NCBI RefSeq assembly: GCF_945952055.1
Contig: NZ_CAMFHB010000043.1
Span: 1-53,432 of the forward strand
Length of the DNA stretch: 53,432 nt
Origin: an uncultured Alsobacter sp.
GTDB lineage: Bacteria; Pseudomonadota; Alphaproteobacteria; Rhizobiales; Beijerinckiaceae
Direction: 5' to 3'
Position 1 is the stretch's first letter. Each line of letters opens with the position of its first letter. Made by a program: the position numbers and the translations under genes. The notes beneath the pieces are model-generated. The model searched no databases. It saw only the letters and a list, made by a program, of their open reading frames with translations, and was not told the origin of the DNA. Positions 1-53,432 of the stretch are shown here, in pieces.

Positions 1-3
1 GAG

Positions 4-43
4 TGTCAGGGATGTCCCCGAACAGCTGTCAGGTATGTCTCCG
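4..43. repeat. Two imperfect 17-bp direct repeats at the left edge (possible insertion-sequence end)
   Basis: Positions 4-20 and 27-43 carry TGTCAGGGATGTCCCCG and TGTCAGGTATGTCTCCG, which match at 15 of 17 positions with a 23-bp period, followed by TGTACA. Short iterated TGTC...CCG units of this kind are often found at insertion-sequence ends in alphaproteobacteria. No transposase is in the window, so whether an element lies to the left cannot be decided. The rest of the stretch up to position 115 shows nothing recognisable. Confidence 0.35.
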
Positions 44-115
44 GGCTGTACACCGTGCCCGGGCAGGACCAGCGGAGAAATGGAGCGTGAGATCGAGGCG
101 AGCAGGTGCTCCCCC

Positions 116-271
116 TCACTGCGTGAAGAACAGCGCGCCCGCGATGGCCACCGACGCCAGCACGGCCGTGACGGCGCCGGAGACGCGGATCACGCCCATG
201 CGCGCCAGCGCGATCGCGAAGACGATGATGACGGGCGTGGCGAACAGCAATCCGACCTGGGCGTCGCTCAT
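116..271 (-). CDS. 51-residue hydrophobic small membrane protein, divergent from norC
   Basis: The minus strand reads ATG at 271-269 to TGA at 118-116 and encodes 51 residues. There is a very good ribosome binding site (GAGGAGG, about 8 nt before the ATG). The product is nearly all hydrophobic, with two likely transmembrane segments (about residues 6-24 and 32-49) joined by a short basic turn containing RMGVIR. It is transcribed away from norC, and a TTG-N8-CAA box lies 62 bp upstream of its start. That suggests co-induction with the nitric oxide reductase. Some nor clusters carry small membrane proteins such as NorF, but the sequence is too short to assign it to that family. The function is unknown. 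Confidence 0.6.
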   Translation of the reverse strand: MSDAQVGLLFATPVIIVFAIALARMGVIRVSGAVTAVLASVAIAGALFFTQ

Positions 272-332
272 GGGGCGGCCTCCTCGACAGTGGGGGACGG
301 GGCGACCCTAGGCCGTCAGGCCCCCAGGACCT

Positions 333-346
333 TTGCGCAGGGACAA
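333..346. promoter_or_regulatory. FNR/NnrR-type box 1 (TTG-N8-CAA)
   Basis: TTGCGCAGGGACAA has the TTG-N8-CAA layout of FNR/CRP-family sites bound by NnrR, Dnr or FnrN. The symmetry extends one base outward to CTTTG...CAAAG (331-348 region). It lies 62 bp upstream of the divergent small membrane protein and 168 bp upstream of norC. It is 60 bp centre to centre from a second box. Confidence 0.6.
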
Positions 347-392
347 AGAAGCGTGCGGTCCGCGGCCCCGTGCGGGCCAATCGCCTCGCTGT

Positions 393-406
393 TTGCCCCT
401 GCACAA
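393..406. promoter_or_regulatory. FNR/NnrR-type box 2 (TTG-N8-CAA)
   Basis: TTGCCCCTGCACAA has the same TTG-N8-CAA layout, within TTTG...CAAAG. It lies 108 bp before the norC start codon, a position that suits activation of norCBQD by a nitric-oxide-responsive Crp/Fnr regulator. No such regulator gene is in the window. Confidence 0.65.
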
Positions 407-513
407 AGAGCGCGTCGCGAACGCCCTTAAGGCTCATCCGTGCTGCGTGGCGTCGCCACGGCCACCCGGCCCGCCCCGGGTGCCCTTCCCCTGTTCGAAA
501 AAGGCGCCACCCG

Positions 514-966
514 ATGGCTGAACGCCTCACGACATCGGCGGCCCGAAACGTCTTCTACGGCGGATCGGCCTTCTTCTTCGCGATCTTCGTCGGGCTCACC
601 GCCCACAGCCACTACGCGATGGTGACCACCACGACGGACGTCGCCACGCTCACGCCCGCCGTCGCCCGCGGCAAGCACGTGTGGGAGAAGAACTCCTGCA
701 TCAACTGCCACACCATCCTGGGCGAAGGCGCCTACTTCGCGCCCGAACTCGGCAATGTCTGGGTGCGCTGGGGCGGCAAGGACGATCCCGCCGGGGCCCG
801 CGACATGCTGAAGGCCTGGATGGCCTCGCAGCCCTCCGGCGTACCCGGCCGCCGCCAGATGCCGCAGTTCAACCTCACGGAGCAGGAGGTCAACGACCTC
901 GCCGACTTCCTCGAGTGGACGAGCCGCATCAACACCCAGAACTGGCCGCCCAAGGTCTCGGGCTGA
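514..966 (+). CDS. norC: Nitric oxide reductase cytochrome c subunit NorC
   Basis: This 150-residue protein is the membrane-anchored cytochrome c subunit of cNOR, which passes electrons to NorB for reduction of two NO to N2O. An N-terminal membrane anchor spans about residues 12-32. A single heme c site, CINCH (Cys62, Cys65, His66), follows, and Met116 in RRQMPQF is the likely distal ligand. Length and layout match the family. The ATG at 514 gives the standard NorC N-terminus; an upstream in-frame start would add a non-homologous basic extension. norB begins 46 bp downstream, so the two are surely one transcript. Two FNR-type boxes lie upstream. Confidence 0.95.
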   Translation: MAERLTTSAARNVFYGGSAFFFAIFVGLTAHSHYAMVTTTTDVATLTPAVARGKHVWEKNSCINCHTILGEGAYFAPELGNVWVRWGGKDDPAGARDMLKAWMASQPSGVPGRRQMPQFNLTEQEVNDLADFLEWTSRINTQNWPPKVSG

Positions 967-1011
967 TCCGCCCGTCCCCGCCCTTCTTCTCCTCCATCAC
1001 GGGAAACCGCC

Positions 1012-2385
1012 ATGCCCTCCGGTCCCCAATACCCGACCCCCAGGTACCAGACGCAAAGCATCGCGTTGCTGTACTTCTACGGTGCGCTGGGTCTCTTCGT
1101 CGCCCAGGTCACCTTCGGCCTCCTCGCCGGCCTCATCTACGTGATGCCGAACACGCTGTCGGTGCTGCTGCCCTTCAACATCGTGCGCATGATCCACACG
1201 AACGCGCTGATCGTGTGGCTGCTCATGGGCTTCATGGGCTGCACCTACTACCTCCTGCCCGAGGAAACCGAGAACGAGCTCTTCAGCCCGTTCATCGCCA
1301 AGCTGCAGTTCTGGCTGTTCCTCGGCGCCGCCGCCATCGCGGTCGTGGGATACCTGTTCCGCATCCACGAGGGCCGCGAGTTCCTCGAGCAGCCCTTCCC
1401 GATCAAGGTCGGCATCGTCGTCGTGGCACTGATGTTCCTGTTCAACGTCACCATGACGGTGCTCAGGGGCCGCAAGACGAGCGTCACCAACATCCTGCTC
1501 TTCGGGCTGTGGGGCGTGGCGGTGTTCTTCCTCTTCGCCTTCTACAACCCGCCGAACCTCGCCGTGGACAAGATGTACTGGTGGTACATCGTGCACCTGT
1601 GGGTCGAGGGCGTGTGGGAGCTGATCATGGCCTCCGTGCTGGCCTTCCTGATGATCAAGCTCAACGGCATCGACCGCGAGGTCGTCGAGAAGTGGCTCTA
1701 CGTCATCATCGGCCTGGCGCTGTTCTCGGGCATCCTGGGCACCGGCCACCACTACTACTGGATCGGCGCGCCGGGCTACTGGCAGTGGATCGGCTCGCTG
1801 TTCTCGACGCTCGAGGTCGCGCCGTTCTTCACGATGATCCTCTTCACCGTGTCGATGACCCGCAAGGCCGGCCGCAACCACCCCAACCGCGCCGCGCTCC
1901 TGTGGTCGATCGGCTGCTCGGTGATGGCCTTCTTCGGCGCTGGCGTGTGGGGCTTCCTGCACACCCTGTCGCCGGTGAACTACTACACCCACGGCACGCA
2001 GCTCACCGCGGCCCACGGCCACCTCGCCTTCTTCGGCGCCTACGTGATGCTGAACCTGGCGATGATGGCCTACGCCTTCCCGGCCCTGCGCGGCATCGGC
2101 GTCTACAACCAGCGGCTCAGCATCGCCAGCTTCTGGCTGATGTGCGGCGGCATGGCGGTGATGACGCTCGCCCTCACCGGTGCCGGCGCGGTGCAGGTCT
2201 ACCTGCAGCGGGTGCTGGGCCAGGGCTACATGGACGTCCAGGACGGGCTCGCCGTCTACTACTGGATCCGTCTGGGCTGCGGCGTCGCCGTCGTGGCGGC
2301 CGCGCTGATGTTCGCCTGGGCGGTGCTCGTCCCCGGCCGCAGCGCCCGCACGGCCCCGGAAGCCGCCCTGCAGCCGGCCGAGTGA
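1012..2385 (+). CDS. norB: Nitric oxide reductase large subunit NorB
   Basis: This is the 457-residue catalytic subunit of cytochrome c-dependent nitric oxide reductase. It is a heme-copper oxidase superfamily membrane protein with about 12 helices. It carries the low-spin heme and heme b3/FeB histidines expected of the family, visible in RMIHTNALIVW, HLWVEGVWE, GTGHHYYWIG and AAHGHLAFFGAY. The Glu in HLWVEGVWE and nearby acidic residues are typical of cNOR rather than of oxidases. There is no N-terminal quinol-oxidising extension, so it is cNOR and works with the adjacent NorC. It is full length and shows no disruption. Confidence 0.96.
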   Translation: MPSGPQYPTPRYQTQSIALLYFYGALGLFVAQVTFGLLAGLIYVMPNTLSVLLPFNIVRMIHTNALIVWLLMGFMGCTYYLLPEETENELFSPFIAKLQFWLFLGAAAIAVVGYLFRIHEGREFLEQPFPIKVGIVVVALMFLFNVTMTVLRGRKTSVTNILLFGLWGVAVFFLFAFYNPPNLAVDKMYWWYIVHLWVEGVWELIMASVLAFLMIKLNGIDREVVEKWLYVIIGLALFSGILGTGHHYYWIGAPGYWQWIGSLFSTLEVAPFFTMILFTVSMTRKAGRNHPNRAALLWSIGCSVMAFFGAGVWGFLHTLSPVNYYTHGTQLTAAHGHLAFFGAYVMLNLAMMAYAFPALRGIGVYNQRLSIASFWLMCGGMAVMTLALTGAGAVQVYLQRVLGQGYMDVQDGLAVYYWIRLGCGVAVVAAALMFAWAVLVPGRSARTAPEAALQPAE

Positions 2386-2392
2386 GCCGGAC

Positions 2393-2461
2393 TGCCCCGT
2401 GACGAGAGGGGGCGGCCGTCGCCGCCTGCCCCGTGACAAGAGGGGGGCGGCCGTCGCCGCC
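2393..2461. repeat. Tandem 34/35-bp duplication between norB and norQ, each unit with a GC hairpin
   Basis: Units at 2393-2426 and 2427-2461 are nearly identical (TGCCCCGTGAC...GGCCGTCGCCGCC). Each contains GGCGGC-CGTC-GCCGCC, which can fold into a tetraloop hairpin in the mRNA. The pair starts 8 bp after the norB stop and ends 33 bp before the norQ start. The role is unknown. It could be a slipped-strand duplication, or stem-loops that tune norQ expression or mRNA stability. Confidence 0.8.
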
Positions 2462-2494
2462 CCCGCCCCCGAACTCCCACCGAGGATCACGACG

Positions 2495-3301
2495 ATGAAC
2501 GTCGCCACCTTCCCCCGCGCCCGCACCGACATCCCGTTCTATGCCCCCGCCGGCAACGAGGTCGCCCTCTTCGAACTCGCCTGGTCGCGGCGCCTGCCGC
2601 TGCTGCTCAAGGGACCGACGGGCTGCGGCAAGACGCGCTTCGTCGCCCACATGGCGGCGGGCCTCGGCCTGCCGCTGCACACGGTCTCCTGCCACGACGA
2701 CCTCACCGCCGCCGACCTCACGGGCCGCTACCTGCTCAAGGGCGGCGAGACGGTGTGGGCCGACGGGCCGCTGACCCGCGCCGTGCGCGAGGGCGGCATC
2801 TGCTACCTCGACGAGGTTGTGGAGGCCCGCAAGGACGTCGCCGTGGTCCTGCACCCGCTCACCGACGACCGGCGCATCCTGCCGCTGGAGCGCACGGGCG
2901 AGGAACTGGAAGCACCGGGCAGCTTCATGCTCGTGGTGTCGTACAACCCTGGCTACCAGAACCTGCTGAAGGCCCTGAAGCCCAGCACGCGCCAGCGCTT
3001 CGTCGCGATCTCTTTCGACTTCCTGCCGGCCGAACAGGAGCTTGCGGTCGTCTCCTCCGAAAGCGGTCTCGCCGAGGCGCGCGTGAAGCCGCTGATCGAA
3101 CTCGCCGGACGGTTGCGTGCCCTGAAGGGCCACGACCTGGAGGAAGGCGTTTCGACGCGGCTCCTCGTCTATTGCGCGAGCCTGATCGCCTCCGGCCTGC
3201 CGGTGCGCGAGGCCGTGCTCTCGACCCTCATCGAGCCGCTCACCGACGAACCGGACGTCAAGGCCGCGCTCGTCGAGGTCGCCCGCGCCGTCGTCGGCTG
3301 A
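2495..3301 (+). CDS. norQ: NorQ/CbbQ-type MoxR AAA+ ATPase for NOR activation
   Basis: This 268-residue AAA+ ATPase belongs to the NorQ/CbbQ group of the MoxR family. With the vWA protein NorD it inserts the FeB cofactor of nitric oxide reductase. Walker A is GPTGCGKT near residues 38-45, Walker B is ICYLDEV near 102-108, and sensor and arginine-finger regions follow (VVSYNPGYQ, STRQRF). The ATG at 2495 is preceded by GAGG and gives the usual start. An in-frame ATG 96 bp upstream would translate the tandem repeat and is rejected. norD follows after a 182-bp gap that holds a dispersed repeat. Confidence 0.93.
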   Translation: MNVATFPRARTDIPFYAPAGNEVALFELAWSRRLPLLLKGPTGCGKTRFVAHMAAGLGLPLHTVSCHDDLTAADLTGRYLLKGGETVWADGPLTRAVREGGICYLDEVVEARKDVAVVLHPLTDDRRILPLERTGEELEAPGSFMLVVSYNPGYQNLLKALKPSTRQRFVAISFDFLPAEQELAVVSSESGLAEARVKPLIELAGRLRALKGHDLEEGVSTRLLVYCASLIASGLPVREAVLSTLIEPLTDEPDVKAALVEVARAVVG

Positions 3302-3330
3302 GAGCCTTGGCCCCTTGATCCAGATCGCGC

Positions 3331-3441
3331 CACCTCTCAGCCGTCATCCCCGGGCTTGGCCCGGGGACCCACGACTTTGCCGGGGCCGACCTCAAGTCGT
3401 GGGTGCCCGGGCCAAGCCCGGGCATCACGCGGAGAGATCGG
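3331..3441. repeat. Dispersed palindromic repeat family A, copy 1 (inside nor operon)
   Basis: This imperfect palindrome is built from CGTCATCCCCGGGC / CCCACGACTT on the left and AAGTCGTGGG / GCCCGGG..ATCACG on the right. Further copies lie at 5434-5529 and 7634-7734. The ends also match: CTCTCAGCCGTCAT here is the reverse complement of the right end of copy 3. It is a non-coding REP-like intergenic element with strong hairpin potential, sitting between norQ and norD. Confidence 0.85.
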
Positions 3442-3483
3442 GTCTGGTTCTCGGTACGATTCAAACGCCCTGAGGAGAGCGAG

Positions 3484-5403
3484 ATGCTCGACTTCCTGGA
3501 ACTCGAGGAGACCGTCGGCAAGGCCTGGCACAGGCTCGTCGGCGGAGCCGCGACCTACACACGCTACCCGGACCACGCGGTGGCGCTGGCCGATCTCGGC
3601 GGCTCGCTCGCCGTGCTCTTCCGGGGGCTCGGCGGAGAGGCGGGCGTCCAGCTCTCCACCGCCGTGGCCCGGCGCTCGCAGCACCGGCTCGGCTGGCTGC
3701 AGCGCGTCGGACTGGGCGAGGAGAAGATCGACCAGCCCGGGCGCGACAGCGCCACGCTGTTCCTGCCCGAGCGCATCGCGCTCTTCCCCGACGCGTCGCT
3801 CAACCGCGCCCTCTACCAGTGGCTCGCCGCGTGGTTCGCCGTCGTGCCGGTCACGGCGGTGGAGGATCGCGATCCGCTGCGCCGCGACGTCCTCCTGCTT
3901 CGCCGCGCGGCGGCGACGACCCGCGCGGTGCTGGAGACCTTTCCCGGCCTCGCGCAGGACTACCGGAGGCTGGGTGCCGCGGTCGCCCTCGCCCGCCCCG
4001 TCAGGTCGATGCCGAAGACCGAGCGCGAGGTGGAGGCCATCGTTCTCGCCCTGCTGATGGGTGCCAACACCCCGCCGTCGGGGCGGCTGTGGGACCTCGT
4101 CCAGTCGCAGGATGGGTTCGTTCTGCACGCCCCGGCCGGCTACCAGCCGTTCCTGCCCTGCCCGCTCTGGGGCGACGCCTGGCTGCGCGAGGCCTCCGCC
4201 CCGCGCAAGGAGGCCGACGAGACCGCGAGCGGCAAGGCGACGCTGCCCGTCGACCCGCGCCGCCGCTTCGCCGTGCGCGAACAGAACGCGCAGCCCCGCG
4301 ACGAGCGCGATCCTCTCGCCCTCAACCGCTTCGAGAAGGTCCTGGCCATGGCCGAGATGGTCCAGGTCAACCGGCCCCAGGACGAGGACGAGGACGACCA
4401 GGCCGAGAAGGCCGCCGACGATTTCGAGGAACTCACGGTCGGCCAGCGCACCGGCAAGCCGGCGAGCCGGCTGCGCTTCGACCTCGACCTCCCGCCCGAG
4501 GCCGTGGAGGCGACGCCGCTCACAGCGGAGCTCACCTATCCGGAGTGGGACTACCGCAAGGCCGCGCTCGTTCCCGACCAGTGCAAGGTGCTGGCGGGGC
4601 CGGCGCCGAGCGAAGGCGAGGCCTGGGCGCCGGACGCCGAGGCGAAGGCGCGAATCCGGCTCGTGAAGCGCCGCTTCGAGACGCTGCGTCCACGCCAGGA
4701 GATCCTGCGCGCGCAGCCCGACGGTGCCGACCTCGACCTCGACGCCCTGGTGCGCGCCCGCTGCGACGTCGCGGCCGGCGGCCCCGGCACCGACCGCGTG
4801 CATCTCGCGGCCCGGCCGCTGGGGCGCGACCTCTCCGTCGCCCTGCTCGTCGACGTCTCGCTGTCGACCGATGCTTGGGTGGCGGGGCGCCGCGTGCTCG
4901 ACGTGGAGAAGGAGGCCCTGCTCGTGCTGGCGCACGGCCTCGCGGCCTGCGGCGACAGCCATGCCATCATGACCTTCACGTCACGCCGCCGCTCCTGGGT
5001 GCGGGTCGACACCGTGAAGGACTTCGACGAGCCGCTGGGCACCACGGTCGAGAAGCGCATCGGCGCCCTGAAGCCCGGCTACTACACCCGCATGGGAGCC
5101 GCCATCCGCCACACGGCCTCCGTGCTGGCGGCGCGCCCGACGCGGCGAAAGCTCATGCTGGTGCTGACCGACGGCAAGCCCAACGACGTCGACCACTACG
5201 AAGGGCGCTTCGGCATCGAGGACACCCGCATGGCCGTGCGCGCTGCAAGGCGAAACGGCACCACGGTGTTCGGCGTAACCATCGACGCCAAGGCGCAGTC
5301 CTACTTCCCGACTCTCTTCGGCATCGGCGGCTACGCCATCGTCGACGACGTGGCGCGCCTGCCGGCGGCGCTCCCGCGGATCTACCGGGAGGTGGTGCGG
5401 TAG
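3484..5403 (+). CDS. norD: NorD, vWA-domain activator of nitric oxide reductase
   Basis: This 639-residue cytoplasmic NorD partners the NorQ ATPase in maturation of the NOR diiron site. The C-terminal third is a von Willebrand A domain with MIDAS motif DVSLS (about residues 457-461), a following MGAAIRH Thr/Gly region and LVLTDGKPND. The middle carries a long acidic stretch (DEDEDDQAEK) typical of NorD. The ATG at 3484 has GAGGAG about 9 nt upstream. An in-frame extension of 27 codons would read into the repeat and is rejected. A repeat element separates it from norQ, so expression may differ from that of the upstream genes. Confidence 0.93.
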   Translation: MLDFLELEETVGKAWHRLVGGAATYTRYPDHAVALADLGGSLAVLFRGLGGEAGVQLSTAVARRSQHRLGWLQRVGLGEEKIDQPGRDSATLFLPERIALFPDASLNRALYQWLAAWFAVVPVTAVEDRDPLRRDVLLLRRAAATTRAVLETFPGLAQDYRRLGAAVALARPVRSMPKTEREVEAIVLALLMGANTPPSGRLWDLVQSQDGFVLHAPAGYQPFLPCPLWGDAWLREASAPRKEADETASGKATLPVDPRRRFAVREQNAQPRDERDPLALNRFEKVLAMAEMVQVNRPQDEDEDDQAEKAADDFEELTVGQRTGKPASRLRFDLDLPPEAVEATPLTAELTYPEWDYRKAALVPDQCKVLAGPAPSEGEAWAPDAEAKARIRLVKRRFETLRPRQEILRAQPDGADLDLDALVRARCDVAAGGPGTDRVHLAARPLGRDLSVALLVDVSLSTDAWVAGRRVLDVEKEALLVLAHGLAACGDSHAIMTFTSRRRSWVRVDTVKDFDEPLGTTVEKRIGALKPGYYTRMGAAIRHTASVLAARPTRRKLMLVLTDGKPNDVDHYEGRFGIEDTRMAVRAARRNGTTVFGVTIDAKAQSYFPTLFGIGGYAIVDDVARLPAALPRIYREVVR

Positions 5404-5433
5404 GCGGTGGAGCGAGCATCTGCAAACCCTCCG

Positions 5434-5529
5434 CCGTCCTGGCCGGGCCCGGCCCGGCCATCCACGACTTTGCCTGGGCCATCCTGAAGTCGTGGGTCCC
5501 CGGGCCAAGCCCGGGGATGACGTGCGGAG
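5434..5529. repeat. Dispersed palindromic repeat family A, copy 2
   Basis: Same inverted-repeat layout as copy 1. The left arm contains GGCCGGGCCCGGCCCGGCC and CCACGACTTTG, and the right arm contains AAGTCGTGGGTCCCCGGGCC and GGGGATGACG. It lies directly after norD and may act as its transcription terminator. It occupies most of the 219-bp gap before the monooxygenase gene. Confidence 0.85.
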
Positions 5530-5564
5530 GAGCGGCGGCCTCGTCGATGATGCATTTCTGCGGT

Positions 5565-5593
5565 TTGACCCCACCTCAATTACTCCGTATACT
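5565..5593 (+). promoter_or_regulatory. Sigma70-like promoter of the monooxygenase gene
   Basis: TTGACC at 5565-5570 and TATACT at 5588-5593 are separated by exactly 17 bp. That is the best housekeeping-type promoter match noticed in the window. The -10 lies 30 bp before the start codon at 5623, leaving a short leader with the ribosome binding site GGAGGGG. The -10 is embedded in a palindrome (5580-5599). Confidence 0.6.
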
Positions 5594-5599
5594 GAGCAA
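5580..5599. promoter_or_regulatory. Palindromic operator centred on GTATAC, overlapping the -10
   Basis: TTACTCCGTATACTGAGCAA is a 20-bp imperfect palindrome (16 of 20 positions symmetric). The core CGTATACT fits the GT-N-AC core described for FadR/FCD-subfamily GntR regulators. Its overlap with the -10 hexamer suggests repression relieved by an aromatic inducer. No GntR gene is adjacent in the window, so the cognate regulator is unknown; MarR-type binding is also possible. Confidence 0.5.
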
Positions 5600-5622
5600 A
5601 TCAGAACACGCGGAGGGGCGCC

Positions 5623-7551
5623 ATGCAGTTCCATCTCGACGGCTTCGTGCCCGGCGATCCCGACGTGCATGTGCCCTCCGACCGCTGCGGCATCGACCCG
5701 GCTCCGCGCCCCCTGCCCGACACATGCGACGTGCTGATCGTCGGCTGCGGCCCGGCGGGGCTCGCGCTCGCGGCGCAGCTCTCCCGTTTCCCCGGCATCG
5801 ACGTCTGCATCGTCGAGCAGAAGTCCGGGCGCCTGCTGCGCGGCCAGGCGGACGGCATCGCCTGCCGGACCATGGAGATGTTCAACGCCTTCGGCTTCGT
5901 CGAGCGCGTGATGCGCGAGGCCTACTGGGTGAACGAGGCGGCCTTCTGGAAGCCCGACCCGGCCGATCCGTCGCGCATCGTGCGCAGCGGCCGCGTCCAG
6001 GACGTGGAAGACGGGCTGTCGGAATTCCCGCACGTCATCCTCAATCAGGCCCGCGTGCACGATTTCTTCCTGGACGTCATGCGCCGTTCGCCCTCGCGCC
6101 TGGAACCCCACTACGCGCGGCGGCTGGTCGAGGTCGCCGTCGACGCCGATCGCGCCGCAAGCCATCCGGTGACTGCGTCCTTCGAGGTGTCCGAAGGGGC
6201 CGATGCCGGCCGCGTCGAGACGATCCGCGCGCGCTACGCGGTGGGCTGCGATGGCGCCCGCAGCGCCGTGCGCCGGAGCATCGGGCGCGTCCTGCAGGGC
6301 GACAGCGCCAACCAGGCCTGGGGCGTCATGGACGTCCTGGTGGTCAGCGACTTCCCCGACATCCGGCTGAAGGCGCTCATCCAGTCCTCGGGCGGCGGCA
6401 CCATCGTGCTGATCCCCCGCGAGGGCGGCTATCTCGTGCGCGTCTATGTCGAGCTCGACAAGCTCGACCCGAGCGAGCGCGTGGCGAACCGCAACATGAC
6501 CGCCGACCACATCATCGCCGCCGCCCGCAGGATCCTGCACCCCTGGACCTTCGACGTGAAGGAGGTCGCGTGGTGGTCGATCTACGAGATCGGCCAGCGC
6601 GTCACCGACAAGTTCGACGACGTGCCGGAGGACGAGATCGCGACGCGGGATCCCCGCGTCTTCATCGCCGGCGATGCCTGCCACACCCACAGCCCCAAGG
6701 CCGGCCAGGGCATGAACGTGTCCATGCAGGACGCCTTCAACCTCGGCTGGAAGCTCGCCAGCGTGCTGGAGGGGCGCAGCGCGCCCTCGCTCCTGCACAC
6801 CTACTCGGCCGAGCGCCAGGCGATCGCCAAGGAGCTGATCGACTTCGACCGCGAATGGGCCGCGCTGCTCAGCGCGGCGTCGAAGCCGGGCCCGGACGGC
6901 AGACGCGTCGAGGCGTCGGAGGTGCAGCGCTACTTCGTCCAGCACGGCCGCTACACCGCGGGCACCGCCACCCGCTACGCCCCCGCCCTGCTGACGGCGA
7001 CCGACGAGCACCAGCATCTCGCCCGCGGCTTCGTCATCGGCACGCGCTTTCACTCGGCCCCGGCGATCTGCCTCGGCGACGCCAAGCCGATCCAACTCGG
7101 CCATTCGACCGGCGCCGACGGACGCTGGCGGCTCTTCGCCTTCTCCGACCGCACGGATCCCGCAGCGCCGTCGGGAGCGATCCGCGACCTGTGTCACTTC
7201 CTCGCCGACGCCGAGGCCTCGCCCGTTGGCCGCTTCACGCCGAAGGGCGCCGACATCGACGCCGTGTTCGACGTGCGCGCCGTCTTCCAGCAGGGCCACC
7301 GCGACCTCGCGCTCGAGCGCATGCCGGCCTTCCTGCTGCCCCGCAAGGGCCGCCACGGCCTGATCGACTACGAGAAGATGTTCTGCCCCGATCCCAAGGC
7401 CGGCCCGGACATCTTCGACGCCCGCGGCATCGACCGCGACCGCGGCTGCCTCGTCGTGGTCCGACCGGACCAGTACGTGGCCGACGTGATGCCGCTCGAC
7501 GCCTTCGACCGGCTGGCGCGGTATTTCGACAGGATCATGCTGGAGCGCTGA
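5623..7551 (+). CDS. FAD-dependent aromatic monooxygenase, 3-hydroxybenzoate 4-monooxygenase-like
   Basis: This 642-residue class A flavoprotein monooxygenase of the phenol 2-monooxygenase/MobA type would hydroxylate a phenolic substrate using NAD(P)H and O2. The FAD-binding GxGxxG is GCGPAG (residues 41-46), the DG motif is CDGARSAVR (about 209-217), and the GD motif is GDACHTHSPKAGQGMN (about 350-365). A thioredoxin-like C-terminal domain of about 180 residues follows, as in phenol hydroxylase. Length and N-terminus resemble Comamonas MobA (about 639 residues). Substrate specificity cannot be fixed from sequence alone. It appears monocistronic, bounded on both sides by family A repeats, with its own promoter and operator. 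Confidence 0.8.
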   Translation: MQFHLDGFVPGDPDVHVPSDRCGIDPAPRPLPDTCDVLIVGCGPAGLALAAQLSRFPGIDVCIVEQKSGRLLRGQADGIACRTMEMFNAFGFVERVMREAYWVNEAAFWKPDPADPSRIVRSGRVQDVEDGLSEFPHVILNQARVHDFFLDVMRRSPSRLEPHYARRLVEVAVDADRAASHPVTASFEVSEGADAGRVETIRARYAVGCDGARSAVRRSIGRVLQGDSANQAWGVMDVLVVSDFPDIRLKALIQSSGGGTIVLIPREGGYLVRVYVELDKLDPSERVANRNMTADHIIAAARRILHPWTFDVKEVAWWSIYEIGQRVTDKFDDVPEDEIATRDPRVFIAGDACHTHSPKAGQGMNVSMQDAFNLGWKLASVLEGRSAPSLLHTYSAERQAIAKELIDFDREWAALLSAASKPGPDGRRVEASEVQRYFVQHGRYTAGTATRYAPALLTATDEHQHLARGFVIGTRFHSAPAICLGDAKPIQLGHSTGADGRWRLFAFSDRTDPAAPSGAIRDLCHFLADAEASPVGRFTPKGADIDAVFDVRAVFQQGHRDLALERMPAFLLPRKGRHGLIDYEKMFCPDPKAGPDIFDARGIDRDRGCLVVVRPDQYVADVMPLDAFDRLARYFDRIMLER

Positions 7552-7873
7552 CCGCGTGCGGTTGCTCCGATGTCATCGGCGCGCCCACCTGTCAGCCGTC
7601 TTGCCTGGGCTCACCCCAGCCTCCCCCTCTCCGCGTCATGGCCGGGCTTGGCCCGGCCACCCACGACTTGAGCATGGCGCCGGCAAAGTCGTGGGTCCCC
7701 GGGCCAGGCCCGGGGATGACGGCTGAGAGATCGGTTTGAACTGGACTGCCCGTCCTCGGGCCAAAGCTCCACAAGCTCCGAGCAGCCCGCGAAGCAGGCT
7801 GCTCAGGATGATGGAGTTGGAAGCGAGGATGGCGACAGGGGCGCTCAGGGCGAGAGCGGCCTTTCCGCCCCCC
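7552..7873. other. 322-bp convergent intergenic region
   Basis: This gap lies between the monooxygenase and the convergent phosphatase gene. It contains a family A repeat (7634-7734), probably doing duty as a bidirectional terminator. Nothing else recognisable was seen, and no supportable open frame. Confidence 0.6.
7634..7734. repeat. Dispersed palindromic repeat family A, copy 3
   Basis: CGTCATGGCCGGGCTTGGCC with CCCACGACTT forms the left arm, and AAGTCGTGGGTCCCCGGGCC with GGGGATGACGG the right arm. Its right end, GACGGCTGAGAGATCGG, is the inverted match of the left end of copy 1. The copies therefore share an extended consensus beyond the central hairpin. Confidence 0.85.
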
Positions 7874-8479
7874 TCACGCCGCCGGGCGGGCACGCTTCTC
7901 GGCTTCGATGCGCAGGATCCAGTCGGCGGCGTAGCGGGCGGCTTCGATGAGCATGGGCTTGGGCGTCTCGTGCCACTCGTCGGGGTGCAGCGCGCGGGTC
8001 TGGCGGATGTGGTCGATGGCGGCGTCGAGCGTGGGAAAGCGGTCGTGCATGTGCACGTGCATGAGCAGCGCGGCGACGATGACGGAGCGGCTGCGGCCGC
8101 CGCGGCAGTGCAGCAGCAGGTTGCCCGTGCGCCGGTGGGGATAGGTGAAGCGGTCGGGCAGCCTCTGGTGGAGCGCGCCGTCGAGCAGGAAGTAGGCGCC
8201 GATCAGCATCGTGTCCGGATTGCCGGCGTCGTCGATCAGCCCGAGCTTGTAGTTGCGGATGGGTCCCTTGCCGCCCTCCTCGATCGCGCCGGCGGCCTGC
8301 GTGTAGTCGATGTCGAGGTTCACCGCGCAATTCACGACGATGGCGATGTCGTTCTCGTCGAGGAGCTTGCGGTCCGCCGCCGCCTCGGCGTCGCCGATGA
8401 ACAGCTTGCCCCCGGTGGGCGGCAGGCCCTCGACGATGAGGCTCATCGGCGGGCGGGGAAAATTGTACTTCGTGACCAT
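7874..8479 (-). CDS. Dual-specificity/tyrosine-type cysteine phosphatase
   Basis: This 201-residue cytoplasmic protein has the cysteine phosphatase P-loop HCRGGRSR (Cys125 to Arg131, C-X5-R). The upstream acidic LIDDAGN (about 81-87) may supply the general acid. No signal peptide or membrane segment is seen. It is the last gene of a minus-strand run, 38 bp behind the ABC ATPase gene, so it is probably co-transcribed with the importer. That context suggests it acts on an imported phosphorylated compound or on a signalling phosphoprotein; the sequence does not decide which. Confidence 0.75.
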   Translation of the reverse strand: MVTKYNFPRPPMSLIVEGLPPTGGKLFIGDAEAAADRKLLDENDIAIVVNCAVNLDIDYTQAAGAIEEGGKGPIRNYKLGLIDDAGNPDTMLIGAYFLLDGALHQRLPDRFTYPHRRTGNLLLHCRGGRSRSVIVAALLMHVHMHDRFPTLDAAIDHIRQTRALHPDEWHETPKPMLIEAARYAADWILRIEAEKRARPAA

Positions 8480-8517
8480 CGGCGTCGATCCTGCGTGCAG
8501 TGGTGGTGGCCGGCGCC

Positions 8518-9645
8518 TCAGGCGGCGCTGGCCGGGGCGAGCGAAGCGGGGACGAGGCGCTGGCCCGTCCCGGTGTCGAAGAAGCGGACGTGTTCGGGCG
8601 GAAACGACAGCCAGAGCTTGCGTCCGGCGAGGTCGCGCTCGAAGCGTGGCACGAGCACGGTGAGCGGAACGCCGTTCACCGAGACCGACAGGATGGTCTG
8701 CGACCCCGTGGGCTGGACCACGTCGACCTCCGCCGCCACCGCGCCAGGAGACGGCTGGGGATGGACCACGATGTTCTCGGGCCGGATGGCCGCGATGGCG
8801 CCCGGCGCGTCCGGCGAGACGCCCGCGGGAAGCGGCAGGACGAGGCCAGTCTCGGCCACCTGCAGCACGCGCTGGCCGGCGAGCGACCCGACGGTGCCCT
8901 CGATCAGGTTGATGCGCGGGTCGCCGATGAACTCGGCCACGAAGAGGTTGGCAGGCTCGTGGTAGATCTCGTAGGGCGTGCCCTGCTGCTGGATCACGCC
9001 GTCCTTCATCACCACGATGACGTCCGACATCGTCAGCGCCTCGACCTGGTCGTGCGTGACGTAGACGGTCGTCGCCTGCAGCTCGCGGTGCAGGCGCTTG
9101 AGCTCGGTCCGCATCTCGGTGCGCAGCTTCGCGTCGAGGTTGGAGAGCGGCTCGTCCATGAGCAGGATCGCGTTGCGGGCCGCGATGAGGCGGGCCACCG
9201 CGACGCGCTGCTGCTGGCCGCCGGAGAGCTCGGAGGGATAGCGATCCTCCAGCCCGGTCAGCTGCACCTTGGCGAGGGCCTCGGCGAGCCGGGCCGACAC
9301 CTCGGCCGCCGGCATCTTCCGCTCGCTCAGCGCCAGCGTGACGTTGCGGCCGACCTTCATGTTCGGCCAGAGCGCGTAGCTCTGGAAGATGAAGCCGAGG
9401 CCGCGGCGTTCCGGCGGCACGAAGACGCCGGCGCCGGGCGCGTCGACGGTCTGGCCGGCGACGATCACCTCGCCGCCGGAGGTCGTCTCGAGCCCCGCGA
9501 TGACGCGCAAGGTCGTGGTCTTGCCGCAACCCGAAGGCCCGAGAAGGGTCACGAACTTGCCCTTCTCGATGTCCAGGTCGAGGGCCGGCAGCGCGACGTG
9601 CGCGCCATAGGCCTTGGTGATGCGGCGCAGGCTGATCTCGGCCAT
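8518..9645 (-). CDS. ABC transporter ATP-binding protein, FbpC/AfuC/PotA type
   Basis: This 375-residue ATPase is of the sugar/iron/polyamine/phosphonate importer class. Walker A is GPSGCGKTT (about residues 36-44), Q-loop FQSYALWP, signature LSGGQQQR, Walker B ILLMDEPLSNLD and switch VTHDQ. A C-terminal TOBE-type regulatory domain follows from about residue 240. It starts 22 bp after the binding-protein gene and follows the fused permease, so all three form one importer. Homologues handle Fe3+, sugar phosphates or 2-aminoethylphosphonate; this sequence alone does not identify the ligand. Confidence 0.88.
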   Translation of the reverse strand: MAEISLRRITKAYGAHVALPALDLDIEKGKFVTLLGPSGCGKTTTLRVIAGLETTSGGEVIVAGQTVDAPGAGVFVPPERRGLGFIFQSYALWPNMKVGRNVTLALSERKMPAAEVSARLAEALAKVQLTGLEDRYPSELSGGQQQRVAVARLIAARNAILLMDEPLSNLDAKLRTEMRTELKRLHRELQATTVYVTHDQVEALTMSDVIVVMKDGVIQQQGTPYEIYHEPANLFVAEFIGDPRINLIEGTVGSLAGQRVLQVAETGLVLPLPAGVSPDAPGAIAAIRPENIVVHPQPSPGAVAAEVDVVQPTGSQTILSVSVNGVPLTVLVPRFERDLAGRKLWLSFPPEHVRFFDTGTGQRLVPASLAPASAA

Positions 9646-9667
9646 CGCGGGTGCTCCGTTCGGGCTG

Positions 9668-10909
9668 TCAGCGGCTCGATTCAGCGGTCCAGAAGTCGCT
9701 GATCTTGGCCACGTTGTCGCGGACGAACTCGGCCGAGGCGCCGAGCTTGGGGGCCTTGGGCCAGGCTTCGCTCAGCGGCGGCGCCGGCATGTCGGTGCGC
9801 GGCGAAAAGGTGCCGATCTGGTAGAACGAGGCCATGCCCTGCAGCAGTTCGAACGACTTGCCCTGGCGGAAGGGCTGCTCGAACTTGGTCGCCGGCGTGA
9901 TGTCCTTGCTGCCCATCATGAAGGCGACGAACAGCTTGGCGGCGTTGGGGTGCGGCGCCCGCCCGCCGATGGCGATGAAGGTCGGGTAGGTGAACAGGCC
10001 CGCCGGCTTCAGGTCGTAGGCGATGGCGTTGGCGAGCTTGTCCGTCTCGTTGCGCGTCATGTAGTGCATGACCGAGAAGGAGATCGGGGGCTTGGCCTGT
10101 CCGCGCGTCCCGGACGCGTTGGCGAGCTTCGAGCTGTTGTCGTAGAACACGACATCGTTGGCCAGCAGCCGCTTGAGGAATTCGTAGCCGGCGTTCTCCA
10201 CGCCCTTCGACAGCTGCAGCGGCTTGCCCGCGTATTCCTGGTAGGCCTTGGCCATGGCGTCGCTGTTCTCGACGATGGCAGCCAGCGACATCAGCGAGGA
10301 GAGCGAGCCGATCGGCGACTTCATGGCGAAGCGGCTCTTCCACTGCGGCTCGGTGAGCTCCCAGATGTTCTTGATCGGCGGGCTGGGATAGGTCTCCGCG
10401 TTGTACATCACGGTGTAGGCTTCGATGGCGTGCGTCAGCAGCGGCTCGCGGTAGGCAGCCGGGATCTTGTCGGCTAGGGAGGCCGGCACGTAGTTGACGA
10501 TGCGGTTGTTGGGCAGCAGGTCGAAGACCATGGCCTCGGTACCGCCGGTGTAGACGACGTCGGCGGCGAAGACGCCGGCCTGGTGCTCGCGCACCACCTT
10601 CTCGATCGTCTTCTCGGAGCCGAGATCGTAGACCTTGATCTTGATCTCCGGATACATCTTGGCGAAATCCTCGCCGGCCTTCAGCGTCGTGCTCGACGAC
10701 GAATAGACGGCGAGCTCGCCCTCCTTCTTGGCCTTGGCGACCACCTCGTCCCAGACCTCGTCCTTCTGGTAGGGGCCAAGCCGGCTCTCCTTCAGCCAGG
10801 CGTCGAACTTCGGGTCCGCCTTCTGTGCCGAGGCGGGCGCCGCGAACGCGAATGCGACGGCGGCGAGCGCCGCGGCGCCGGCCGTGAAGCGGATCAGGGT
10901 CCTTCTCAT
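9668..10909 (-). CDS. Periplasmic substrate-binding protein of the Fbp/Afu-type ABC importer
   Basis: This 413-residue extracellular solute-binding protein belongs to the iron/phosphonate/sugar-phosphate-type group (ABC importer cluster D/F). A Sec signal peptide (residues 1-29, ending APASAQ) is followed by the typical AKKEGELAVYSSSS and FAKMYPEIKIKVYDLGSE segments. The ATG at 10909 is preceded by GGAGGA and gives a standard signal peptide; a start 69 bp upstream is rejected. The gap to the permease gene is 31 bp. It is longer than FbpA proteins (about 340 residues). The tyrosine pair used for Fe3+ in FbpA is not obvious, so an iron role is not supported. Confidence 0.85.
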   Translation of the reverse strand: MRRTLIRFTAGAAALAAVAFAFAAPASAQKADPKFDAWLKESRLGPYQKDEVWDEVVAKAKKEGELAVYSSSSTTLKAGEDFAKMYPEIKIKVYDLGSEKTIEKVVREHQAGVFAADVVYTGGTEAMVFDLLPNNRIVNYVPASLADKIPAAYREPLLTHAIEAYTVMYNAETYPSPPIKNIWELTEPQWKSRFAMKSPIGSLSSLMSLAAIVENSDAMAKAYQEYAGKPLQLSKGVENAGYEFLKRLLANDVVFYDNSSKLANASGTRGQAKPPISFSVMHYMTRNETDKLANAIAYDLKPAGLFTYPTFIAIGGRAPHPNAAKLFVAFMMGSKDITPATKFEQPFRQGKSFELLQGMASFYQIGTFSPRTDMPAPPLSEAWPKAPKLGASAEFVRDNVAKISDFWTAESSR

Positions 10910-10940
10910 TGCTTCGTCCTCCCGTTTGCTTTGTTTGGTT

Positions 10941-12764
10941 CTAGACAGACGTCGCCCGGCTGGCCGGGACCAGGACACGCACCAGGACGCTGGCGCCCAC
11001 GACGAGCACGACGAGCAGCGTCGTCGCCACGCCGACGAGCTGGGGCATGTCCTGGTTCTGGTAGTTGTAGATCACGCCCGCGAGCACGTTCGTGGAGGGC
11101 GTGACGAGCAGGATGATGAGCGACAGCTCGCGCATGATGCTGACGAAGGTGAGCAGCATGCCCGAGACGAGCCCGCCCGCCGCGATCGGCACGATGATCC
11201 GCAGCATCCGGCGAGCCCAGCCGATGCCCTGGACGCGGGCCGCCTCCTCCAGCGACCGATCGATCTGCAGCAGCGCCGCGATGCCGGTCCGCGAGGTGAA
11301 GGGCAGCGTCTTCACGGTGCAGATGAGGATCAGCAGCGCGAAGGTGCCGTAGAGCGCCGGCAGCGGACCGAACGGCCGCGAGAACATGCCGATGTAGATC
11401 GCGCCGAAGGCGAGCGCCGGGAAGATGTAGGGCAGGAAGGCCACGATCTCGAGCGTGCGCGAGACAAGGCTGCCGCGGGTGCGCACCACGACGTAGCCGA
11501 TCAGGAAGCCGACGACGCCGGTGGCGAAGGCGGTGGCGGCGGCGAGCTTCAGGCTGTTCCAGGTGGCGTCGAGGATGTTGACGTTGTCGACGAGCGACTG
11601 CTGCAGCGGATCGACCCCCTGCCCGCCCCCGCCGATCCAGTAGTGCAGCGTGAGGTTGGACAGGCTGTAGTCGCCGGCGGTCTTCACGAGCGACTGCAGC
11701 AGAAGCAGCGCGAGCGGGAAGGCCACCGCGGCCAGCATGGCGAGGCAGACGAGCGCGAAGACCGGCCAGCGCCACGCGCCGAGCCGGATCTGGCGCTGGC
11801 GAAAGCCCTTGCCCGACACGGTGACGAAGCTCTTGCGCACGCCGATGAGCTTCTGGTTGATGAAGATGAACAGCCCCGCCATCACCACCAGCACGAGCGC
11901 CAGCAGGAAGCCGTCCCCGGCATTGCGCGTGCCCATGGCCGCGTAGATTTGCGTGGGAAGCACGTAGTAGCGCACCGGCAGGCCCAGCACCGCTGGAGTG
12001 CCGAACGAGCCGACCACCCGGATAAAGGTCATGACGACCGCCGAGCCGATGGCAGGCAGCAGGAGCGGCGCGGTGATGAGCAGGAGCTGCCGGAAGCGGC
12101 CGAGGCCGGCCATGGCGCCCGCCTCTTCCAGCTGGCTGTCGACGCTGGCGAGCGAGCTGGAGACCGACAGGTACGAGTAGACGTAGTAGTGCAGCGACAG
12201 GCAGACGACGATCGGCAAGGGCCCGTACGCCACCCAATCCGGCGGCTGGATGCCGGTGAGATAGGCGAACGCCCCGGCGGTGCCGCCGATGCGGTCGTTC
12301 TTGAACGCCGTGATCCAGGCCAGCGCCAGCACCCAGGACGGCAGCATGTAGGGGATCAGCACCACGGTGTGCAGCGTGTTGCCGAACGGAATGTCGGTGC
12401 GCACGATCAGCCAGGCCAGCGCCGAGCCGCAGAGCACGCAGATGAGCGTGGCCGAGAAGGCCGTGACCAGCGAGTTCAGGAACGGCTTGTAGAAGATCGC
12501 CCAGGACAGCCGGCCCGCGAACACCCGCTCGTAGTGGAACAGGGTGAAGTCGCCCGGCGTCGCCTTGGGCAGGTAGGCCCTGTCATAGGGCTGGACCGTC
12601 AGGGTCTCGCGCACGAGCTCGACCAGCGGCACCACCACGAGCGCGCCCAGGAGCAGTGTCAGCAGTGCCGCGAGCAGGATCTCGGGCCGGGTGAAAGCCA
12701 GCCTCAGCCGCCCGATGACCGTGCGGCCCGCGAGGGGCTCTCCCGAAGTCGTGACCTGCGACAC
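10941..12764 (-). CDS. Fused two-domain ABC permease (FbpB/ThiP-type)
   Basis: This 607-residue inner-membrane permease has about 12 transmembrane helices in two homologous binding-protein-dependent transport domains. Each carries an EAA-like loop: LEEAGAMAGLGRFRQLLLI in the first half and LEEAARVQGIGWARRMLRI in the second. The start chosen is GTG at 12764 because GGAGGA sits 5 nt before it. The ATG 150 bp further upstream would add a cysteine-rich, non-membrane extension translating the operator region. It is the first gene of the importer operon, 65 bp downstream of a CG-centred palindrome. Confidence 0.87.
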   Translation of the reverse strand: MSQVTTSGEPLAGRTVIGRLRLAFTRPEILLAALLTLLLGALVVVPLVELVRETLTVQPYDRAYLPKATPGDFTLFHYERVFAGRLSWAIFYKPFLNSLVTAFSATLICVLCGSALAWLIVRTDIPFGNTLHTVVLIPYMLPSWVLALAWITAFKNDRIGGTAGAFAYLTGIQPPDWVAYGPLPIVVCLSLHYYVYSYLSVSSSLASVDSQLEEAGAMAGLGRFRQLLLITAPLLLPAIGSAVVMTFIRVVGSFGTPAVLGLPVRYYVLPTQIYAAMGTRNAGDGFLLALVLVVMAGLFIFINQKLIGVRKSFVTVSGKGFRQRQIRLGAWRWPVFALVCLAMLAAVAFPLALLLLQSLVKTAGDYSLSNLTLHYWIGGGGQGVDPLQQSLVDNVNILDATWNSLKLAAATAFATGVVGFLIGYVVVRTRGSLVSRTLEIVAFLPYIFPALAFGAIYIGMFSRPFGPLPALYGTFALLILICTVKTLPFTSRTGIAALLQIDRSLEEAARVQGIGWARRMLRIIVPIAAGGLVSGMLLTFVSIMRELSLIILLVTPSTNVLAGVIYNYQNQDMPQLVGVATTLLVVLVVGASVLVRVLVPASRATSV

Positions 12765-12828
12765 GCGCGTCCTCCGAGCCTTGGCGCCGGTGTTTCGAGC
12801 AGAGTCGAGGCGCCTTGGGACGAAGCAT

Positions 12829-12842
12829 TGCACACGTGTGCA
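12829..12842. promoter_or_regulatory. Candidate LacI-family operator for the importer operon
   Basis: TGCACACGTGTGCA is a perfect 14-bp palindrome with the central CpG that LacI/GalR operators use. It lies 65 bp upstream of the permease GTG and about 350 bp downstream of the end of a LacI-type gene on the same strand. Position and symmetry make that protein the obvious candidate to bind here. Confidence 0.55.
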
Positions 12843-12950
12843 CAGGCCACAAGCGAGGGCTTGGCAGGCAGGCGCCATGTGCCCCTGGCACGTGTTTTCC
12901 GGCGCCACAACCAAGAGCTCTCAATCTGGGGCATGCGAGTCTATCCGTGC

Positions 12951-13087
12951 CCCCATCTCCCTCATCCTGAGCCGGCCGCGCAGCGGCCGAGTCGAAGGAC
13001 GCAGAAGGGTGCAGCGGCGCCTAAGTGCGTCCTTCGACTCACGGCCCTTCGGGCCGTGGCTCAGGATGAGGAGCTTGAGGGGCGGTC
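12951..13087. repeat. Dispersed palindromic repeat family B, copy 1
   Basis: This long inverted repeat has outer arms CTCATCCTGAGCC / GGCTCAGGATGAG (12961-13070) and inner arms GTCGAAGGACGCA / TGCGTCCTTCGAC, with GC-rich hairpins between. A second copy in the opposite orientation lies at 51191-51332, and the flanks CCCCATCTCC / GGAGATGGGG are shared as well. It is non-coding and fits a widespread alphaproteobacterial intergenic repeat. Confidence 0.85.
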
Positions 13088-13189
13088 TGAAGATCGACTC
13101 ACGCGCTCTCGGGATCGTGGAACGATGGGCGCCGAGACCCGGATCCGCTGCGATCAAGCTCTCTCTGGCGCTGGTCCCTGCCGCGCGTC

Positions 13190-14224
13190 CTACGCGCCGC
13201 TGCGCACCGTGTCGCGTTCGACGAGTTCGACCGGCAGCAGGGACTGGGCGCGCGAGGGGCCGTCATCCGGGGAGCGTGCCAGGGCCGCGACGACGGCGCT
13301 CGCCAGGTCGACCGGGCTCTGGCGAATGGTGGTCAGCCGGTAGGCCAGCCAGGCCGACTGGGCGATGTCGTCGTAGCCCATCACGGAGACCTGCTCCGGC
13401 ACCGCGAGGCCGCAGGCGCGGGCCCCGTCCAGGAAGCCGAGGGCGATGAGGTCGGTGGTGCAGAAGACGCCGTCGATGCCGCTGCCCGGCATGAGCGACC
13501 GCGCGGCCTCGAGGCCGGAGTCGTAGGTGCTGGTGCCCTGCGACCAGGTGACGACCTCGCGGCCAGCCTTGGCCATGGCGGAGGCGAAGAGCTGCCGGCG
13601 GCGGACCTGCGAGGGCGTCGGCACGCCGCTGCCCACCACCGCGAGCTTCCGGCAACCCGCGCGCAGCAGCCGGTCGGCGACGAGCCCCACCCCGTGGATG
13701 TCGTCGCTCACCACCGTGTCGCCCGCGGCCTCGTCGGGTTGGCGGTTCACCAGGATCACGCGCACGCCGTTCTTGAGGCACTCGTCGATGATCGCCGAAG
13801 GCGGAGCGCCGGACATGATGACGATGGCGGCGACGCGGAACTCCAGGATCGACTCGATCAGCGGCTCCACCCCGTCGCGCGCATCGGCCGCGTTGAACAG
13901 CAGGCACTGGCGGCCCGAGCGCTGCAGCGCGCGGCTCAGCTCGTCGAGCTGGCGGGACATGAAGGGCGAACTGAGATTGCTGCCGACCACGCCGACCAGC
14001 GTCGACTCGTCGCTGATCAGGTTGCTGGCGAGCCGGTTGACCCGGTAGCCCATCGCACGGGCCGCGTCCTGGACACGCTCCCGCACCTCCTGCGACACGC
14101 TGGCGCCGGGTGTGAAGGTCCGCGACACTGCCGAGCGTGACACGCCCGCTGCGCGCGCCACGTCCGCCGCCGTGATGAAGCCCCGCTGGGGCTTGGGAAG
14201 CCCCGTGCGATGCGGCTTGGTCAT
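13190..14224 (-). CDS. LacI/GalR-family transcriptional regulator
   Basis: This 344-residue regulator has an N-terminal helix-turn-helix (ITAADVARAAGVSRSAVSR, about residues 16-34) followed by the hinge helix region GYRVNRLASNL. A periplasmic-binding-protein-like effector domain (about 70-335) completes it, with typical VSVMGYDDIAQS near the C-terminus. The ATG at 14224 starts at the usual distance before the HTH; a longer in-frame start is rejected. It lies upstream of the importer operon in the same orientation and probably represses it in response to a sugar-like ligand. A perfect palindrome 50 bp upstream (14274-14285) could serve autoregulation. Confidence 0.9.
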   Translation of the reverse strand: MTKPHRTGLPKPQRGFITAADVARAAGVSRSAVSRTFTPGASVSQEVRERVQDAARAMGYRVNRLASNLISDESTLVGVVGSNLSSPFMSRQLDELSRALQRSGRQCLLFNAADARDGVEPLIESILEFRVAAIVIMSGAPPSAIIDECLKNGVRVILVNRQPDEAAGDTVVSDDIHGVGLVADRLLRAGCRKLAVVGSGVPTPSQVRRRQLFASAMAKAGREVVTWSQGTSTYDSGLEAARSLMPGSGIDGVFCTTDLIALGFLDGARACGLAVPEQVSVMGYDDIAQSAWLAYRLTTIRQSPVDLASAVVAALARSPDDGPSRAQSLLPVELVERDTVRSGA

Positions 14225-14273
14225 GCCCGTATCCGAACCAAGGGGCCCGAGGCCCGCCGCGTCCAGATGTACG

Positions 14274-14285
14274 GGAGCGCGCTCC
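14274..14285. promoter_or_regulatory. Palindrome upstream of the LacI-type regulator gene
   Basis: GGAGCGCGCTCC is a perfect 12-bp palindrome 50 bp before the regulator start. Its centre is GC rather than the CG expected for LacI operators, and it does not match the importer palindrome. It may be an autoregulatory site or simply a GC-rich hairpin. Confidence 0.3.
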
Positions 14286-14349
14286 AAAGTCCAAGCAGCC
14301 TGCCCTTGCGCCCGCCGTGAGGGGAACGCGCGTACAGGTCCCCCAGGCG

Positions 14350-14799
14350 CTACTTTTCTTCCATGAAGCGGCCTTCGGGATAAAAGGTGATCACCATCAA
14401 CCCGCCCGGTATGGTCGGATTCTTGGCTAGCACGATCGTGAAATGGGAGCACAGCAGCGTACCCCGGTTTCGGCCGTACCGCACCTCCTGTTTCTCGCCG
14501 ATGTCGATCGTGAAGGAGCGCTTTGCGGCATTGCTGCCCGACTGGGCATAGTAGACGGCCTCGAGTTGCTGTGGCGGGATGCGGTTGAGGACCTTCACGG
14601 CAATGCCGATAGCCTGCTTGAACGACACGAAGGCCGTCGCGAGCACGTCATTGTTGCGGTCGTAGAGGCCGCTGTTCGTGATGCCGGAGTGCCTCTCCCC
14701 CGTGTGCCCCGTGACGGTCCGCCGCCCGATCGCCAGCGCGGTCCCCTCCGAGCCCTCGAACATGCGCCGCACCAGCGCTTCGTCGAACTTGAAGTCCAT
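14350..14799 (-). CDS. Small protein resembling RNase A-like (BECR-fold) toxin domains
   Basis: This 149-residue protein has no signal peptide. The segment GHTGERHSGITNSGL (residues 31-45) followed by ATAFVSFKQAI (55-65), and the C-terminal FTIVLAKNP..PGGLMVITFYP (120-141), recall the layout of CdiA-CT RNase A-like domains. There a His pair (here His32/His37), a Ser/Thr-x-Phe and a final Tyr-Pro form the active face. This is pattern recognition by eye, not a search result. It follows the DUF1194-type gene by 28 bp on the same strand. No immunity gene is evident. The ATG at 14799 is preferred over a GTG that overlaps the upstream gene. If not a nuclease, it is a conserved unknown. Confidence 0.5.
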   Translation of the reverse strand: MDFKFDEALVRRMFEGSEGTALAIGRRTVTGHTGERHSGITNSGLYDRNNDVLATAFVSFKQAIGIAVKVLNRIPPQQLEAVYYAQSGSNAAKRSFTIDIGEKQEVRYGRNRGTLLCSHFTIVLAKNPTIPGGLMVITFYPEGRFMEEK

Positions 14800-14827
14800 G
14801 GGTTCACCCGCTCGACGGCACCCTCGA

Positions 14828-15565
14828 CTATCCGCGATTGTCACCGACCTTGACCGACCCTGGCAAGCCTGAGATCTCGAGGATCAGCTTGCGGCGAACC
14901 GCGTCGGCGAAGTCGTTGAAATCCTTGGCCGGGATCATGAACGAGCCTGGCCCGCCGATGACCTCGTCGCGGTAGTGCTCGGCCAGGTCCCATTCGACCG
15001 CGAGGATCGGCAGGCCGTTGATGACGATGCCCTGCGCCACCGCGGCGTCGCGCGCCACCGTGGCCGGGCGGCCGCTGGCGTTGCGCCCGTCGCCGGACAC
15101 ATCGATCACCCGTCGCCCGCCCTGGAAGGGCGACTGCGGGAAGAGCGTCGCTGAGAAATCGATGGCCCCGCTCACCGACGTGCCGCCGCCGAAGAGCTGG
15201 CGCGGCGCCTTATCGATGGCGGCAGCGAGCGCGTCGGCCCCCGCGGGACCGTCGACCATCACCCAGGGCACCACGACGACGTGCAGCCGCGGACCGGTCC
15301 ATTGCACCATGGTGACGGCGATGCGCCCCAGCGCGCCGCCGCGGATCGCCATCTGGACGTCCTTGTCACGGAAGGCGGCGGCGTAGCCGGCCCGCTGCAG
15401 TTCGAAGCGCGTCTGGTTGACGCTGCCCGAGGCATCGACCGCCAGCACGAGGTGAAGGTCCACCTCGCGCTGCCCATCGCTCTGGGCCGAGGCCTCGCTG
15501 CCCAGGGCGCAGGCGCCGGCTGCGCCCGCGAGCAGGTCCCGGCGTGTGATGCCTCGGTCGTTCAT
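14828..15565 (-). CDS. DUF1194-type exported von Willebrand A protein
   Basis: This 245-residue protein has a twin-arginine-type signal (ITRRDLLAGAAGACALGSEASA). A vWA-like domain follows with MIDAS-like DASGSVN near residue 48, then GGGTSVSGAID (the Thr/Ser metal region) and RRVIDVSGDGRN. This layout matches DUF1194 proteins, common exported vWA proteins of unknown function in alphaproteobacteria. The ATG at 15565 has GGGAGG 5 nt upstream. The next gene starts 28 bp after its stop, so they may be co-transcribed. Confidence 0.8.
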   Translation of the reverse strand: MNDRGITRRDLLAGAAGACALGSEASAQSDGQREVDLHLVLAVDASGSVNQTRFELQRAGYAAAFRDKDVQMAIRGGALGRIAVTMVQWTGPRLHVVVVPWVMVDGPAGADALAAAIDKAPRQLFGGGTSVSGAIDFSATLFPQSPFQGGRRVIDVSGDGRNASGRPATVARDAAVAQGIVINGLPILAVEWDLAEHYRDEVIGGPGSFMIPAKDFNDFADAVRRKLILEISGLPGSVKVGDNRG

Positions 15566-15664
15566 GCCACCTCCCCCGTGCCGCACCGGACCGCATCAGG
15601 CCACAAAGCAAGGATGCCGCCAATTCACGGAGACGCGGGTCTCGTCGCGAACGGCCCGTCGGCC

Positions 15665-17419
15665 CTAGCCGGCCTTGCGGCTCGCCACGCCCTGCAGTTC
15701 CTGGCGCAGCTCGGCCCGCTTCCCGTGGATGGAGGCCAGCACGTAGCCCATGGGAACGCCGATCCCCACGAGGGCGGTCTCGGAGAGCTGGAGGCTCGCC
15801 TCGACCGTTTCCGGCACGGCGTCGGTCACCCCGAGGCCGTAGAGATGGCGGGCGTGCGCGGAATCGCGGGCACGGGAGAAGATCGGGATGTCCGGGCGGA
15901 TCGCCCGCACGGTCTCCACCACGGCCTCGACCGCCTCGGCGTTGCTGAGCGTAACGACGAGCGCGGTGGCCTCCCGCAGGCCGCAGGTCATCAGGAAGGC
16001 GCTGCTCGAGGCGTCGCCATAGTAGACGGCATGGCCCTTGCGCCGGTCGCGCCCGACACCGATGGCATCCACGTCGATGGCGAGATAGGGCCGGCGGTGC
16101 TCGTCGAGAAGCTGGCAGACGACCTTTCCGACGCGCCCGTAGCCGACGACGATCGTCATGCCGGCGGAGGGGGACGGCATGACCTCGAGTTCGGGGTCGG
16201 GAGCCGCCGGCGGGGTCAGGACCTGGCCGGCGCGCCGGCCGAGCGCCGAAAGCGCGGGCATCAGCACCATCGAGAGCGAGGCGATGGTGAGCGCCGTGCC
16301 GGCGGCACGCGCGTCGACCACGCCCGCGGCCAGCGCGGCGCCGATCCCGACGAAGGCGAATTCGCCCGCAGGCGCCAGGACCGCCGCCGTCTCGATGGCC
16401 GCGGCGGCCGGCAGCCGGAAGGCCCGGGCGAGGCCGAACAGGATCGCGGACTTCAGGATGACGAGCCCCGCGATGCCGGCGAGCACCAGCGCCGGCTCCC
16501 GCAGGATCTCCCGCGCGTCGATCGTCATCCCCACCGTGAAGAAGAAGATGCCGAGCAGGAGCGCCTTGAACGGCTCGACGATGGTTTCGATGACCTTGCG
16601 GTACTCGGTCTCGGCGAGCAGCAGCCCGGCGACGAAGGCCCCCAGCGCCATCGAGACACCGGCCAGGGCGGCGAGGACTCCGGTCCCCACGATCACGAAC
16701 AGCGTCACGGCCAGCAGCAGCTCGGACGAGTTCACCGATGCAACGAGGCGAAAGAGCGGGCGCAGCAGCGTGCGGCCGAGAAGCAGGATGACGCCCAGCG
16801 CCAGCGCGGCCTGCCCCAGAGCGGAGACGAGGTTGGCGGTGAACGGCACGTCGCCCTTCACCGTGAGCACCGCCACGAGCAGCAGCAGCGGGACCACCGC
16901 GATGTCCTGCGCCAGGAGGATGGCGAAGGACGCGCGCCCGGCGCCGCTGTGCAGGCGCCCCTGCGTCGACAACAGCTCGATGCCGATGGCCGTCGAGGAC
17001 AGCGCCAGGCAGGCCCCCAGGATCGTTGCGGCCGGAGCCTCCTGTCCCAGCCGCGACAGCACGAAGGCGAGCGCCACGGCCGTGACCCCGACCTGCAGGA
17101 AGCCGAGGCCGAAAACCATCCTGCGCATGGTCATCAGGCGCGAGAGCGAGAGCTCCAGGCCAATGAGAAACAGCAGAAAAACGATACCGAGCTGGGCAAT
17201 GCCGGACACGTTCTTCGCATCGACGACGGTCAGCCAGTACAGGATGGGCAGCTTGTCGATGAAGCTGCCGAGCCCCAGCGGACCGAGGACCGCCCCGGCG
17301 CCGAGATAGGCCAGGATCGGATTCACGCCGAGCCGGCGCATCACCGGCACGACGACGCTCGCCGTGCCGAGCACGACCAGCGCGTCGCTGTAGACGGGAA
17401 TGTTGATGCTGTCCGCCAC
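15665..17419 (-). CDS. KefC/RosB-type monovalent cation:proton antiporter (CPA2) with TrkA-N domain
   Basis: This 584-residue inner-membrane protein has a Na+/H+ exchanger domain of about 12 helices (about residues 8-385). It includes the CPA2-type stretches GVSMALGAFVAGLLLAETEYR and FFFTVGMTID. A cytoplasmic Rossmann-type TrkA-N domain follows, with nucleotide-binding GYGRVGK near residue 415. It probably exchanges K+ or Na+ for H+ under redox or nucleotide control. The GTG at 17419 has GAGG about 9 nt upstream and gives a short N-terminus before the first helix; an ATG 117 bp upstream would add a basic non-homologous leader. It is divergent from the caspase gene. Confidence 0.85.
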   Translation of the reverse strand: MADSINIPVYSDALVVLGTASVVVPVMRRLGVNPILAYLGAGAVLGPLGLGSFIDKLPILYWLTVVDAKNVSGIAQLGIVFLLFLIGLELSLSRLMTMRRMVFGLGFLQVGVTAVALAFVLSRLGQEAPAATILGACLALSSTAIGIELLSTQGRLHSGAGRASFAILLAQDIAVVPLLLLVAVLTVKGDVPFTANLVSALGQAALALGVILLLGRTLLRPLFRLVASVNSSELLLAVTLFVIVGTGVLAALAGVSMALGAFVAGLLLAETEYRKVIETIVEPFKALLLGIFFFTVGMTIDAREILREPALVLAGIAGLVILKSAILFGLARAFRLPAAAAIETAAVLAPAGEFAFVGIGAALAAGVVDARAAGTALTIASLSMVLMPALSALGRRAGQVLTPPAAPDPELEVMPSPSAGMTIVVGYGRVGKVVCQLLDEHRRPYLAIDVDAIGVGRDRRKGHAVYYGDASSSAFLMTCGLREATALVVTLSNAEAVEAVVETVRAIRPDIPIFSRARDSAHARHLYGLGVTDAVPETVEASLQLSETALVGIGVPMGYVLASIHGKRAELRQELQGVASRKAG

Positions 17420-17555
17420 CCGGTCTTGCCTCGCGTTGCCCGACCGGAGCTGATTCCGTGCCGCGGTCCATGGATACAGGAGTTGACGGCGGGCGTCCGG
17501 TGCAAGCTCCGGGCCGCGCGATGTGCGCCAGCGCACGCACGACGTTTAACCGAGC

Positions 17556-17606
17556 GGATACAAACGACACTGCGTCTCTCGGTTGAGGACGCAGCGTGTG
17601 GTATCC
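17556..17606 (+). promoter_or_regulatory. 51-nt interrupted inverted repeat in the leader of the caspase-like gene
   Basis: Nested arms GGATAC/GTATCC (17556-17561 and 17601-17606), ACA/TGT and CTGCGTC/GACGCAG (17570-17576 and 17588-17594) close an 11-nt loop. It ends 7 nt before the GAGGAGG ribosome binding site at 17613-17619, so as RNA it could control translation initiation. As DNA it could be an operator in the region shared with the divergent antiporter gene. Confidence 0.5.
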
Positions 17607-17628
17607 TCTTCCCGAGGAGGTTCCTCTC

Positions 17629-19311
17629 ATGACCGTCAGAATCGAGCGCTTCCTGGCTGCCGTTCTCACGGCCGTCGTGCTCTTCCTCTTCACCGAGGCG
17701 CGCGCCCTCGCCGCGGCCGACAAGGTCGCGCTGGTCATCGGCAACAGCGCCTATGCCAACGTGGCGAGGCTCCAGAACCCGTCCAACGATGCCCAGGACG
17801 TGGCCGACGCGCTGCGCAACGTGGGCTTCACGGTGAAGGTGGCGACCAATCTCGACGAACGCGGCATGCGCGCCGCCCTGCGCGATTTCGAGCCTTTGGC
17901 CGCCAATTCGAGCGTGGCGATGGTCTACTATGCCGGCCACGGCATCGAGGTGAACGGGGTCAACTACCTGATCCCCATCGACGCGTCCCTGAAGCGCGAC
18001 ACCTACATCCAGGACGAGGCCGTGCCGCTGAGCCGGGTTCTCGAGACCATCGCGCAGGCCAAGACGCTGCGCATGGTCCTGCTCGACGCGTGCCGCGACA
18101 ACCCCTTCCTGGCCCAGATGGAGCGGAGCAATTCCGGCCGGAGCATCAGCCGTGGCCTCGCCCGCGTGGAGCCGACGGCCGCCACCATCGTGTCCTTCGC
18201 GGCGGCCGAAGGCGCCACCGCCTCGGACGGCGACGGTCGCAACAGCCCCTTCGCCCGCGCCCTGCTCAACCACATCGCCACGCCGGGCCTCGAGGTGAAG
18301 CTCGTGCTGGGCCGCGCCAGCAACGAGGTTCGCCAGAAGTCCCAGGGCCGCCAGGTCCCCGCCGTCTACTGGACCCCCGGAGGCGAGGAGGTCTACCTCG
18401 TCAACGCGCCGGCGAGCCCCGCGCAGCAGCAGGCCACCGAGGATCCCGCCGCGGACTTCCTGCTGGCCCAGAAGCTGAACACGGTCACCGGCTGGGACGC
18501 GTTCCTGAAGCGCTACGGCCAGGGCTTCCACGCCGAACTCGCCCGGGCCGCCCGCGCCGAGCTGGAGACCAAGTCCGCCGCCAAGCCCGAGCAGGTCGCC
18601 GCCGCCGAGAGGACCGACACGCGCAGCCCCTCGGAGATCCCGCCGGAGGAAGCCTACTGGCGCACGATCCGCAACAGCGTCGTGGCGGAGGACTTCCGCG
18701 GCTACCTGCGCCGCTATCCGTCCGGCATGTTCGCCGACCTCGCCCGCACCCGCGTCGAGGCCCTCAAGCGCGCCGCCTCCGTGAACGCGGCGCTCGTCGG
18801 CGATGCCGCCAGCCCGGACCGCGCCATGCTGCGCAAGGCCGCGATGGCCAAGGTCGACGCGATGCCCAAGACGATGGTCCAGTACGGCCTCATCGCGCTG
18901 GGCTATCCGGTCAAGACGATCTCCGGCGTGCTCGACGCCGACACGCGCCGCGCCGTGCGCCAGTACCAGGCCTCGGTCGACGAGCCGCAGACGGGCACCC
19001 TCACCAGCCAGCAGACCATCGACCTGCTTTTGGCCGCCGCCGCGGCCGGCGACCCGCGCGCCCAGACCGCCGTCGGCTTCATGACGGCCTCGGGCGTCGG
19101 GCTGGAGCGGGACTACGGCATCGCCCGCCTGTGGTTCGGCAAGGCCGCCGACCAGAGCGAGCCCTTCGCCATGGCCAATCTCGGGGTCATGGTGCGCGAC
19201 GGCCTGGGTGGCCCGCGCGACCCGCAACAGGGCGCCCAGTACATCGCCAAGGCCGAGTCGCGCGGCATCCGCCTCGACGACATCGCCAAGCAGGGGCTCG
19301 GCGTGAAATGA
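17629..19311 (+). CDS. Exported caspase-like protease (peptidase C14) with peptidoglycan-binding-like and Sel1 regions
   Basis: This 560-residue protein has an N-terminal signal/anchor (about residues 7-29, ending ALA). A p20-like caspase domain (about 32-255) carries the dyad His104 in YYAGHGIE and Cys155 in LLDACRDNPF. Around residues 415-465 a segment (YGLIALGYPVKTISGVLDADTR..VRQYQ) resembles a peptidoglycan-binding-type helical domain. Sel1-like repeats form the C-terminus (DPRAQTAVGFMTASGVG...). The ATG at 17629 is set by GAGGAGG 9 nt upstream. The next gene overlaps by 4 nt (ATGA), and SUMF1-fold proteins follow, a known association of bacterial caspases. The export signal places it in the periplasm, so its substrates would be there. 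Confidence 0.85.
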   Translation: MTVRIERFLAAVLTAVVLFLFTEARALAAADKVALVIGNSAYANVARLQNPSNDAQDVADALRNVGFTVKVATNLDERGMRAALRDFEPLAANSSVAMVYYAGHGIEVNGVNYLIPIDASLKRDTYIQDEAVPLSRVLETIAQAKTLRMVLLDACRDNPFLAQMERSNSGRSISRGLARVEPTAATIVSFAAAEGATASDGDGRNSPFARALLNHIATPGLEVKLVLGRASNEVRQKSQGRQVPAVYWTPGGEEVYLVNAPASPAQQQATEDPAADFLLAQKLNTVTGWDAFLKRYGQGFHAELARAARAELETKSAAKPEQVAAAERTDTRSPSEIPPEEAYWRTIRNSVVAEDFRGYLRRYPSGMFADLARTRVEALKRAASVNAALVGDAASPDRAMLRKAAMAKVDAMPKTMVQYGLIALGYPVKTISGVLDADTRRAVRQYQASVDEPQTGTLTSQQTIDLLLAAAAAGDPRAQTAVGFMTASGVGLERDYGIARLWFGKAADQSEPFAMANLGVMVRDGLGGPRDPQQGAQYIAKAESRGIRLDDIAKQGLGVK

Positions 19312-20069
19312 GGCAGGTGACCTGGTGGCAAGTGACCTGCTGGCAAGTGACGTGGAGACATGTGACCTGGATGCTGGCGGCCTTGGCCTGGCTGGCCCTC
19401 GCCCCCGCGGGACAGGCGCAGCAGCGCTTCGTCCTGCCGGAGGCGCAGAAGCTCACCTTCTCCGACTGCCAGGGGTGCCCGCCGATGGTGGTCCTGCCGA
19501 GCGGCCTGGCCATCAGCCAGACGCCCGTCACAAAGGCCCAGTTCGCCCTCTTCGTGCGCGAGACGAACTTCACCCAGCAGGACTGGGGCTGTGTCTGGGG
19601 CGAGCCCGAGTTTCCGCAGGCCCCCAACCATCCCGTCGTCTGCGTGAGCTGGAACGATGCGGCGGCTTTCGCGGCCTGGCTGGCGACGAAGTCCGGCAAG
19701 CCTTACCGGCTGCCGACGCTGGACGAGATGCGGTACGCGGCGGCCGGCGGTGAAAGCTCGCCCTACTGGTGGGGCCAGGACGTCGGCACCGGACGCGCCA
19801 ACTGCCGGCAGTGCGGCAGCAAGTGGGACGGCAAGGGCACGGCCCCGGCCGCCACGTTCAAGCCGAACCGCTACGGCGTGAGCGACGCGGTCGGCAATGT
19901 CTGGGTCTGGACGACGACCTGCCATGGCAGCGCGTGCAATGAGCGGATGCTGTTCGGCGGCGCCTGGTCGAGCCCGCCGAGCGACCTGCGCGCCACCCGG
20001 TCGATCTGGAACGAGATCGGCCTGCGCTTCAACACCTACGGGTTCAGGGTCGTCATCGATGCAAGCTAG
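19308..20069 (+). CDS. Exported SUMF1/FGE-fold protein 1
   Basis: This 253-residue protein has a formylglycine-generating-enzyme-like (SUMF1) domain. Signs are MVVLPSGLAISQTPVTKAQFALFV, HPVVCVSWNDAAAFAAWL, YRLPTLDEMRYAA, FKPNRYGVSDAVGNVWVW and FGGAWSS. The C-terminal catalytic Cys pair of true FGE is absent, so enzyme activity is not expected. A CQGCP motif precedes the domain. The ATG at 19308 overlaps the caspase stop, but the leader then contains four 5-residue repeats (QVTWW-like). An internal ATG at 19371 would start directly at a signal peptide (MLAALAWLALAPAGQA) and may be the true start. Confidence 0.75.
   Translation: MRQVTWWQVTCWQVTWRHVTWMLAALAWLALAPAGQAQQRFVLPEAQKLTFSDCQGCPPMVVLPSGLAISQTPVTKAQFALFVRETNFTQQDWGCVWGEPEFPQAPNHPVVCVSWNDAAAFAAWLATKSGKPYRLPTLDEMRYAAAGGESSPYWWGQDVGTGRANCRQCGSKWDGKGTAPAATFKPNRYGVSDAVGNVWVWTTTCHGSACNERMLFGGAWSSPPSDLRATRSIWNEIGLRFNTYGFRVVIDAS
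19314..19373 (+). repeat. Four 15-bp tandem repeats at the start of the first SUMF1-fold gene
   Basis: Four units of the CARGTGACCTGSTGG type (19314-19328, 19329-19343, 19344-19358, 19359-19373) encode QVTWW, QVTCW, QVTWR and HVTWM. The length is a multiple of three, so gain or loss of units would lengthen or shorten the leader without frameshift. The last unit contains the internal ATG candidate start. Confidence 0.85.
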
Positions 20070-20925
20070 CCTGCGGCCGCTCCTTCTCGTCGCTGCCCTC
20101 GCCTGCGCCGGTCCGGCGTCCGCGCAACAGCAAGCGCCTGCCCCAGGGCCGGCCGCCCCTTCACCTGCCACGTCCCCCTCGCCTTCCCCTGCTCCCGCGA
20201 CACCGGAGCCGTCCGGCCCGCCGAAGGTCGAGCAGGACTGCCCCACCTGCCCCAAGCTCGTCGTTCTGCCGAACGGGCTCGGCTTTGGCCAGTATCCCGT
20301 GACGAAGGGCGAATACGCCGCCTACGCCAAGGAGGCCAAGATCAAGACGCAGCCGGGCTGCTATCGCAATAAGGGCACGAGCTGGTTCAAGGACGAGAAG
20401 GCGAGCTGGCGCGACCCGGGCTTTCCGCAGACCGATGCCCACCCGGTCGTCTGCGTGAGCTGGGAAGACGCCACGGCGTATGCCGAATGGCTGTCCAGGA
20501 AGACCAAGAAGACCTACAGGCTCGCCACGAAGGAAGAGCATCTCGAAGCGGCCGCCCCCGCCGGCGAATTCTGGTGGGGCGCCTCGGCGGACGAGCTTTG
20601 TGCGAACGCCAATGTCGGCGACGCCGCCTACGTGAAGGCCACGAAGGACCCGCGCCCCGCGCCCGCCTGCAACGACGGGTTCGCCTACACCTCGCCGGTC
20701 GGCTCGTTCAGGCCCAACCGCAACGGCATCTACGACCTCAACGGCAATGTCTGGCAATGGACGAACAGTTGCATGAAGGGCGACTGCACCAACGCCGTTT
20801 TCCGGGGCGGCGGCTTCAACGACACCGACGTCTCGACCTTCAAGATCGAGTCGAGCTGGGGCGACCGCATCGTGGTCCGCAGTTTCGCGCTGGGCTTTCG
20901 GATCGTGCGCGAAACGGCGAATTGA
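20059..20925 (+). CDS. Exported SUMF1/FGE-fold protein 2
   Basis: This 288-residue paralogue of the preceding protein begins with a signal peptide (residues 1-22, ending ASAQQ). A Pro/Ala/Ser linker (about 24-58) follows, then CPTCPKLVVLPNG, YPVTKGEYAAYAKE, HPVVCVSWEDATAYAEWL, YRLATKEEHLEAA and FRPNRNGIYDLNGNVWQWT. FGE active-site cysteines are again missing. The ATG at 20059 lies inside the end of the preceding gene (11-nt overlap), indicating translational coupling. The conserved CxxCP(K/P) motif just before the domain in both copies may be a metal or disulfide site. Confidence 0.77.
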   Translation: MQASLRPLLLVAALACAGPASAQQQAPAPGPAAPSPATSPSPSPAPATPEPSGPPKVEQDCPTCPKLVVLPNGLGFGQYPVTKGEYAAYAKEAKIKTQPGCYRNKGTSWFKDEKASWRDPGFPQTDAHPVVCVSWEDATAYAEWLSRKTKKTYRLATKEEHLEAAAPAGEFWWGASADELCANANVGDAAYVKATKDPRPAPACNDGFAYTSPVGSFRPNRNGIYDLNGNVWQWTNSCMKGDCTNAVFRGGGFNDTDVSTFKIESSWGDRIVVRSFALGFRIVRETAN

Positions 20926-20979
20926 CAAGCAAGAACTGTACACCTCAAAGTTACATCATCATGGGAATGGAGCGCAGAG

Positions 20980-21393
20980 ATGGGTGACGGTGTTTTCGAT
21001 CTGAAGGCGCTGACCAAGGCACTGCTCGTGGGCTCGTCCCTGATGTCGATGACCGCGTTGTCGGCCTGCGTCACGCCGTCCGGCTACAACGTCTCGGCCA
21101 TCGAACTGCAGCGCTTCAACGCCGCCGCCCGGTCCAACAGCCGGCAGTTGGTCGAGGCCTATCTGCGCGATTTCCCGACGAGCAGCCTCGTGCCCGCGCT
21201 GCTCGAACTGCAGCCCCCGTCCGTGCTCAACCAGCTGTCGCCGGCGGTGGTGCGCAGCCTGCCCGCGTCCTCGCTGCAGCAGTTGTCGCGCGGCGTGCGG
21301 GCGCAGCTCGGCTTGCCCGCCCCGTCGGTCACGCCGGTGACGCCCGCCGCCGCGCGGTCGTTCGGCACCGAGGGCGGCGGCAACCGTTACTGA
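20980..21393 (+). CDS. Small putative lipoprotein of the caspase/SUMF1 cluster
   Basis: This 137-residue protein has a hydrophobic segment ending in the lipobox-like LSAC (Cys30). A helical stretch (RFNAAARSNSRQLVEAYLRDFPTSS) resembles the short helical repeats seen after the caspase domain of the first gene (EDFRGYLRRYPSGMF). A low-complexity Pro/Thr/Ala tail completes it. GGAG lies about 9 nt before the ATG. It is 54 bp behind the second SUMF1-fold gene and probably belongs to the same transcript. The N-terminus has 12 residues before the hydrophobic core, and its first charges are acidic, which is slightly unusual for a lipoprotein. Function unknown. Confidence 0.6.
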   Translation: MGDGVFDLKALTKALLVGSSLMSMTALSACVTPSGYNVSAIELQRFNAAARSNSRQLVEAYLRDFPTSSLVPALLELQPPSVLNQLSPAVVRSLPASSLQQLSRGVRAQLGLPAPSVTPVTPAAARSFGTEGGGNRY

Positions 21394-21421
21394 CACCCCT
21401 TCCCTTCCGCGTTCCGGACCG

Positions 21422-24400
21422 ATGGCGGGTCGCCTCTCCCTCGTGGGACGCGTGGGCGCCCGCGAGACCCTCGTGCGCGCCGCGCTTTCGGCCGGCTGGA
21501 CGCTCGAGGCCGGCCATCCCGGCGCGGTGGCGGGCGACGCCGCGATCCTGATCGATCCGACGGCGGCGGAGCTGTGCCAGACGCTCGCCGCGGCGGGCGA
21601 CAAGCCCGTCCTGCTCCTGCGCGACAGCGCGATCCCCGACCGCGCCGATCTCGACTGGCTCACGCCCCCCGCGGGCGTCACGACGCGGCGCGTGCGGGCG
21701 GCGCCGATGGCGCGCGCCCTCGACGATGCGGAGATCCTGGCCGAGGCCGGCCCCTTGTCCTGGGCAACGGGCACCGGCCGCGCGGAGCCCGGCGAGATCT
21801 GCGTGGCGTGCGAGGCGATCGCCGCCGGCGGCGAACGCCAGGCCCTCGCCGAGGCGCTCGGACCGGAGATGCTGGCGGCGGCCGAGACCGCGGCCGCGTC
21901 GAGGGGCTGGTCGCTGCGGGCCGTGCCCCTCGCCGACCTGCCCGGGCAGGCCCACGGCGCCGCCGTGGTGCTGCCCGGACATTCGACAGCGCTGTGGCGC
22001 GTGCTCGCGAGCGGCGCCGAGGTGATCCTCGCCGGCCGCCTCGCCGATCCGCCCGACACCTGTCACGCGGCGACCGACGCCGCCGGCCTCGCCCGGGCGA
22101 TCCTCGACATCGCGGACGGCGTGCAGCGCAACGACCGGGACGGGGTGATGACGGCGCTCGCCGCGGAGAGCCTTTTCCTGGCGCTGCCCGTGTCGGGCCC
22201 GGCGCTGGAGGAGGCCCTGCGCGAGGAGCTCGCGCACCTCGCCCGCCAGCGCCCCCGCGTGACGATCGTCGTCAACTGCTACAACTACCGCGAATATGTC
22301 CGTGATGCGGTGCTGAGCGCCTGCGACCAGACCGATCCGGCCGACCAGATCCTGGTGGTCGACGACGGCTCGACGGACGGCTCGATGGAGACGCTGGCCG
22401 ATGTCGGCGGCATCACCATCCTGCGCAAGGAGAATGGCGGGCAGGCCTCGGCCTTCAACCATGCCGTCGCCCGCGTCGAGGGCGACCTCGTGCTGTTCCT
22501 GGATGCCGACGACAGGCTTCTGCCCCACGCCCTCGAACGGCTGCGCCAGACCTGGCGACCCGGCCTCAGCCGCATGCAGTTCGCGCTGGAGACCGTCGAT
22601 GCCCAGGGCCTCGCGACGGGCCTCTATCCCGACGCGGCCGGCATGCTGTCCGGCGACGTCACCGGCAGGATCGCGGGCTGGGGCAACTACCCCTTCATGC
22701 CGACCTCCGGAAACATCTTCGCGCTGCCGGCGCTGCGGGCCGTCATGCCCATCCCGGAGGAGCCCTGGCGCCTGTGCGCCGATCACTATCTCAACGTGCT
22801 GACGGCCTACGAAGGCGAAATCGCCTCGATCCCCGAGGTGCTGGGACAGTATCGGGTGCATGGCCGCAACGGCCATTTCCATCCTTTCGGCAACCTCGCC
22901 TTCCGCGAGCTGCACCACCTCAAGTACCGGGTTCGCGTCTGGCGCGATCTCCTGGCGCATCTCGCCCGCCGCGACCGTCCGGGCGACGGCTTGCGCCGGC
23001 TGCAGGTGCACCGGCGGCTGCTCGCCGCCGCGGCGGACGCGCGCACCGCCGGTTTCGTGCCGTGGCCGCGCGAGAGCCTGGCCGCGCTGCGCCTCGCCAC
23101 GGCGTCGGCCACCGGCGTGGCAGGCGGGGCCACGTGGCGCCGCGCCGCGGAGCATCTCGGCTACGCCGTCCTCGCCGGGCTGCGCCGCCTGTGGCCGTCG
23201 CGCGACGATGGTCCGGCGACCGCCGCCAGCACTTGGCCATGGCCGCGCGACGACCGGGCCGAAGCCCGGCTGGCCAGCGCCTCGACATGGCCCGTCCTGG
23301 ACCACGGCGCCCTCGTCGATGCCACGAGCGTGGCCGGCGCCCGGTCGTGGCCGGGCTGGGGCTGGCGCGTCGGGGCCCGCGGCGAACCGCTGGAAGGCGG
23401 CCGCGTGGCGCAGCTCGCTTTCCGGCTGCCATGGCACCCCGCTCACTGGCTTGTGCGGTTGGAACTGGCCCGCCCCCTTCCCGGCCGCCTGATCGTGGAC
23501 CTGAACGGCCGCAGGCTGATCGACCGCGGCGCCCCGGGTGCCTCCTGCGACATCTTCATTCCCGCGGAGATGCTGGCCCCCGCCGGCCCGCATCGTCTCT
23601 GCGACCTGCGCCTGCGCACGCCCGGCAAGATCCCCTTGCGGGTCGCCAGCCTGAAGGTGCTGGCCGTGCCGCGCGGGCCGGACGCGGCCCCGCTCGCCGC
23701 TCGGGACCGCTGGCTCGACGTGACGTCGCCCGCCCACGGGGCCTTCGCGCTCGGCCGGGGCTGGACCTGGCCCGCCGCCGGCGAGGTCCGGGCCGAAGGG
23801 CTGCAGGCCCGCCTCCATCTGGCGCTGCCGCCCGACCTCGCCCGCTGCATGCTGCGGCTGCGCCTCACGCAGCCGAGCGCGTGCATCCCGGTCGTGTTCG
23901 TCGACGGCACGCGCTGCCCGGTCTTCGTCAGCGAGGACGGCGCCACCCTCACCGCCGTCTGGCAGCGCCGCCGGGTCGTCAGGGACCGGGCCATCGTCGA
24001 TCTCGTGGCCCCGCGCGGCGAGCGACTGGACCTGCGCCTGCGCGCCGTGCGCGTCGATCCGCTCGCGCCCGGACAGGCCGCCTTCGACGAACCGCGCGAG
24101 GGCGATCCGGGCAGGTCCGGCGAAGACCATCCCGGCCCCTCCGTCCCCCTTCCGCTTCCGGGCCGGCTCGTCCTGCAGCCGCCGGCAGCGGACACCGAGC
24201 GCCGGGCGGTGCTGCTCCTGGTGCGCGACGGCGACGCGACGTCGGTCCAATCCCTGCCGATGGCCGGCGACGGCCTGCGGGCCTGCGTCATGGCCGGCCT
24301 CTCGGCCGCAGTTCGCGTGCCCCTGGTGCCCGGCCGGACCGTCGCGCAGGTCGTGGCCTTCGGCGCGGGACGCGAGGCCGTCAGGCTCAAGTCCGTGACC

Positions 24401-24826
24401 TTCACCGAGGCCATCGCCCGCCAGACCGTCCCGCGGCTGTCCCCCGGCGACGGCATGGCGGGCGACACTCTCGCGGCGGCGACGCTGCACCCCATCGACT
24501 GGATGGACCCGGTGGAAGGCGCGCTCTGGCTGCGGGGGCTCGCCGGCAGCCTCGCCTTCGACATGCCCCGCGACGCGACGCTGCGCCTCGAGATCGACGT
24601 CCTGGCCCTGCCGGGCGAGGGCCTGGAGATCGCCTGCGAGGCTGTTTCGGCCAGCGTGGACGAGCCTGGCCCGCGGACGATCTCGCTCCTTCTCCCGCCA
24701 CGCGGTCCCGGCCGAACGGTGATCGCGCTGAGGAGCCGAACGCTGGTGCCCCTGCCCTCGCCGGTGCCGACCCCGGCGATGATCGGCGGCGCGGTGATGC
24801 GTGTGGCGGTGCGTGCGGAGGGCTGA
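21422..24826 (+). CDS. Large GT2-family glycosyltransferase with long unknown C-terminal region
   Basis: This 1134-residue protein has a GT-A glycosyltransferase 2 domain in the middle (about residues 280-480). It carries VTIVVNCYNYREYVRDAVLSA-type start, VVDDGSTDGS, the DXD-like LFLDADD (about 358-364) and later ICADHYLN-like acceptor region (RLCADHYLN). The first 270 residues are Ala-rich and unassigned. The last roughly 580 residues look like several beta-rich repeats (recurring LRL.L..P and LVDLNG/VDGTR-like turns) without a recognised family. No signal peptide. It probably builds a surface polysaccharide together with the convergent GT4 gene 8 bp downstream. No clear ribosome binding site precedes the ATG, so the start is uncertain. 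Confidence 0.75.
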   Translation: MAGRLSLVGRVGARETLVRAALSAGWTLEAGHPGAVAGDAAILIDPTAAELCQTLAAAGDKPVLLLRDSAIPDRADLDWLTPPAGVTTRRVRAAPMARALDDAEILAEAGPLSWATGTGRAEPGEICVACEAIAAGGERQALAEALGPEMLAAAETAAASRGWSLRAVPLADLPGQAHGAAVVLPGHSTALWRVLASGAEVILAGRLADPPDTCHAATDAAGLARAILDIADGVQRNDRDGVMTALAAESLFLALPVSGPALEEALREELAHLARQRPRVTIVVNCYNYREYVRDAVLSACDQTDPADQILVVDDGSTDGSMETLADVGGITILRKENGGQASAFNHAVARVEGDLVLFLDADDRLLPHALERLRQTWRPGLSRMQFALETVDAQGLATGLYPDAAGMLSGDVTGRIAGWGNYPFMPTSGNIFALPALRAVMPIPEEPWRLCADHYLNVLTAYEGEIASIPEVLGQYRVHGRNGHFHPFGNLAFRELHHLKYRVRVWRDLLAHLARRDRPGDGLRRLQVHRRLLAAAADARTAGFVPWPRESLAALRLATASATGVAGGATWRRAAEHLGYAVLAGLRRLWPSRDDGPATAASTWPWPRDDRAEARLASASTWPVLDHGALVDATSVAGARSWPGWGWRVGARGEPLEGGRVAQLAFRLPWHPAHWLVRLELARPLPGRLIVDLNGRRLIDRGAPGASCDIFIPAEMLAPAGPHRLCDLRLRTPGKIPLRVASLKVLAVPRGPDAAPLAARDRWLDVTSPAHGAFALGRGWTWPAAGEVRAEGLQARLHLALPPDLARCMLRLRLTQPSACIPVVFVDGTRCPVFVSEDGATLTAVWQRRRVVRDRAIVDLVAPRGERLDLRLRAVRVDPLAPGQAAFDEPREGDPGRSGEDHPGPSVPLPLPGRLVLQPPAADTERRAVLLLVRDGDATSVQSLPMAGDGLRACVMAGLSAAVRVPLVPGRTVAQVVAFGAGREAVRLKSVTFTEAIARQTVPRLSPGDGMAGDTLAAATLHPIDWMDPVEGALWLRGLAGSLAFDMPRDATLRLEIDVLALPGEGLEIACEAVSASVDEPGPRTISLLLPPRGPGRTVIALRSRTLVPLPSPVPTPAMIGGAVMRVAVRAEG

Positions 24827-24834
24827 AGCCTCTC

Positions 24835-26052
24835 TCAGCAGAGCCCGGCGATCAGGTCCAGGTGGCGCGCCACGCAGTGCTGCAGTTCGGCCCGCTCGAT
24901 GACCGTCGCGCGGGCGCGTTCGCGCAGGCGGGACAGGGTCGCCGCCTTATCCAGCGTCCGGATCACGGTCCCGGCCACCGCCTGCGGATCCAGCATCGGA
25001 ACCAGGATCCCGTTCACGCCGTCCTCGATGAACTCGGTCACGGGGGCCGTGTCGGACGCCACGATCAAAGCGCCGCAGGCCATGGCCTCCAGCAGCGACC
25101 AGGACAGCACGAAGGGGTAGGTCAGGTAGAGGTGCACCCGCGAGATCTGCAGGACACCCAGGAAGGCGTCGTAGGGGATACGCCCGAGCATGTGCAGGCG
25201 CGCCGGGTCTATGCGGTCGCCGACCTCGCGCATCAGCACGCCGTACCACGTGCCGCCCCCCGGCGGCGGCGCCCCGTAGGAGACGTCGTCCGCCCCCACC
25301 ACCACCACCTGGGCCTGCGGCCGCGCGGCCATGATGGCCGGCAGGGCGCGCATGAACACGTGGAAGCCGCGGTAGGGCTCCAGGCTGCGCGCGACGAAGG
25401 TCAACACCTCGTCGCCGCTGGTCAGCGACCGCCCGTCCGGCAGGTCGACGCGCACGTCCCCGTGGGGGGCGGCGCGCTGCGTGTCGATGCCGTCATGGAC
25501 CACGTGGACGCGGTCGCGGATGGCGGCCGGGAAGCGTCCCGCCTGCCAGCGCGTCGGGCTCACCAGGACGTCGCTCTCGGCCGCGGCGAACAGGGTCGGC
25601 GCGTTGCGCAGGCGCAGCCGCGCCTCGGCTTCGGCTCCCGCGACGGCGAATTCGGGGTCGAAATTCACGTCGCCGCCGGCGAACGAAAACCAGAACTCGA
25701 GGTAGGACAGCATGCGGGCCCGCGGAAACACGTCGTGCAGGAACAGCATGTCTCCCCAGCCAGGATGGCCGACGATGACGCCGGGGTCGGCGCCGGCCGA
25801 CTGCAGGCGGCGCGCCGCGGCCGCCGCCGCCTCGCCGCGCCCGGCATCGAGCGCGAAGCGGCCGACGAGGGGATCGGCATGGGCGGATGACGGTCTCGGC
25901 GAACCCCAGCGCTCCAGCTCGACACCTGGCACGGACTTGGCCGTGTCGCCGCCCAGCGCCCACACCCGCCATCCGCCCCTGCGCAGCATCTCGCGCAGGA
26001 CATGCACGAACTGTCCTGGAAAATTGGGATGAACGAAGAGGATCTCGCGCAT
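24835..26052 (-). CDS. GT4-family (group 1) glycosyltransferase
   Basis: This 405-residue GT-B glycosyltransferase has the N-terminal acceptor domain MREILFVHPNFPGQFVHV and the donor domain LEPYRGFHVFMRALP, GRIPYDAFLGVLQISRVHLYLTYPF and SWSLLEAMACGALIVASDTAPVTEFI. The last carries the family ExxxxxxxE-type acidic pair (E in LEAM and E in VTEFI). The N-terminal pattern resembles GT4 enzymes annotated in Rhizobiales exopolysaccharide loci. Start ATG at 26052 is chosen because translation then begins at the first beta strand; a GTG 39 bp upstream is possible. It converges on the GT2 gene with only 8 bp between stops. Confidence 0.82.
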   Translation of the reverse strand: MREILFVHPNFPGQFVHVLREMLRRGGWRVWALGGDTAKSVPGVELERWGSPRPSSAHADPLVGRFALDAGRGEAAAAAARRLQSAGADPGVIVGHPGWGDMLFLHDVFPRARMLSYLEFWFSFAGGDVNFDPEFAVAGAEAEARLRLRNAPTLFAAAESDVLVSPTRWQAGRFPAAIRDRVHVVHDGIDTQRAAPHGDVRVDLPDGRSLTSGDEVLTFVARSLEPYRGFHVFMRALPAIMAARPQAQVVVVGADDVSYGAPPPGGGTWYGVLMREVGDRIDPARLHMLGRIPYDAFLGVLQISRVHLYLTYPFVLSWSLLEAMACGALIVASDTAPVTEFIEDGVNGILVPMLDPQAVAGTVIRTLDKAATLSRLRERARATVIERAELQHCVARHLDLIAGLC

Positions 26053-26215
26053 GCGGCGGGGTCGGTCCGTGATCGTGAGGCCGAAGCGCACGGAAGGCGG
26101 TCGGCTGTTTGCGCCTTATGCACCGCATTTCGTGAAGTTTTCGGTGATGCGTTGACTCAATCCTGAGACGCGGCGTTGTTTGCTGGCATCCCCTGTCGAC
26201 GAGGTCTCATCCGCC

Positions 26216-27091
26216 ATGAAGGAACGTTTCGTGACCGTGTCGCTCAGCGTGAAGCCGGGTCTGCACGTGCTGCGCTACGTGTCCGCCGCGGACATGAAGC
26301 ACCCGCCGCGCGTCCTGGTACAGCGCAAGCCGGGGGCTGGCGAAGGGCTCGAGCTCCTGTTCTCACCGGGCGTCGTGGACGGAGCCTTGACCGGCTTCGA
26401 GGACATGGCCGTCATCTCCGCGTCCCGAGAAGGCGAATTGCTGGTGACCACGCTGTCGGGCCCGCTGTCCATCTCAACCGACGTCGAGCTGAAGCTGGAC
26501 CCCATCGGAAAGCTCACGGGCGTGCAGCCCGCGTCCCAGGATTCGGACGCCACACAGGCCATGCCGGGATTCCCCGGCTCCCGGTACCTGCAGCTCGCCG
26601 GGCACGTCCAGCGCCTGGGCGACACGCTGCAGCACGAGACCGGATGGCTCGGGGCAGCCTCCGGCCGCGCCAGGCTGGAAGCCTTCGCGGCATCCTGGAT
26701 CGACTCCATCAAGGGCGTCCGCCTCCACTATGGCTGCGAGATCGAGGGGCGTGGCCGCCAGACGGCCCGCGTGCCCGGCGACCTCGTGGGGACGCGGGGG
26801 CAGTCGGCGGCCATCACGGGCGTCTTCTTCGAGCTCAAGGGCTCGCAGGCCGGTGCCTGGGAGTTCGTGGCCACGGCCGCCTTCGCGGGCTGCCTGCCGC
26901 GCACGGCCACCGGCAGCCGCATCGAACTCTCCGGCCCCACCGGAGGCGAGCCCCTCGTCGGCCTCAAAATCGACGTCCGCCCCGCGACCGCACAGGCCCA
27001 GCCCTCGGCGGCGCCTTCCGAAACGATCCCACCCCTGCCGGAGCGCGGCCGCGTGCGGATCTTCCGGGCCACCGACCGCGTGAAGAGGTGA
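26216..27091 (+). CDS. Hypothetical protein upstream of a methyltransferase
   Basis: This 291-residue protein is unrecognised. The N-terminal half is rich in beta-type segments (FVTVSLSVKPGLHVLRYV, LLVTTLSGPLSISTDVELKLD), and the middle (SRYLQLAGHVQRLGDTLQ) looks helical. No signal peptide or transmembrane helix is apparent. Its stop is one base away from the methyltransferase start, so the two are translationally coupled and probably act in the same glycan-related process as the flanking glycosyltransferases. Start ATG at 26216 is preferred over one 36 bp upstream by the clean MKERF start; no strong ribosome binding site is seen. Confidence 0.6.
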   Translation: MKERFVTVSLSVKPGLHVLRYVSAADMKHPPRVLVQRKPGAGEGLELLFSPGVVDGALTGFEDMAVISASREGELLVTTLSGPLSISTDVELKLDPIGKLTGVQPASQDSDATQAMPGFPGSRYLQLAGHVQRLGDTLQHETGWLGAASGRARLEAFAASWIDSIKGVRLHYGCEIEGRGRQTARVPGDLVGTRGQSAAITGVFFELKGSQAGAWEFVATAAFAGCLPRTATGSRIELSGPTGGEPLVGLKIDVRPATAQAQPSAAPSETIPPLPERGRVRIFRATDRVKR

Positions 27092-27092
27092 A

Positions 27093-27764
27093 ATGCACCA
27101 CCCCGCCCGCGTTGCGCCCGTGACGGACCTGCCGTCGACGCCCGCCGTCGATCCACCCGCCGACACGACCCGGACCGTCCTCCACATCGGCTGCGGCAGA
27201 CCCGATCCCCGCAAGCTGCACCCGGCCTTCCGGGCGGCCGGGTGGCACGAGCTGCGCGTCGACATCGATCCGCGGGTAAGGCCGCACATCGTCGCCTCCA
27301 GCGTCGACCTCGGCTTCCTGCGCGACGGCTCGTGCGACGCCGTCTGGTCGTCGCACAATCTCGAACACCTCTTCGAGCATGAGGTGAGGACGGCCCTGGC
27401 CGAGATGGTCCGGGTGCTGAAGCCGGACGGCTTCGCCCTGATCACGGTGCCGGACATCGTCAGCGCCGCGCGCGCCATCGTCGCCGGCCGATTCGAGGAG
27501 CCGCTCTACGTGTCCCCGGCCGGCCCGGTGACGCCGGTCGACATGCTGTTCGGGTTCCGCAAGGCAATCGAGGGCGGCAACGCCTTCATGGCCCACCGCA
27601 CCGGCTTCACCACGGAAAGACTGGGGCGCGTACTCGTCGAGGCGGGCTTTTCGGAGGCCCGCGTCTGGGACGGCGGCGGACACGACCTGTGGGCCGTCGG
27701 ATTGATGCCGGATGCCGACGCCGGCATCGTCGGCAGGCTCGGCAGGCTCGGCGGCCTGCCCTGA
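27093..27764 (+). CDS. Class I SAM-dependent methyltransferase
   Basis: This 223-residue protein has SAM motif I as VLHIGCGRPD (about residues 29-38), motif II acidic LRVDIDPRV, VWSSHNLEHLFEHEV, and the post-motif MVRVLKPDGFALITVPDI typical of Methyltransf_11 proteins of glycan and lipid pathways. GAGGTG stands before the ATG at 27093, which directly follows the stop of the upstream unknown gene. An internal GTG at 27121 is a weaker alternative. The substrate is unknown; context suggests a surface polysaccharide or a protein product of this cluster. Confidence 0.8.
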   Translation: MHHPARVAPVTDLPSTPAVDPPADTTRTVLHIGCGRPDPRKLHPAFRAAGWHELRVDIDPRVRPHIVASSVDLGFLRDGSCDAVWSSHNLEHLFEHEVRTALAEMVRVLKPDGFALITVPDIVSAARAIVAGRFEEPLYVSPAGPVTPVDMLFGFRKAIEGGNAFMAHRTGFTTERLGRVLVEAGFSEARVWDGGGHDLWAVGLMPDADAGIVGRLGRLGGLP

Positions 27765-27828
27765 TATCACGCCATCCCGTGCCGATGACGTGATCCGTCG
27801 ATCGGTGCCCGGACACGGCAGCGAGGCT

Positions 27829-27845
27829 GACCTTCGCTCAAGGTC
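27829..27845 (+). promoter_or_regulatory. Short inverted repeat before the sensor kinase gene
   Basis: GACCTT-CGCTC-AAGGTC is a perfect 6-bp inverted repeat 48 bp before the chosen kinase start. It could be an operator or an RNA hairpin in the leader. It also precedes the GTG at 27854, which would be an alternative start. Confidence 0.3.
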
Positions 27846-27892
27846 CCGCTAAGGTGGTGCCGGCAGGACCTTGCATCGGGCCTGCACGGTTC

Positions 27893-29953
27893 ATGGGCAC
27901 GATGGCGGAAACGCTCGACACCTCCCCTGCTGGGCATGCACCCAAGACCGGCGCCGCGGGGTTGCCGGCACTGCTCGGCCGCGTCCTGCGCGCCGCCTTT
28001 CCGGGAGGCCTGTCGCGCCGGCTGACCGTGACGATGGTTCTCCTCGTCACCGTCGCGCTGCTGTTCAACGGCGCCGTCAACATGGCGCTGTCCTACCGGG
28101 AGGCCCTCGCCTCGGCCTCCGAGGTCCAGCGGGAGAAGGCCCAGGCGGCGTCAGAGCGGGTCATCCAGTTCTTCGACGGCATCGAGACGCAGATGGGCTG
28201 GACCACGCGGGCCGAATGGGCCCGGGCCACCCTCGAGCAGCGACGCTACGACTTCATCCGCCTGCTCCGGCAGTCGCCCCCCATCACCGACGTGATCCAG
28301 ATCGACGGCACCGGCAAGGAGCGCCTGCGCTATTCGAGGCTGGAGCCGGATGCCGTCGACAGCGGCCAGGACTTCTCCACCGACCCGCGCTTCGCCGAGG
28401 CGGTGGCCAAGAAGATCTGGTACGGCCCCGTGACGTTCCGGCGCGGCTCCGAGCCCTACATGACGCTCTCCATGGCCCATGCCGGGCGCAATCCGGGCGT
28501 CACCTCCGCCTCGGTGAACCTCAAGCTCATCTGGGACGTGGTGAGCTCCATCCGCGTCGGCGACACCGGCTATGCCTTCGTGACCGACGAGACGGGCAAG
28601 CTCGTCTCCCATCCCGACATGAGCCTCGTCCTGCGCGGCTCGGACGTCTCGGCCCGCCCGCAGGTGGCGGCGGCGCTCGCCGGGCGCGACGACGGCGTCG
28701 GTATCCAGGTCGCCGGCCTCGAGGGTGGCCAAGGCCTCGCTTCACAGGTCCTTTCGACCCATGTGCGCGTGCCGAGGCTCGGCTGGATCGTGTTCGTCGA
28801 GATGCCGCTGCGCGAGGTGCTCAACCCGGTGCTGGTGTCGCTGTCCCAGACCGCGCTGCTGCTGGCGCTGGGCGTGCTGATGGCGATCGTCTTCGGATCG
28901 CTGCTGGCCGGCAGGCTGGTCGTCCCGATCAAGCAGTTGCAGGCCGGCGCGCTGCGGCTGGGTGAAGGCGACCTCACCCAGCGCATCCCGGTCACCTCGA
29001 AGGACGAGATCGGAACCCTGGCCGTCCGCTTCAACGACATGGCGGGGCGCATCCAGGAGGCGCAGGAGACGCTCGAAGGCAAGGTGGAGGCGCGCACACA
29101 GGCGCTCAAGCAATCGCTCGAGGATCTCAGCGCGGCCCAGGATCGGCTCGTGCAGACGGAGAAGCTCGCGTCGCTCGGCCAGCTCACGGCCGGCATCGCC
29201 CACGAGATCAAGAACCCGCTGAACTTCGTGAACAACTTCGCCGAGCTCTCGACCGAGCTGGTGCAGGAGCTGCGTGAACGCGTCGACGAGGCGGGGACCA
29301 GCCTGCCGGCCGAGAAGAGGGCGGAGCTCGACGAGGTGGCCGACCTGATCAGCGGCAACCTGCAACGCATCGTGCAGCATGGAAAGCGCGCCGACTCGAT
29401 CGTGCGCAACATGCTGCTGCACTCGCGGGGCGGCGGCGGCGAGGCCCGGTCCGTCGAGATCAACGGCCTCGTCGAGGAGGCCCTGAACCTCGCCTTCCAC
29501 GGCGCACGGGCGGAGCACCCCTCCTTCAACGTGGCGCTCGAGCGCCGCTACGATCCCCAGGCCGGCATGGCGACGGTGTTGCCGCAGGACCTGACGCGCG
29601 TCCTGCTGAACCTCATCGGCAACGCCTTCCAGGCCACCGAGAAGCGCGCCGCCGAGATGCCGGGACACGTCCCGCAGGTCACGGTGAGCACCAGGGCGCG
29701 CGACAAGCGCGTCCGCATCAAGGTCCGCGACAACGGCGGCGGCATCCCCCAAGACATTCGCGGCCGGATCTTCGAGCCGTTCTTCACCACCAAGCCAGCC
29801 GGACAGGGCACGGGGCTCGGGCTGTCGATTTCCCACGACATCGTCGTGAAGCAGCACGGCGGGAAGATCGAGGTCTTCTCGGAGCCCGGCCAGTTCACCG
29901 AATTCGTCGTCACCATCCCGCGAGAAGCACCACACAAAGGGCCCCCCGCATGA
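27893..29953 (+). CDS. Membrane sensor histidine kinase (cache-type sensor, HAMP, HisKA, HATPase)
   Basis: This kinase has about 686 residues from the ATG at 27893. A transmembrane segment lies near residues 45-65, a periplasmic dCache-type sensor near 70-310 (VGDTGYAFVTDETGKLVSHPD is characteristic), and a second transmembrane segment near 315-340. A HAMP region (PIKQLQAGALRLGEGDL) and coiled coil follow. HisKA has His437 in GIAHEIKNPLNFVNNF, and the ATPase has DLTRVLLNLIGNAFQA, DNGGGIP and GTGLGLSIS. The receiver gene overlaps its stop by 4 nt. No ribosome binding site is convincing; GTG at 27854 and ATG at 27902 are alternatives. Confidence 0.88.
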   Translation: MGTMAETLDTSPAGHAPKTGAAGLPALLGRVLRAAFPGGLSRRLTVTMVLLVTVALLFNGAVNMALSYREALASASEVQREKAQAASERVIQFFDGIETQMGWTTRAEWARATLEQRRYDFIRLLRQSPPITDVIQIDGTGKERLRYSRLEPDAVDSGQDFSTDPRFAEAVAKKIWYGPVTFRRGSEPYMTLSMAHAGRNPGVTSASVNLKLIWDVVSSIRVGDTGYAFVTDETGKLVSHPDMSLVLRGSDVSARPQVAAALAGRDDGVGIQVAGLEGGQGLASQVLSTHVRVPRLGWIVFVEMPLREVLNPVLVSLSQTALLLALGVLMAIVFGSLLAGRLVVPIKQLQAGALRLGEGDLTQRIPVTSKDEIGTLAVRFNDMAGRIQEAQETLEGKVEARTQALKQSLEDLSAAQDRLVQTEKLASLGQLTAGIAHEIKNPLNFVNNFAELSTELVQELRERVDEAGTSLPAEKRAELDEVADLISGNLQRIVQHGKRADSIVRNMLLHSRGGGGEARSVEINGLVEEALNLAFHGARAEHPSFNVALERRYDPQAGMATVLPQDLTRVLLNLIGNAFQATEKRAAEMPGHVPQVTVSTRARDKRVRIKVRDNGGGIPQDIRGRIFEPFFTTKPAGQGTGLGLSISHDIVVKQHGGKIEVFSEPGQFTEFVVTIPREAPHKGPPA

Positions 29954-30345
29954 GCGCGCTGATCCTCGTCGTCGACGACGAGGCCGACATCGAGCCTCTG
30001 TTCAAGCAGCAGTTCCGGCGCGACCTGAAGGCGGGCCGGTTCCAGATGGCGTTCGCCGCCTCCGGCCCCGACGCACTCTCCTTCATCGAGGGCGCGCAGG
30101 ACGTGCGCATCATCCTGCTGCTGTCGGACATCAACATGCCGGGGATGAGCGGCCTCGACCTTCTCGCCACGGTGAAGTCGGCGAGGCCGGACCTTCCGGT
30201 GCTCATGATCAGTGCCTATTCGGACATGGACACGCGCTCCCGCGCCGCGGCGGCCGGCGCCGTCGGGCTCGTGTCGAAGCCCATCGACTTCGAGCATCTG
30301 CGCCGGGAGGTCGATGCCCTGCTGCCGCACAGCGGTGACGCGTGA
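29950..30345 (+). CDS. Single-domain response regulator (CheY-like receiver)
   Basis: This 131-residue stand-alone receiver has the acidic pair in VVDDEAD, phosphoacceptor Asp in LLSDINMPGMSG, Ser in ISAYSD and Lys in SKPIDF, so all phosphorylation residues are present. No output domain is attached. It overlaps both neighbours by 4 nt (ATGA upstream, GTGA downstream), giving tight translational coupling between the kinase and the receiver-cyclase. It may be an intermediate phosphate carrier or a phosphate sink. Confidence 0.9.
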   Translation: MSALILVVDDEADIEPLFKQQFRRDLKAGRFQMAFAASGPDALSFIEGAQDVRIILLLSDINMPGMSGLDLLATVKSARPDLPVLMISAYSDMDTRSRAAAAGAVGLVSKPIDFEHLRREVDALLPHSGDA

Positions 30346-31583
30346 CGACGACGGCCCGCATCCTCGTCGTCGACGACGAGCCGGACGTCGAGGAGCTCGT
30401 GCGGCAGCGCTTCCGGCGCGCCATCCGCGAGGGCCTTATGTCCTTCGTCTTCGCCGGTGACGGCGTCAGCGCCCTCGACACCCTCGAGCGCGACGGTGCG
30501 GTCGACCTCGTCGTCACCGACATCAACATGCCGCGGATGGACGGCCTGACGCTGCTGGGCCGCCTCCAGGACCGCGACGACAAGCCGTGCACCGTGATCG
30601 TCTCGGCCTACGGCGACATGGGCAACATCCGCTCGGCGATGAACCGCGGCGCCTTCGACTTCCTGGTCAAGCCGATCGACTTCACCGATTTCGAGACCAC
30701 CATCACGCGCACGCTCAACCACGTGCAGGAGATGCGCCGGGCGCGCGAGCGCCTGCTGTCCGCCGAGCGTGCCCAGGCCGCGCTGTCGCGCTACTTCTCT
30801 CCCAACGTGGCGGCCGAACTCGCCGCCAGCGGCGAGGCGGCGCTGGCGGGCGCACGGCGCGACCTCACCGTGATGTTCACCGACATCGCCGGCTTCACCC
30901 GCCTCGTCGAGGACCTGGATCCCGACGTGCTCGCCCGCCTGCTGAACGACTACTTCGGCGGGGTGACCTCCATCGTGTTCGACCACGGCGGCACCGTCGC
31001 CAAGGTGATGGGCGATGCCCTCTATGTCCTGTTCGGCGCACCCCAGCACCAGGACGACCACGCGGTGCGGGCGATCGCATGCGCGCTGGCGATGGACGCG
31101 TTCAGCGAGGAGGTGCGGCAGCGCTGGGCAGCCGAGGGCCTGTCGCTGGGCCACACCCGCATCGGCCTCAACTCCGGCACCGCGCTGGTGGGCAACTTCG
31201 GCCATACCCGGTTCTTCGACTACACGGCCTATGGCGACACCATCAACATCGCGGCCCGGCTGGAGGCCGCCAACAAGAGCCTGGGCACCCGGATCTGCGC
31301 GAGCGAGACCGTGCTGGCCCGCGCCCCCGGGGTGAACGCCCGTCCGATCGGCGAGCTCACCCTGCGCGGCCGGAGCACCCCCCTGCTCTGCCACGAACCG
31401 CTGCGCGCCGAGGCCGACGTGGCGGCCTACCGCGCCGCCTACGGCAAGCTGGCCGAACGCGACCCCGCTGCCCTGGCCGCGTTCGCGGCGGTGGTCGCGG
31501 CCTCTCCTGACGACAAGCTGGCGAGCTTCCACCTGCGACGCCTGCTCGGCGGGGAGACGGGAACCACGCTGGCCATGGCCTGA
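30342..31583 (+). CDS. Response regulator with class III adenylate/guanylate cyclase output
   Basis: This 413-residue cytoplasmic protein has a receiver domain (residues about 5-125; VVDDEPD, VTDINMPRMDG, VSAYGD, VKPIDF). A short helix follows, then a class III nucleotidyl cyclase domain (about 170-350). The metal-binding aspartates are in MFTDIAGFT and KVMGDALYVLFG, and the transition-state region is YGDTINIAARLEAANKS. It would make cAMP (less likely cGMP) when phosphorylated by the upstream kinase. Start is GTG in a GTGA overlap. The Lys before MGDA favours ATP as substrate. Confidence 0.9.
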   Translation: MTTTARILVVDDEPDVEELVRQRFRRAIREGLMSFVFAGDGVSALDTLERDGAVDLVVTDINMPRMDGLTLLGRLQDRDDKPCTVIVSAYGDMGNIRSAMNRGAFDFLVKPIDFTDFETTITRTLNHVQEMRRARERLLSAERAQAALSRYFSPNVAAELAASGEAALAGARRDLTVMFTDIAGFTRLVEDLDPDVLARLLNDYFGGVTSIVFDHGGTVAKVMGDALYVLFGAPQHQDDHAVRAIACALAMDAFSEEVRQRWAAEGLSLGHTRIGLNSGTALVGNFGHTRFFDYTAYGDTINIAARLEAANKSLGTRICASETVLARAPGVNARPIGELTLRGRSTPLLCHEPLRAEADVAAYRAAYGKLAERDPAALAAFAAVVAASPDDKLASFHLRRLLGGETGTTLAMA

Positions 31584-31709
31584 ACCCCGGGGACGTTCCC
31601 TTTGAAACCCAGCCGCAATCACTCGATAGTGTTGACGGCTTCGGCTCCGGCCACGCTAGCATTCCACTCAAGGTTGCGTTTCCCATTCAACAAATTTGAC
31701 GGGGGTTGC

Positions 31710-32690
31710 ATGGACCGCAGGCATTTCCTGGGGGCGATGGCCGCCATGGCGACGCCTTCCATCGCGAAGGCCCAGACGGCATCGTCCGGCCGCATGCGCA
31801 AGATCGGCTGGATCACGGGTCAGCGCCGGGCGAGCCTCGAGCCCTACCTCGCCGAAGTGCGGTCGGGCCTCGCCGACCTCGGCTTCGTCGAGGGCAAGAC
31901 CATCGCCATCGAATATCGCTTCGGCGACGACGACCTGTCCAAGGTCCCGGCGCTGGCCGCCGATCTCGTGGCCCAGGACGTCGAGCTGATCGTCGCCCAG
32001 GGCGCTGCCGTCGCCATTCTGGCGACCGCGCAACTGCCGGTCCCGCTGGTCTACGTCACGAGCGGCGACCCGGTGGTGTCCGGCCTGGCTGAGAGCCTGT
32101 CGAAGCCCAAGGGCGCGATGACGGGCATCACCTTCATGGCGGCCGAGATGAACGGCAAGCGGCTGGAGATCCTGCGCGACATCAAGCCCGCCATGAAGCG
32201 GCTCGCGGTGATCGGCAATCCGGAGCATCCGGGCGCGGAAATCGAGTTCAGTTATGCTCGGGACAAGGCGTCCAGCCTCGGCCTCGAGATGGCCTACTAC
32301 ACCACGCGATCGCTTCCCGAACTCCAGGCGGCCTTCAAGACGATCGCCGACCGTCCCGTGGACGCGATGTCGGTGTTCGCCGACGGGTTCGCCGTGCAGT
32401 ACCGCGAGCAGATCATCGCGTTCGGCATGGCGCAAAAGGTCCCGGTCGTCTCCGGCTGGGCCGTGTTCGCCCAGAGCGGAGCGCTTTGCACCTATGGTCC
32501 GAAGCTGTCGTCGTCCTACCGGCGCCTGAGCGCCTTCGTGGCCAAGATCCTCGCCGGAGCGAAACCGGCCGACATCCCCGTCGAGCGGCCCACCACCTTC
32601 GAGCTCGTCCTGAACCTGCGCTCGGCCAAGCAGCTCGGCCTCGCCATGCCCACCGAAGTGGTCGCGCGGGCCGACGACGTGATCGATTGA
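31710..32690 (+). CDS. Orphan ABC transporter substrate-binding protein (ABC_sub_bind family)
   Basis: This 326-residue protein has a twin-arginine-like signal (MDRRHFLGAMAAMATPSIAKA). The ABC_sub_bind fold is indicated by GWITGQRR, LADLGFVEGKTIAIEYRFGDDDLSKVPALAADLV, ELIVAQG and PVVSGLAESLSKPKGAMTGIT. Such proteins are numerous in Bradyrhizobium and relatives and often lack adjacent transporter genes; none is present here. Start ATG at 31710 is preceded by GGGGGT and yields the signal peptide; a start 108 bp upstream is rejected. A poor promoter-like pair (TTGACG at 31632, TAGCAT at 31657, spacing 19) lies upstream. Confidence 0.83.
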   Translation: MDRRHFLGAMAAMATPSIAKAQTASSGRMRKIGWITGQRRASLEPYLAEVRSGLADLGFVEGKTIAIEYRFGDDDLSKVPALAADLVAQDVELIVAQGAAVAILATAQLPVPLVYVTSGDPVVSGLAESLSKPKGAMTGITFMAAEMNGKRLEILRDIKPAMKRLAVIGNPEHPGAEIEFSYARDKASSLGLEMAYYTTRSLPELQAAFKTIADRPVDAMSVFADGFAVQYREQIIAFGMAQKVPVVSGWAVFAQSGALCTYGPKLSSSYRRLSAFVAKILAGAKPADIPVERPTTFELVLNLRSAKQLGLAMPTEVVARADDVID

Positions 32691-32693
32691 CGG

Positions 32694-32713
32694 GAGCGGC
32701 GCGCCCGCCGCTC
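32694..32713. terminator. Convergent stem-loop between the binding-protein and TadG-like genes
   Basis: GAGCGGC-GCGCCC-GCCGCTC is a perfect 7-bp stem placed between two convergent stops, just after the TGA ending at 32690 and overlapping the TGA read on the minus strand at 32714-32712. No T-run follows, so if it terminates it is not a classical intrinsic terminator. Confidence 0.45.
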
Positions 32714-34001
32714 AGTTGGTGAGGTGGGCCGACGCCGTCGCCTTCTTGAAGAGGGCGACCATGGCTTCCTCGATGCCCTGCGAGGGCGAAACCTCGAAGA
32801 AGAGCCCGGGCGACGCGCACTCCTGCATCTTGGTCGAGATCTGCGTCTGCCAGGGAGAGATCCAGGTCTTGTACCAGCCGTTGGTCGGCAACGGCAGGTA
32901 CGTCGTGTAGAGCACCGCGACCTTGATGCCGCGGCTCTTCATCTCGCTGCACTTCGCCGGATCCAGCGGCATCTGGCAGCGGCTGCCGGTCAGCGGCTTG
33001 CTGCATCCCACCGGAAGCTTCGCGTCGGTCACGCCGTCCGAGACGTAGAACAGGATCTTCTGCGCCTTGGCCTGGGTCGAGCCGTCACCCGGATTGGGGA
33101 TCTCGTCGGCCATCTGGCTCAGCATCGCGGCATGCGGCGAGTACATGTAGTCGATGTTGCTGGTGTTCACCGCCATCAGCTTGATGTCGGCAGCCTGCGT
33201 CTTGGCGTTCGGCAGGTTGCTCTGCAGCGGCGCGTTCTTGGTGAGCTTCAGGGCCTGGGCGCTGGCGCCGTAGGTGTAGATCGCGATGCGGTAGTTGCTG
33301 TTGGCGCCCTGCTGCTCGAGCGCGCTGTCGATCAGCTTCTGGGTCGCGCTGCGCACGACGTCGACGCGCAGCGTCACGCCGTTCTTCTGGGCGATGGAAT
33401 AGTAGTCGTTCTTGTTGTTCGTGTCGTGGCAGGCGAAGGCGCACTGGTCGGGCGTGTTGGCCATCATCTTGTTGATGTCGGCCGTGGTCGCGCCCAGGCC
33501 CATCGACGGCGAATTGTCGAGCAGGACGTAGAAGTCCATGAAGGGCGCCTTGCCGACCGAGGCGACGGAACTGCCCGAGAAGGGAATGCCGGTGATGCCG
33601 AGCACGCCGATGAAGCTCGTCTTGACCGTACCCGAATAGGTCAGCGTGGCCTTGCGGGAGAGACCCTCGTCGACAACGTCCAGGGTTGCTGCCTCGACGT
33701 TGATCTTTCCGCTGGAGCTCAACTGCGCGTTGAAGACGGACAGACCCGTCGCCTTCGCGGAGGACGCGTCAGTGTTATAGCCGGAGAAGCTCACGGCCGC
33801 GAGCGTGGCCGAGTCGGCCGCGGCGGCGGCGACAGCCCGGGCCTTGTAGAGCGCGCCATAGTCGATGGCTCCGCCCAGGGCCCCGATCAGGGGCACCACC
33901 GACAGCGCGAAGATCGTCGAGACGTTGCCGCGCCGCGACCTCCGGAAACCGGTGGCCAGCTGGCGGGAAGCATCGGCAAGGCGCGCGCGTGTGGTGGCCA
34001 T
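32712..34001 (-). CDS. TadG-like exported protein with von Willebrand A domain
   Basis: This 429-residue protein has a basic N-terminus (RRSRRGN) followed by one transmembrane helix (STIFALSVVPLIGALGGAIDYG) and the alanine-rich TadE/TadG stretch KARAVAAAAADSATLAAV. That is the signature of Flp pilus pseudopilin-like TadG proteins. A vWA domain follows, with MIDAS DNSPS (about residue 160) and VSDGVTDAK. Six or more Cys in the vWA part (CAFACHD, CSKP...CQMP...C) suggest disulfides outside the membrane. No other tad genes are in the window. The ATG at 34001 is the first possible start and begins just before the basic region. It is divergent from the FecR gene. Confidence 0.82.
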   Translation of the reverse strand: MATTRARLADASRQLATGFRRSRRGNVSTIFALSVVPLIGALGGAIDYGALYKARAVAAAAADSATLAAVSFSGYNTDASSAKATGLSVFNAQLSSSGKINVEAATLDVVDEGLSRKATLTYSGTVKTSFIGVLGITGIPFSGSSVASVGKAPFMDFYVLLDNSPSMGLGATTADINKMMANTPDQCAFACHDTNNKNDYYSIAQKNGVTLRVDVVRSATQKLIDSALEQQGANSNYRIAIYTYGASAQALKLTKNAPLQSNLPNAKTQAADIKLMAVNTSNIDYMYSPHAAMLSQMADEIPNPGDGSTQAKAQKILFYVSDGVTDAKLPVGCSKPLTGSRCQMPLDPAKCSEMKSRGIKVAVLYTTYLPLPTNGWYKTWISPWQTQISTKMQECASPGLFFEVSPSQGIEEAMVALFKKATASAHLTN

Positions 34002-34048
34002 GATGGTCGCTACTCAGGACTGGATACCTCCAACCTGGCATGAACTCC

Positions 34049-34065
34049 CTTTAGATCTCCTAAAG
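34049..34065. promoter_or_regulatory. Inverted repeat between the divergent TadG-like and FecR genes
   Basis: CTTTAG-ATCTC-CTAAAG is a perfect 6-bp inverted repeat in an AT-richer stretch, 48 bp upstream of the TadG-like start and 91 bp upstream of the FecR start. It is a candidate operator for one or both. Confidence 0.35.
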
Positions 34066-34156
34066 CTAGGCCATGGACCACTTCGGCACCGGTCAAGCTG
34101 TCCTTAATGCATTTGCTTTACTCTGGCCTCAGTCATCCGTTCACGAGACGGCACAA

Positions 34157-35164
34157 ATGCCATTCCGCATCCTTTCCTATCTGCGTCATTCTCTTGACTT
34201 CTGCCGCCTCCCGATGCTGGCCTTCGCCATGCTCTTCGCGGCGCTCGTGCTCCCGTCCATGGTGGCTCGGGCCGAGGCCCAGGAGCGAGCCTGGAAGGTC
34301 ACGAAGTGGTCCGGCGCGGTGACCTGGACCACGGCCGCGGGGCAGACCTCGACCTCGCTCGACGGCGCCGTCATCTCACCCGGCGACCGGCTCGCCACCG
34401 GCGCCAACGGACGCGTCATGATGGCGCGGGGTTCCGACACGCTCGTGATGTCGGAAAACTCCACGTTGCAGGTTCCCTCCTCCGAGGTCGCCGGCACGAC
34501 GCCGACCATCATCCAGAGCCGCGGGCGCGTCAGCTACGACGTCGAACCCCGGCCCGTTCAGCACTTCATCGTCGAGACGCCCCACCTGGCCGCCGTTGTG
34601 AAGGGCACCCAGTTCATCGTGTCGGCCGACGCCACCGCGAGCTCGGTCCGCGTGTCGCGCGGTCTCGTCGAAGTGGCCGACTTCCGGTCCGGCGGCATCG
34701 TGCCCATCGGCGCGAACCAGGAAGCCACCGCGAGCGCCTCCGGACGTCCCGGGCTGTCGGTTGCCGGCGAAGGCGCGCTGCCGCTCGTCCGCCAGGGCCC
34801 CGTGCGGTCCGGCGGTGCCGAGAGGCAGGCCACGGCCGCGGGCAACGCCAACCAGTCCTCGTCCGAGCCGACGTCCAGGAGCATCACCCCGGGCGGCACC
34901 GCCCCGGAGCAGGCCGCGATCGGCGGCGTGGGCGGTCCTGCCGCCACGCCTGCGCCCACGCCCGAGAAGGAGATGAGCCTGGTCCGGCGCATCGGCGACA
35001 AGTTCGGCATCTACCCAGCCGCCTGGCAGAACGATCGCAATGACGAGCTCTTCTATGGGCTGCTGTTCGCCGGCTTCTCCGGCTTCACGGTGATGGTGTT
35101 CGTGATGATCCGCGAGCGGCGCCGCCTGGAGGTCGTCAAGCGCGAGCGCGACCACAACCGCTGA
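34157..35164 (+). CDS. FecR-domain periplasmic protein with C-terminal membrane anchor
   Basis: This 335-residue protein has a signal peptide or anchor (about residues 18-39, ending ARAEA). The FecR domain (about 45-200) contains GDRLATGANGRVMMARGSD, the typical FecR stretch, then HFIVETPHLAAVVKGTQFIV. A Ser/Pro/Gly-rich linker follows, then a transmembrane helix near 298-318 (LFYGLLFAGFSGFTVMVFVMI) and a basic cytoplasmic tail. It is not an anti-sigma type: no sigma factor is nearby and the FecR domain is periplasmic. The CHASE2 gene starts 22 bp later. FecR/CHASE2 neighbours are recurrent in alphaproteobacteria, so it may gate the CHASE2 sensor. Start at 34157 precedes the basic n-region. 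Confidence 0.8.
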   Translation: MPFRILSYLRHSLDFCRLPMLAFAMLFAALVLPSMVARAEAQERAWKVTKWSGAVTWTTAAGQTSTSLDGAVISPGDRLATGANGRVMMARGSDTLVMSENSTLQVPSSEVAGTTPTIIQSRGRVSYDVEPRPVQHFIVETPHLAAVVKGTQFIVSADATASSVRVSRGLVEVADFRSGGIVPIGANQEATASASGRPGLSVAGEGALPLVRQGPVRSGGAERQATAAGNANQSSSEPTSRSITPGGTAPEQAAIGGVGGPAATPAPTPEKEMSLVRRIGDKFGIYPAAWQNDRNDELFYGLLFAGFSGFTVMVFVMIRERRRLEVVKRERDHNR

Positions 35165-35186
35165 CGGCCAGCGGGACCGCCGCGCC

Positions 35187-38003
35187 GTGAGAGACGCGCC
35201 CCCGTCATCGCCGGACAACGGAGCGCCGTCACGGGCTCATGCCCGCCCGACGGCGCGGTCCATCGTCCGCGCCGTCGCGCTCTGGTCGCTGACCGCCCTC
35301 ATCGTGGCCAGCACCGTGAACGGCGCGGTGGCGTGGCTGGGCGGCTGGAACGCCTTCAACTACGCCCTCTACGACGCCCGCTTCGACCTCTCGACGCGCG
35401 CCGCGACCGGCGAAATCATCATGGTCGACATCGACGAGCGCAGCATCGGGGCCGTCGGTGTCTGGCCGTGGCCGCGCACGATCCACGCCACGATCGTCGA
35501 CCGGCTCACCGAAGCCGGCGCCGCCGCCATCGCGTTCGACATCGACTTCAGCTCGGCCTCCGTCGAGGCGAACGACGCCGCCCTGGAGGACGCCCTGGCG
35601 CGGGCCGGCGGCGGCGTGATCCTCGCCGCCGAGCGCCAGCGGCTTTCGGCCGCCAGCCCCGAAATCAGCTTCATCGCGCCCCTGCCGCGCTTCGACCGCC
35701 ACTCATGGGCGGCGCTGGTGGACGTGACGCTCGAGAATGGCGTCGTGCGATGGGTCCCCTATGCCGGCGCATTCGGGCGGGAGATGATCCCCTCGCTGAC
35801 GGCCGTGCTGGCCGGACGGGCCTCGCCCCCCGACGGGCGGGTCGCGATCGACTACACCATCGATCCCTCCACGATCGACCGCATCTCCGCCATCGACCTC
35901 ATCGAGGGCCGCGTCCCGAAGCGCCGGATCGAGGGCCGCAAGATCATCGTGGGCGCGAGCGCCGTGTCGCTCAAGGACTACTTCGTCGTGCCGCGCTACG
36001 GCTCCATCCCGGGCGCGCTCGTGCAGGCGCTGGCGGTGGACACGCTGCTCCAGGGCCGCGCGATCCAGCACGTCGATCCCCGCTGGATCATCGCGGGCGT
36101 GATGGCGATCACGCTGCTCGGCGTCCTCCTGGTGCCGCGGGTCCATCTCGCCCTGTTCCTCCTGTTCCTGGTCGCCACGTCCGCCGGCACGGAACTCGCG
36201 GCGGCGCTCATCCATGACCGCAAGTCGATCGCCTTCGACACGGGCGGCTGGCACCTGGCGCTCATGACGCTGGCGCTGCTGGCCGTGGCCCGCGAGATCA
36301 CGCGCCGGCGGGTCCTGTGGCGGCACGCCCGGTCGGAGCGGCGCAGGGCGCAGGCGATCCTCGACCGCGTGTTCCGGGACAGCGCCGGCGGCATCGTCGT
36401 GGCCGACGCGGCCGGCCGCATCCGCGCCGTGAACCCGGCCGCCCTGGCCTTGTCCGACCGCGATCCGACCGCCACCGCCATCGGCGCGCACGTGTCCGAC
36501 GTCCTGCCGGCGGCACTGGCCACGCTCCTCCTGCCGTCCCTCGACGAAACCGCGACCGCGGCCCGGGAACGGACGGGGACGGCGGTCGCCATGGGCCGCG
36601 CGGCGGCCGAGAGGGTCTTCGACTACGCCTTGTCGACCTTCGAGGTGCCCGGCAGCACCGACGAGGAGCCTGGCTGGTCGGCGACCTGCCTGACGTTCAA
36701 CGACGTCACCGAGCGTGTCCGCTCGCAGCAGCGCGTCGAGCACCTGGCGCGCTACGACCAGCTGACGGGCCTGCCCAACCGCAACCAGTTCATCGAGGCC
36801 CTGGCGCGCCCCGGCGCCCTGCTGGGCGCCACGCTGGCGCTCGTCGACGTCGACAATTTCAAGGTCGTCAACGACACGATGGGCCACGCGGCCGGCGACA
36901 TCGTGCTGTGGGCCCTCGCCGACCGCCTGACCCGAACGGCCGGGAAGGACTGCCTCGTCGCGCGGCTCGACGGCGACGAATTCGCCGTGCTGGGCCGGGT
37001 CGACGAGAAGGACCTCGCGCGCCGCCTGCTCGAGGCCTTCGAGCACCCGATCGACGCCAGCGGCCGGCGTTTCGCGCTCACGGCCAGCATCGGCACCGCC
37101 AGCTTCGTCGACACCGTGAGCGCCGACGAGGCGACCCGCCAGGCCACCCTCGCCCTCACCGAGGCGAAGGCCTCGGGCGCCGAGCGCGCCAGGCATTACG
37201 ATGCGGAGCTCGACGCGCGCGAACGCGAGCGAGCCACGCTCGAGAAGGAGCTCGCCGAGGCACTGCGGCAGGGCCAGTTCATGCTGCACTACCAGCCGCA
37301 GGTCGCCAGCGACGGCCGCGCGCTGATGGGCGCCGAGGCCCTCCTGCGCTGGCATCACCCCGAGCGCGGACTGGTCTCGCCTGCCCTGTTCGTGCCGGTG
37401 CTGGAGAGCACGGGCCTGATCGTCGACGTGGGCGCCTGGGTACTGCGGCAGGCCTGCCGCGACGCGACGTCCTGGCCGGAGCACCTGCGCGTCGCCGTCA
37501 ACGTCAGCGTGCCGCAGATCGCCGGCGGCGACCTCGCGCAGCTGGTGGCGGCCGTCCTGGCGGAGACGGGCCTGGCGCCCTCGCGCCTCGACCTGGAGCT
37601 CACCGAGTCCCTCTTCGCCCACGACATCGGCAGCCTGCGCGACGAACTCTCGGCCATCCGGGCGCTCGGCGTCGGCCTGGCGCTCGACGATTTCGGCACG
37701 GGCTACTCCTCGCTCGGCTACCTGCGACGCTTCCCCTTCACGAAGGTGAAGCTCGACAGGACCTTCGTGACGGAGCTGCCGCACGACCGGCAGTCGGTCG
37801 CCATCGTCCAGGCCGTGGTGGCCATGTCCGCCTCGCTCGACCTCAGCGTGGTGGCCGAGGGCGTCGAGACGGCGGAGCAGTTCGACGCGGTGCGGCTGCT
37901 GGGCTGCAACCAGGTGCAGGGCTACCTCACCGGCCGGCCCGACACTGCGACGGCGCTGGTGCGGCGCGGGACCGCCCCGCCCGCCGCCCAGGCGGTCGCC
38001 TGA
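35187..38003 (+). CDS. CHASE2-PAS-GGDEF-EAL membrane protein, probable c-di-GMP phosphodiesterase
   Basis: This 938-residue protein has an N-terminal transmembrane helix (about 25-47), a periplasmic CHASE2 sensor (about 55-290; IIMVDIDERSIGAVGVWPWPR, AIAFDIDFS), three further helices (about 292-372), a PAS-like domain (about 390-505), GGDEF (about 525-680) and EAL (about 690-925). The GGDEF motif is degenerate (DGDEF), whereas the EAL domain keeps its catalytic residues: EALLRW, NVS, ELTES, ALDDFGTGYSSL, KLD, AEGVE and QVQGY. Hydrolysis of c-di-GMP is therefore the likely activity, with the GGDEF perhaps sensing GTP. Start is GTG at 35187. It is probably co-transcribed with the FecR gene. Confidence 0.88.
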   Translation: MRDAPPSSPDNGAPSRAHARPTARSIVRAVALWSLTALIVASTVNGAVAWLGGWNAFNYALYDARFDLSTRAATGEIIMVDIDERSIGAVGVWPWPRTIHATIVDRLTEAGAAAIAFDIDFSSASVEANDAALEDALARAGGGVILAAERQRLSAASPEISFIAPLPRFDRHSWAALVDVTLENGVVRWVPYAGAFGREMIPSLTAVLAGRASPPDGRVAIDYTIDPSTIDRISAIDLIEGRVPKRRIEGRKIIVGASAVSLKDYFVVPRYGSIPGALVQALAVDTLLQGRAIQHVDPRWIIAGVMAITLLGVLLVPRVHLALFLLFLVATSAGTELAAALIHDRKSIAFDTGGWHLALMTLALLAVAREITRRRVLWRHARSERRRAQAILDRVFRDSAGGIVVADAAGRIRAVNPAALALSDRDPTATAIGAHVSDVLPAALATLLLPSLDETATAARERTGTAVAMGRAAAERVFDYALSTFEVPGSTDEEPGWSATCLTFNDVTERVRSQQRVEHLARYDQLTGLPNRNQFIEALARPGALLGATLALVDVDNFKVVNDTMGHAAGDIVLWALADRLTRTAGKDCLVARLDGDEFAVLGRVDEKDLARRLLEAFEHPIDASGRRFALTASIGTASFVDTVSADEATRQATLALTEAKASGAERARHYDAELDARERERATLEKELAEALRQGQFMLHYQPQVASDGRALMGAEALLRWHHPERGLVSPALFVPVLESTGLIVDVGAWVLRQACRDATSWPEHLRVAVNVSVPQIAGGDLAQLVAAVLAETGLAPSRLDLELTESLFAHDIGSLRDELSAIRALGVGLALDDFGTGYSSLGYLRRFPFTKVKLDRTFVTELPHDRQSVAIVQAVVAMSASLDLSVVAEGVETAEQFDAVRLLGCNQVQGYLTGRPDTATALVRRGTAPPAAQAVA

Positions 38004-38025
38004 CGGCCAGGCCGCCGGCCGTCAG
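38000..38025. terminator. Perfect hairpin containing both convergent stop codons
   Basis: CTGACGGCC (38000-38008), an 8-nt loop, and GGCCGTCAG (38017-38025) form a perfect 9-bp inverted repeat. The TGA of the CHASE2-GGDEF-EAL gene (38001-38003) and the TGA of the HlyD gene (38024-38022, minus strand) sit symmetrically in the two arms. It is a plausible bidirectional terminator, although it lacks a T-tract. Confidence 0.5.
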
Positions 38026-39668
38026 TTGTCGCGGAAGGCGTGGCGGAACGGCCACGTGATCGGCTCCACGAACGAGGCGAGCGCGGACCGGTTCCGCGTT
38101 CCGACGTGGACCTCGACAGGCATCCCCGGCAAGAGCGCGATGGGCCGGGCGAGCTTGTCCAGGGCGCTGCGATCGACCTGGACCTTGATGTCGTAGTAGC
38201 GCTGCCCCGTCTGCCGGTCCGCCGTGCTGTCGGCGCCCACATGGATGACCGTGCCGTCCAGCATCGGCGTGTCGCCGGCCTTCGAGGGCATGACGTGCAC
38301 GAGCGCCGGCAGGCCCGGCTTCACCGTGTCGATCTCGGCCGCCGGAAGCCTCGCGTCCATGACCAGCGGGTCCTCGCGCGGCACGAGGTCGGCGACCGGC
38401 TCGCCCGGCTGGACGACGGCCCCCACCACCTTGGGGCGCTGGTTCACGATGGTCCCGGCCGCCGGCGCCACGATGGTCGTCGGCGCCAGCACCTCCCGGC
38501 TCGCCACCATCGCCTCGACCGCCTGGGCGATGTCCTTGTTGATCCCGGCGAGCTGGTCGGCACTGTCGGTGCGCACCTGCATCCGCGTGGCGCCGAGCTG
38601 CTGCCTGATTTCGCCCGAGCGCTCTTCCAGGGCGGCGATCTCGGCGATGTTGGCGCCGATCCGGGCCCGCACGTCGGCGATGCCGCGCTGGATCGCGAGC
38701 GTCTCGGGCTTCTTCGCCGACCTCTGGCCCGCGAGCGTCTGCTTGTCCTTCAGGTCCTCCTGCAGCAGGGCGAGCTGCTCGCCGAGGCCCTCCGCCTCCA
38801 GGCGCCTGCCTCGGACCTGCTCGTCGAGATGGCGCAATTGCTGGCGCAGCCCCTCCTCGCGCTCGTCGAGACCGCGGCGACGCAGGTCGAGCAGATCGGC
38901 CTGCGCCTTGATGAACGAGACGAGGTCGGGAGCGAGGTCCGTGCCCGTGGCCTGGGTGAGTTCCGCCGGCAGGGACATCCGGTCGGCATCGGTCGCCAGC
39001 GCCTCGAGCCTGGCCCGGGTCGCCAGCAGCCGCAGCCACTGCTCCCGCCTGGCCGCATAGGTCGACTGCGACGGGGCCACATCGATCCTGTAGAGGGCCT
39101 GGCCGGCCGCGACCCGGTCGCCATCGTGCACGAGGACCTCGCGGACGATGCCGCCCTGCGCAGGCTGGATCGTCCGGCGACCGGCCTCGGGGCCGATCAC
39201 CCCCGCCGCGACGGCCGCCGCCGGGGGCGGTGCCAGGGCAGCCCAGGTCACGGCGCAGAGGCCCGCGACCAGGATGGCCATGCCGGCGATCGGCACGGGT
39301 CGCACGAGGGACAACGGCCGTCGTTGCGGTGCGGGCGCCACGGGCGGGCGGGCATCGGGCAACAGGCGATCGAGGAAGCGGTCGAAGCGCTCGCCCCCTC
39401 GCGCCATGGTCTTCTCGAACCGCTCCAGCAGCGGTGCCGTGTCCCGCGCCGGGTCGGCAGGAGCGGACGCGCCGGCGGCCCGCCCCGGGAAAGGGCTGAC
39501 CGACGCCGCCTCTGCGCGCATGTCGGGCTTCGGCTCGCCGGCCGGCTCGACCATCCGCGGTCGCGGCGGGACCTGCGCGTCACGCAGGCGGTCGAGGAGA
39601 TGCATGGCACGCATCCGGTCGGCGATCGCCGGATCGGTCTGCAGGTTCTCTTTCTGCATCGCGCTCAT
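38022..39668 (-). CDS. HlyD-family secretion adaptor with long cytoplasmic N-terminus
   Basis: This 548-residue membrane fusion protein has an unusually long, charged cytoplasmic N-terminus of about 120 residues. One transmembrane helix follows (about 127-148; VPIAGMAILVAGLCAVTWAAL), then a lipoyl-like half (RRTIQPAQGGIVREVLVHDGDRVAAGQALYRIDV), a long coiled-coil hairpin (about 205-400), the second lipoyl half (APAAGTIVNQRPKVVGAVVQPGEPVADLVP) and a C-terminal beta region. No ABC exporter lies next to it; the only one in the window is at 45.1-47.3 kb, with its own HlyD gene. It overlaps by 4 nt with a small upstream frame. Confidence 0.85.
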   Translation of the reverse strand: MSAMQKENLQTDPAIADRMRAMHLLDRLRDAQVPPRPRMVEPAGEPKPDMRAEAASVSPFPGRAAGASAPADPARDTAPLLERFEKTMARGGERFDRFLDRLLPDARPPVAPAPQRRPLSLVRPVPIAGMAILVAGLCAVTWAALAPPPAAAVAAGVIGPEAGRRTIQPAQGGIVREVLVHDGDRVAAGQALYRIDVAPSQSTYAARREQWLRLLATRARLEALATDADRMSLPAELTQATGTDLAPDLVSFIKAQADLLDLRRRGLDEREEGLRQQLRHLDEQVRGRRLEAEGLGEQLALLQEDLKDKQTLAGQRSAKKPETLAIQRGIADVRARIGANIAEIAALEERSGEIRQQLGATRMQVRTDSADQLAGINKDIAQAVEAMVASREVLAPTTIVAPAAGTIVNQRPKVVGAVVQPGEPVADLVPREDPLVMDARLPAAEIDTVKPGLPALVHVMPSKAGDTPMLDGTVIHVGADSTADRQTGQRYYDIKVQVDRSALDKLARPIALLPGMPVEVHVGTRNRSALASFVEPITWPFRHAFRDN

Positions 39669-39829
39669 ACGCGCACCGGCCGGGCCGGCTGGGCACCGCT
39701 CCCGGCGGGGACGACACGGGGACCGAGGACGACGCCAGAGCCGCTCAGGGCCGGACCGGCGACCCGCGGGAAGCGTGCGGGGGCGGCACGCTGTCGGGTC
39801 GGGTCGCGTGCAGTCTTGCCGTCGGTCAT
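39665..39829 (-). CDS. Possible 54-residue leader peptide coupled to the HlyD gene
   Basis: An ATG at 39829 opens 54 codons ending in TGA at 39667-39665, sharing ATGA with the HlyD start at 39668. The product is Pro/Arg/Ala-rich (begins MTDGKTARDPTRQR) and has no recognisable domain. A weak purine-rich stretch (GGGGCGAG) lies upstream. The perfect stop/start overlap is the main evidence; it could be a small protein, a translational coupler or chance. Confidence 0.4.
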   Translation of the reverse strand: MTDGKTARDPTRQRAAPARFPRVAGPALSGSGVVLGPRVVPAGSGAQPARPVRV

Positions 39830-40057
39830 CGAGTCTCGCCCCACACGGCCCGCCGTGGCGGAGCCTACGCCGTCGTCAAAAGTCGACCCGCCGTTTTCAT
39901 TCGGCCGGGGTGCGTTTTTGCAACTTGAGATTGGGACCAAGATTGACCCAGCCAGCGCCCGCCAGCAAGCGAGGCAAATGTCCCCAAATGGCACACCACC
40001 AGGAGGAGACGATCGCCGACCGGCCTGGCACCTGCGCAAGCCGGTCGGCAGCGCCCG

Positions 40058-40717
40058 TCAGCGCACGGCGAAGCAGTAGAAGAGGCCGGCGCCGCCCGTG
40101 CTCTTCAGCGCGTCCGGGCTGCACCCGCCCCGCGACGCGTGGGACGTGTTCCAGGACTTCGCGGCGGCGCTCTCGTCGAGACCCGTGCGGTCCGAGTGCC
40201 CGAGCATCGCGGATCCCTCGGTGCTGCTCGTCCAGTTCTTGCACGTCATGTCGTCGGCCCCGGCATAGGCCTTCCCGTCCACCGTGGAGCCGGTCAGGAC
40301 GTCGTGGGTGTTCGGGTTGTCGCCGCGCCCGTTGACCACGGCGCCCTTCTCCGTGAGGGCGGTCTGCTTGGTCAGGTTGACGGCGTCGCTGTGAAGGTCG
40401 TCCACGCTCTTGGCGACGACGACACCCTTGGCGTTCTGCCAGGGGCCGGTCCCGATGCGGTCGCGGGCGTTCACCGCGCCAGCGCCCTGGGTGCTCAGAT
40501 AGGCCCGCCACGTCTTGCCGCCCGCACCGACCGACGCGGCGAGGGTCTGGCAGATCTGGTCGGCACCGGTCAGGCCGCCGAGATCGGCGCCCTTGCCCGA
40601 TCCTGTGCTGGTCACGAAGAAGGTCATGTCGGCGGCCTGGGCGAAGACCGTCGAGGGAGCCAGGATGGCGATGGGCGCGACGAATACTGCGGCGACGAGG
40701 CCGCTGCGAACCTTCAT
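40058..40717 (-). CDS. Secreted lectin-like conserved protein
   Basis: This 219-residue protein has a Sec signal peptide (about residues 1-27, ending VFAQA). The mature part (FFVTSTGSGKGADLGGLTGADQICQTLA, TWRAYLST, ARDRIGTGPWQNAKGVVVA, VNGRGDNPNTHDVLTG, CKNWTSS, GLFYCFA) matches the layout of secreted proteins often annotated lectin in Bradyrhizobium-type genomes, with a C-type lectin or endostatin-like look. Four Cys suggest two disulfides. ATG at 40717 has GGAGGA about 7 nt upstream. The ligand is unknown. It is transcribed in the same direction as the HlyD gene, but a gap of 228 bp separates it from the small frame before that gene, and the gap shows nothing else. Confidence 0.7.
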   Translation of the reverse strand: MKVRSGLVAAVFVAPIAILAPSTVFAQAADMTFFVTSTGSGKGADLGGLTGADQICQTLAASVGAGGKTWRAYLSTQGAGAVNARDRIGTGPWQNAKGVVVAKSVDDLHSDAVNLTKQTALTEKGAVVNGRGDNPNTHDVLTGSTVDGKAYAGADDMTCKNWTSSTEGSAMLGHSDRTGLDESAAAKSWNTSHASRGGCSPDALKSTGGAGLFYCFAVR

Positions 40718-40842
40718 GGGCGTATCCTCCAACGATGTCACGGGTCGGGGAGCGGTTCGTCGACCGGATTGTCCCGACGGCGCGATGCTAGCCCGTCTCG
40801 GGGCGACGGTGGTTCACGAGCGTGGGAGCGCGGTCCTGCGAC

Positions 40843-40892
40843 TTAAGCGAAGTTTCACACCTGGAGGTTACGTTTACTTCGTTGATTAAGCG
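40843..40892. promoter_or_regulatory. Two TTAAGCG direct repeats in a divergent AT-richer region
   Basis: TTAAGCG occurs at 40843-40849 and 40886-40892, 43 bp apart, in the 191-bp region between the divergent lectin-like gene and the following unknown gene. This is the only AT-rich stretch nearby and probably contains one or both promoters. No clear -35/-10 pair was recognised. Confidence 0.25.
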
Positions 40893-40908
40893 GAGTTCAT
40901 AAAAAACC

Positions 40909-41646
40909 GTGCCCGACGATTTGTTGCACGCAGATTCCTTTCACCTGATCGTGAAGCTCAAGCCGGGCATGCTGCCGGGCTGGGAGGGAGGCGGCTGGGT
41001 CGGCCTCGAAAGTTTTGCCGAGGAACACCTGGCCCGCGACCGTTTCCACGCTCTTCGCCCCGTGCTCGAAGCCCTCCAGGCCAGCGCGGCCATGATCCGG
41101 GGACTGGCCCAATCGGCCACCCAGACCATTTCCCACGACAAGACCGTGATCTCGCGCGATGCCGAGTTCTGGACGCTGGGCAGCGTCGAGATCCGGGTAG
41201 CCGGGCCGGAACTCCTCGGCCTGTGGCGCCGGGAGGCCGACCGCCTCACGGCGGAGTTCGCCGCCCGGGAGGCCGCGCGTCAGGCCGCTCGCCCCGTCGT
41301 GCTGCCCCCGCCGCCCCCGCCGACGGGCCTGTCGAAACGCTCGGCCGCCTTGCTCTTCGGCGGGAGCTTCGTGGCGGTGCTGGTCGCCAGCAAGCTCCTG
41401 ATGACGCCGCCCCCCGACCCGGCCGTGTCCATCACCACGGTGAAGCGCGACGGCACCACCATCATGCTGCCGGATCCCAAGGACCCGAACTTCACCATCG
41501 AATACGAGCTGAGGCCGGACGGCACGCGCGTCGTGACCGCGCGTTACCCGAATGGGCAGCGGCCCGAGCCCCAGGACCCGAACGACCCGAAGCGCCAGCG
41601 GTCCCTGGCCGACGGCGTCAACAACGTCCTCCGCGCGCGCCCATAG
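40909..41646 (+). CDS. Hypothetical single-pass membrane protein
   Basis: This 245-residue protein is unrecognised. It has a soluble N-terminal region of about 140 residues, a poly-proline stretch (VLPPPPPPTG), one transmembrane helix (about 146-163; AALLFGGSFVAVLVASKLL) and a charged C-terminal region rich in Asp/Pro (LPDPKDPNF, EPQDPNDPKRQ). The N-terminal part is probably cytoplasmic and the tail periplasmic. Start is GTG at 40909; GGAG is rather far upstream (about 14 nt), so the start may be further in. The FecR gene begins 94 bp later in the same direction. Confidence 0.6.
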   Translation: MPDDLLHADSFHLIVKLKPGMLPGWEGGGWVGLESFAEEHLARDRFHALRPVLEALQASAAMIRGLAQSATQTISHDKTVISRDAEFWTLGSVEIRVAGPELLGLWRREADRLTAEFAAREAARQAARPVVLPPPPPPTGLSKRSAALLFGGSFVAVLVASKLLMTPPPDPAVSITTVKRDGTTIMLPDPKDPNFTIEYELRPDGTRVVTARYPNGQRPEPQDPNDPKRQRSLADGVNNVLRARP

Positions 41647-41739
41647 CGCGCGTCGGTGGCACGCACCGTCCGGCGCGGCTTGCACGCGCTCGAAACCGCG
41701 GGCACCCTGCACCGGACGCGAGAATTGCGGGGGCGGGCG

Positions 41740-42387
41740 ATGATCTGCATGCGGTTGCGAGCGGCCTCGGCCGGCCTTGCCCTCGCGCTGGGCGCCCTGG
41801 CCGTGGCCCCGGTCGCGCCGGCGCGGGCCGAAGAACCGCGTTCCATCGGTCTCGTCGACAAGGTCCAGGGCGCGGCTGACGCGGTCTCGGCGGGACGGAT
41901 GCGCGACCTCGCCGGCCAGGATCCCATCTGGTTCGGGGACCGCTTGCGGACCGGCGAGGACTCCCGGCTCGCCGTCCAGCTCGACGACGAGACCAGGCTC
42001 ACGCTGGGCGAGAAGGCGACGCTCACCGTCGACCGCTTCGTCTACAACCCCGAGCGCGGGGCCGGAACGCTGGCCCTGAAGGTCGCCCGCGGCGCCTTCC
42101 TGTTCGTCGGCGGCAAGGTGGAGGCGGCCCAGGGCGCCCGCGTCAGCATCACGACGGCGTCGGCCACGCTGGGGGTGCGGGGAACGACCGTCTGGGGCGG
42201 CCCGCTCGACGGCGGCTTCGGCGTCTTCGTGGCCGAGGGCCGCGTCACGGTCCGCGCACGGCGCGGCACCGTCACCCTCACGCGCGGCCAGGGCACGCTG
42301 ATCGACGGCAACGGCCGCCCGGACGGCGTCACGACATGGGGCCAGCCCCGCATCCAGCGAGCGCTCGCGACGGTCGCGATCCCCTGA
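41740..42387 (+). CDS. FecR-domain exported protein (second copy)
   Basis: This 215-residue protein has a signal peptide (about residues 1-30, ending ARAEE) and a FecR domain: GLVDKVQGAADAV, DPIWFGDRLRTGEDSRLAVQLDDETRLTLGEKATLTVDRFVY, then VSITTASATLGVRGTTVWGG. This is the class of small soluble FecR proteins found beside adhesin and CHASE2 genes, not the Fe-citrate anti-sigma type. The purine-rich GGGGGCGGG precedes the ATG at 41740; an ATG 9 bp later is also possible. It is probably periplasmic. It differs from the first FecR protein (34157-35164) in lacking the C-terminal anchor. Confidence 0.78.
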   Translation: MICMRLRAASAGLALALGALAVAPVAPARAEEPRSIGLVDKVQGAADAVSAGRMRDLAGQDPIWFGDRLRTGEDSRLAVQLDDETRLTLGEKATLTVDRFVYNPERGAGTLALKVARGAFLFVGGKVEAAQGARVSITTASATLGVRGTTVWGGPLDGGFGVFVAEGRVTVRARRGTVTLTRGQGTLIDGNGRPDGVTTWGQPRIQRALATVAIP

Positions 42388-42411
42388 GCGCGCGCCGGCT
42401 CGACGACCGCG

Positions 42412-42981
42412 TCAGTCGGTCGGAGCCGCTCCCAGCGGATAGGTCGCCACCCTCTCCCAGGGCCCGCCCTTGTAGCGCCAGATCCGGATCGCCTCGACCG
42501 TGAACGAGAACGGTTCGAAAAGGGGCTCGAGGGCCTGCAGCGTCAGGCGCGCCTTCGACGGCGGAACCTTGTTCTGGATGGTGACGTGCGGGGCGAGCCG
42601 CCGCCGGTCCTGCGGCGTGAGCCACCCCGACCACAGTCGCGCGAACTCGGCGCGCAGGCGAACCAGGGCCGGCGAGTCGATCTCGATCGCAACGCCGCGG
42701 CCGGTGCCGACCAGGCCCGTCGCCCTGGCGTGGAGCGGGTCGAGGTCCCAGCAGCGTTCGGCCAGGGCATCCTCGATGGTCGCGAGGTCGGCGGCGGGCA
42801 GGCTGTGGAACAGGGTGATGTGCGCCGGAACCCGATTGAGATGAGCGGGATAGTGCGCGCGCCGCCAGGCGTCGAATCGCGCCGCCGTTTCGGCGTCCGG
42901 CTGGGCCGTCACGATGAGGGGTTCGGGACCCCGATCGCGCCCCTCGGGAGTGAAGAATGTTTTCTGACCCACAGGACACAC
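42412..42981 (-). CDS. 2H phosphoesterase / 2'-5' RNA ligase-like protein (LigT family)
   Basis: This 189-residue protein has the two HxT motifs of the 2H superfamily, AHITLFH (about residues 53-59) and PHVTIQNK (about 131-138), at the usual spacing. LPAADL and FTVEAIRIWRYKGGPWE are typical of the LigT-like subgroup. It would act on cyclic or 2'-5' phosphodiesters. The start is GTG at 42981; homologues begin close to EPLIVTAQPDAE, so a GTG about 23 codons downstream is an alternative. It converges on the FecR gene with 24 bp between stops. Confidence 0.82.
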   Translation of the reverse strand: MCPVGQKTFFTPEGRDRGPEPLIVTAQPDAETAARFDAWRRAHYPAHLNRVPAHITLFHSLPAADLATIEDALAERCWDLDPLHARATGLVGTGRGVAIEIDSPALVRLRAEFARLWSGWLTPQDRRRLAPHVTIQNKVPPSKARLTLQALEPLFEPFSFTVEAIRIWRYKGGPWERVATYPLGAAPTD

Positions 42982-43040
42982 GTCGGACCGGACACGCCAT
43001 CCGTCAAGGGTCGGGGGCGCTGAACCATTGATAAATCACG

Positions 43041-43064
43041 TTCTTTCCGTGTTGATGGAAAGAA
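43041..43064. promoter_or_regulatory. Perfect 8-bp inverted repeat between divergent LigT and secreted-protein genes
   Basis: TTCTTTCC-GTGTTGAT-GGAAAGAA is an exact inverted repeat with an 8-nt spacer in an AT-richer stretch, 60 bp upstream of the LigT start and 152 bp upstream of the next plus-strand gene. It looks like a dimer-binding operator; a transcribed hairpin is also possible. Confidence 0.45.
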
Positions 43065-43215
43065 TTGCGGCTGACCTGCAACACCCCGGGCGAAAACCGA
43101 CCCTGCAGCGGCACCAACGCCCCGGAAGCGTCCCGAGGTGGGACGTTCATGGTTGACGCAGCCGAGCGAATGTTGATGCAGTGCAGACCGCTGATAGTCG
43201 ATGATCGAGGTGGGA

Positions 43216-43575
43216 ATGGTCAAGGTCGTGTTAACGGCAGTCGTGGCGGTCTTCGTCGCAGGAGCGGCCCAGGCGGCCGACTTCGCTTCCGAGCGCGCGG
43301 CATGCCTTCTGCTCGTCCGCTCGCCGCTTCTGTCGCTCCCCGTCGGCGACATGCAGCAGCAGGTGAGCCTGCGTCTCGACCGCTCGGTCGAGGTGGCGCG
43401 GGCCAGCCAGTCGGTTTACAGCACGTCTCCCCGATTCCTCTGGGCGTCCGAGACCAAGGTCGCCTGCGGCATGGCCGTGGGCTTCTTCGGCGGCGGAGAG
43501 GTCAACGAGGAGATGGTGAGCAAGTGCGATTGCTTCTACGGCCGCATGCTGGCCTACACGAACGCACTGCGCTGA
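43216..43575 (+). CDS. Small secreted hypothetical protein
   Basis: This 119-residue protein has a signal peptide (residues 1-20, MVKVVLTAVVAVFVAGAAQA) and a mature part of about 99 residues with four Cys (CLLL, VACG, CDCFYGR). That suggests an oxidised periplasmic or secreted protein. No family recognised. Its ribosome binding site GAGGTGGG favours ATG at 43216 over an in-frame ATG 15 bp upstream. It lies 94 bp before the TolC-like gene and may be the first gene of the adhesin-export run. Confidence 0.6.
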   Translation: MVKVVLTAVVAVFVAGAAQAADFASERAACLLLVRSPLLSLPVGDMQQQVSLRLDRSVEVARASQSVYSTSPRFLWASETKVACGMAVGFFGGGEVNEEMVSKCDCFYGRMLAYTNALR

Positions 43576-43669
43576 GAGCGCCAGGCGGGCGGTGGCCGTT
43601 CGGGCCACTGCTGCGAGCGCCGGCGCGCGACACGATGCGATGAAGCAGATGATGGTTAGGGCGAATACG

Positions 43670-45091
43670 ATGTCGAAGGGATTGAAGACGCGTCGGACAG
43701 GGCTTGTGGCCGCGTTGCGATGCGCTTTGCTCACCACGGTCGCGTTCGCGTCCGCCGGTGGCGTCGCCCAGGCGATGAGCCTGCGCGAAGCCGTGTCCAT
43801 TGCGCTCGATTCCAATCCGCAGATCGGCCAGGCGATCATGAATCGCGAGGCGATCGAGTTCGAGCTGCGCCAGGCGCGCGGTCTCTACCTGCCGCGGCTG
43901 GACCTCGAGAGCTCGGCCGGCGCACGCCGCTACGGCAGCCCGGACCGCCGGCGCCTGGGCACCGACGACAAGGCGCTCAAGCCCGTCGAGGCCGAACTCG
44001 TGGCCACCCAGCGCCTGTTCGACGGCTTCGGCCGAGAGGCCGAGGTCGAGCGCCAAGCCTCCCGCGTCGACGGCGCGTCGTTCCGCGTCATCGAGCGCGC
44101 CGAGTTCATCGCGCTGTCGATCGCGCGTGAATACATCGAGGTGCTGCTGCAGCAGCGCATCCTCTCGGTGGTGAACGAGAACGCCGCCTTCCACCGGCGC
44201 ATCCTGGGCGACATCGACGCGGGCGTCCGGTCCGGCACGCTGACCGATGCCGACAAATACCAGGCCTCCGAGCGCCTGACGGCCGCCATCGCCAAGCAGA
44301 AGCAGGCCGAGGAAGACCTTGCCACCGCCAAGATCCGTTTCTACACCCTCGTCGGCCAGCCGATCGGGGTCGCGGGCGCCCTGCCCGTCCTCGGTGGCAC
44401 GCTGCCGAAGTCGCTGGCCGACGCCATCGGACGGGCCAGGACCAACAATCCGCAGATCGCGGGCGCGGGTGCCGACGTCGATGCCGGTGAAGCCCTCGTG
44501 AAGGCCGCCCGGTCGAAGTACTATCCCGAGCTGTTCCTCGAGGGCCGGGCCCGGACGGGCAACGACGTGGACGGCAATCGCGGCCACACCAACGACATGA
44601 CCGGCCGCGCCGTGCTGCGCTGGAACCTGTATGACGGCGGCATCAAGAACGCCAACGAGCAGGAGCAGATCCGGCGGGCCAGCGAGCTGCGCCTGAGGCT
44701 GCACCAGACCCTGCGCGAGGTCGAGGAAGTGGTCCGCACCTCCTGGGAGCGCAAGTCGCGCCAGGCCGAGCTGTCGGGCCTGCTGAGCCGCCAGTCCGGC
44801 GAGGCCGAACGCGTCGTCTCCGCCTACCAGGATCAGTTCAAGGTGGGCCGCCGCTCGCTCCTCGACGTGCTCGACGCCCAGAACACCCGCGTCAACGCCG
44901 CTCTCCTGACCGAGACCGCGCGCTATGCGGTGGTGCTGGCCGAGTACCGCCTGGCGGCCTCCACCGGGGCACTGGTCAAGACGCTGGGCCTGAAGGCCCC
45001 GCAGCAGGGCGATGCCTATGCGCGGGCCAAGGCCGGCGTGCCGCCGACCCCGGACGCCGAGACCTACTCGCGCTACTCGCCCACGCGCTGA
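43670..45091 (+). CDS. TolC/LapE-type outer membrane channel protein
   Basis: This 473-residue outer membrane efflux protein has an N-terminal signal peptide (ending GGVAQA) and two TolC-type repeats: SLREAVSIALDSNPQIGQA and LADAIGRARTNNPQIAGAG. Each is followed by long helical segments, and the second half has YPELFLEGRARTGND, VLRWNLYDGG and FKVGRRSLLDVLDAQN. It forms the outer membrane exit for the type I system encoded next. Several ATG codons are in frame (43640, 43649, 43652, 43670); 43670 gives the best signal peptide and has AGGG about 9 nt upstream. The exporter gene starts 10 bp after its stop. Confidence 0.88.
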   Translation: MSKGLKTRRTGLVAALRCALLTTVAFASAGGVAQAMSLREAVSIALDSNPQIGQAIMNREAIEFELRQARGLYLPRLDLESSAGARRYGSPDRRRLGTDDKALKPVEAELVATQRLFDGFGREAEVERQASRVDGASFRVIERAEFIALSIAREYIEVLLQQRILSVVNENAAFHRRILGDIDAGVRSGTLTDADKYQASERLTAAIAKQKQAEEDLATAKIRFYTLVGQPIGVAGALPVLGGTLPKSLADAIGRARTNNPQIAGAGADVDAGEALVKAARSKYYPELFLEGRARTGNDVDGNRGHTNDMTGRAVLRWNLYDGGIKNANEQEQIRRASELRLRLHQTLREVEEVVRTSWERKSRQAELSGLLSRQSGEAERVVSAYQDQFKVGRRSLLDVLDAQNTRVNAALLTETARYAVVLAEYRLAASTGALVKTLGLKAPQQGDAYARAKAGVPPTPDAETYSRYSPTR

Positions 45092-45101
45092 CGAGCCGCC
45101 G

Positions 45102-47276
45102 GTGAACGCCGTTCCGCAGACCCCTGCAGCGGCTCCGAGCGGCCCCGGAGCGGGGCATACGGGCGGCGATCCCGGTATCGACCCGCTGCTGGGCTGCCTG
45201 CAGTTCGTGGCCCGGCACTACGAGCGCCCGGCCTCCGAGACCATGCTCACCGCGGGGCTTCCGCTCGACGAAGGCCGCCTGACGCCCGACCTCTTCCGGC
45301 GCGCCGCGGCCCGGATCGGCCTGTCGACGGCGGTGACCACCCGGCCGCTCTCCGCCTATGGAACGGTCGACCTGCCGGCCATCATCGCCACGCGCGGCGG
45401 CGGCTATTTCGTGCTGCTCGCCCACCGTCCGGACGGTTCGACGCGGATCTTCGTGCCGGAGACGGGCGGCATCGCCACGGTCGACTTCAAGGACGTCCAG
45501 ACGGTCTATGGCGGGTCGGGCTTCACCATCCTGCCGCACTACGAGGCCGTGGACCACGATGGCAATGCCGGCGACGGCATCCAGCGCGGCCACTGGTTCT
45601 GGGGCCCGGTTAAGTCCCACCGCGGCAGTTTCGCGGTCGTGGCCCTGGCGGCCCTGCTGATCAACCTGATCGGCCTGGCCGCGCCGCTCTACACGATGAA
45701 CATCTACGACCGCGTCCTCCCCAACAAGGCGGTGACGACGCTGTGGGTGCTCGCCGTCGGCTTCGGCGTGGTCCTGGTCTTCGACTACGTCCTGAAACTC
45801 GCCCGCGCCTCGCTCCTCGACACCATCGGCAAGAAGCTCGACATCCAGCTCTCCGAGTCGATCTTCGAGAAGATCCTCAACACGCCGCTGATGCACCGGC
45901 CCGTCTCGACCGGCGAGTTCGTCAATCGCGTGACGCAGTACGAATACATCCGCGAGTTCTTCACCTCCAACACGCTGTCCGTCTTCATCGACTGCAGCTT
46001 CCTGTTCATCTTCCTGATCGTGATCCACCAGCTGTCGGGCTGGATTGTGCTCATCCCGATCACGGCGATGGTGCTGGTGGTGGGCGCCGGGCTGGTGGGC
46101 CAGCGCCTGATCGGCAAGAAGATGGCCGCGGCCCAGGCGGAGAGCTCGCTGCGCCACGCCATGCTGGTCGAGGCCGTCGGCGCGCTGGAGACGATCAAGG
46201 GCATCCGCGCCGAGGGCGCCCTGCTGCGCCGCTGGGACAACGTGATCCGCACCGGCTCGGTGACGCAGGAGAAGATCAAGACGATCAGCTCCGCCACACT
46301 GTACTTCTCCATCCTCGTCCAGCAGATGGTCACCGTGTGGATCGTGGTGGCGGGGGCCTACCGCTTCGCCGCGGGCGAGATGACCACCGGCGCCATCATC
46401 GCCTCCGTCATGCTCGCCTCGCGGGCCGTGTCGCCTCTCACCTCGGTGGCCACGACGCTCACGCGGGCCCGCCACGCCTTCTCGGCGATGAACACGCTGA
46501 ATGGCCTGATGGCCATGCCGGACGAGCGCGTCTCGCAGCGCAGCTTCGTCAACCGCCCGGTCGACGACGGCGCCGTGCAGATCCGCAACGGCGTCTTCTA
46601 CTATCCCCGCGTCGAGCGCCGGATCCTCGACGGCATCAACCTCGCCATCCGGCCGGGCGAGAAGATCGGCATCATCGGCCGCGTCGGGTCGGGCAAGACC
46701 ACGCTGGGCCGCATCATTGCCGGCCTCTACACGCTGACGGACGGCGAGCTCCTGATCGACGGCGTCGACGTGCGCCAGTACCACCCCCACGAGGTGCGCA
46801 AGGCCGTCACCATCGTCTCGCAGGACACCGACCTGTTCCTGGGCACGATCAAGGAGAACATCCTGATCGCCAGGCCCAGTGCCTCCGACGCCGACGTGGT
46901 GCGGGCCTGCCGGCTGGCGGGCGTCGACGACTTCGTGGCGCAGCACCCGATGGGCTACGAGATGCCGGTCGGCGAGCGCGGCCGCAACCTGTCCACGGGC
47001 CAGCGGCAGGCGGTCGCCATCGCGCGCGCCTTCCTCATCGCGCCGAAGATCCTGTTCCTCGACGAGCCCTCCAGCGCCATGGACCTGGCCACCGAGCGCA
47101 TGTTCCTGGCGCGGCTGCAGGAGAGCATGCCAAAGGAACAGACCCTGCTGATCGCCACGCATCGTTTCAGCATGCTGGCGCTGGTCGACCGCCTGATTGT
47201 CGTCGACAACGGCCGGATCGCCGCCGACGGACCCAAAGACGACGTGCTCGCTGCGCTTCGTCAAACGGCGGGCTGA
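45102..47276 (+). CDS. LapB-type type I secretion ABC exporter (permease-ATPase)
   Basis: This 724-residue protein has an N-terminal C39-like domain that is not a protease (about residues 25-150; starts DPLLGCLQFVARHYERPAS without the catalytic Cys/His set), as in LapB-type adhesin exporters. Six transmembrane helices follow (about 175-450), then the ATPase with Walker A GRVGSGKTT, Q-loop VSQDTDLF, signature LSTGQRQA (LSGGQ variant), Walker B ILFLDEPSSAMD and switch ATHR. It energises export of the giant adhesin. Start GTG at 45102 is 10 bp after the TolC stop; a longer frame inside the TolC gene is rejected. Confidence 0.9.
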   Translation: MNAVPQTPAAAPSGPGAGHTGGDPGIDPLLGCLQFVARHYERPASETMLTAGLPLDEGRLTPDLFRRAAARIGLSTAVTTRPLSAYGTVDLPAIIATRGGGYFVLLAHRPDGSTRIFVPETGGIATVDFKDVQTVYGGSGFTILPHYEAVDHDGNAGDGIQRGHWFWGPVKSHRGSFAVVALAALLINLIGLAAPLYTMNIYDRVLPNKAVTTLWVLAVGFGVVLVFDYVLKLARASLLDTIGKKLDIQLSESIFEKILNTPLMHRPVSTGEFVNRVTQYEYIREFFTSNTLSVFIDCSFLFIFLIVIHQLSGWIVLIPITAMVLVVGAGLVGQRLIGKKMAAAQAESSLRHAMLVEAVGALETIKGIRAEGALLRRWDNVIRTGSVTQEKIKTISSATLYFSILVQQMVTVWIVVAGAYRFAAGEMTTGAIIASVMLASRAVSPLTSVATTLTRARHAFSAMNTLNGLMAMPDERVSQRSFVNRPVDDGAVQIRNGVFYYPRVERRILDGINLAIRPGEKIGIIGRVGSGKTTLGRIIAGLYTLTDGELLIDGVDVRQYHPHEVRKAVTIVSQDTDLFLGTIKENILIARPSASDADVVRACRLAGVDDFVAQHPMGYEMPVGERGRNLSTGQRQAVAIARAFLIAPKILFLDEPSSAMDLATERMFLARLQESMPKEQTLLIATHRFSMLALVDRLIVVDNGRIAADGPKDDVLAALRQTAG

Positions 47277-47379
47277 CCCTCTTTTGCTGCCGTGTCGCCA
47301 CATTCGCCACGCATTAAGCAGGCGTGTGCTATGGTTGTGCCGTCATTAACCTCGCATCCACGGGCCGCAATCCTTCGCC

Positions 47380-49113
47380 ATGCTGCCGATCATGCGTCTG
47401 ACGTTCCTCGCTGCGGCCGCCGCCCTCTGGGCGAGCGCCGGCGCGTGGGCACAGTCCGGCCCGATGATTCTGCCCCAGCCGGGCGGTGCCGCGCCCGAGG
47501 CCGAGGCCGCCCCGGCACGGCCCGCCCCCCGTGCCACGCCACGGAGCAAGCCGAAGCCGAAGCCCGCCGAGGCCGCCACCGAAGCCGCCGCGCCGCAGGA
47601 CAGTGCGCCCGGCAACGAGGCGGCCGAGCCCGCGCAGGCTGCCCCCAAGCCGGCGCCGAAGCCCGTCCGCGCCAAGACTGCCAAGCCCGCGCCGGCCGCG
47701 CCCGCGGCCGGCACGGCGGAGGCGCCCTCCGCCGAGGAGCCTGGCGCTGCCCCGACCGAAGACGCTGCGAAGCCCCCCGCACCGGTGAAGCCGGCCAAGC
47801 CGCCCCGGGCCAAGGCGGCCAAGCCCGCTCCGGCCGCCGCGCCCGTCGCCAAGACGGACGATCCCGCCGGCACGCCGGACCCGGCCGCCGCTGCGGCTGA
47901 CGATGCGGCGAAAGCCGCGGAAGCGCCGAAGCCCGTGGCCAAGCCGCCCCGCGCCAAGGTCGCGAAGCCCGTGCCCGCCGCGCCGCCTGCGGCCGAGACG
48001 CAGGACGCATCGCCCGACAACGGCGCCCAGCCCGGCAACGCCGCCCAGGCGACGGACCCCGCCGCGCCGCCGCCCCCCGCCAAGCCCCCGACCAAGCGCG
48101 CCAAGGCGCCGGCCAAGCCGGCTCAGCCGACGGCCGAGGCGAGCCCCGACGGCCAGACTGCGGTCGCTCCGCCCGGTCCCGACGGCGAGCCCGCGCCGGC
48201 GAAGGCTCCGGCCCGTGGCAAGGCGCAAAAGGGAAAGGCCGTGGCCGGCAAGCCGGTCGCCCCGCCGGAACCGCCGCGCGACCTGCCGCCGCAGCTGCGG
48301 GCCGCCGATCTGCGCGACCCCGACCTGCTGACCGACACAAGGCTCTTGGGGCGTCGCCCGACCATGACGATGCCCCCGGAGACGGGCGATGACGCCGTGC
48401 GGGTGGTGACGCGCTCGATGGGGCGTTCGCCCCGATCGCTCTATCTCGCGGAGGCCTGGTCGCCGCCGGGGATCGCGGTCTACGACGCCCTGCTGCAGTC
48501 GCCCGACAGCAGCGAGGCGGCTCCCGTGGCGCTGAACTCCTTCGAGGCGATCCAGGCGGGCGCCGCGGCAGGCCCCTTCCGCGCCGGGCTGGTGGAGGAG
48601 AACGAGGCCGAGCCGGGGCGGCCCCGGATCGACGCGGGCACGGTCACCTGGCGGTTCCTGCAGCCGGACGGCGGCACCGGTGCCCCGACCGCCCTGTCGG
48701 CGGAGGTCGTGATCGACCGGCCGCGGCTCAAGGTGGTCGTCACCTTCCGCCCGGACCGCACGCCGAACGCGCCCTCGCCGCTGGCGATCGACATCGCCTT
48801 CGTGAACTCCCAGAGCCCGGTGACGCAGATCGGGATCCCGGAGCTTCGCAACCCGGGTATCGAGAGGGGCATTCCGCTCTACGCGACGCTGGCCGGCGCG
48901 GCGACCCCCGGCGAGCCCTATGCGGTGATCCTGTCGGCCAACGACACCGACGGCGACCAGAACATCAAGCTGCTCACCGGACGTCCCTGGATCGACATCC
49001 CCATGCGGACGCAGAACGGGAAGCGCTTGACCCTGGCGTTCGAAAAGGGCACCGCCGTGCGCGAGATGATGCGCAGTGCCTTTCGCGCCTGGCGGCTTCC
49101 CTGGCTGCCATGA
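47380..49113 (+). CDS. Exported Pro/Ala/Lys-rich protein of the T1SS operon, unknown function
   Basis: This 577-residue protein has a signal peptide (MRLTFLAAAAALWASAGAWAQ, from the ATG at 47392; 47380 is also possible). A very long low-complexity region (about residues 30-300) is made of repeating Pro/Ala/Lys units such as KPAKPPRAKAAKPAP. A folded C-terminal domain follows (about 310-577), beta-rich with VVIDRPRLKVVVTFRP and RPWIDIPM. The low-complexity part recalls TonB-like periplasm-spanning segments. It sits between the ABC exporter and HlyD genes, so it may be an accessory of adhesin export. No family recognised. Confidence 0.75.
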   Translation: MLPIMRLTFLAAAAALWASAGAWAQSGPMILPQPGGAAPEAEAAPARPAPRATPRSKPKPKPAEAATEAAAPQDSAPGNEAAEPAQAAPKPAPKPVRAKTAKPAPAAPAAGTAEAPSAEEPGAAPTEDAAKPPAPVKPAKPPRAKAAKPAPAAAPVAKTDDPAGTPDPAAAAADDAAKAAEAPKPVAKPPRAKVAKPVPAAPPAAETQDASPDNGAQPGNAAQATDPAAPPPPAKPPTKRAKAPAKPAQPTAEASPDGQTAVAPPGPDGEPAPAKAPARGKAQKGKAVAGKPVAPPEPPRDLPPQLRAADLRDPDLLTDTRLLGRRPTMTMPPETGDDAVRVVTRSMGRSPRSLYLAEAWSPPGIAVYDALLQSPDSSEAAPVALNSFEAIQAGAAAGPFRAGLVEENEAEPGRPRIDAGTVTWRFLQPDGGTGAPTALSAEVVIDRPRLKVVVTFRPDRTPNAPSPLAIDIAFVNSQSPVTQIGIPELRNPGIERGIPLYATLAGAATPGEPYAVILSANDTDGDQNIKLLTGRPWIDIPMRTQNGKRLTLAFEKGTAVREMMRSAFRAWRLPWLP

Positions 49114-49198
49114 TCCTGCCTGACGCCATCCTGCCCGACGTGACGCCGACGTCCACGCGCCCCACCATCCCCTCTTCGACAGTCCGGACCATCGCCCC

Positions 49199-50530
49199 GT
49201 GAGCATTGCCGACCGCTTGACCGGCCCCAAGTCCAAGAAGCCGGCCGCCCTCGACGACGGCAGCACGACGGCGGCCTCCGTCATCATCCTGTCGGCGGCG
49301 CTGTTCTTCATGTTCCTCCTCGGCTGGGCCTCCTTCGCCGAGGTCGACGAGGTGACGCGCGGCGAGGGCAAGGTGATCCCCTCCAAGAAGACCCAGACGA
49401 TCCAGAGTTCCGAGCCCGGCGTCGTGCAGGAAATCATGGTCCGCCTGGGCCAGCAGGTGCACCAGGGCGACATCCTGGTTCGCCTCGACAGCACGCTGAA
49501 CACGTCCAACCTCGGCGAGGTCGAGGCGAAGTCGCGCACCCTGCAGGCCCAGATCGCCCGGCTCCAGATCGAGAGCGAGGGTCGCGCCGCGGCGGGCTAC
49601 GTCTGTCCGGAAACGCTCCGGTCGCTGGCCCCGGAGGTCTGCGTCAACGAGGCCAACCTGCTGGCCACGCGCTACGACGCGCTGCGCAAGAAGCTGTCGA
49701 CCATGGCCGAGCGCGTGGAGCAGCGGCAGCGCGAGCTGAACGAAGCCAACCAAAACGCCTCCCGCATCGGCGAGAGCCTCGAGCTCGCCGAGAAGGAGCT
49801 CGAGATCATCACCCCGCTCGCCAACCGCAACATCGCGCCCAAGACGGAGCTGCTGCGGGCCCAGCGCGCCGCGGTCGAGCTGCGCGGCCAGCAGGCCGCC
49901 AACAAGGAGACGATCGCCAAGGTGGAGGCCGCCCTGCGCGAAGCCCGCAACGGCACGCAGGAGGTCGACCTGCAGTTCCGCCAGGACGCGCTCGCCGAAC
50001 TCACGAAGGCCTCGGCCGAGCTCTCCGTGATCAACCAGACGGCGAAGGGTGCGCAGGAGCGGCTGCGGCGCACGGACATCCGCTCGCCCGTCGACGGCAT
50101 CGTCAACACGCTCACGGTGAACACCGTCGGCGGTTTCGTGAATGCCGGCGGCCACGTGATGGACATCGTGCCTCTGGAGGACGCCCTCGTCGTGGAGACG
50201 AAGGTGAAGCCCGCCGACATCGCCTTCCTGCGGCAGGGCCAGCCCGCGCTCGTGAAGATCACGGCCTACGACTTCAGCATCTATGGCGGGCTCGAGGCGG
50301 TGGTCGAGCACGTGTCGGCGGACAGCGTGTATGACGAGCAGGCGCGCGAGACCTTCTACATCGTGCAGGTGAAGACCGATCGCTCGTCGCTGCACTACCG
50401 CGGCAAGGACTTTCCGATCATGCCGGGCATGGTCGCGCAGGTGGACATCCTGACCGGCAAGAAGACCGTGCTCGACTACCTGCTGAAGCCGATCATGAAG
50501 GCGCGCCAGGAGTCGCTGCGTGAGCGCTGA
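49199..50530 (+). CDS. LapC-type HlyD-family membrane fusion protein
   Basis: This 443-residue T1SS adaptor has a short cytoplasmic N-terminus and a transmembrane helix (about 26-46). The lipoyl half is VTRGEGKVIPSKKTQTIQSSEPGVV, followed by a coiled-coil hairpin (about 105-300), the second half IRSPVDGIVNTLTVNTVGGFVNAGGHVMDIVP, and a C-terminal beta domain ending GMVAQVDILTGKKTVLDYLLKP. A Cys pair (Cys136, Cys148) sits in the hairpin. It bridges the ABC exporter and TolC protein. Start GTG at 49199. The next gene begins inside its last codons (GTG at 50520), so they are translationally coupled. Confidence 0.9.
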   Translation: MSIADRLTGPKSKKPAALDDGSTTAASVIILSAALFFMFLLGWASFAEVDEVTRGEGKVIPSKKTQTIQSSEPGVVQEIMVRLGQQVHQGDILVRLDSTLNTSNLGEVEAKSRTLQAQIARLQIESEGRAAAGYVCPETLRSLAPEVCVNEANLLATRYDALRKKLSTMAERVEQRQRELNEANQNASRIGESLELAEKELEIITPLANRNIAPKTELLRAQRAAVELRGQQAANKETIAKVEAALREARNGTQEVDLQFRQDALAELTKASAELSVINQTAKGAQERLRRTDIRSPVDGIVNTLTVNTVGGFVNAGGHVMDIVPLEDALVVETKVKPADIAFLRQGQPALVKITAYDFSIYGGLEAVVEHVSADSVYDEQARETFYIVQVKTDRSSLHYRGKDFPIMPGMVAQVDILTGKKTVLDYLLKPIMKARQESLRER

Positions 50531-51149
50531 CGGCAGCACGGCGGATCGCTCCGCCCTGCCGGCGGGCGACGGCGGCCCGGCCATGCGCTTCAGGATCTTC
50601 AAGCGCGGACCGTGGCGCCGGGCGTTCCGGCTGGAGGACGCCTACTGGGAAGTCCTCGAGCAGGCCGCCCAGGAGACGGGCGTGAAGATCGCGGACTACG
50701 TCAAGGCTCTCGTCGAACCGCTCGACGGATCCGACGCCAACCTCTCGTCCCTGCTGCGCGTGCATGCCCTGCAATGGATCGGCGCGCGGGCCGAGAAGCT
50801 CGCCCAGGGCCAGGACGCGCGCGAGATCCTCCATGCCGCCCTGGCGGCGCCCCTGCCCTGCTTCGTGATCAGCGCGAGCCGCGCGCTGGTGAACTTCAAC
50901 GGCGAGTTCAGCGCCTACGTCGTCGGGCGGGCCCAGGCCGCGAGCGAGGACGACGTGTCGAAGGCGCGCCTCTCGCTGGACGTTCCGGTGGACAAGCTGA
51001 TCGAGCTGCTCGCCGCGCAGCCGGGCCGGGCGGTGCTCTGCGGCTTCACCATCCGGACCTCGATGGCCATCGCCACCGGCCGGGCGAAGGTCACCTTGGC
51101 GCAGCCGTCCCGCCGGGACCTTGTGGTCGGCTACATCCTGCCGGGCTGA
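50520..51149 (+). CDS. Ribbon-helix-helix (RHH_4-like) and PAS-like protein coupled to lapC
   Basis: This 209-residue protein has two parts. Residues about 33-88 (RRAFRLEDAYWEVLEQAAQETG, NLSSLLRVHAL) match the layout of RHH_4-type DNA-binding domains: a basic strand, then helices with a conserved Trp and NxSSxLR. The remainder (about 108-205; PCFVISASRALVNFNGEFSAYVV) looks like a PAS-type sensor domain. Start GTG at 50520 overlaps the HlyD stop by 11 nt. A DNA-binding regulator fused to a sensor and placed inside an adhesin-export operon is unexpected; it may control the adhesin or the operon itself. Assigned by eye. Confidence 0.62.
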   Translation: MSADGSTADRSALPAGDGGPAMRFRIFKRGPWRRAFRLEDAYWEVLEQAAQETGVKIADYVKALVEPLDGSDANLSSLLRVHALQWIGARAEKLAQGQDAREILHAALAAPLPCFVISASRALVNFNGEFSAYVVGRAQAASEDDVSKARLSLDVPVDKLIELLAAQPGRAVLCGFTIRTSMAIATGRAKVTLAQPSRRDLVVGYILPG

Positions 51150-51190
51150 GACGTCGCGCGCCGGACTTCAGAGCTCGTGACTCTTTCTCT

Positions 51191-51332
51191 CAACCGCCCC
51201 CCAAGCCCCTCATCCTGAGCCACGGCCGCAGGGCCGTGAGTCGAAGGACGCACAAAAGTGCCGCTGAAGGCAATCTGCGTCCTTCGACTCGGCCGCTTCG
51301 CGGCCGGCTCAGGATGAGGGAGATGGGGGCGG
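51191..51332. repeat. Dispersed palindromic repeat family B, copy 2
   Basis: This is the inverted counterpart of 12951-13087: CTCATCCTGAGCC / GGCTCAGGATGAG outer arms, GTCGAAGGACGCA / TGCGTCCTTCGAC inner arms, and the GGGAGATGGGGGC flank. It fills the gap between the convergent regulator and LapG-like genes and may terminate both. Confidence 0.85.
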
Positions 51333-51350
51333 GGACAGAGTCACACGCTC

Positions 51351-52268
51351 TCAGTTCAGGCTGGGCCGCAGCGCGACCGGGCGGGTCTCGGCGCCGGCGG
51401 ACACGGAGGCGGGGCGCCGCACGCCGTGCACCCAGGCGCCCTGGGTGCCGACGGTGTAGAGCGGCATGTAGCCGGTCACCGCCGTGTCCGGCCGGACGTC
51501 GAGTGCCTGGTTGTCGAGCACCCAGGACACGCCGCCGACGCGGACGACGAGAATGGCGTGGCCGATTCCCTTGCGAAGGTCCTTCACCACGGCGATGCGC
51601 ATCAGGTCGCCTGAAACGCCCATGGCGCGCAGCATGCCGAACTTGGCGATGGCGAAGTCCTCGCAATCGCCGGCTCCCTTCGACGCGGCTTCGCCGGGCG
51701 ACGCCCAGTAGTCGCTCACGCCCCAGACCTCCTCGTCGGACCGGAACGCCAGGGAGCGGTTCACGGCGGCGTTGACGTCGCGCAGGAGTTCCAGCGAGAG
51801 GCCGGCGGCATGCGCGCCCTTCACCGCCTCGTACGCCTTGTGCAGGGGCGCGCCGCAGGCCTGGCCGGACGTGCAGGCCTGGAAATAGCGGGCGGGGTCG
51901 TCGGCGAGGATGGCGTTCCACCGTGCCGAGGCGACCGTGGTGCGGACGGGCAGTTCCACGGAGCCGAAGAGCCCCTCCCCGGTCAGGCCGGGCGCCCGCT
52001 CGAGACCGGGGGACGGCAACGCTCCCGTGATGTCGTCGCCGGGCAGGCTGCCGCGCAACTCCGGCGGCGCCGCCGCCTTGCGGACGGACGGGTTCGCGGG
52101 GACCTGCAGCGGCCGGCGCGCCTTGGTCGGCGCGGCGCCGGGAACGATGGAAGGGCGCAGGAGAGTATCGGCCCGCGTGTGCTCGACATCCCCGAGCGAC
52201 ACGACGCAAGCGACCGCAACGACGAGGCAGGCACCGAGACGTCTTGCTGATCCTTGTCTCGAAACCAC
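51351..52268 (-). CDS. lapG: LapG-like periplasmic cysteine protease (BTLCP family)
   Basis: This 305-residue exported transglutaminase-like cysteine protease has a signal peptide near residues 1-34 and a variable Pro-rich region to about 100. The catalytic domain has Cys202 in GDCEDFAIAKFGMLRAMG, His237 in GHAILVV and Asp252 in WVLDNQ, the C-H-D triad of LapG. LapG releases LapA-type adhesins by cutting after a di-alanine site in their N-terminal retention region. It is divergent from the adhesin gene, as expected for a functional pair. Start GTG at 52268 has no strong ribosome binding site. The inner membrane partner LapD is not in the window. Confidence 0.88.
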   Translation of the reverse strand: MVSRQGSARRLGACLVVAVACVVSLGDVEHTRADTLLRPSIVPGAAPTKARRPLQVPANPSVRKAAAPPELRGSLPGDDITGALPSPGLERAPGLTGEGLFGSVELPVRTTVASARWNAILADDPARYFQACTSGQACGAPLHKAYEAVKGAHAAGLSLELLRDVNAAVNRSLAFRSDEEVWGVSDYWASPGEAASKGAGDCEDFAIAKFGMLRAMGVSGDLMRIAVVKDLRKGIGHAILVVRVGGVSWVLDNQALDVRPDTAVTGYMPLYTVGTQGAWVHGVRRPASVSAGAETRPVALRPSLN

Positions 52269-52359
52269 TGCTGCCGATCCGCACTGCTGACGGCGGCAAG
52301 ATTTGCCTACATCCCCTTGTGACCGCGTGAAGGAAGGCAGTGACTCCGCGGTTGTTGGA

Positions 52360-52379
52360 TTGCCGAAAATTTAAGGCAA
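52360..52379. promoter_or_regulatory. 20-bp dyad in lapG-adhesin intergenic region
   Basis: TTGCCGAAAATTTAAGGCAA pairs at 8 of 10 positions (TTGCC-N2-AAATTT-N2-GGCAA). It is a strong candidate operator, 92 bp upstream of the LapG-like start and about 250 bp upstream of the adhesin start. Confidence 0.45.
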
Positions 52380-52451
52380 ACATCCACTCAACCCTGAGTG
52401 CGCCGTTGACGGGCGATTCAGCCGCTGGCGCGATCCGGAGACCCAAAGAGA

Positions 52452-52465
52452 TATATCCGGATATA
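52452..52465. promoter_or_regulatory. Perfect palindrome TATATCC/GGATATA upstream of the adhesin gene
   Basis: TATATCCGGATATA is an exact 14-bp palindrome, 161 bp before the adhesin ATG. It is unusual in such GC-rich DNA and is a likely protein-binding site. Confidence 0.45.
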
Positions 52466-52626
52466 GCTCACCATTAACCCTGAAGGGAGAATGGGAGGTA
52501 GAGGCATATCCCAGTATAAATTGCACGTTACGCAACCATTGCGAGCACACGTGGAAAGGGTAGTTATCATTTGAAGCAAATTGAGCTCGCCTTTTCGCCT
52601 ACGCCCGCCTGATCGAGGAGTATCCC

Positions 52627-53432
52627 ATGCGCATCGAGGCCCCCGGCGCCGCTGGTCTTGGTCCTGTCGCCCCCGCGGAAGACGCACGGCCGCTGATGGT
52701 CCGCGTCGCCCAAGCCGCGACGCCGGGCACCACGACGCCCGGCACCGCCACGGATGCGTTCCCCCTCCCCGCTCCCGACAAGATCGTGAAGTTGCAGCCG
52801 AGCCCGCTGGGTGGCGGCATCGAGGCGACCGCCTACCGCCTGCCGGAGGGTGCCACCTTCGACACGGTGAAGCTGGTCACCATCGACGGCAAGCAGGTGC
52901 TGGCCCTCGTCCAGGCGGACGGTTCGATCATCGTCCTGGAAGGCGTCGGCCCCGCATCGGGCTCCGCCGTGCCGGGAGCGGCCGAAGAGGTCGCCCTTCC
53001 CAACCTCCTGATCGGCAACGTCGAAGTGCCGCGCGAAGCCCTCGCGGCCGCATTCCAGGCCAACGGCATCCAGCCGGCCGCCGGCGGCGACCAGATCGTC
53101 AGCTCGGGCAACAACTTCAACGATCCGGTGCCGGACATCGGCCCCGGCGGCGCCTTCGGGCCCCTTCTGCCGCCGACCGAGCTGGCCCAGGAGCGCCTGG
53201 AACCGGTCGACTTCGGTGGCGATCTCGGCAACCGCAACGGCGCCAACCTGTTCTCGATCGCCGGGTCCGGCTCGCTGACGGGCACGAGCGCTCTGGCGCC
53301 CAGCTTCATCTCGGGCACCTTCACGGGCTTCCCGGGCGGCGGCGGCGCGGGAGGCGGCGTAGGCGGCGGTGGCAGCACCGAGCCGGGCGGCGGCGGGACC
53401 GGCGGCGGCGGGACCGGCGGTGGCGGCACGGG
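52627..53432 (+). CDS. N-terminus of a giant LapA/BapA-like type I secreted adhesin (runs off the right edge)
   Basis: The first 268 residues are visible. No Sec signal is present, as expected for a type I substrate, whose export signal is C-terminal. The segment VKLVTIDGKQVLALVQADGSIIVLEG (78-105), LLIGNVEVPREALAAAFQANGI (127-148) and later LLPPTELA (180-187) is the N-terminal layout seen in large alphaproteobacterial adhesins. PAAG (150-153) fits a LapG cleavage site. Then comes a Gly-rich hinge with GGGGT repeats. GAGGAG lies 7 nt before the ATG. The remaining repeats and C-terminus lie outside the window, so length and RTX content are unknown. Confidence 0.78.
   Translation, partial: MRIEAPGAAGLGPVAPAEDARPLMVRVAQAATPGTTTPGTATDAFPLPAPDKIVKLQPSPLGGGIEATAYRLPEGATFDTVKLVTIDGKQVLALVQADGSIIVLEGVGPASGSAVPGAAEEVALPNLLIGNVEVPREALAAAFQANGIQPAAGGDQIVSSGNNFNDPVPDIGPGGAFGPLLPPTELAQERLEPVDFGGDLGNRNGANLFSIAGSGSLTGTSALAPSFISGTFTGFPGGGGAGGGVGGGGSTEPGGGGTGGGGTGGGGT
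53074..53085 (+). other. Codons of the candidate LapG cleavage motif PAAG in the adhesin
   Basis: Residues 150-153 read Pro-Ala-Ala-Gly, matching the (T/A/P)-A-A-G type di-alanine sites cut by LapG in N-terminal retention regions. It follows a predicted folded segment (residues 78-148) that would act as the retention plug, and a LapG-like gene is adjacent. Confidence 0.5.
53386..53430 (+). repeat. Three 15-bp tandem repeats encoding GGGGT in the adhesin
   Basis: Units at 53386-53400, 53401-53415 and 53416-53430 each encode Gly-Gly-Gly-Gly-Thr; the first two are identical in DNA. They form a flexible hinge after the adhesin N-terminal region. The array may continue beyond the window edge. Confidence 0.85.

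Follow-up and report, generated by a model that had tools for sequence, protein, structure and literature searches.

Analysis of the window, by which we mean the whole stretch of 53,432 nucleotides of DNA considered here, points to a LapA-type two-step adhesin locus without LapD at its right end, which probably has a dedicated transcription switch in the form of an RHH-PAS protein acting on paired palindromes. The proposal draws on gene content and gene order, on the predicted folds of the regulator, on its co-occurrence with the adhesin, and on a paired element which stands before linked as well as unlinked adhesins. In the mechanism envisaged, a TolC/LapB/LapC trio would export a giant adhesin. 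A beta-plus-helix module at the N-terminus of this adhesin would stay behind to plug the outer-membrane channel until the periplasmic BTLCP protease LapG cuts at a PAAG site and releases the adhesin. The RHH-PAS protein, whose gene closes the export operon, would bind two palindromes between lapG and the adhesin gene as RHH dimers; being five helical turns apart, these would present the same face of the helix and may thus permit cooperative binding or looping. Through its PAS domain this binding would depend on a signal, and the sensed condition would set transcription of the adhesin and possibly of the divergent lapG. Short palindromes are the kind of site expected for an RHH dimer, and PAS domains are able to link such binding to a signal. 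We infer that LapG cuts this adhesin and that the RHH-PAS protein, which may repress or activate, answers to a PAS-borne signal.

The export and release genes

The window is one entire contig (C43) of a 6.62 Mb assembly of 106 contigs from an uncultured Alsobacter sp., and the order of genes at its right end is TolC, ABC, a 577-aa ORF, HlyD, a 209-aa ORF, the protease on the reverse strand and the adhesin N-terminus. An earlier note on this DNA had described contiguous TolC-, LapB- and LapC-like genes, and profile searches confirm all three. The TolC/LapE-like outer-membrane channel (43667..45091, + strand; the frame opens at 43592 and the start codon is uncertain) matches PF02321 with 134.3 bits over a cut-off of 22, and the TolC-like model TIGR01844 with 222.8 bits, slightly below its cut-off of 225.15. 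The LapB/LssB-type ABC exporter (45012..47276, + strand), with an N-terminal C39-like domain, scores 801.9 bits with TIGR03375 (cut-off 693.1) and also matches PF00005, PF00664 and PF03412, while the LapC/HlyD-type periplasmic adaptor (49199..50530, + strand) scores 401.4 bits with TIGR01843 (cut-off 208.65). Upstream of the cluster, at 41656-42387, a FecR-domain protein is encoded, which the LapA retention model matches weakly, at 26.9 bits against a cut-off of 50.

The LapG-like BTLCP cysteine protease (51351..52268, - strand) has a signal-peptide-like start and is encoded divergently from the adhesin gene. Its assignment by the earlier note to the LapG type, with a C-H-D triad, is upheld by an HMM search, in which it matches PF06035 with 79.4 bits against a cut-off of 27, and by the triad Cys202, His237 and Asp252, which is identical in all three sequences aligned. 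With the LapG equivalog NF045674 it scores 105.9 bits, below the curated cut-off of 320; with the same model the genome's three other BTLCPs reach 36, 26 and 18 bits, which leaves this protease as the nearest to LapG among the four. LapD had been noted as missing, and indeed LapD_MoxY_N (PF16448) gave no match in the genome at an E-value of 1, in a search with no LapD-bearing genome as positive control. Among 32 RHH-PAS genomes only G363 matched PF16448, at a borderline 26.9 bits. Judged by this domain alone, the LapD receptor appears to be absent from the genome, and a divergent receptor may be present. The locus is best described by its content as a LapA-type export and release system without LapD, a known kind of locus, through which a giant surface adhesin would be made and exported and from which it is probably releasable.

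Two genes had been regarded as extra insertions into this arrangement, and the claim stands for one of them. The 577-aa protein (47380..49113, + strand) consists of a signal-peptide-like start, a Pro/Ala/Lys-rich linker and a C-terminal domain, and has no Pfam or NCBIfam match. The C-terminal domain is paralogous to one found in a widespread Hyphomicrobiales protein and is present in 245 of 397 genomes of the order, with a second copy in the same genome (G000:C80:12053-12664), where the widespread protein is encoded beside a purA-like ORF. A copy of the domain has apparently entered the export operon of the adhesin, where it follows the signal-peptide-like start and a Pro/Ala-rich linker (window 47380-49113). 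In the loci of relatives no such gene lies between ABC and HlyD; because the gap between these two is at most 74 bp in 78 gene pairs of the named loci, the 577-aa gene is deduced to be a local insertion. The second gene, that of the 209-aa protein, is not an insertion of this kind but a conserved partner of the system, as described below.

Gene order was compared with the best 80 of 143 named relatives, found via the RHH-PAS gene and belonging mostly to Mesorhizobium, with Aminobacter and Hongsoonwoonella also represented. ABC and HlyD are present in 79 of these 80 loci and LapG in 78. The exact order TolC, ABC, HlyD, RHH-PAS, reversed lapG and adhesin was seen in 44/80 with a single-sequence adhesin search. 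The layout had been called different from that of Pseudomonas, which is correct in that a divergent lapG stands between export genes and adhesin; among relatives, however, this is the usual order.

A putative retention module in the adhesin

The giant adhesin N-terminus (52627..53432, + strand), with a PAAG site as the earlier note had it, is an open frame running to the contig end, and as the window is the whole contig, the gene could not be followed past 53432. Its module is homologous to the start of large cadherin/Ig-repeat proteins. In an AlphaFold2 model, residues 50-145 (52774..53061, + strand) form the proposed retention (plug) module, in which a small beta domain (residues 50-133) is followed by a helix (residues 136-145). 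The model is of moderate confidence, with pLDDT of about 80 across most of residues 50-145 and 59.8 overall. Directly after the helix, in a stretch predicted to be disordered, lies PAAG (53074..53085, + strand), the candidate LapG cleavage site. The portions of PMC13090378 drawn on here describe retention modules as a beta domain, a helix and a cleavage site of consensus [T/A/P]AAG. The LapA retention model NF033682 matched neither the window adhesin nor any of the 14 members scanned; weak matches to the BapA prefix-like model NF033677 were seen in three of these 14 (best E-value 0.0037).

The adhesins of relatives are large, with cadherin/Ig repeats in all three proteins scanned and RTX repeats in two, the third having ended with the fetched stretch. 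The window's own genome has 90 RTX matches, on contigs C2, C10, C18, C34, C75 and C79. A check for a continuation of the gene covered C75 and C79, and neither has an open frame that carries the gene on from the contig edge. Very large RTX-repeat frames occur at G000:C34:46249-62430 (5977 aa) and G000:C10:43058-53414 (3391 aa), and a BTLCP gene is found on C10, about 23 kb from the latter.

Among the 64 named-locus adhesins that could be parsed (of 69; L110-L189, mostly Mesorhizobium), the AAG site is replaced by VAFG in 57, while the others read VAAG (5), VAYG (1) and IAFG (1). An intact-looking LapG gene still adjoins the VAFG-type adhesins.

The RHH-PAS protein and its co-occurrence with the adhesin

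The 209-aa protein (50520..51149, + strand), the proposed adhesin regulator, begins with GTG and its gene overlaps that of HlyD by 11 bp. It carries an RHH_4 domain (PF13467; 40 bits over a gathering cut-off of 25), which was matched in all 32 RHH-PAS members. The C-terminal half is predicted to adopt a PAS fold, for which TraJ of F-like plasmids is the best structural match; Foldseek with the model (pTM 0.54) returned no match at an E-value of 0.001 or below. On these predictions the protein combines a ribbon-helix-helix DNA-binding domain with a PAS fold.

With a profile built from three members, RHH_4 domains were detected in 340/397 genomes of the order, and full-length RHH-PAS proteins, defined by a match extending through the PAS part, in at least 31/397 as judged from the listed query ranges. 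Neighbourhoods were inspected at 31 loci, comprising 29 RHH-PAS genomes, one same-genus genome (L038) and L039. At least one export gene lies beside RHH-PAS in all 31, and profile searches detected an adhesin sharing the N-terminal module in 26; LapG is present in 23, and in the remaining 8 no LapG was found nearby. Conversely, the adhesin-module profile matched 22 of 312 genomes, 20 of which carry RHH-PAS, the two without a full-length copy being G199, where the match is weak, and G216. Taking 21 RHH-PAS genomes among the 312, this co-occurrence has a Fisher probability of 2.9e-28. By these sequence comparisons the 209-aa gene qualifies as a conserved partner of the adhesin system.

Of 14 RHH-PAS loci retrieved from outside the order, only 3 have recognisable T1SS genes in their vicinity, and 5 others adjoin a large ORF. 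At L225, L227 and L228, also outside the order, the RHH-PAS-like gene is immediately followed by an ORF that exceeds 3000 aa and has another kind of N-terminus; T1SS genes were not recognised around these three loci.

These distributions bear on the suggestion that the locus is an ordinary Lap-type one, in which RHH-PAS is a passenger and an unrecognised LapD substitute encoded elsewhere governs LapG. Room for such a substitute is left by the LapD search, which covered PF16448 only, and by DvhD of Desulfovibrio, which according to the consulted part of PMC13090378 performs the LapD function in a different architecture. A passenger, however, would not persist with the adhesin across families, nor would it account for the paired site, and we regard this explanation as improbable. 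Since a genome may well have both a transcription regulator and a LapD substitute, these arguments exclude only the passenger part of it.

A paired palindrome before the adhesin genes

Two palindromes of the form YATA-N6-TATR make up the proposed paired operator between lapG and the adhesin gene: TATATCCGGATATA at 52452..52465 and, 53 bp from it, CATATCCCAGTATA at 52505..52518. A free palindrome search in 16 promoter regions gave results mostly within the range of shuffles. In counts of 7- and 8-mers in the promoter regions A/T words dominated, and among them the dyad TATA-N6-TATA was noticed. It is present in 13 of 28 non-redundant lapG/adhesin intergenic regions against 0.6 expected, and exact TATA half-sites at spacings of 2-5 and 7-11 bp are found in only 0-3 of the 28. 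Across 74 named loci the dyad has 47 sites in 24.4 kb of intergenic regions versus one in 1.19 Mb elsewhere, and it is rare in the Alsobacter genome, with three sites, one of them at the adhesin locus. Since the adhesins of G363 and G278 have no exact site, the wider form YATA-N6-TATR was adopted. Pairs of this form, mostly 53 bp apart, occur in 20 of the 28 regions (200 shuffles: mean 0.005, maximum 1), and 70 pairs lie inside intergenic regions as against none in 1.294 Mb outside; none was found in 22 tolC upstream regions.

Could such a pair reflect the structure of AT-rich leader DNA, or some promoter feature in it, with no protein bound? The regions are AT-rich, and some A/T 7- and 8-mers are common to them. 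Against this, enrichment is confined to the 6-bp spacing, the distance between copies is fixed at about 53 bp or, in L101 and L109, at 83 bp, also close to an integral number of helical turns, and composition-matched shuffles yield almost no pairs, all of which makes this explanation very unlikely indeed.

The counts above come from the very loci that served to discover and refine the palindrome; independent support is given by a scan of 397 genomes and by a check of unlinked pairs. In the scan, 25 genomes had the pair, namely 18 of 31 with RHH-PAS and 7 of 366 others, five of the latter belonging to one small-genome family (f4), whereas the reversed-pattern control gave one match in each of 11/397 genomes. 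The exact pair is absent from 13 of the 31 RHH-PAS genomes. Five pairs are unlinked to an RHH-PAS cluster: three in G233, one in G185 and one in G359, the last 22 kb away and the others farther. As predicted before the sequences were fetched, each of the five is followed, 85-99 bp further on, by an ORF that encodes this adhesin module and an AAG site. With the 15 linked cases added, every one of the 20 pairs in RHH-PAS genomes stands before an adhesin. Among the pairs of genomes without RHH-PAS, which include six in the f4 family, those examined were the pairs of G406 and G128, and neither has an adhesin. Just past the paired element of one unlinked adhesin in G233, a second, divergent RHH-PAS-like ORF is encoded (L256:14769-15434, 47 bits).

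At least one perfect copy stands before 23 of 27 adhesins, compared with three copies in 434 kb of remaining sequence. The four promoters with none are L081, L094, L100 and L103; L094 and L100 have in common a different palindrome, and the RHH-PAS protein is more divergent there. In G216, the one genome without a full-length RHH-PAS in which the DNA upstream of the adhesin was readable (373 bp), that DNA holds no copy.

These last cases weigh on the question of which protein owns the sites. As 20 of the 22 genomes with the adhesin also have RHH-PAS, the element would be seen to follow RHH-PAS whatever bound it, and another transcription factor could own the paired palindrome, with RHH-PAS having other targets or not binding DNA at all. 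Several inter-palindrome spacers (e.g. window 52466-52504) contain TTAACC or TTTACC, which are CtrA-like half sites. As a promoter element, the CtrA-like TTAACC was found to be unsupported, occurring in 11 of 28 regions against a shuffle mean of 6.1 and maximum of 12, that is, not clearly enriched. RHH-PAS, on the other hand, is the only conserved member of the cluster in which a DNA-binding domain was recognised, the twofold symmetric site fits an RHH dimer, a divergent RHH-PAS goes with a different palindrome, and the G216 adhesin has no copy. Ownership by another factor is a rather unlikely alternative. We favour the reading that RHH-PAS itself binds the palindromes and would thereby control transcription of the adhesin and perhaps also of lapG.

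Implications and comparison with known systems

The RHH-PAS regulator and its paired operator appear to be new; no report of such a protein or of the YATA-N6-TATR element was found in the open-access literature, a scope that leaves out most subscription journals. The question addressed is how LapG-type adhesins are controlled where LapD is missing, the printed examples found all using a c-di-GMP receptor. We suggest, more tentatively than the reading of the locus itself, that RHH-PAS and its paired operators may constitute a dedicated signal-to-adhesin circuit for LapG-type adhesins of the Hyphomicrobiales, acting in trans on all adhesins of the type in a genome (as with the three unlinked ones of G233) and replacing LapD and c-di-GMP as the local input, by transcription instead of proteolysis. 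A co-inherited sensor-regulator with a precise, genome-wide recognisable operator makes the question testable in ordinary Mesorhizobium strains, and the paired operator provides a sequence handle for all adhesins of one regulon. The PAAG protease-adhesin pair of the window, beside a large VAFG clade, offers a natural test of protease specificity, and the topic bears on the attachment of soil bacteria to roots and surfaces.

The Lap system of Pseudomonas fluorescens (LapA, LapEBC, LapG, LapD) shares with this locus the trio of TolC, LssB-type ABC and HlyD proteins, the BTLCP protease, and an adhesin N-terminus in which a beta-plus-helix module, here a prediction of moderate confidence, leads to an AAG site. 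The present locus differs in that no LapD domain was found, the adhesin module is without an NF033682 match, lapG is divergent between export genes and adhesin, and the locus has paired palindromes and an RHH-PAS gene in addition. AmrZ of Pseudomonas aeruginosa is an RHH regulator of biofilm traits and is not known to have a PAS domain; it is a global regulator, whereas the RHH-PAS gene accompanies a single type of adhesin. TraJ of F-like plasmids resembles RHH-PAS as a transcription regulator with a PAS fold, although its function is unrelated and its DNA-binding part is not known to be of the RHH type.

Rhizobial clusters of DDxP/RTX adhesins with T1SS and BTLCP genes have been described in Bradyrhizobium and some Mesorhizobium, with two-step secretion proposed (Di Nocera and De Gregorio 2020, PMC7730722, in the part consulted). 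That part mentions LapD-like genes in some clusters, of a type not found in the loci examined here, and makes no mention of RHH, PAS, a regulator or an operator. The Desulfovibrio Dvh system (DvhG, DvhD, DvhA), as far as the available text of PMC13090378 describes it, has like the present locus a LapG-type protease, an adhesin with a beta retention domain, helix and cleavage site (predicted in the present case), and a non-LapD control protein containing PAS (a proposed role in the present case). DvhD is there a membrane c-di-GMP receptor composed of a periplasmic domain, PAS and HD-GYP, whereas RHH-PAS, with neither a membrane nor a c-di-GMP domain, looks like a DNA-binding regulator.
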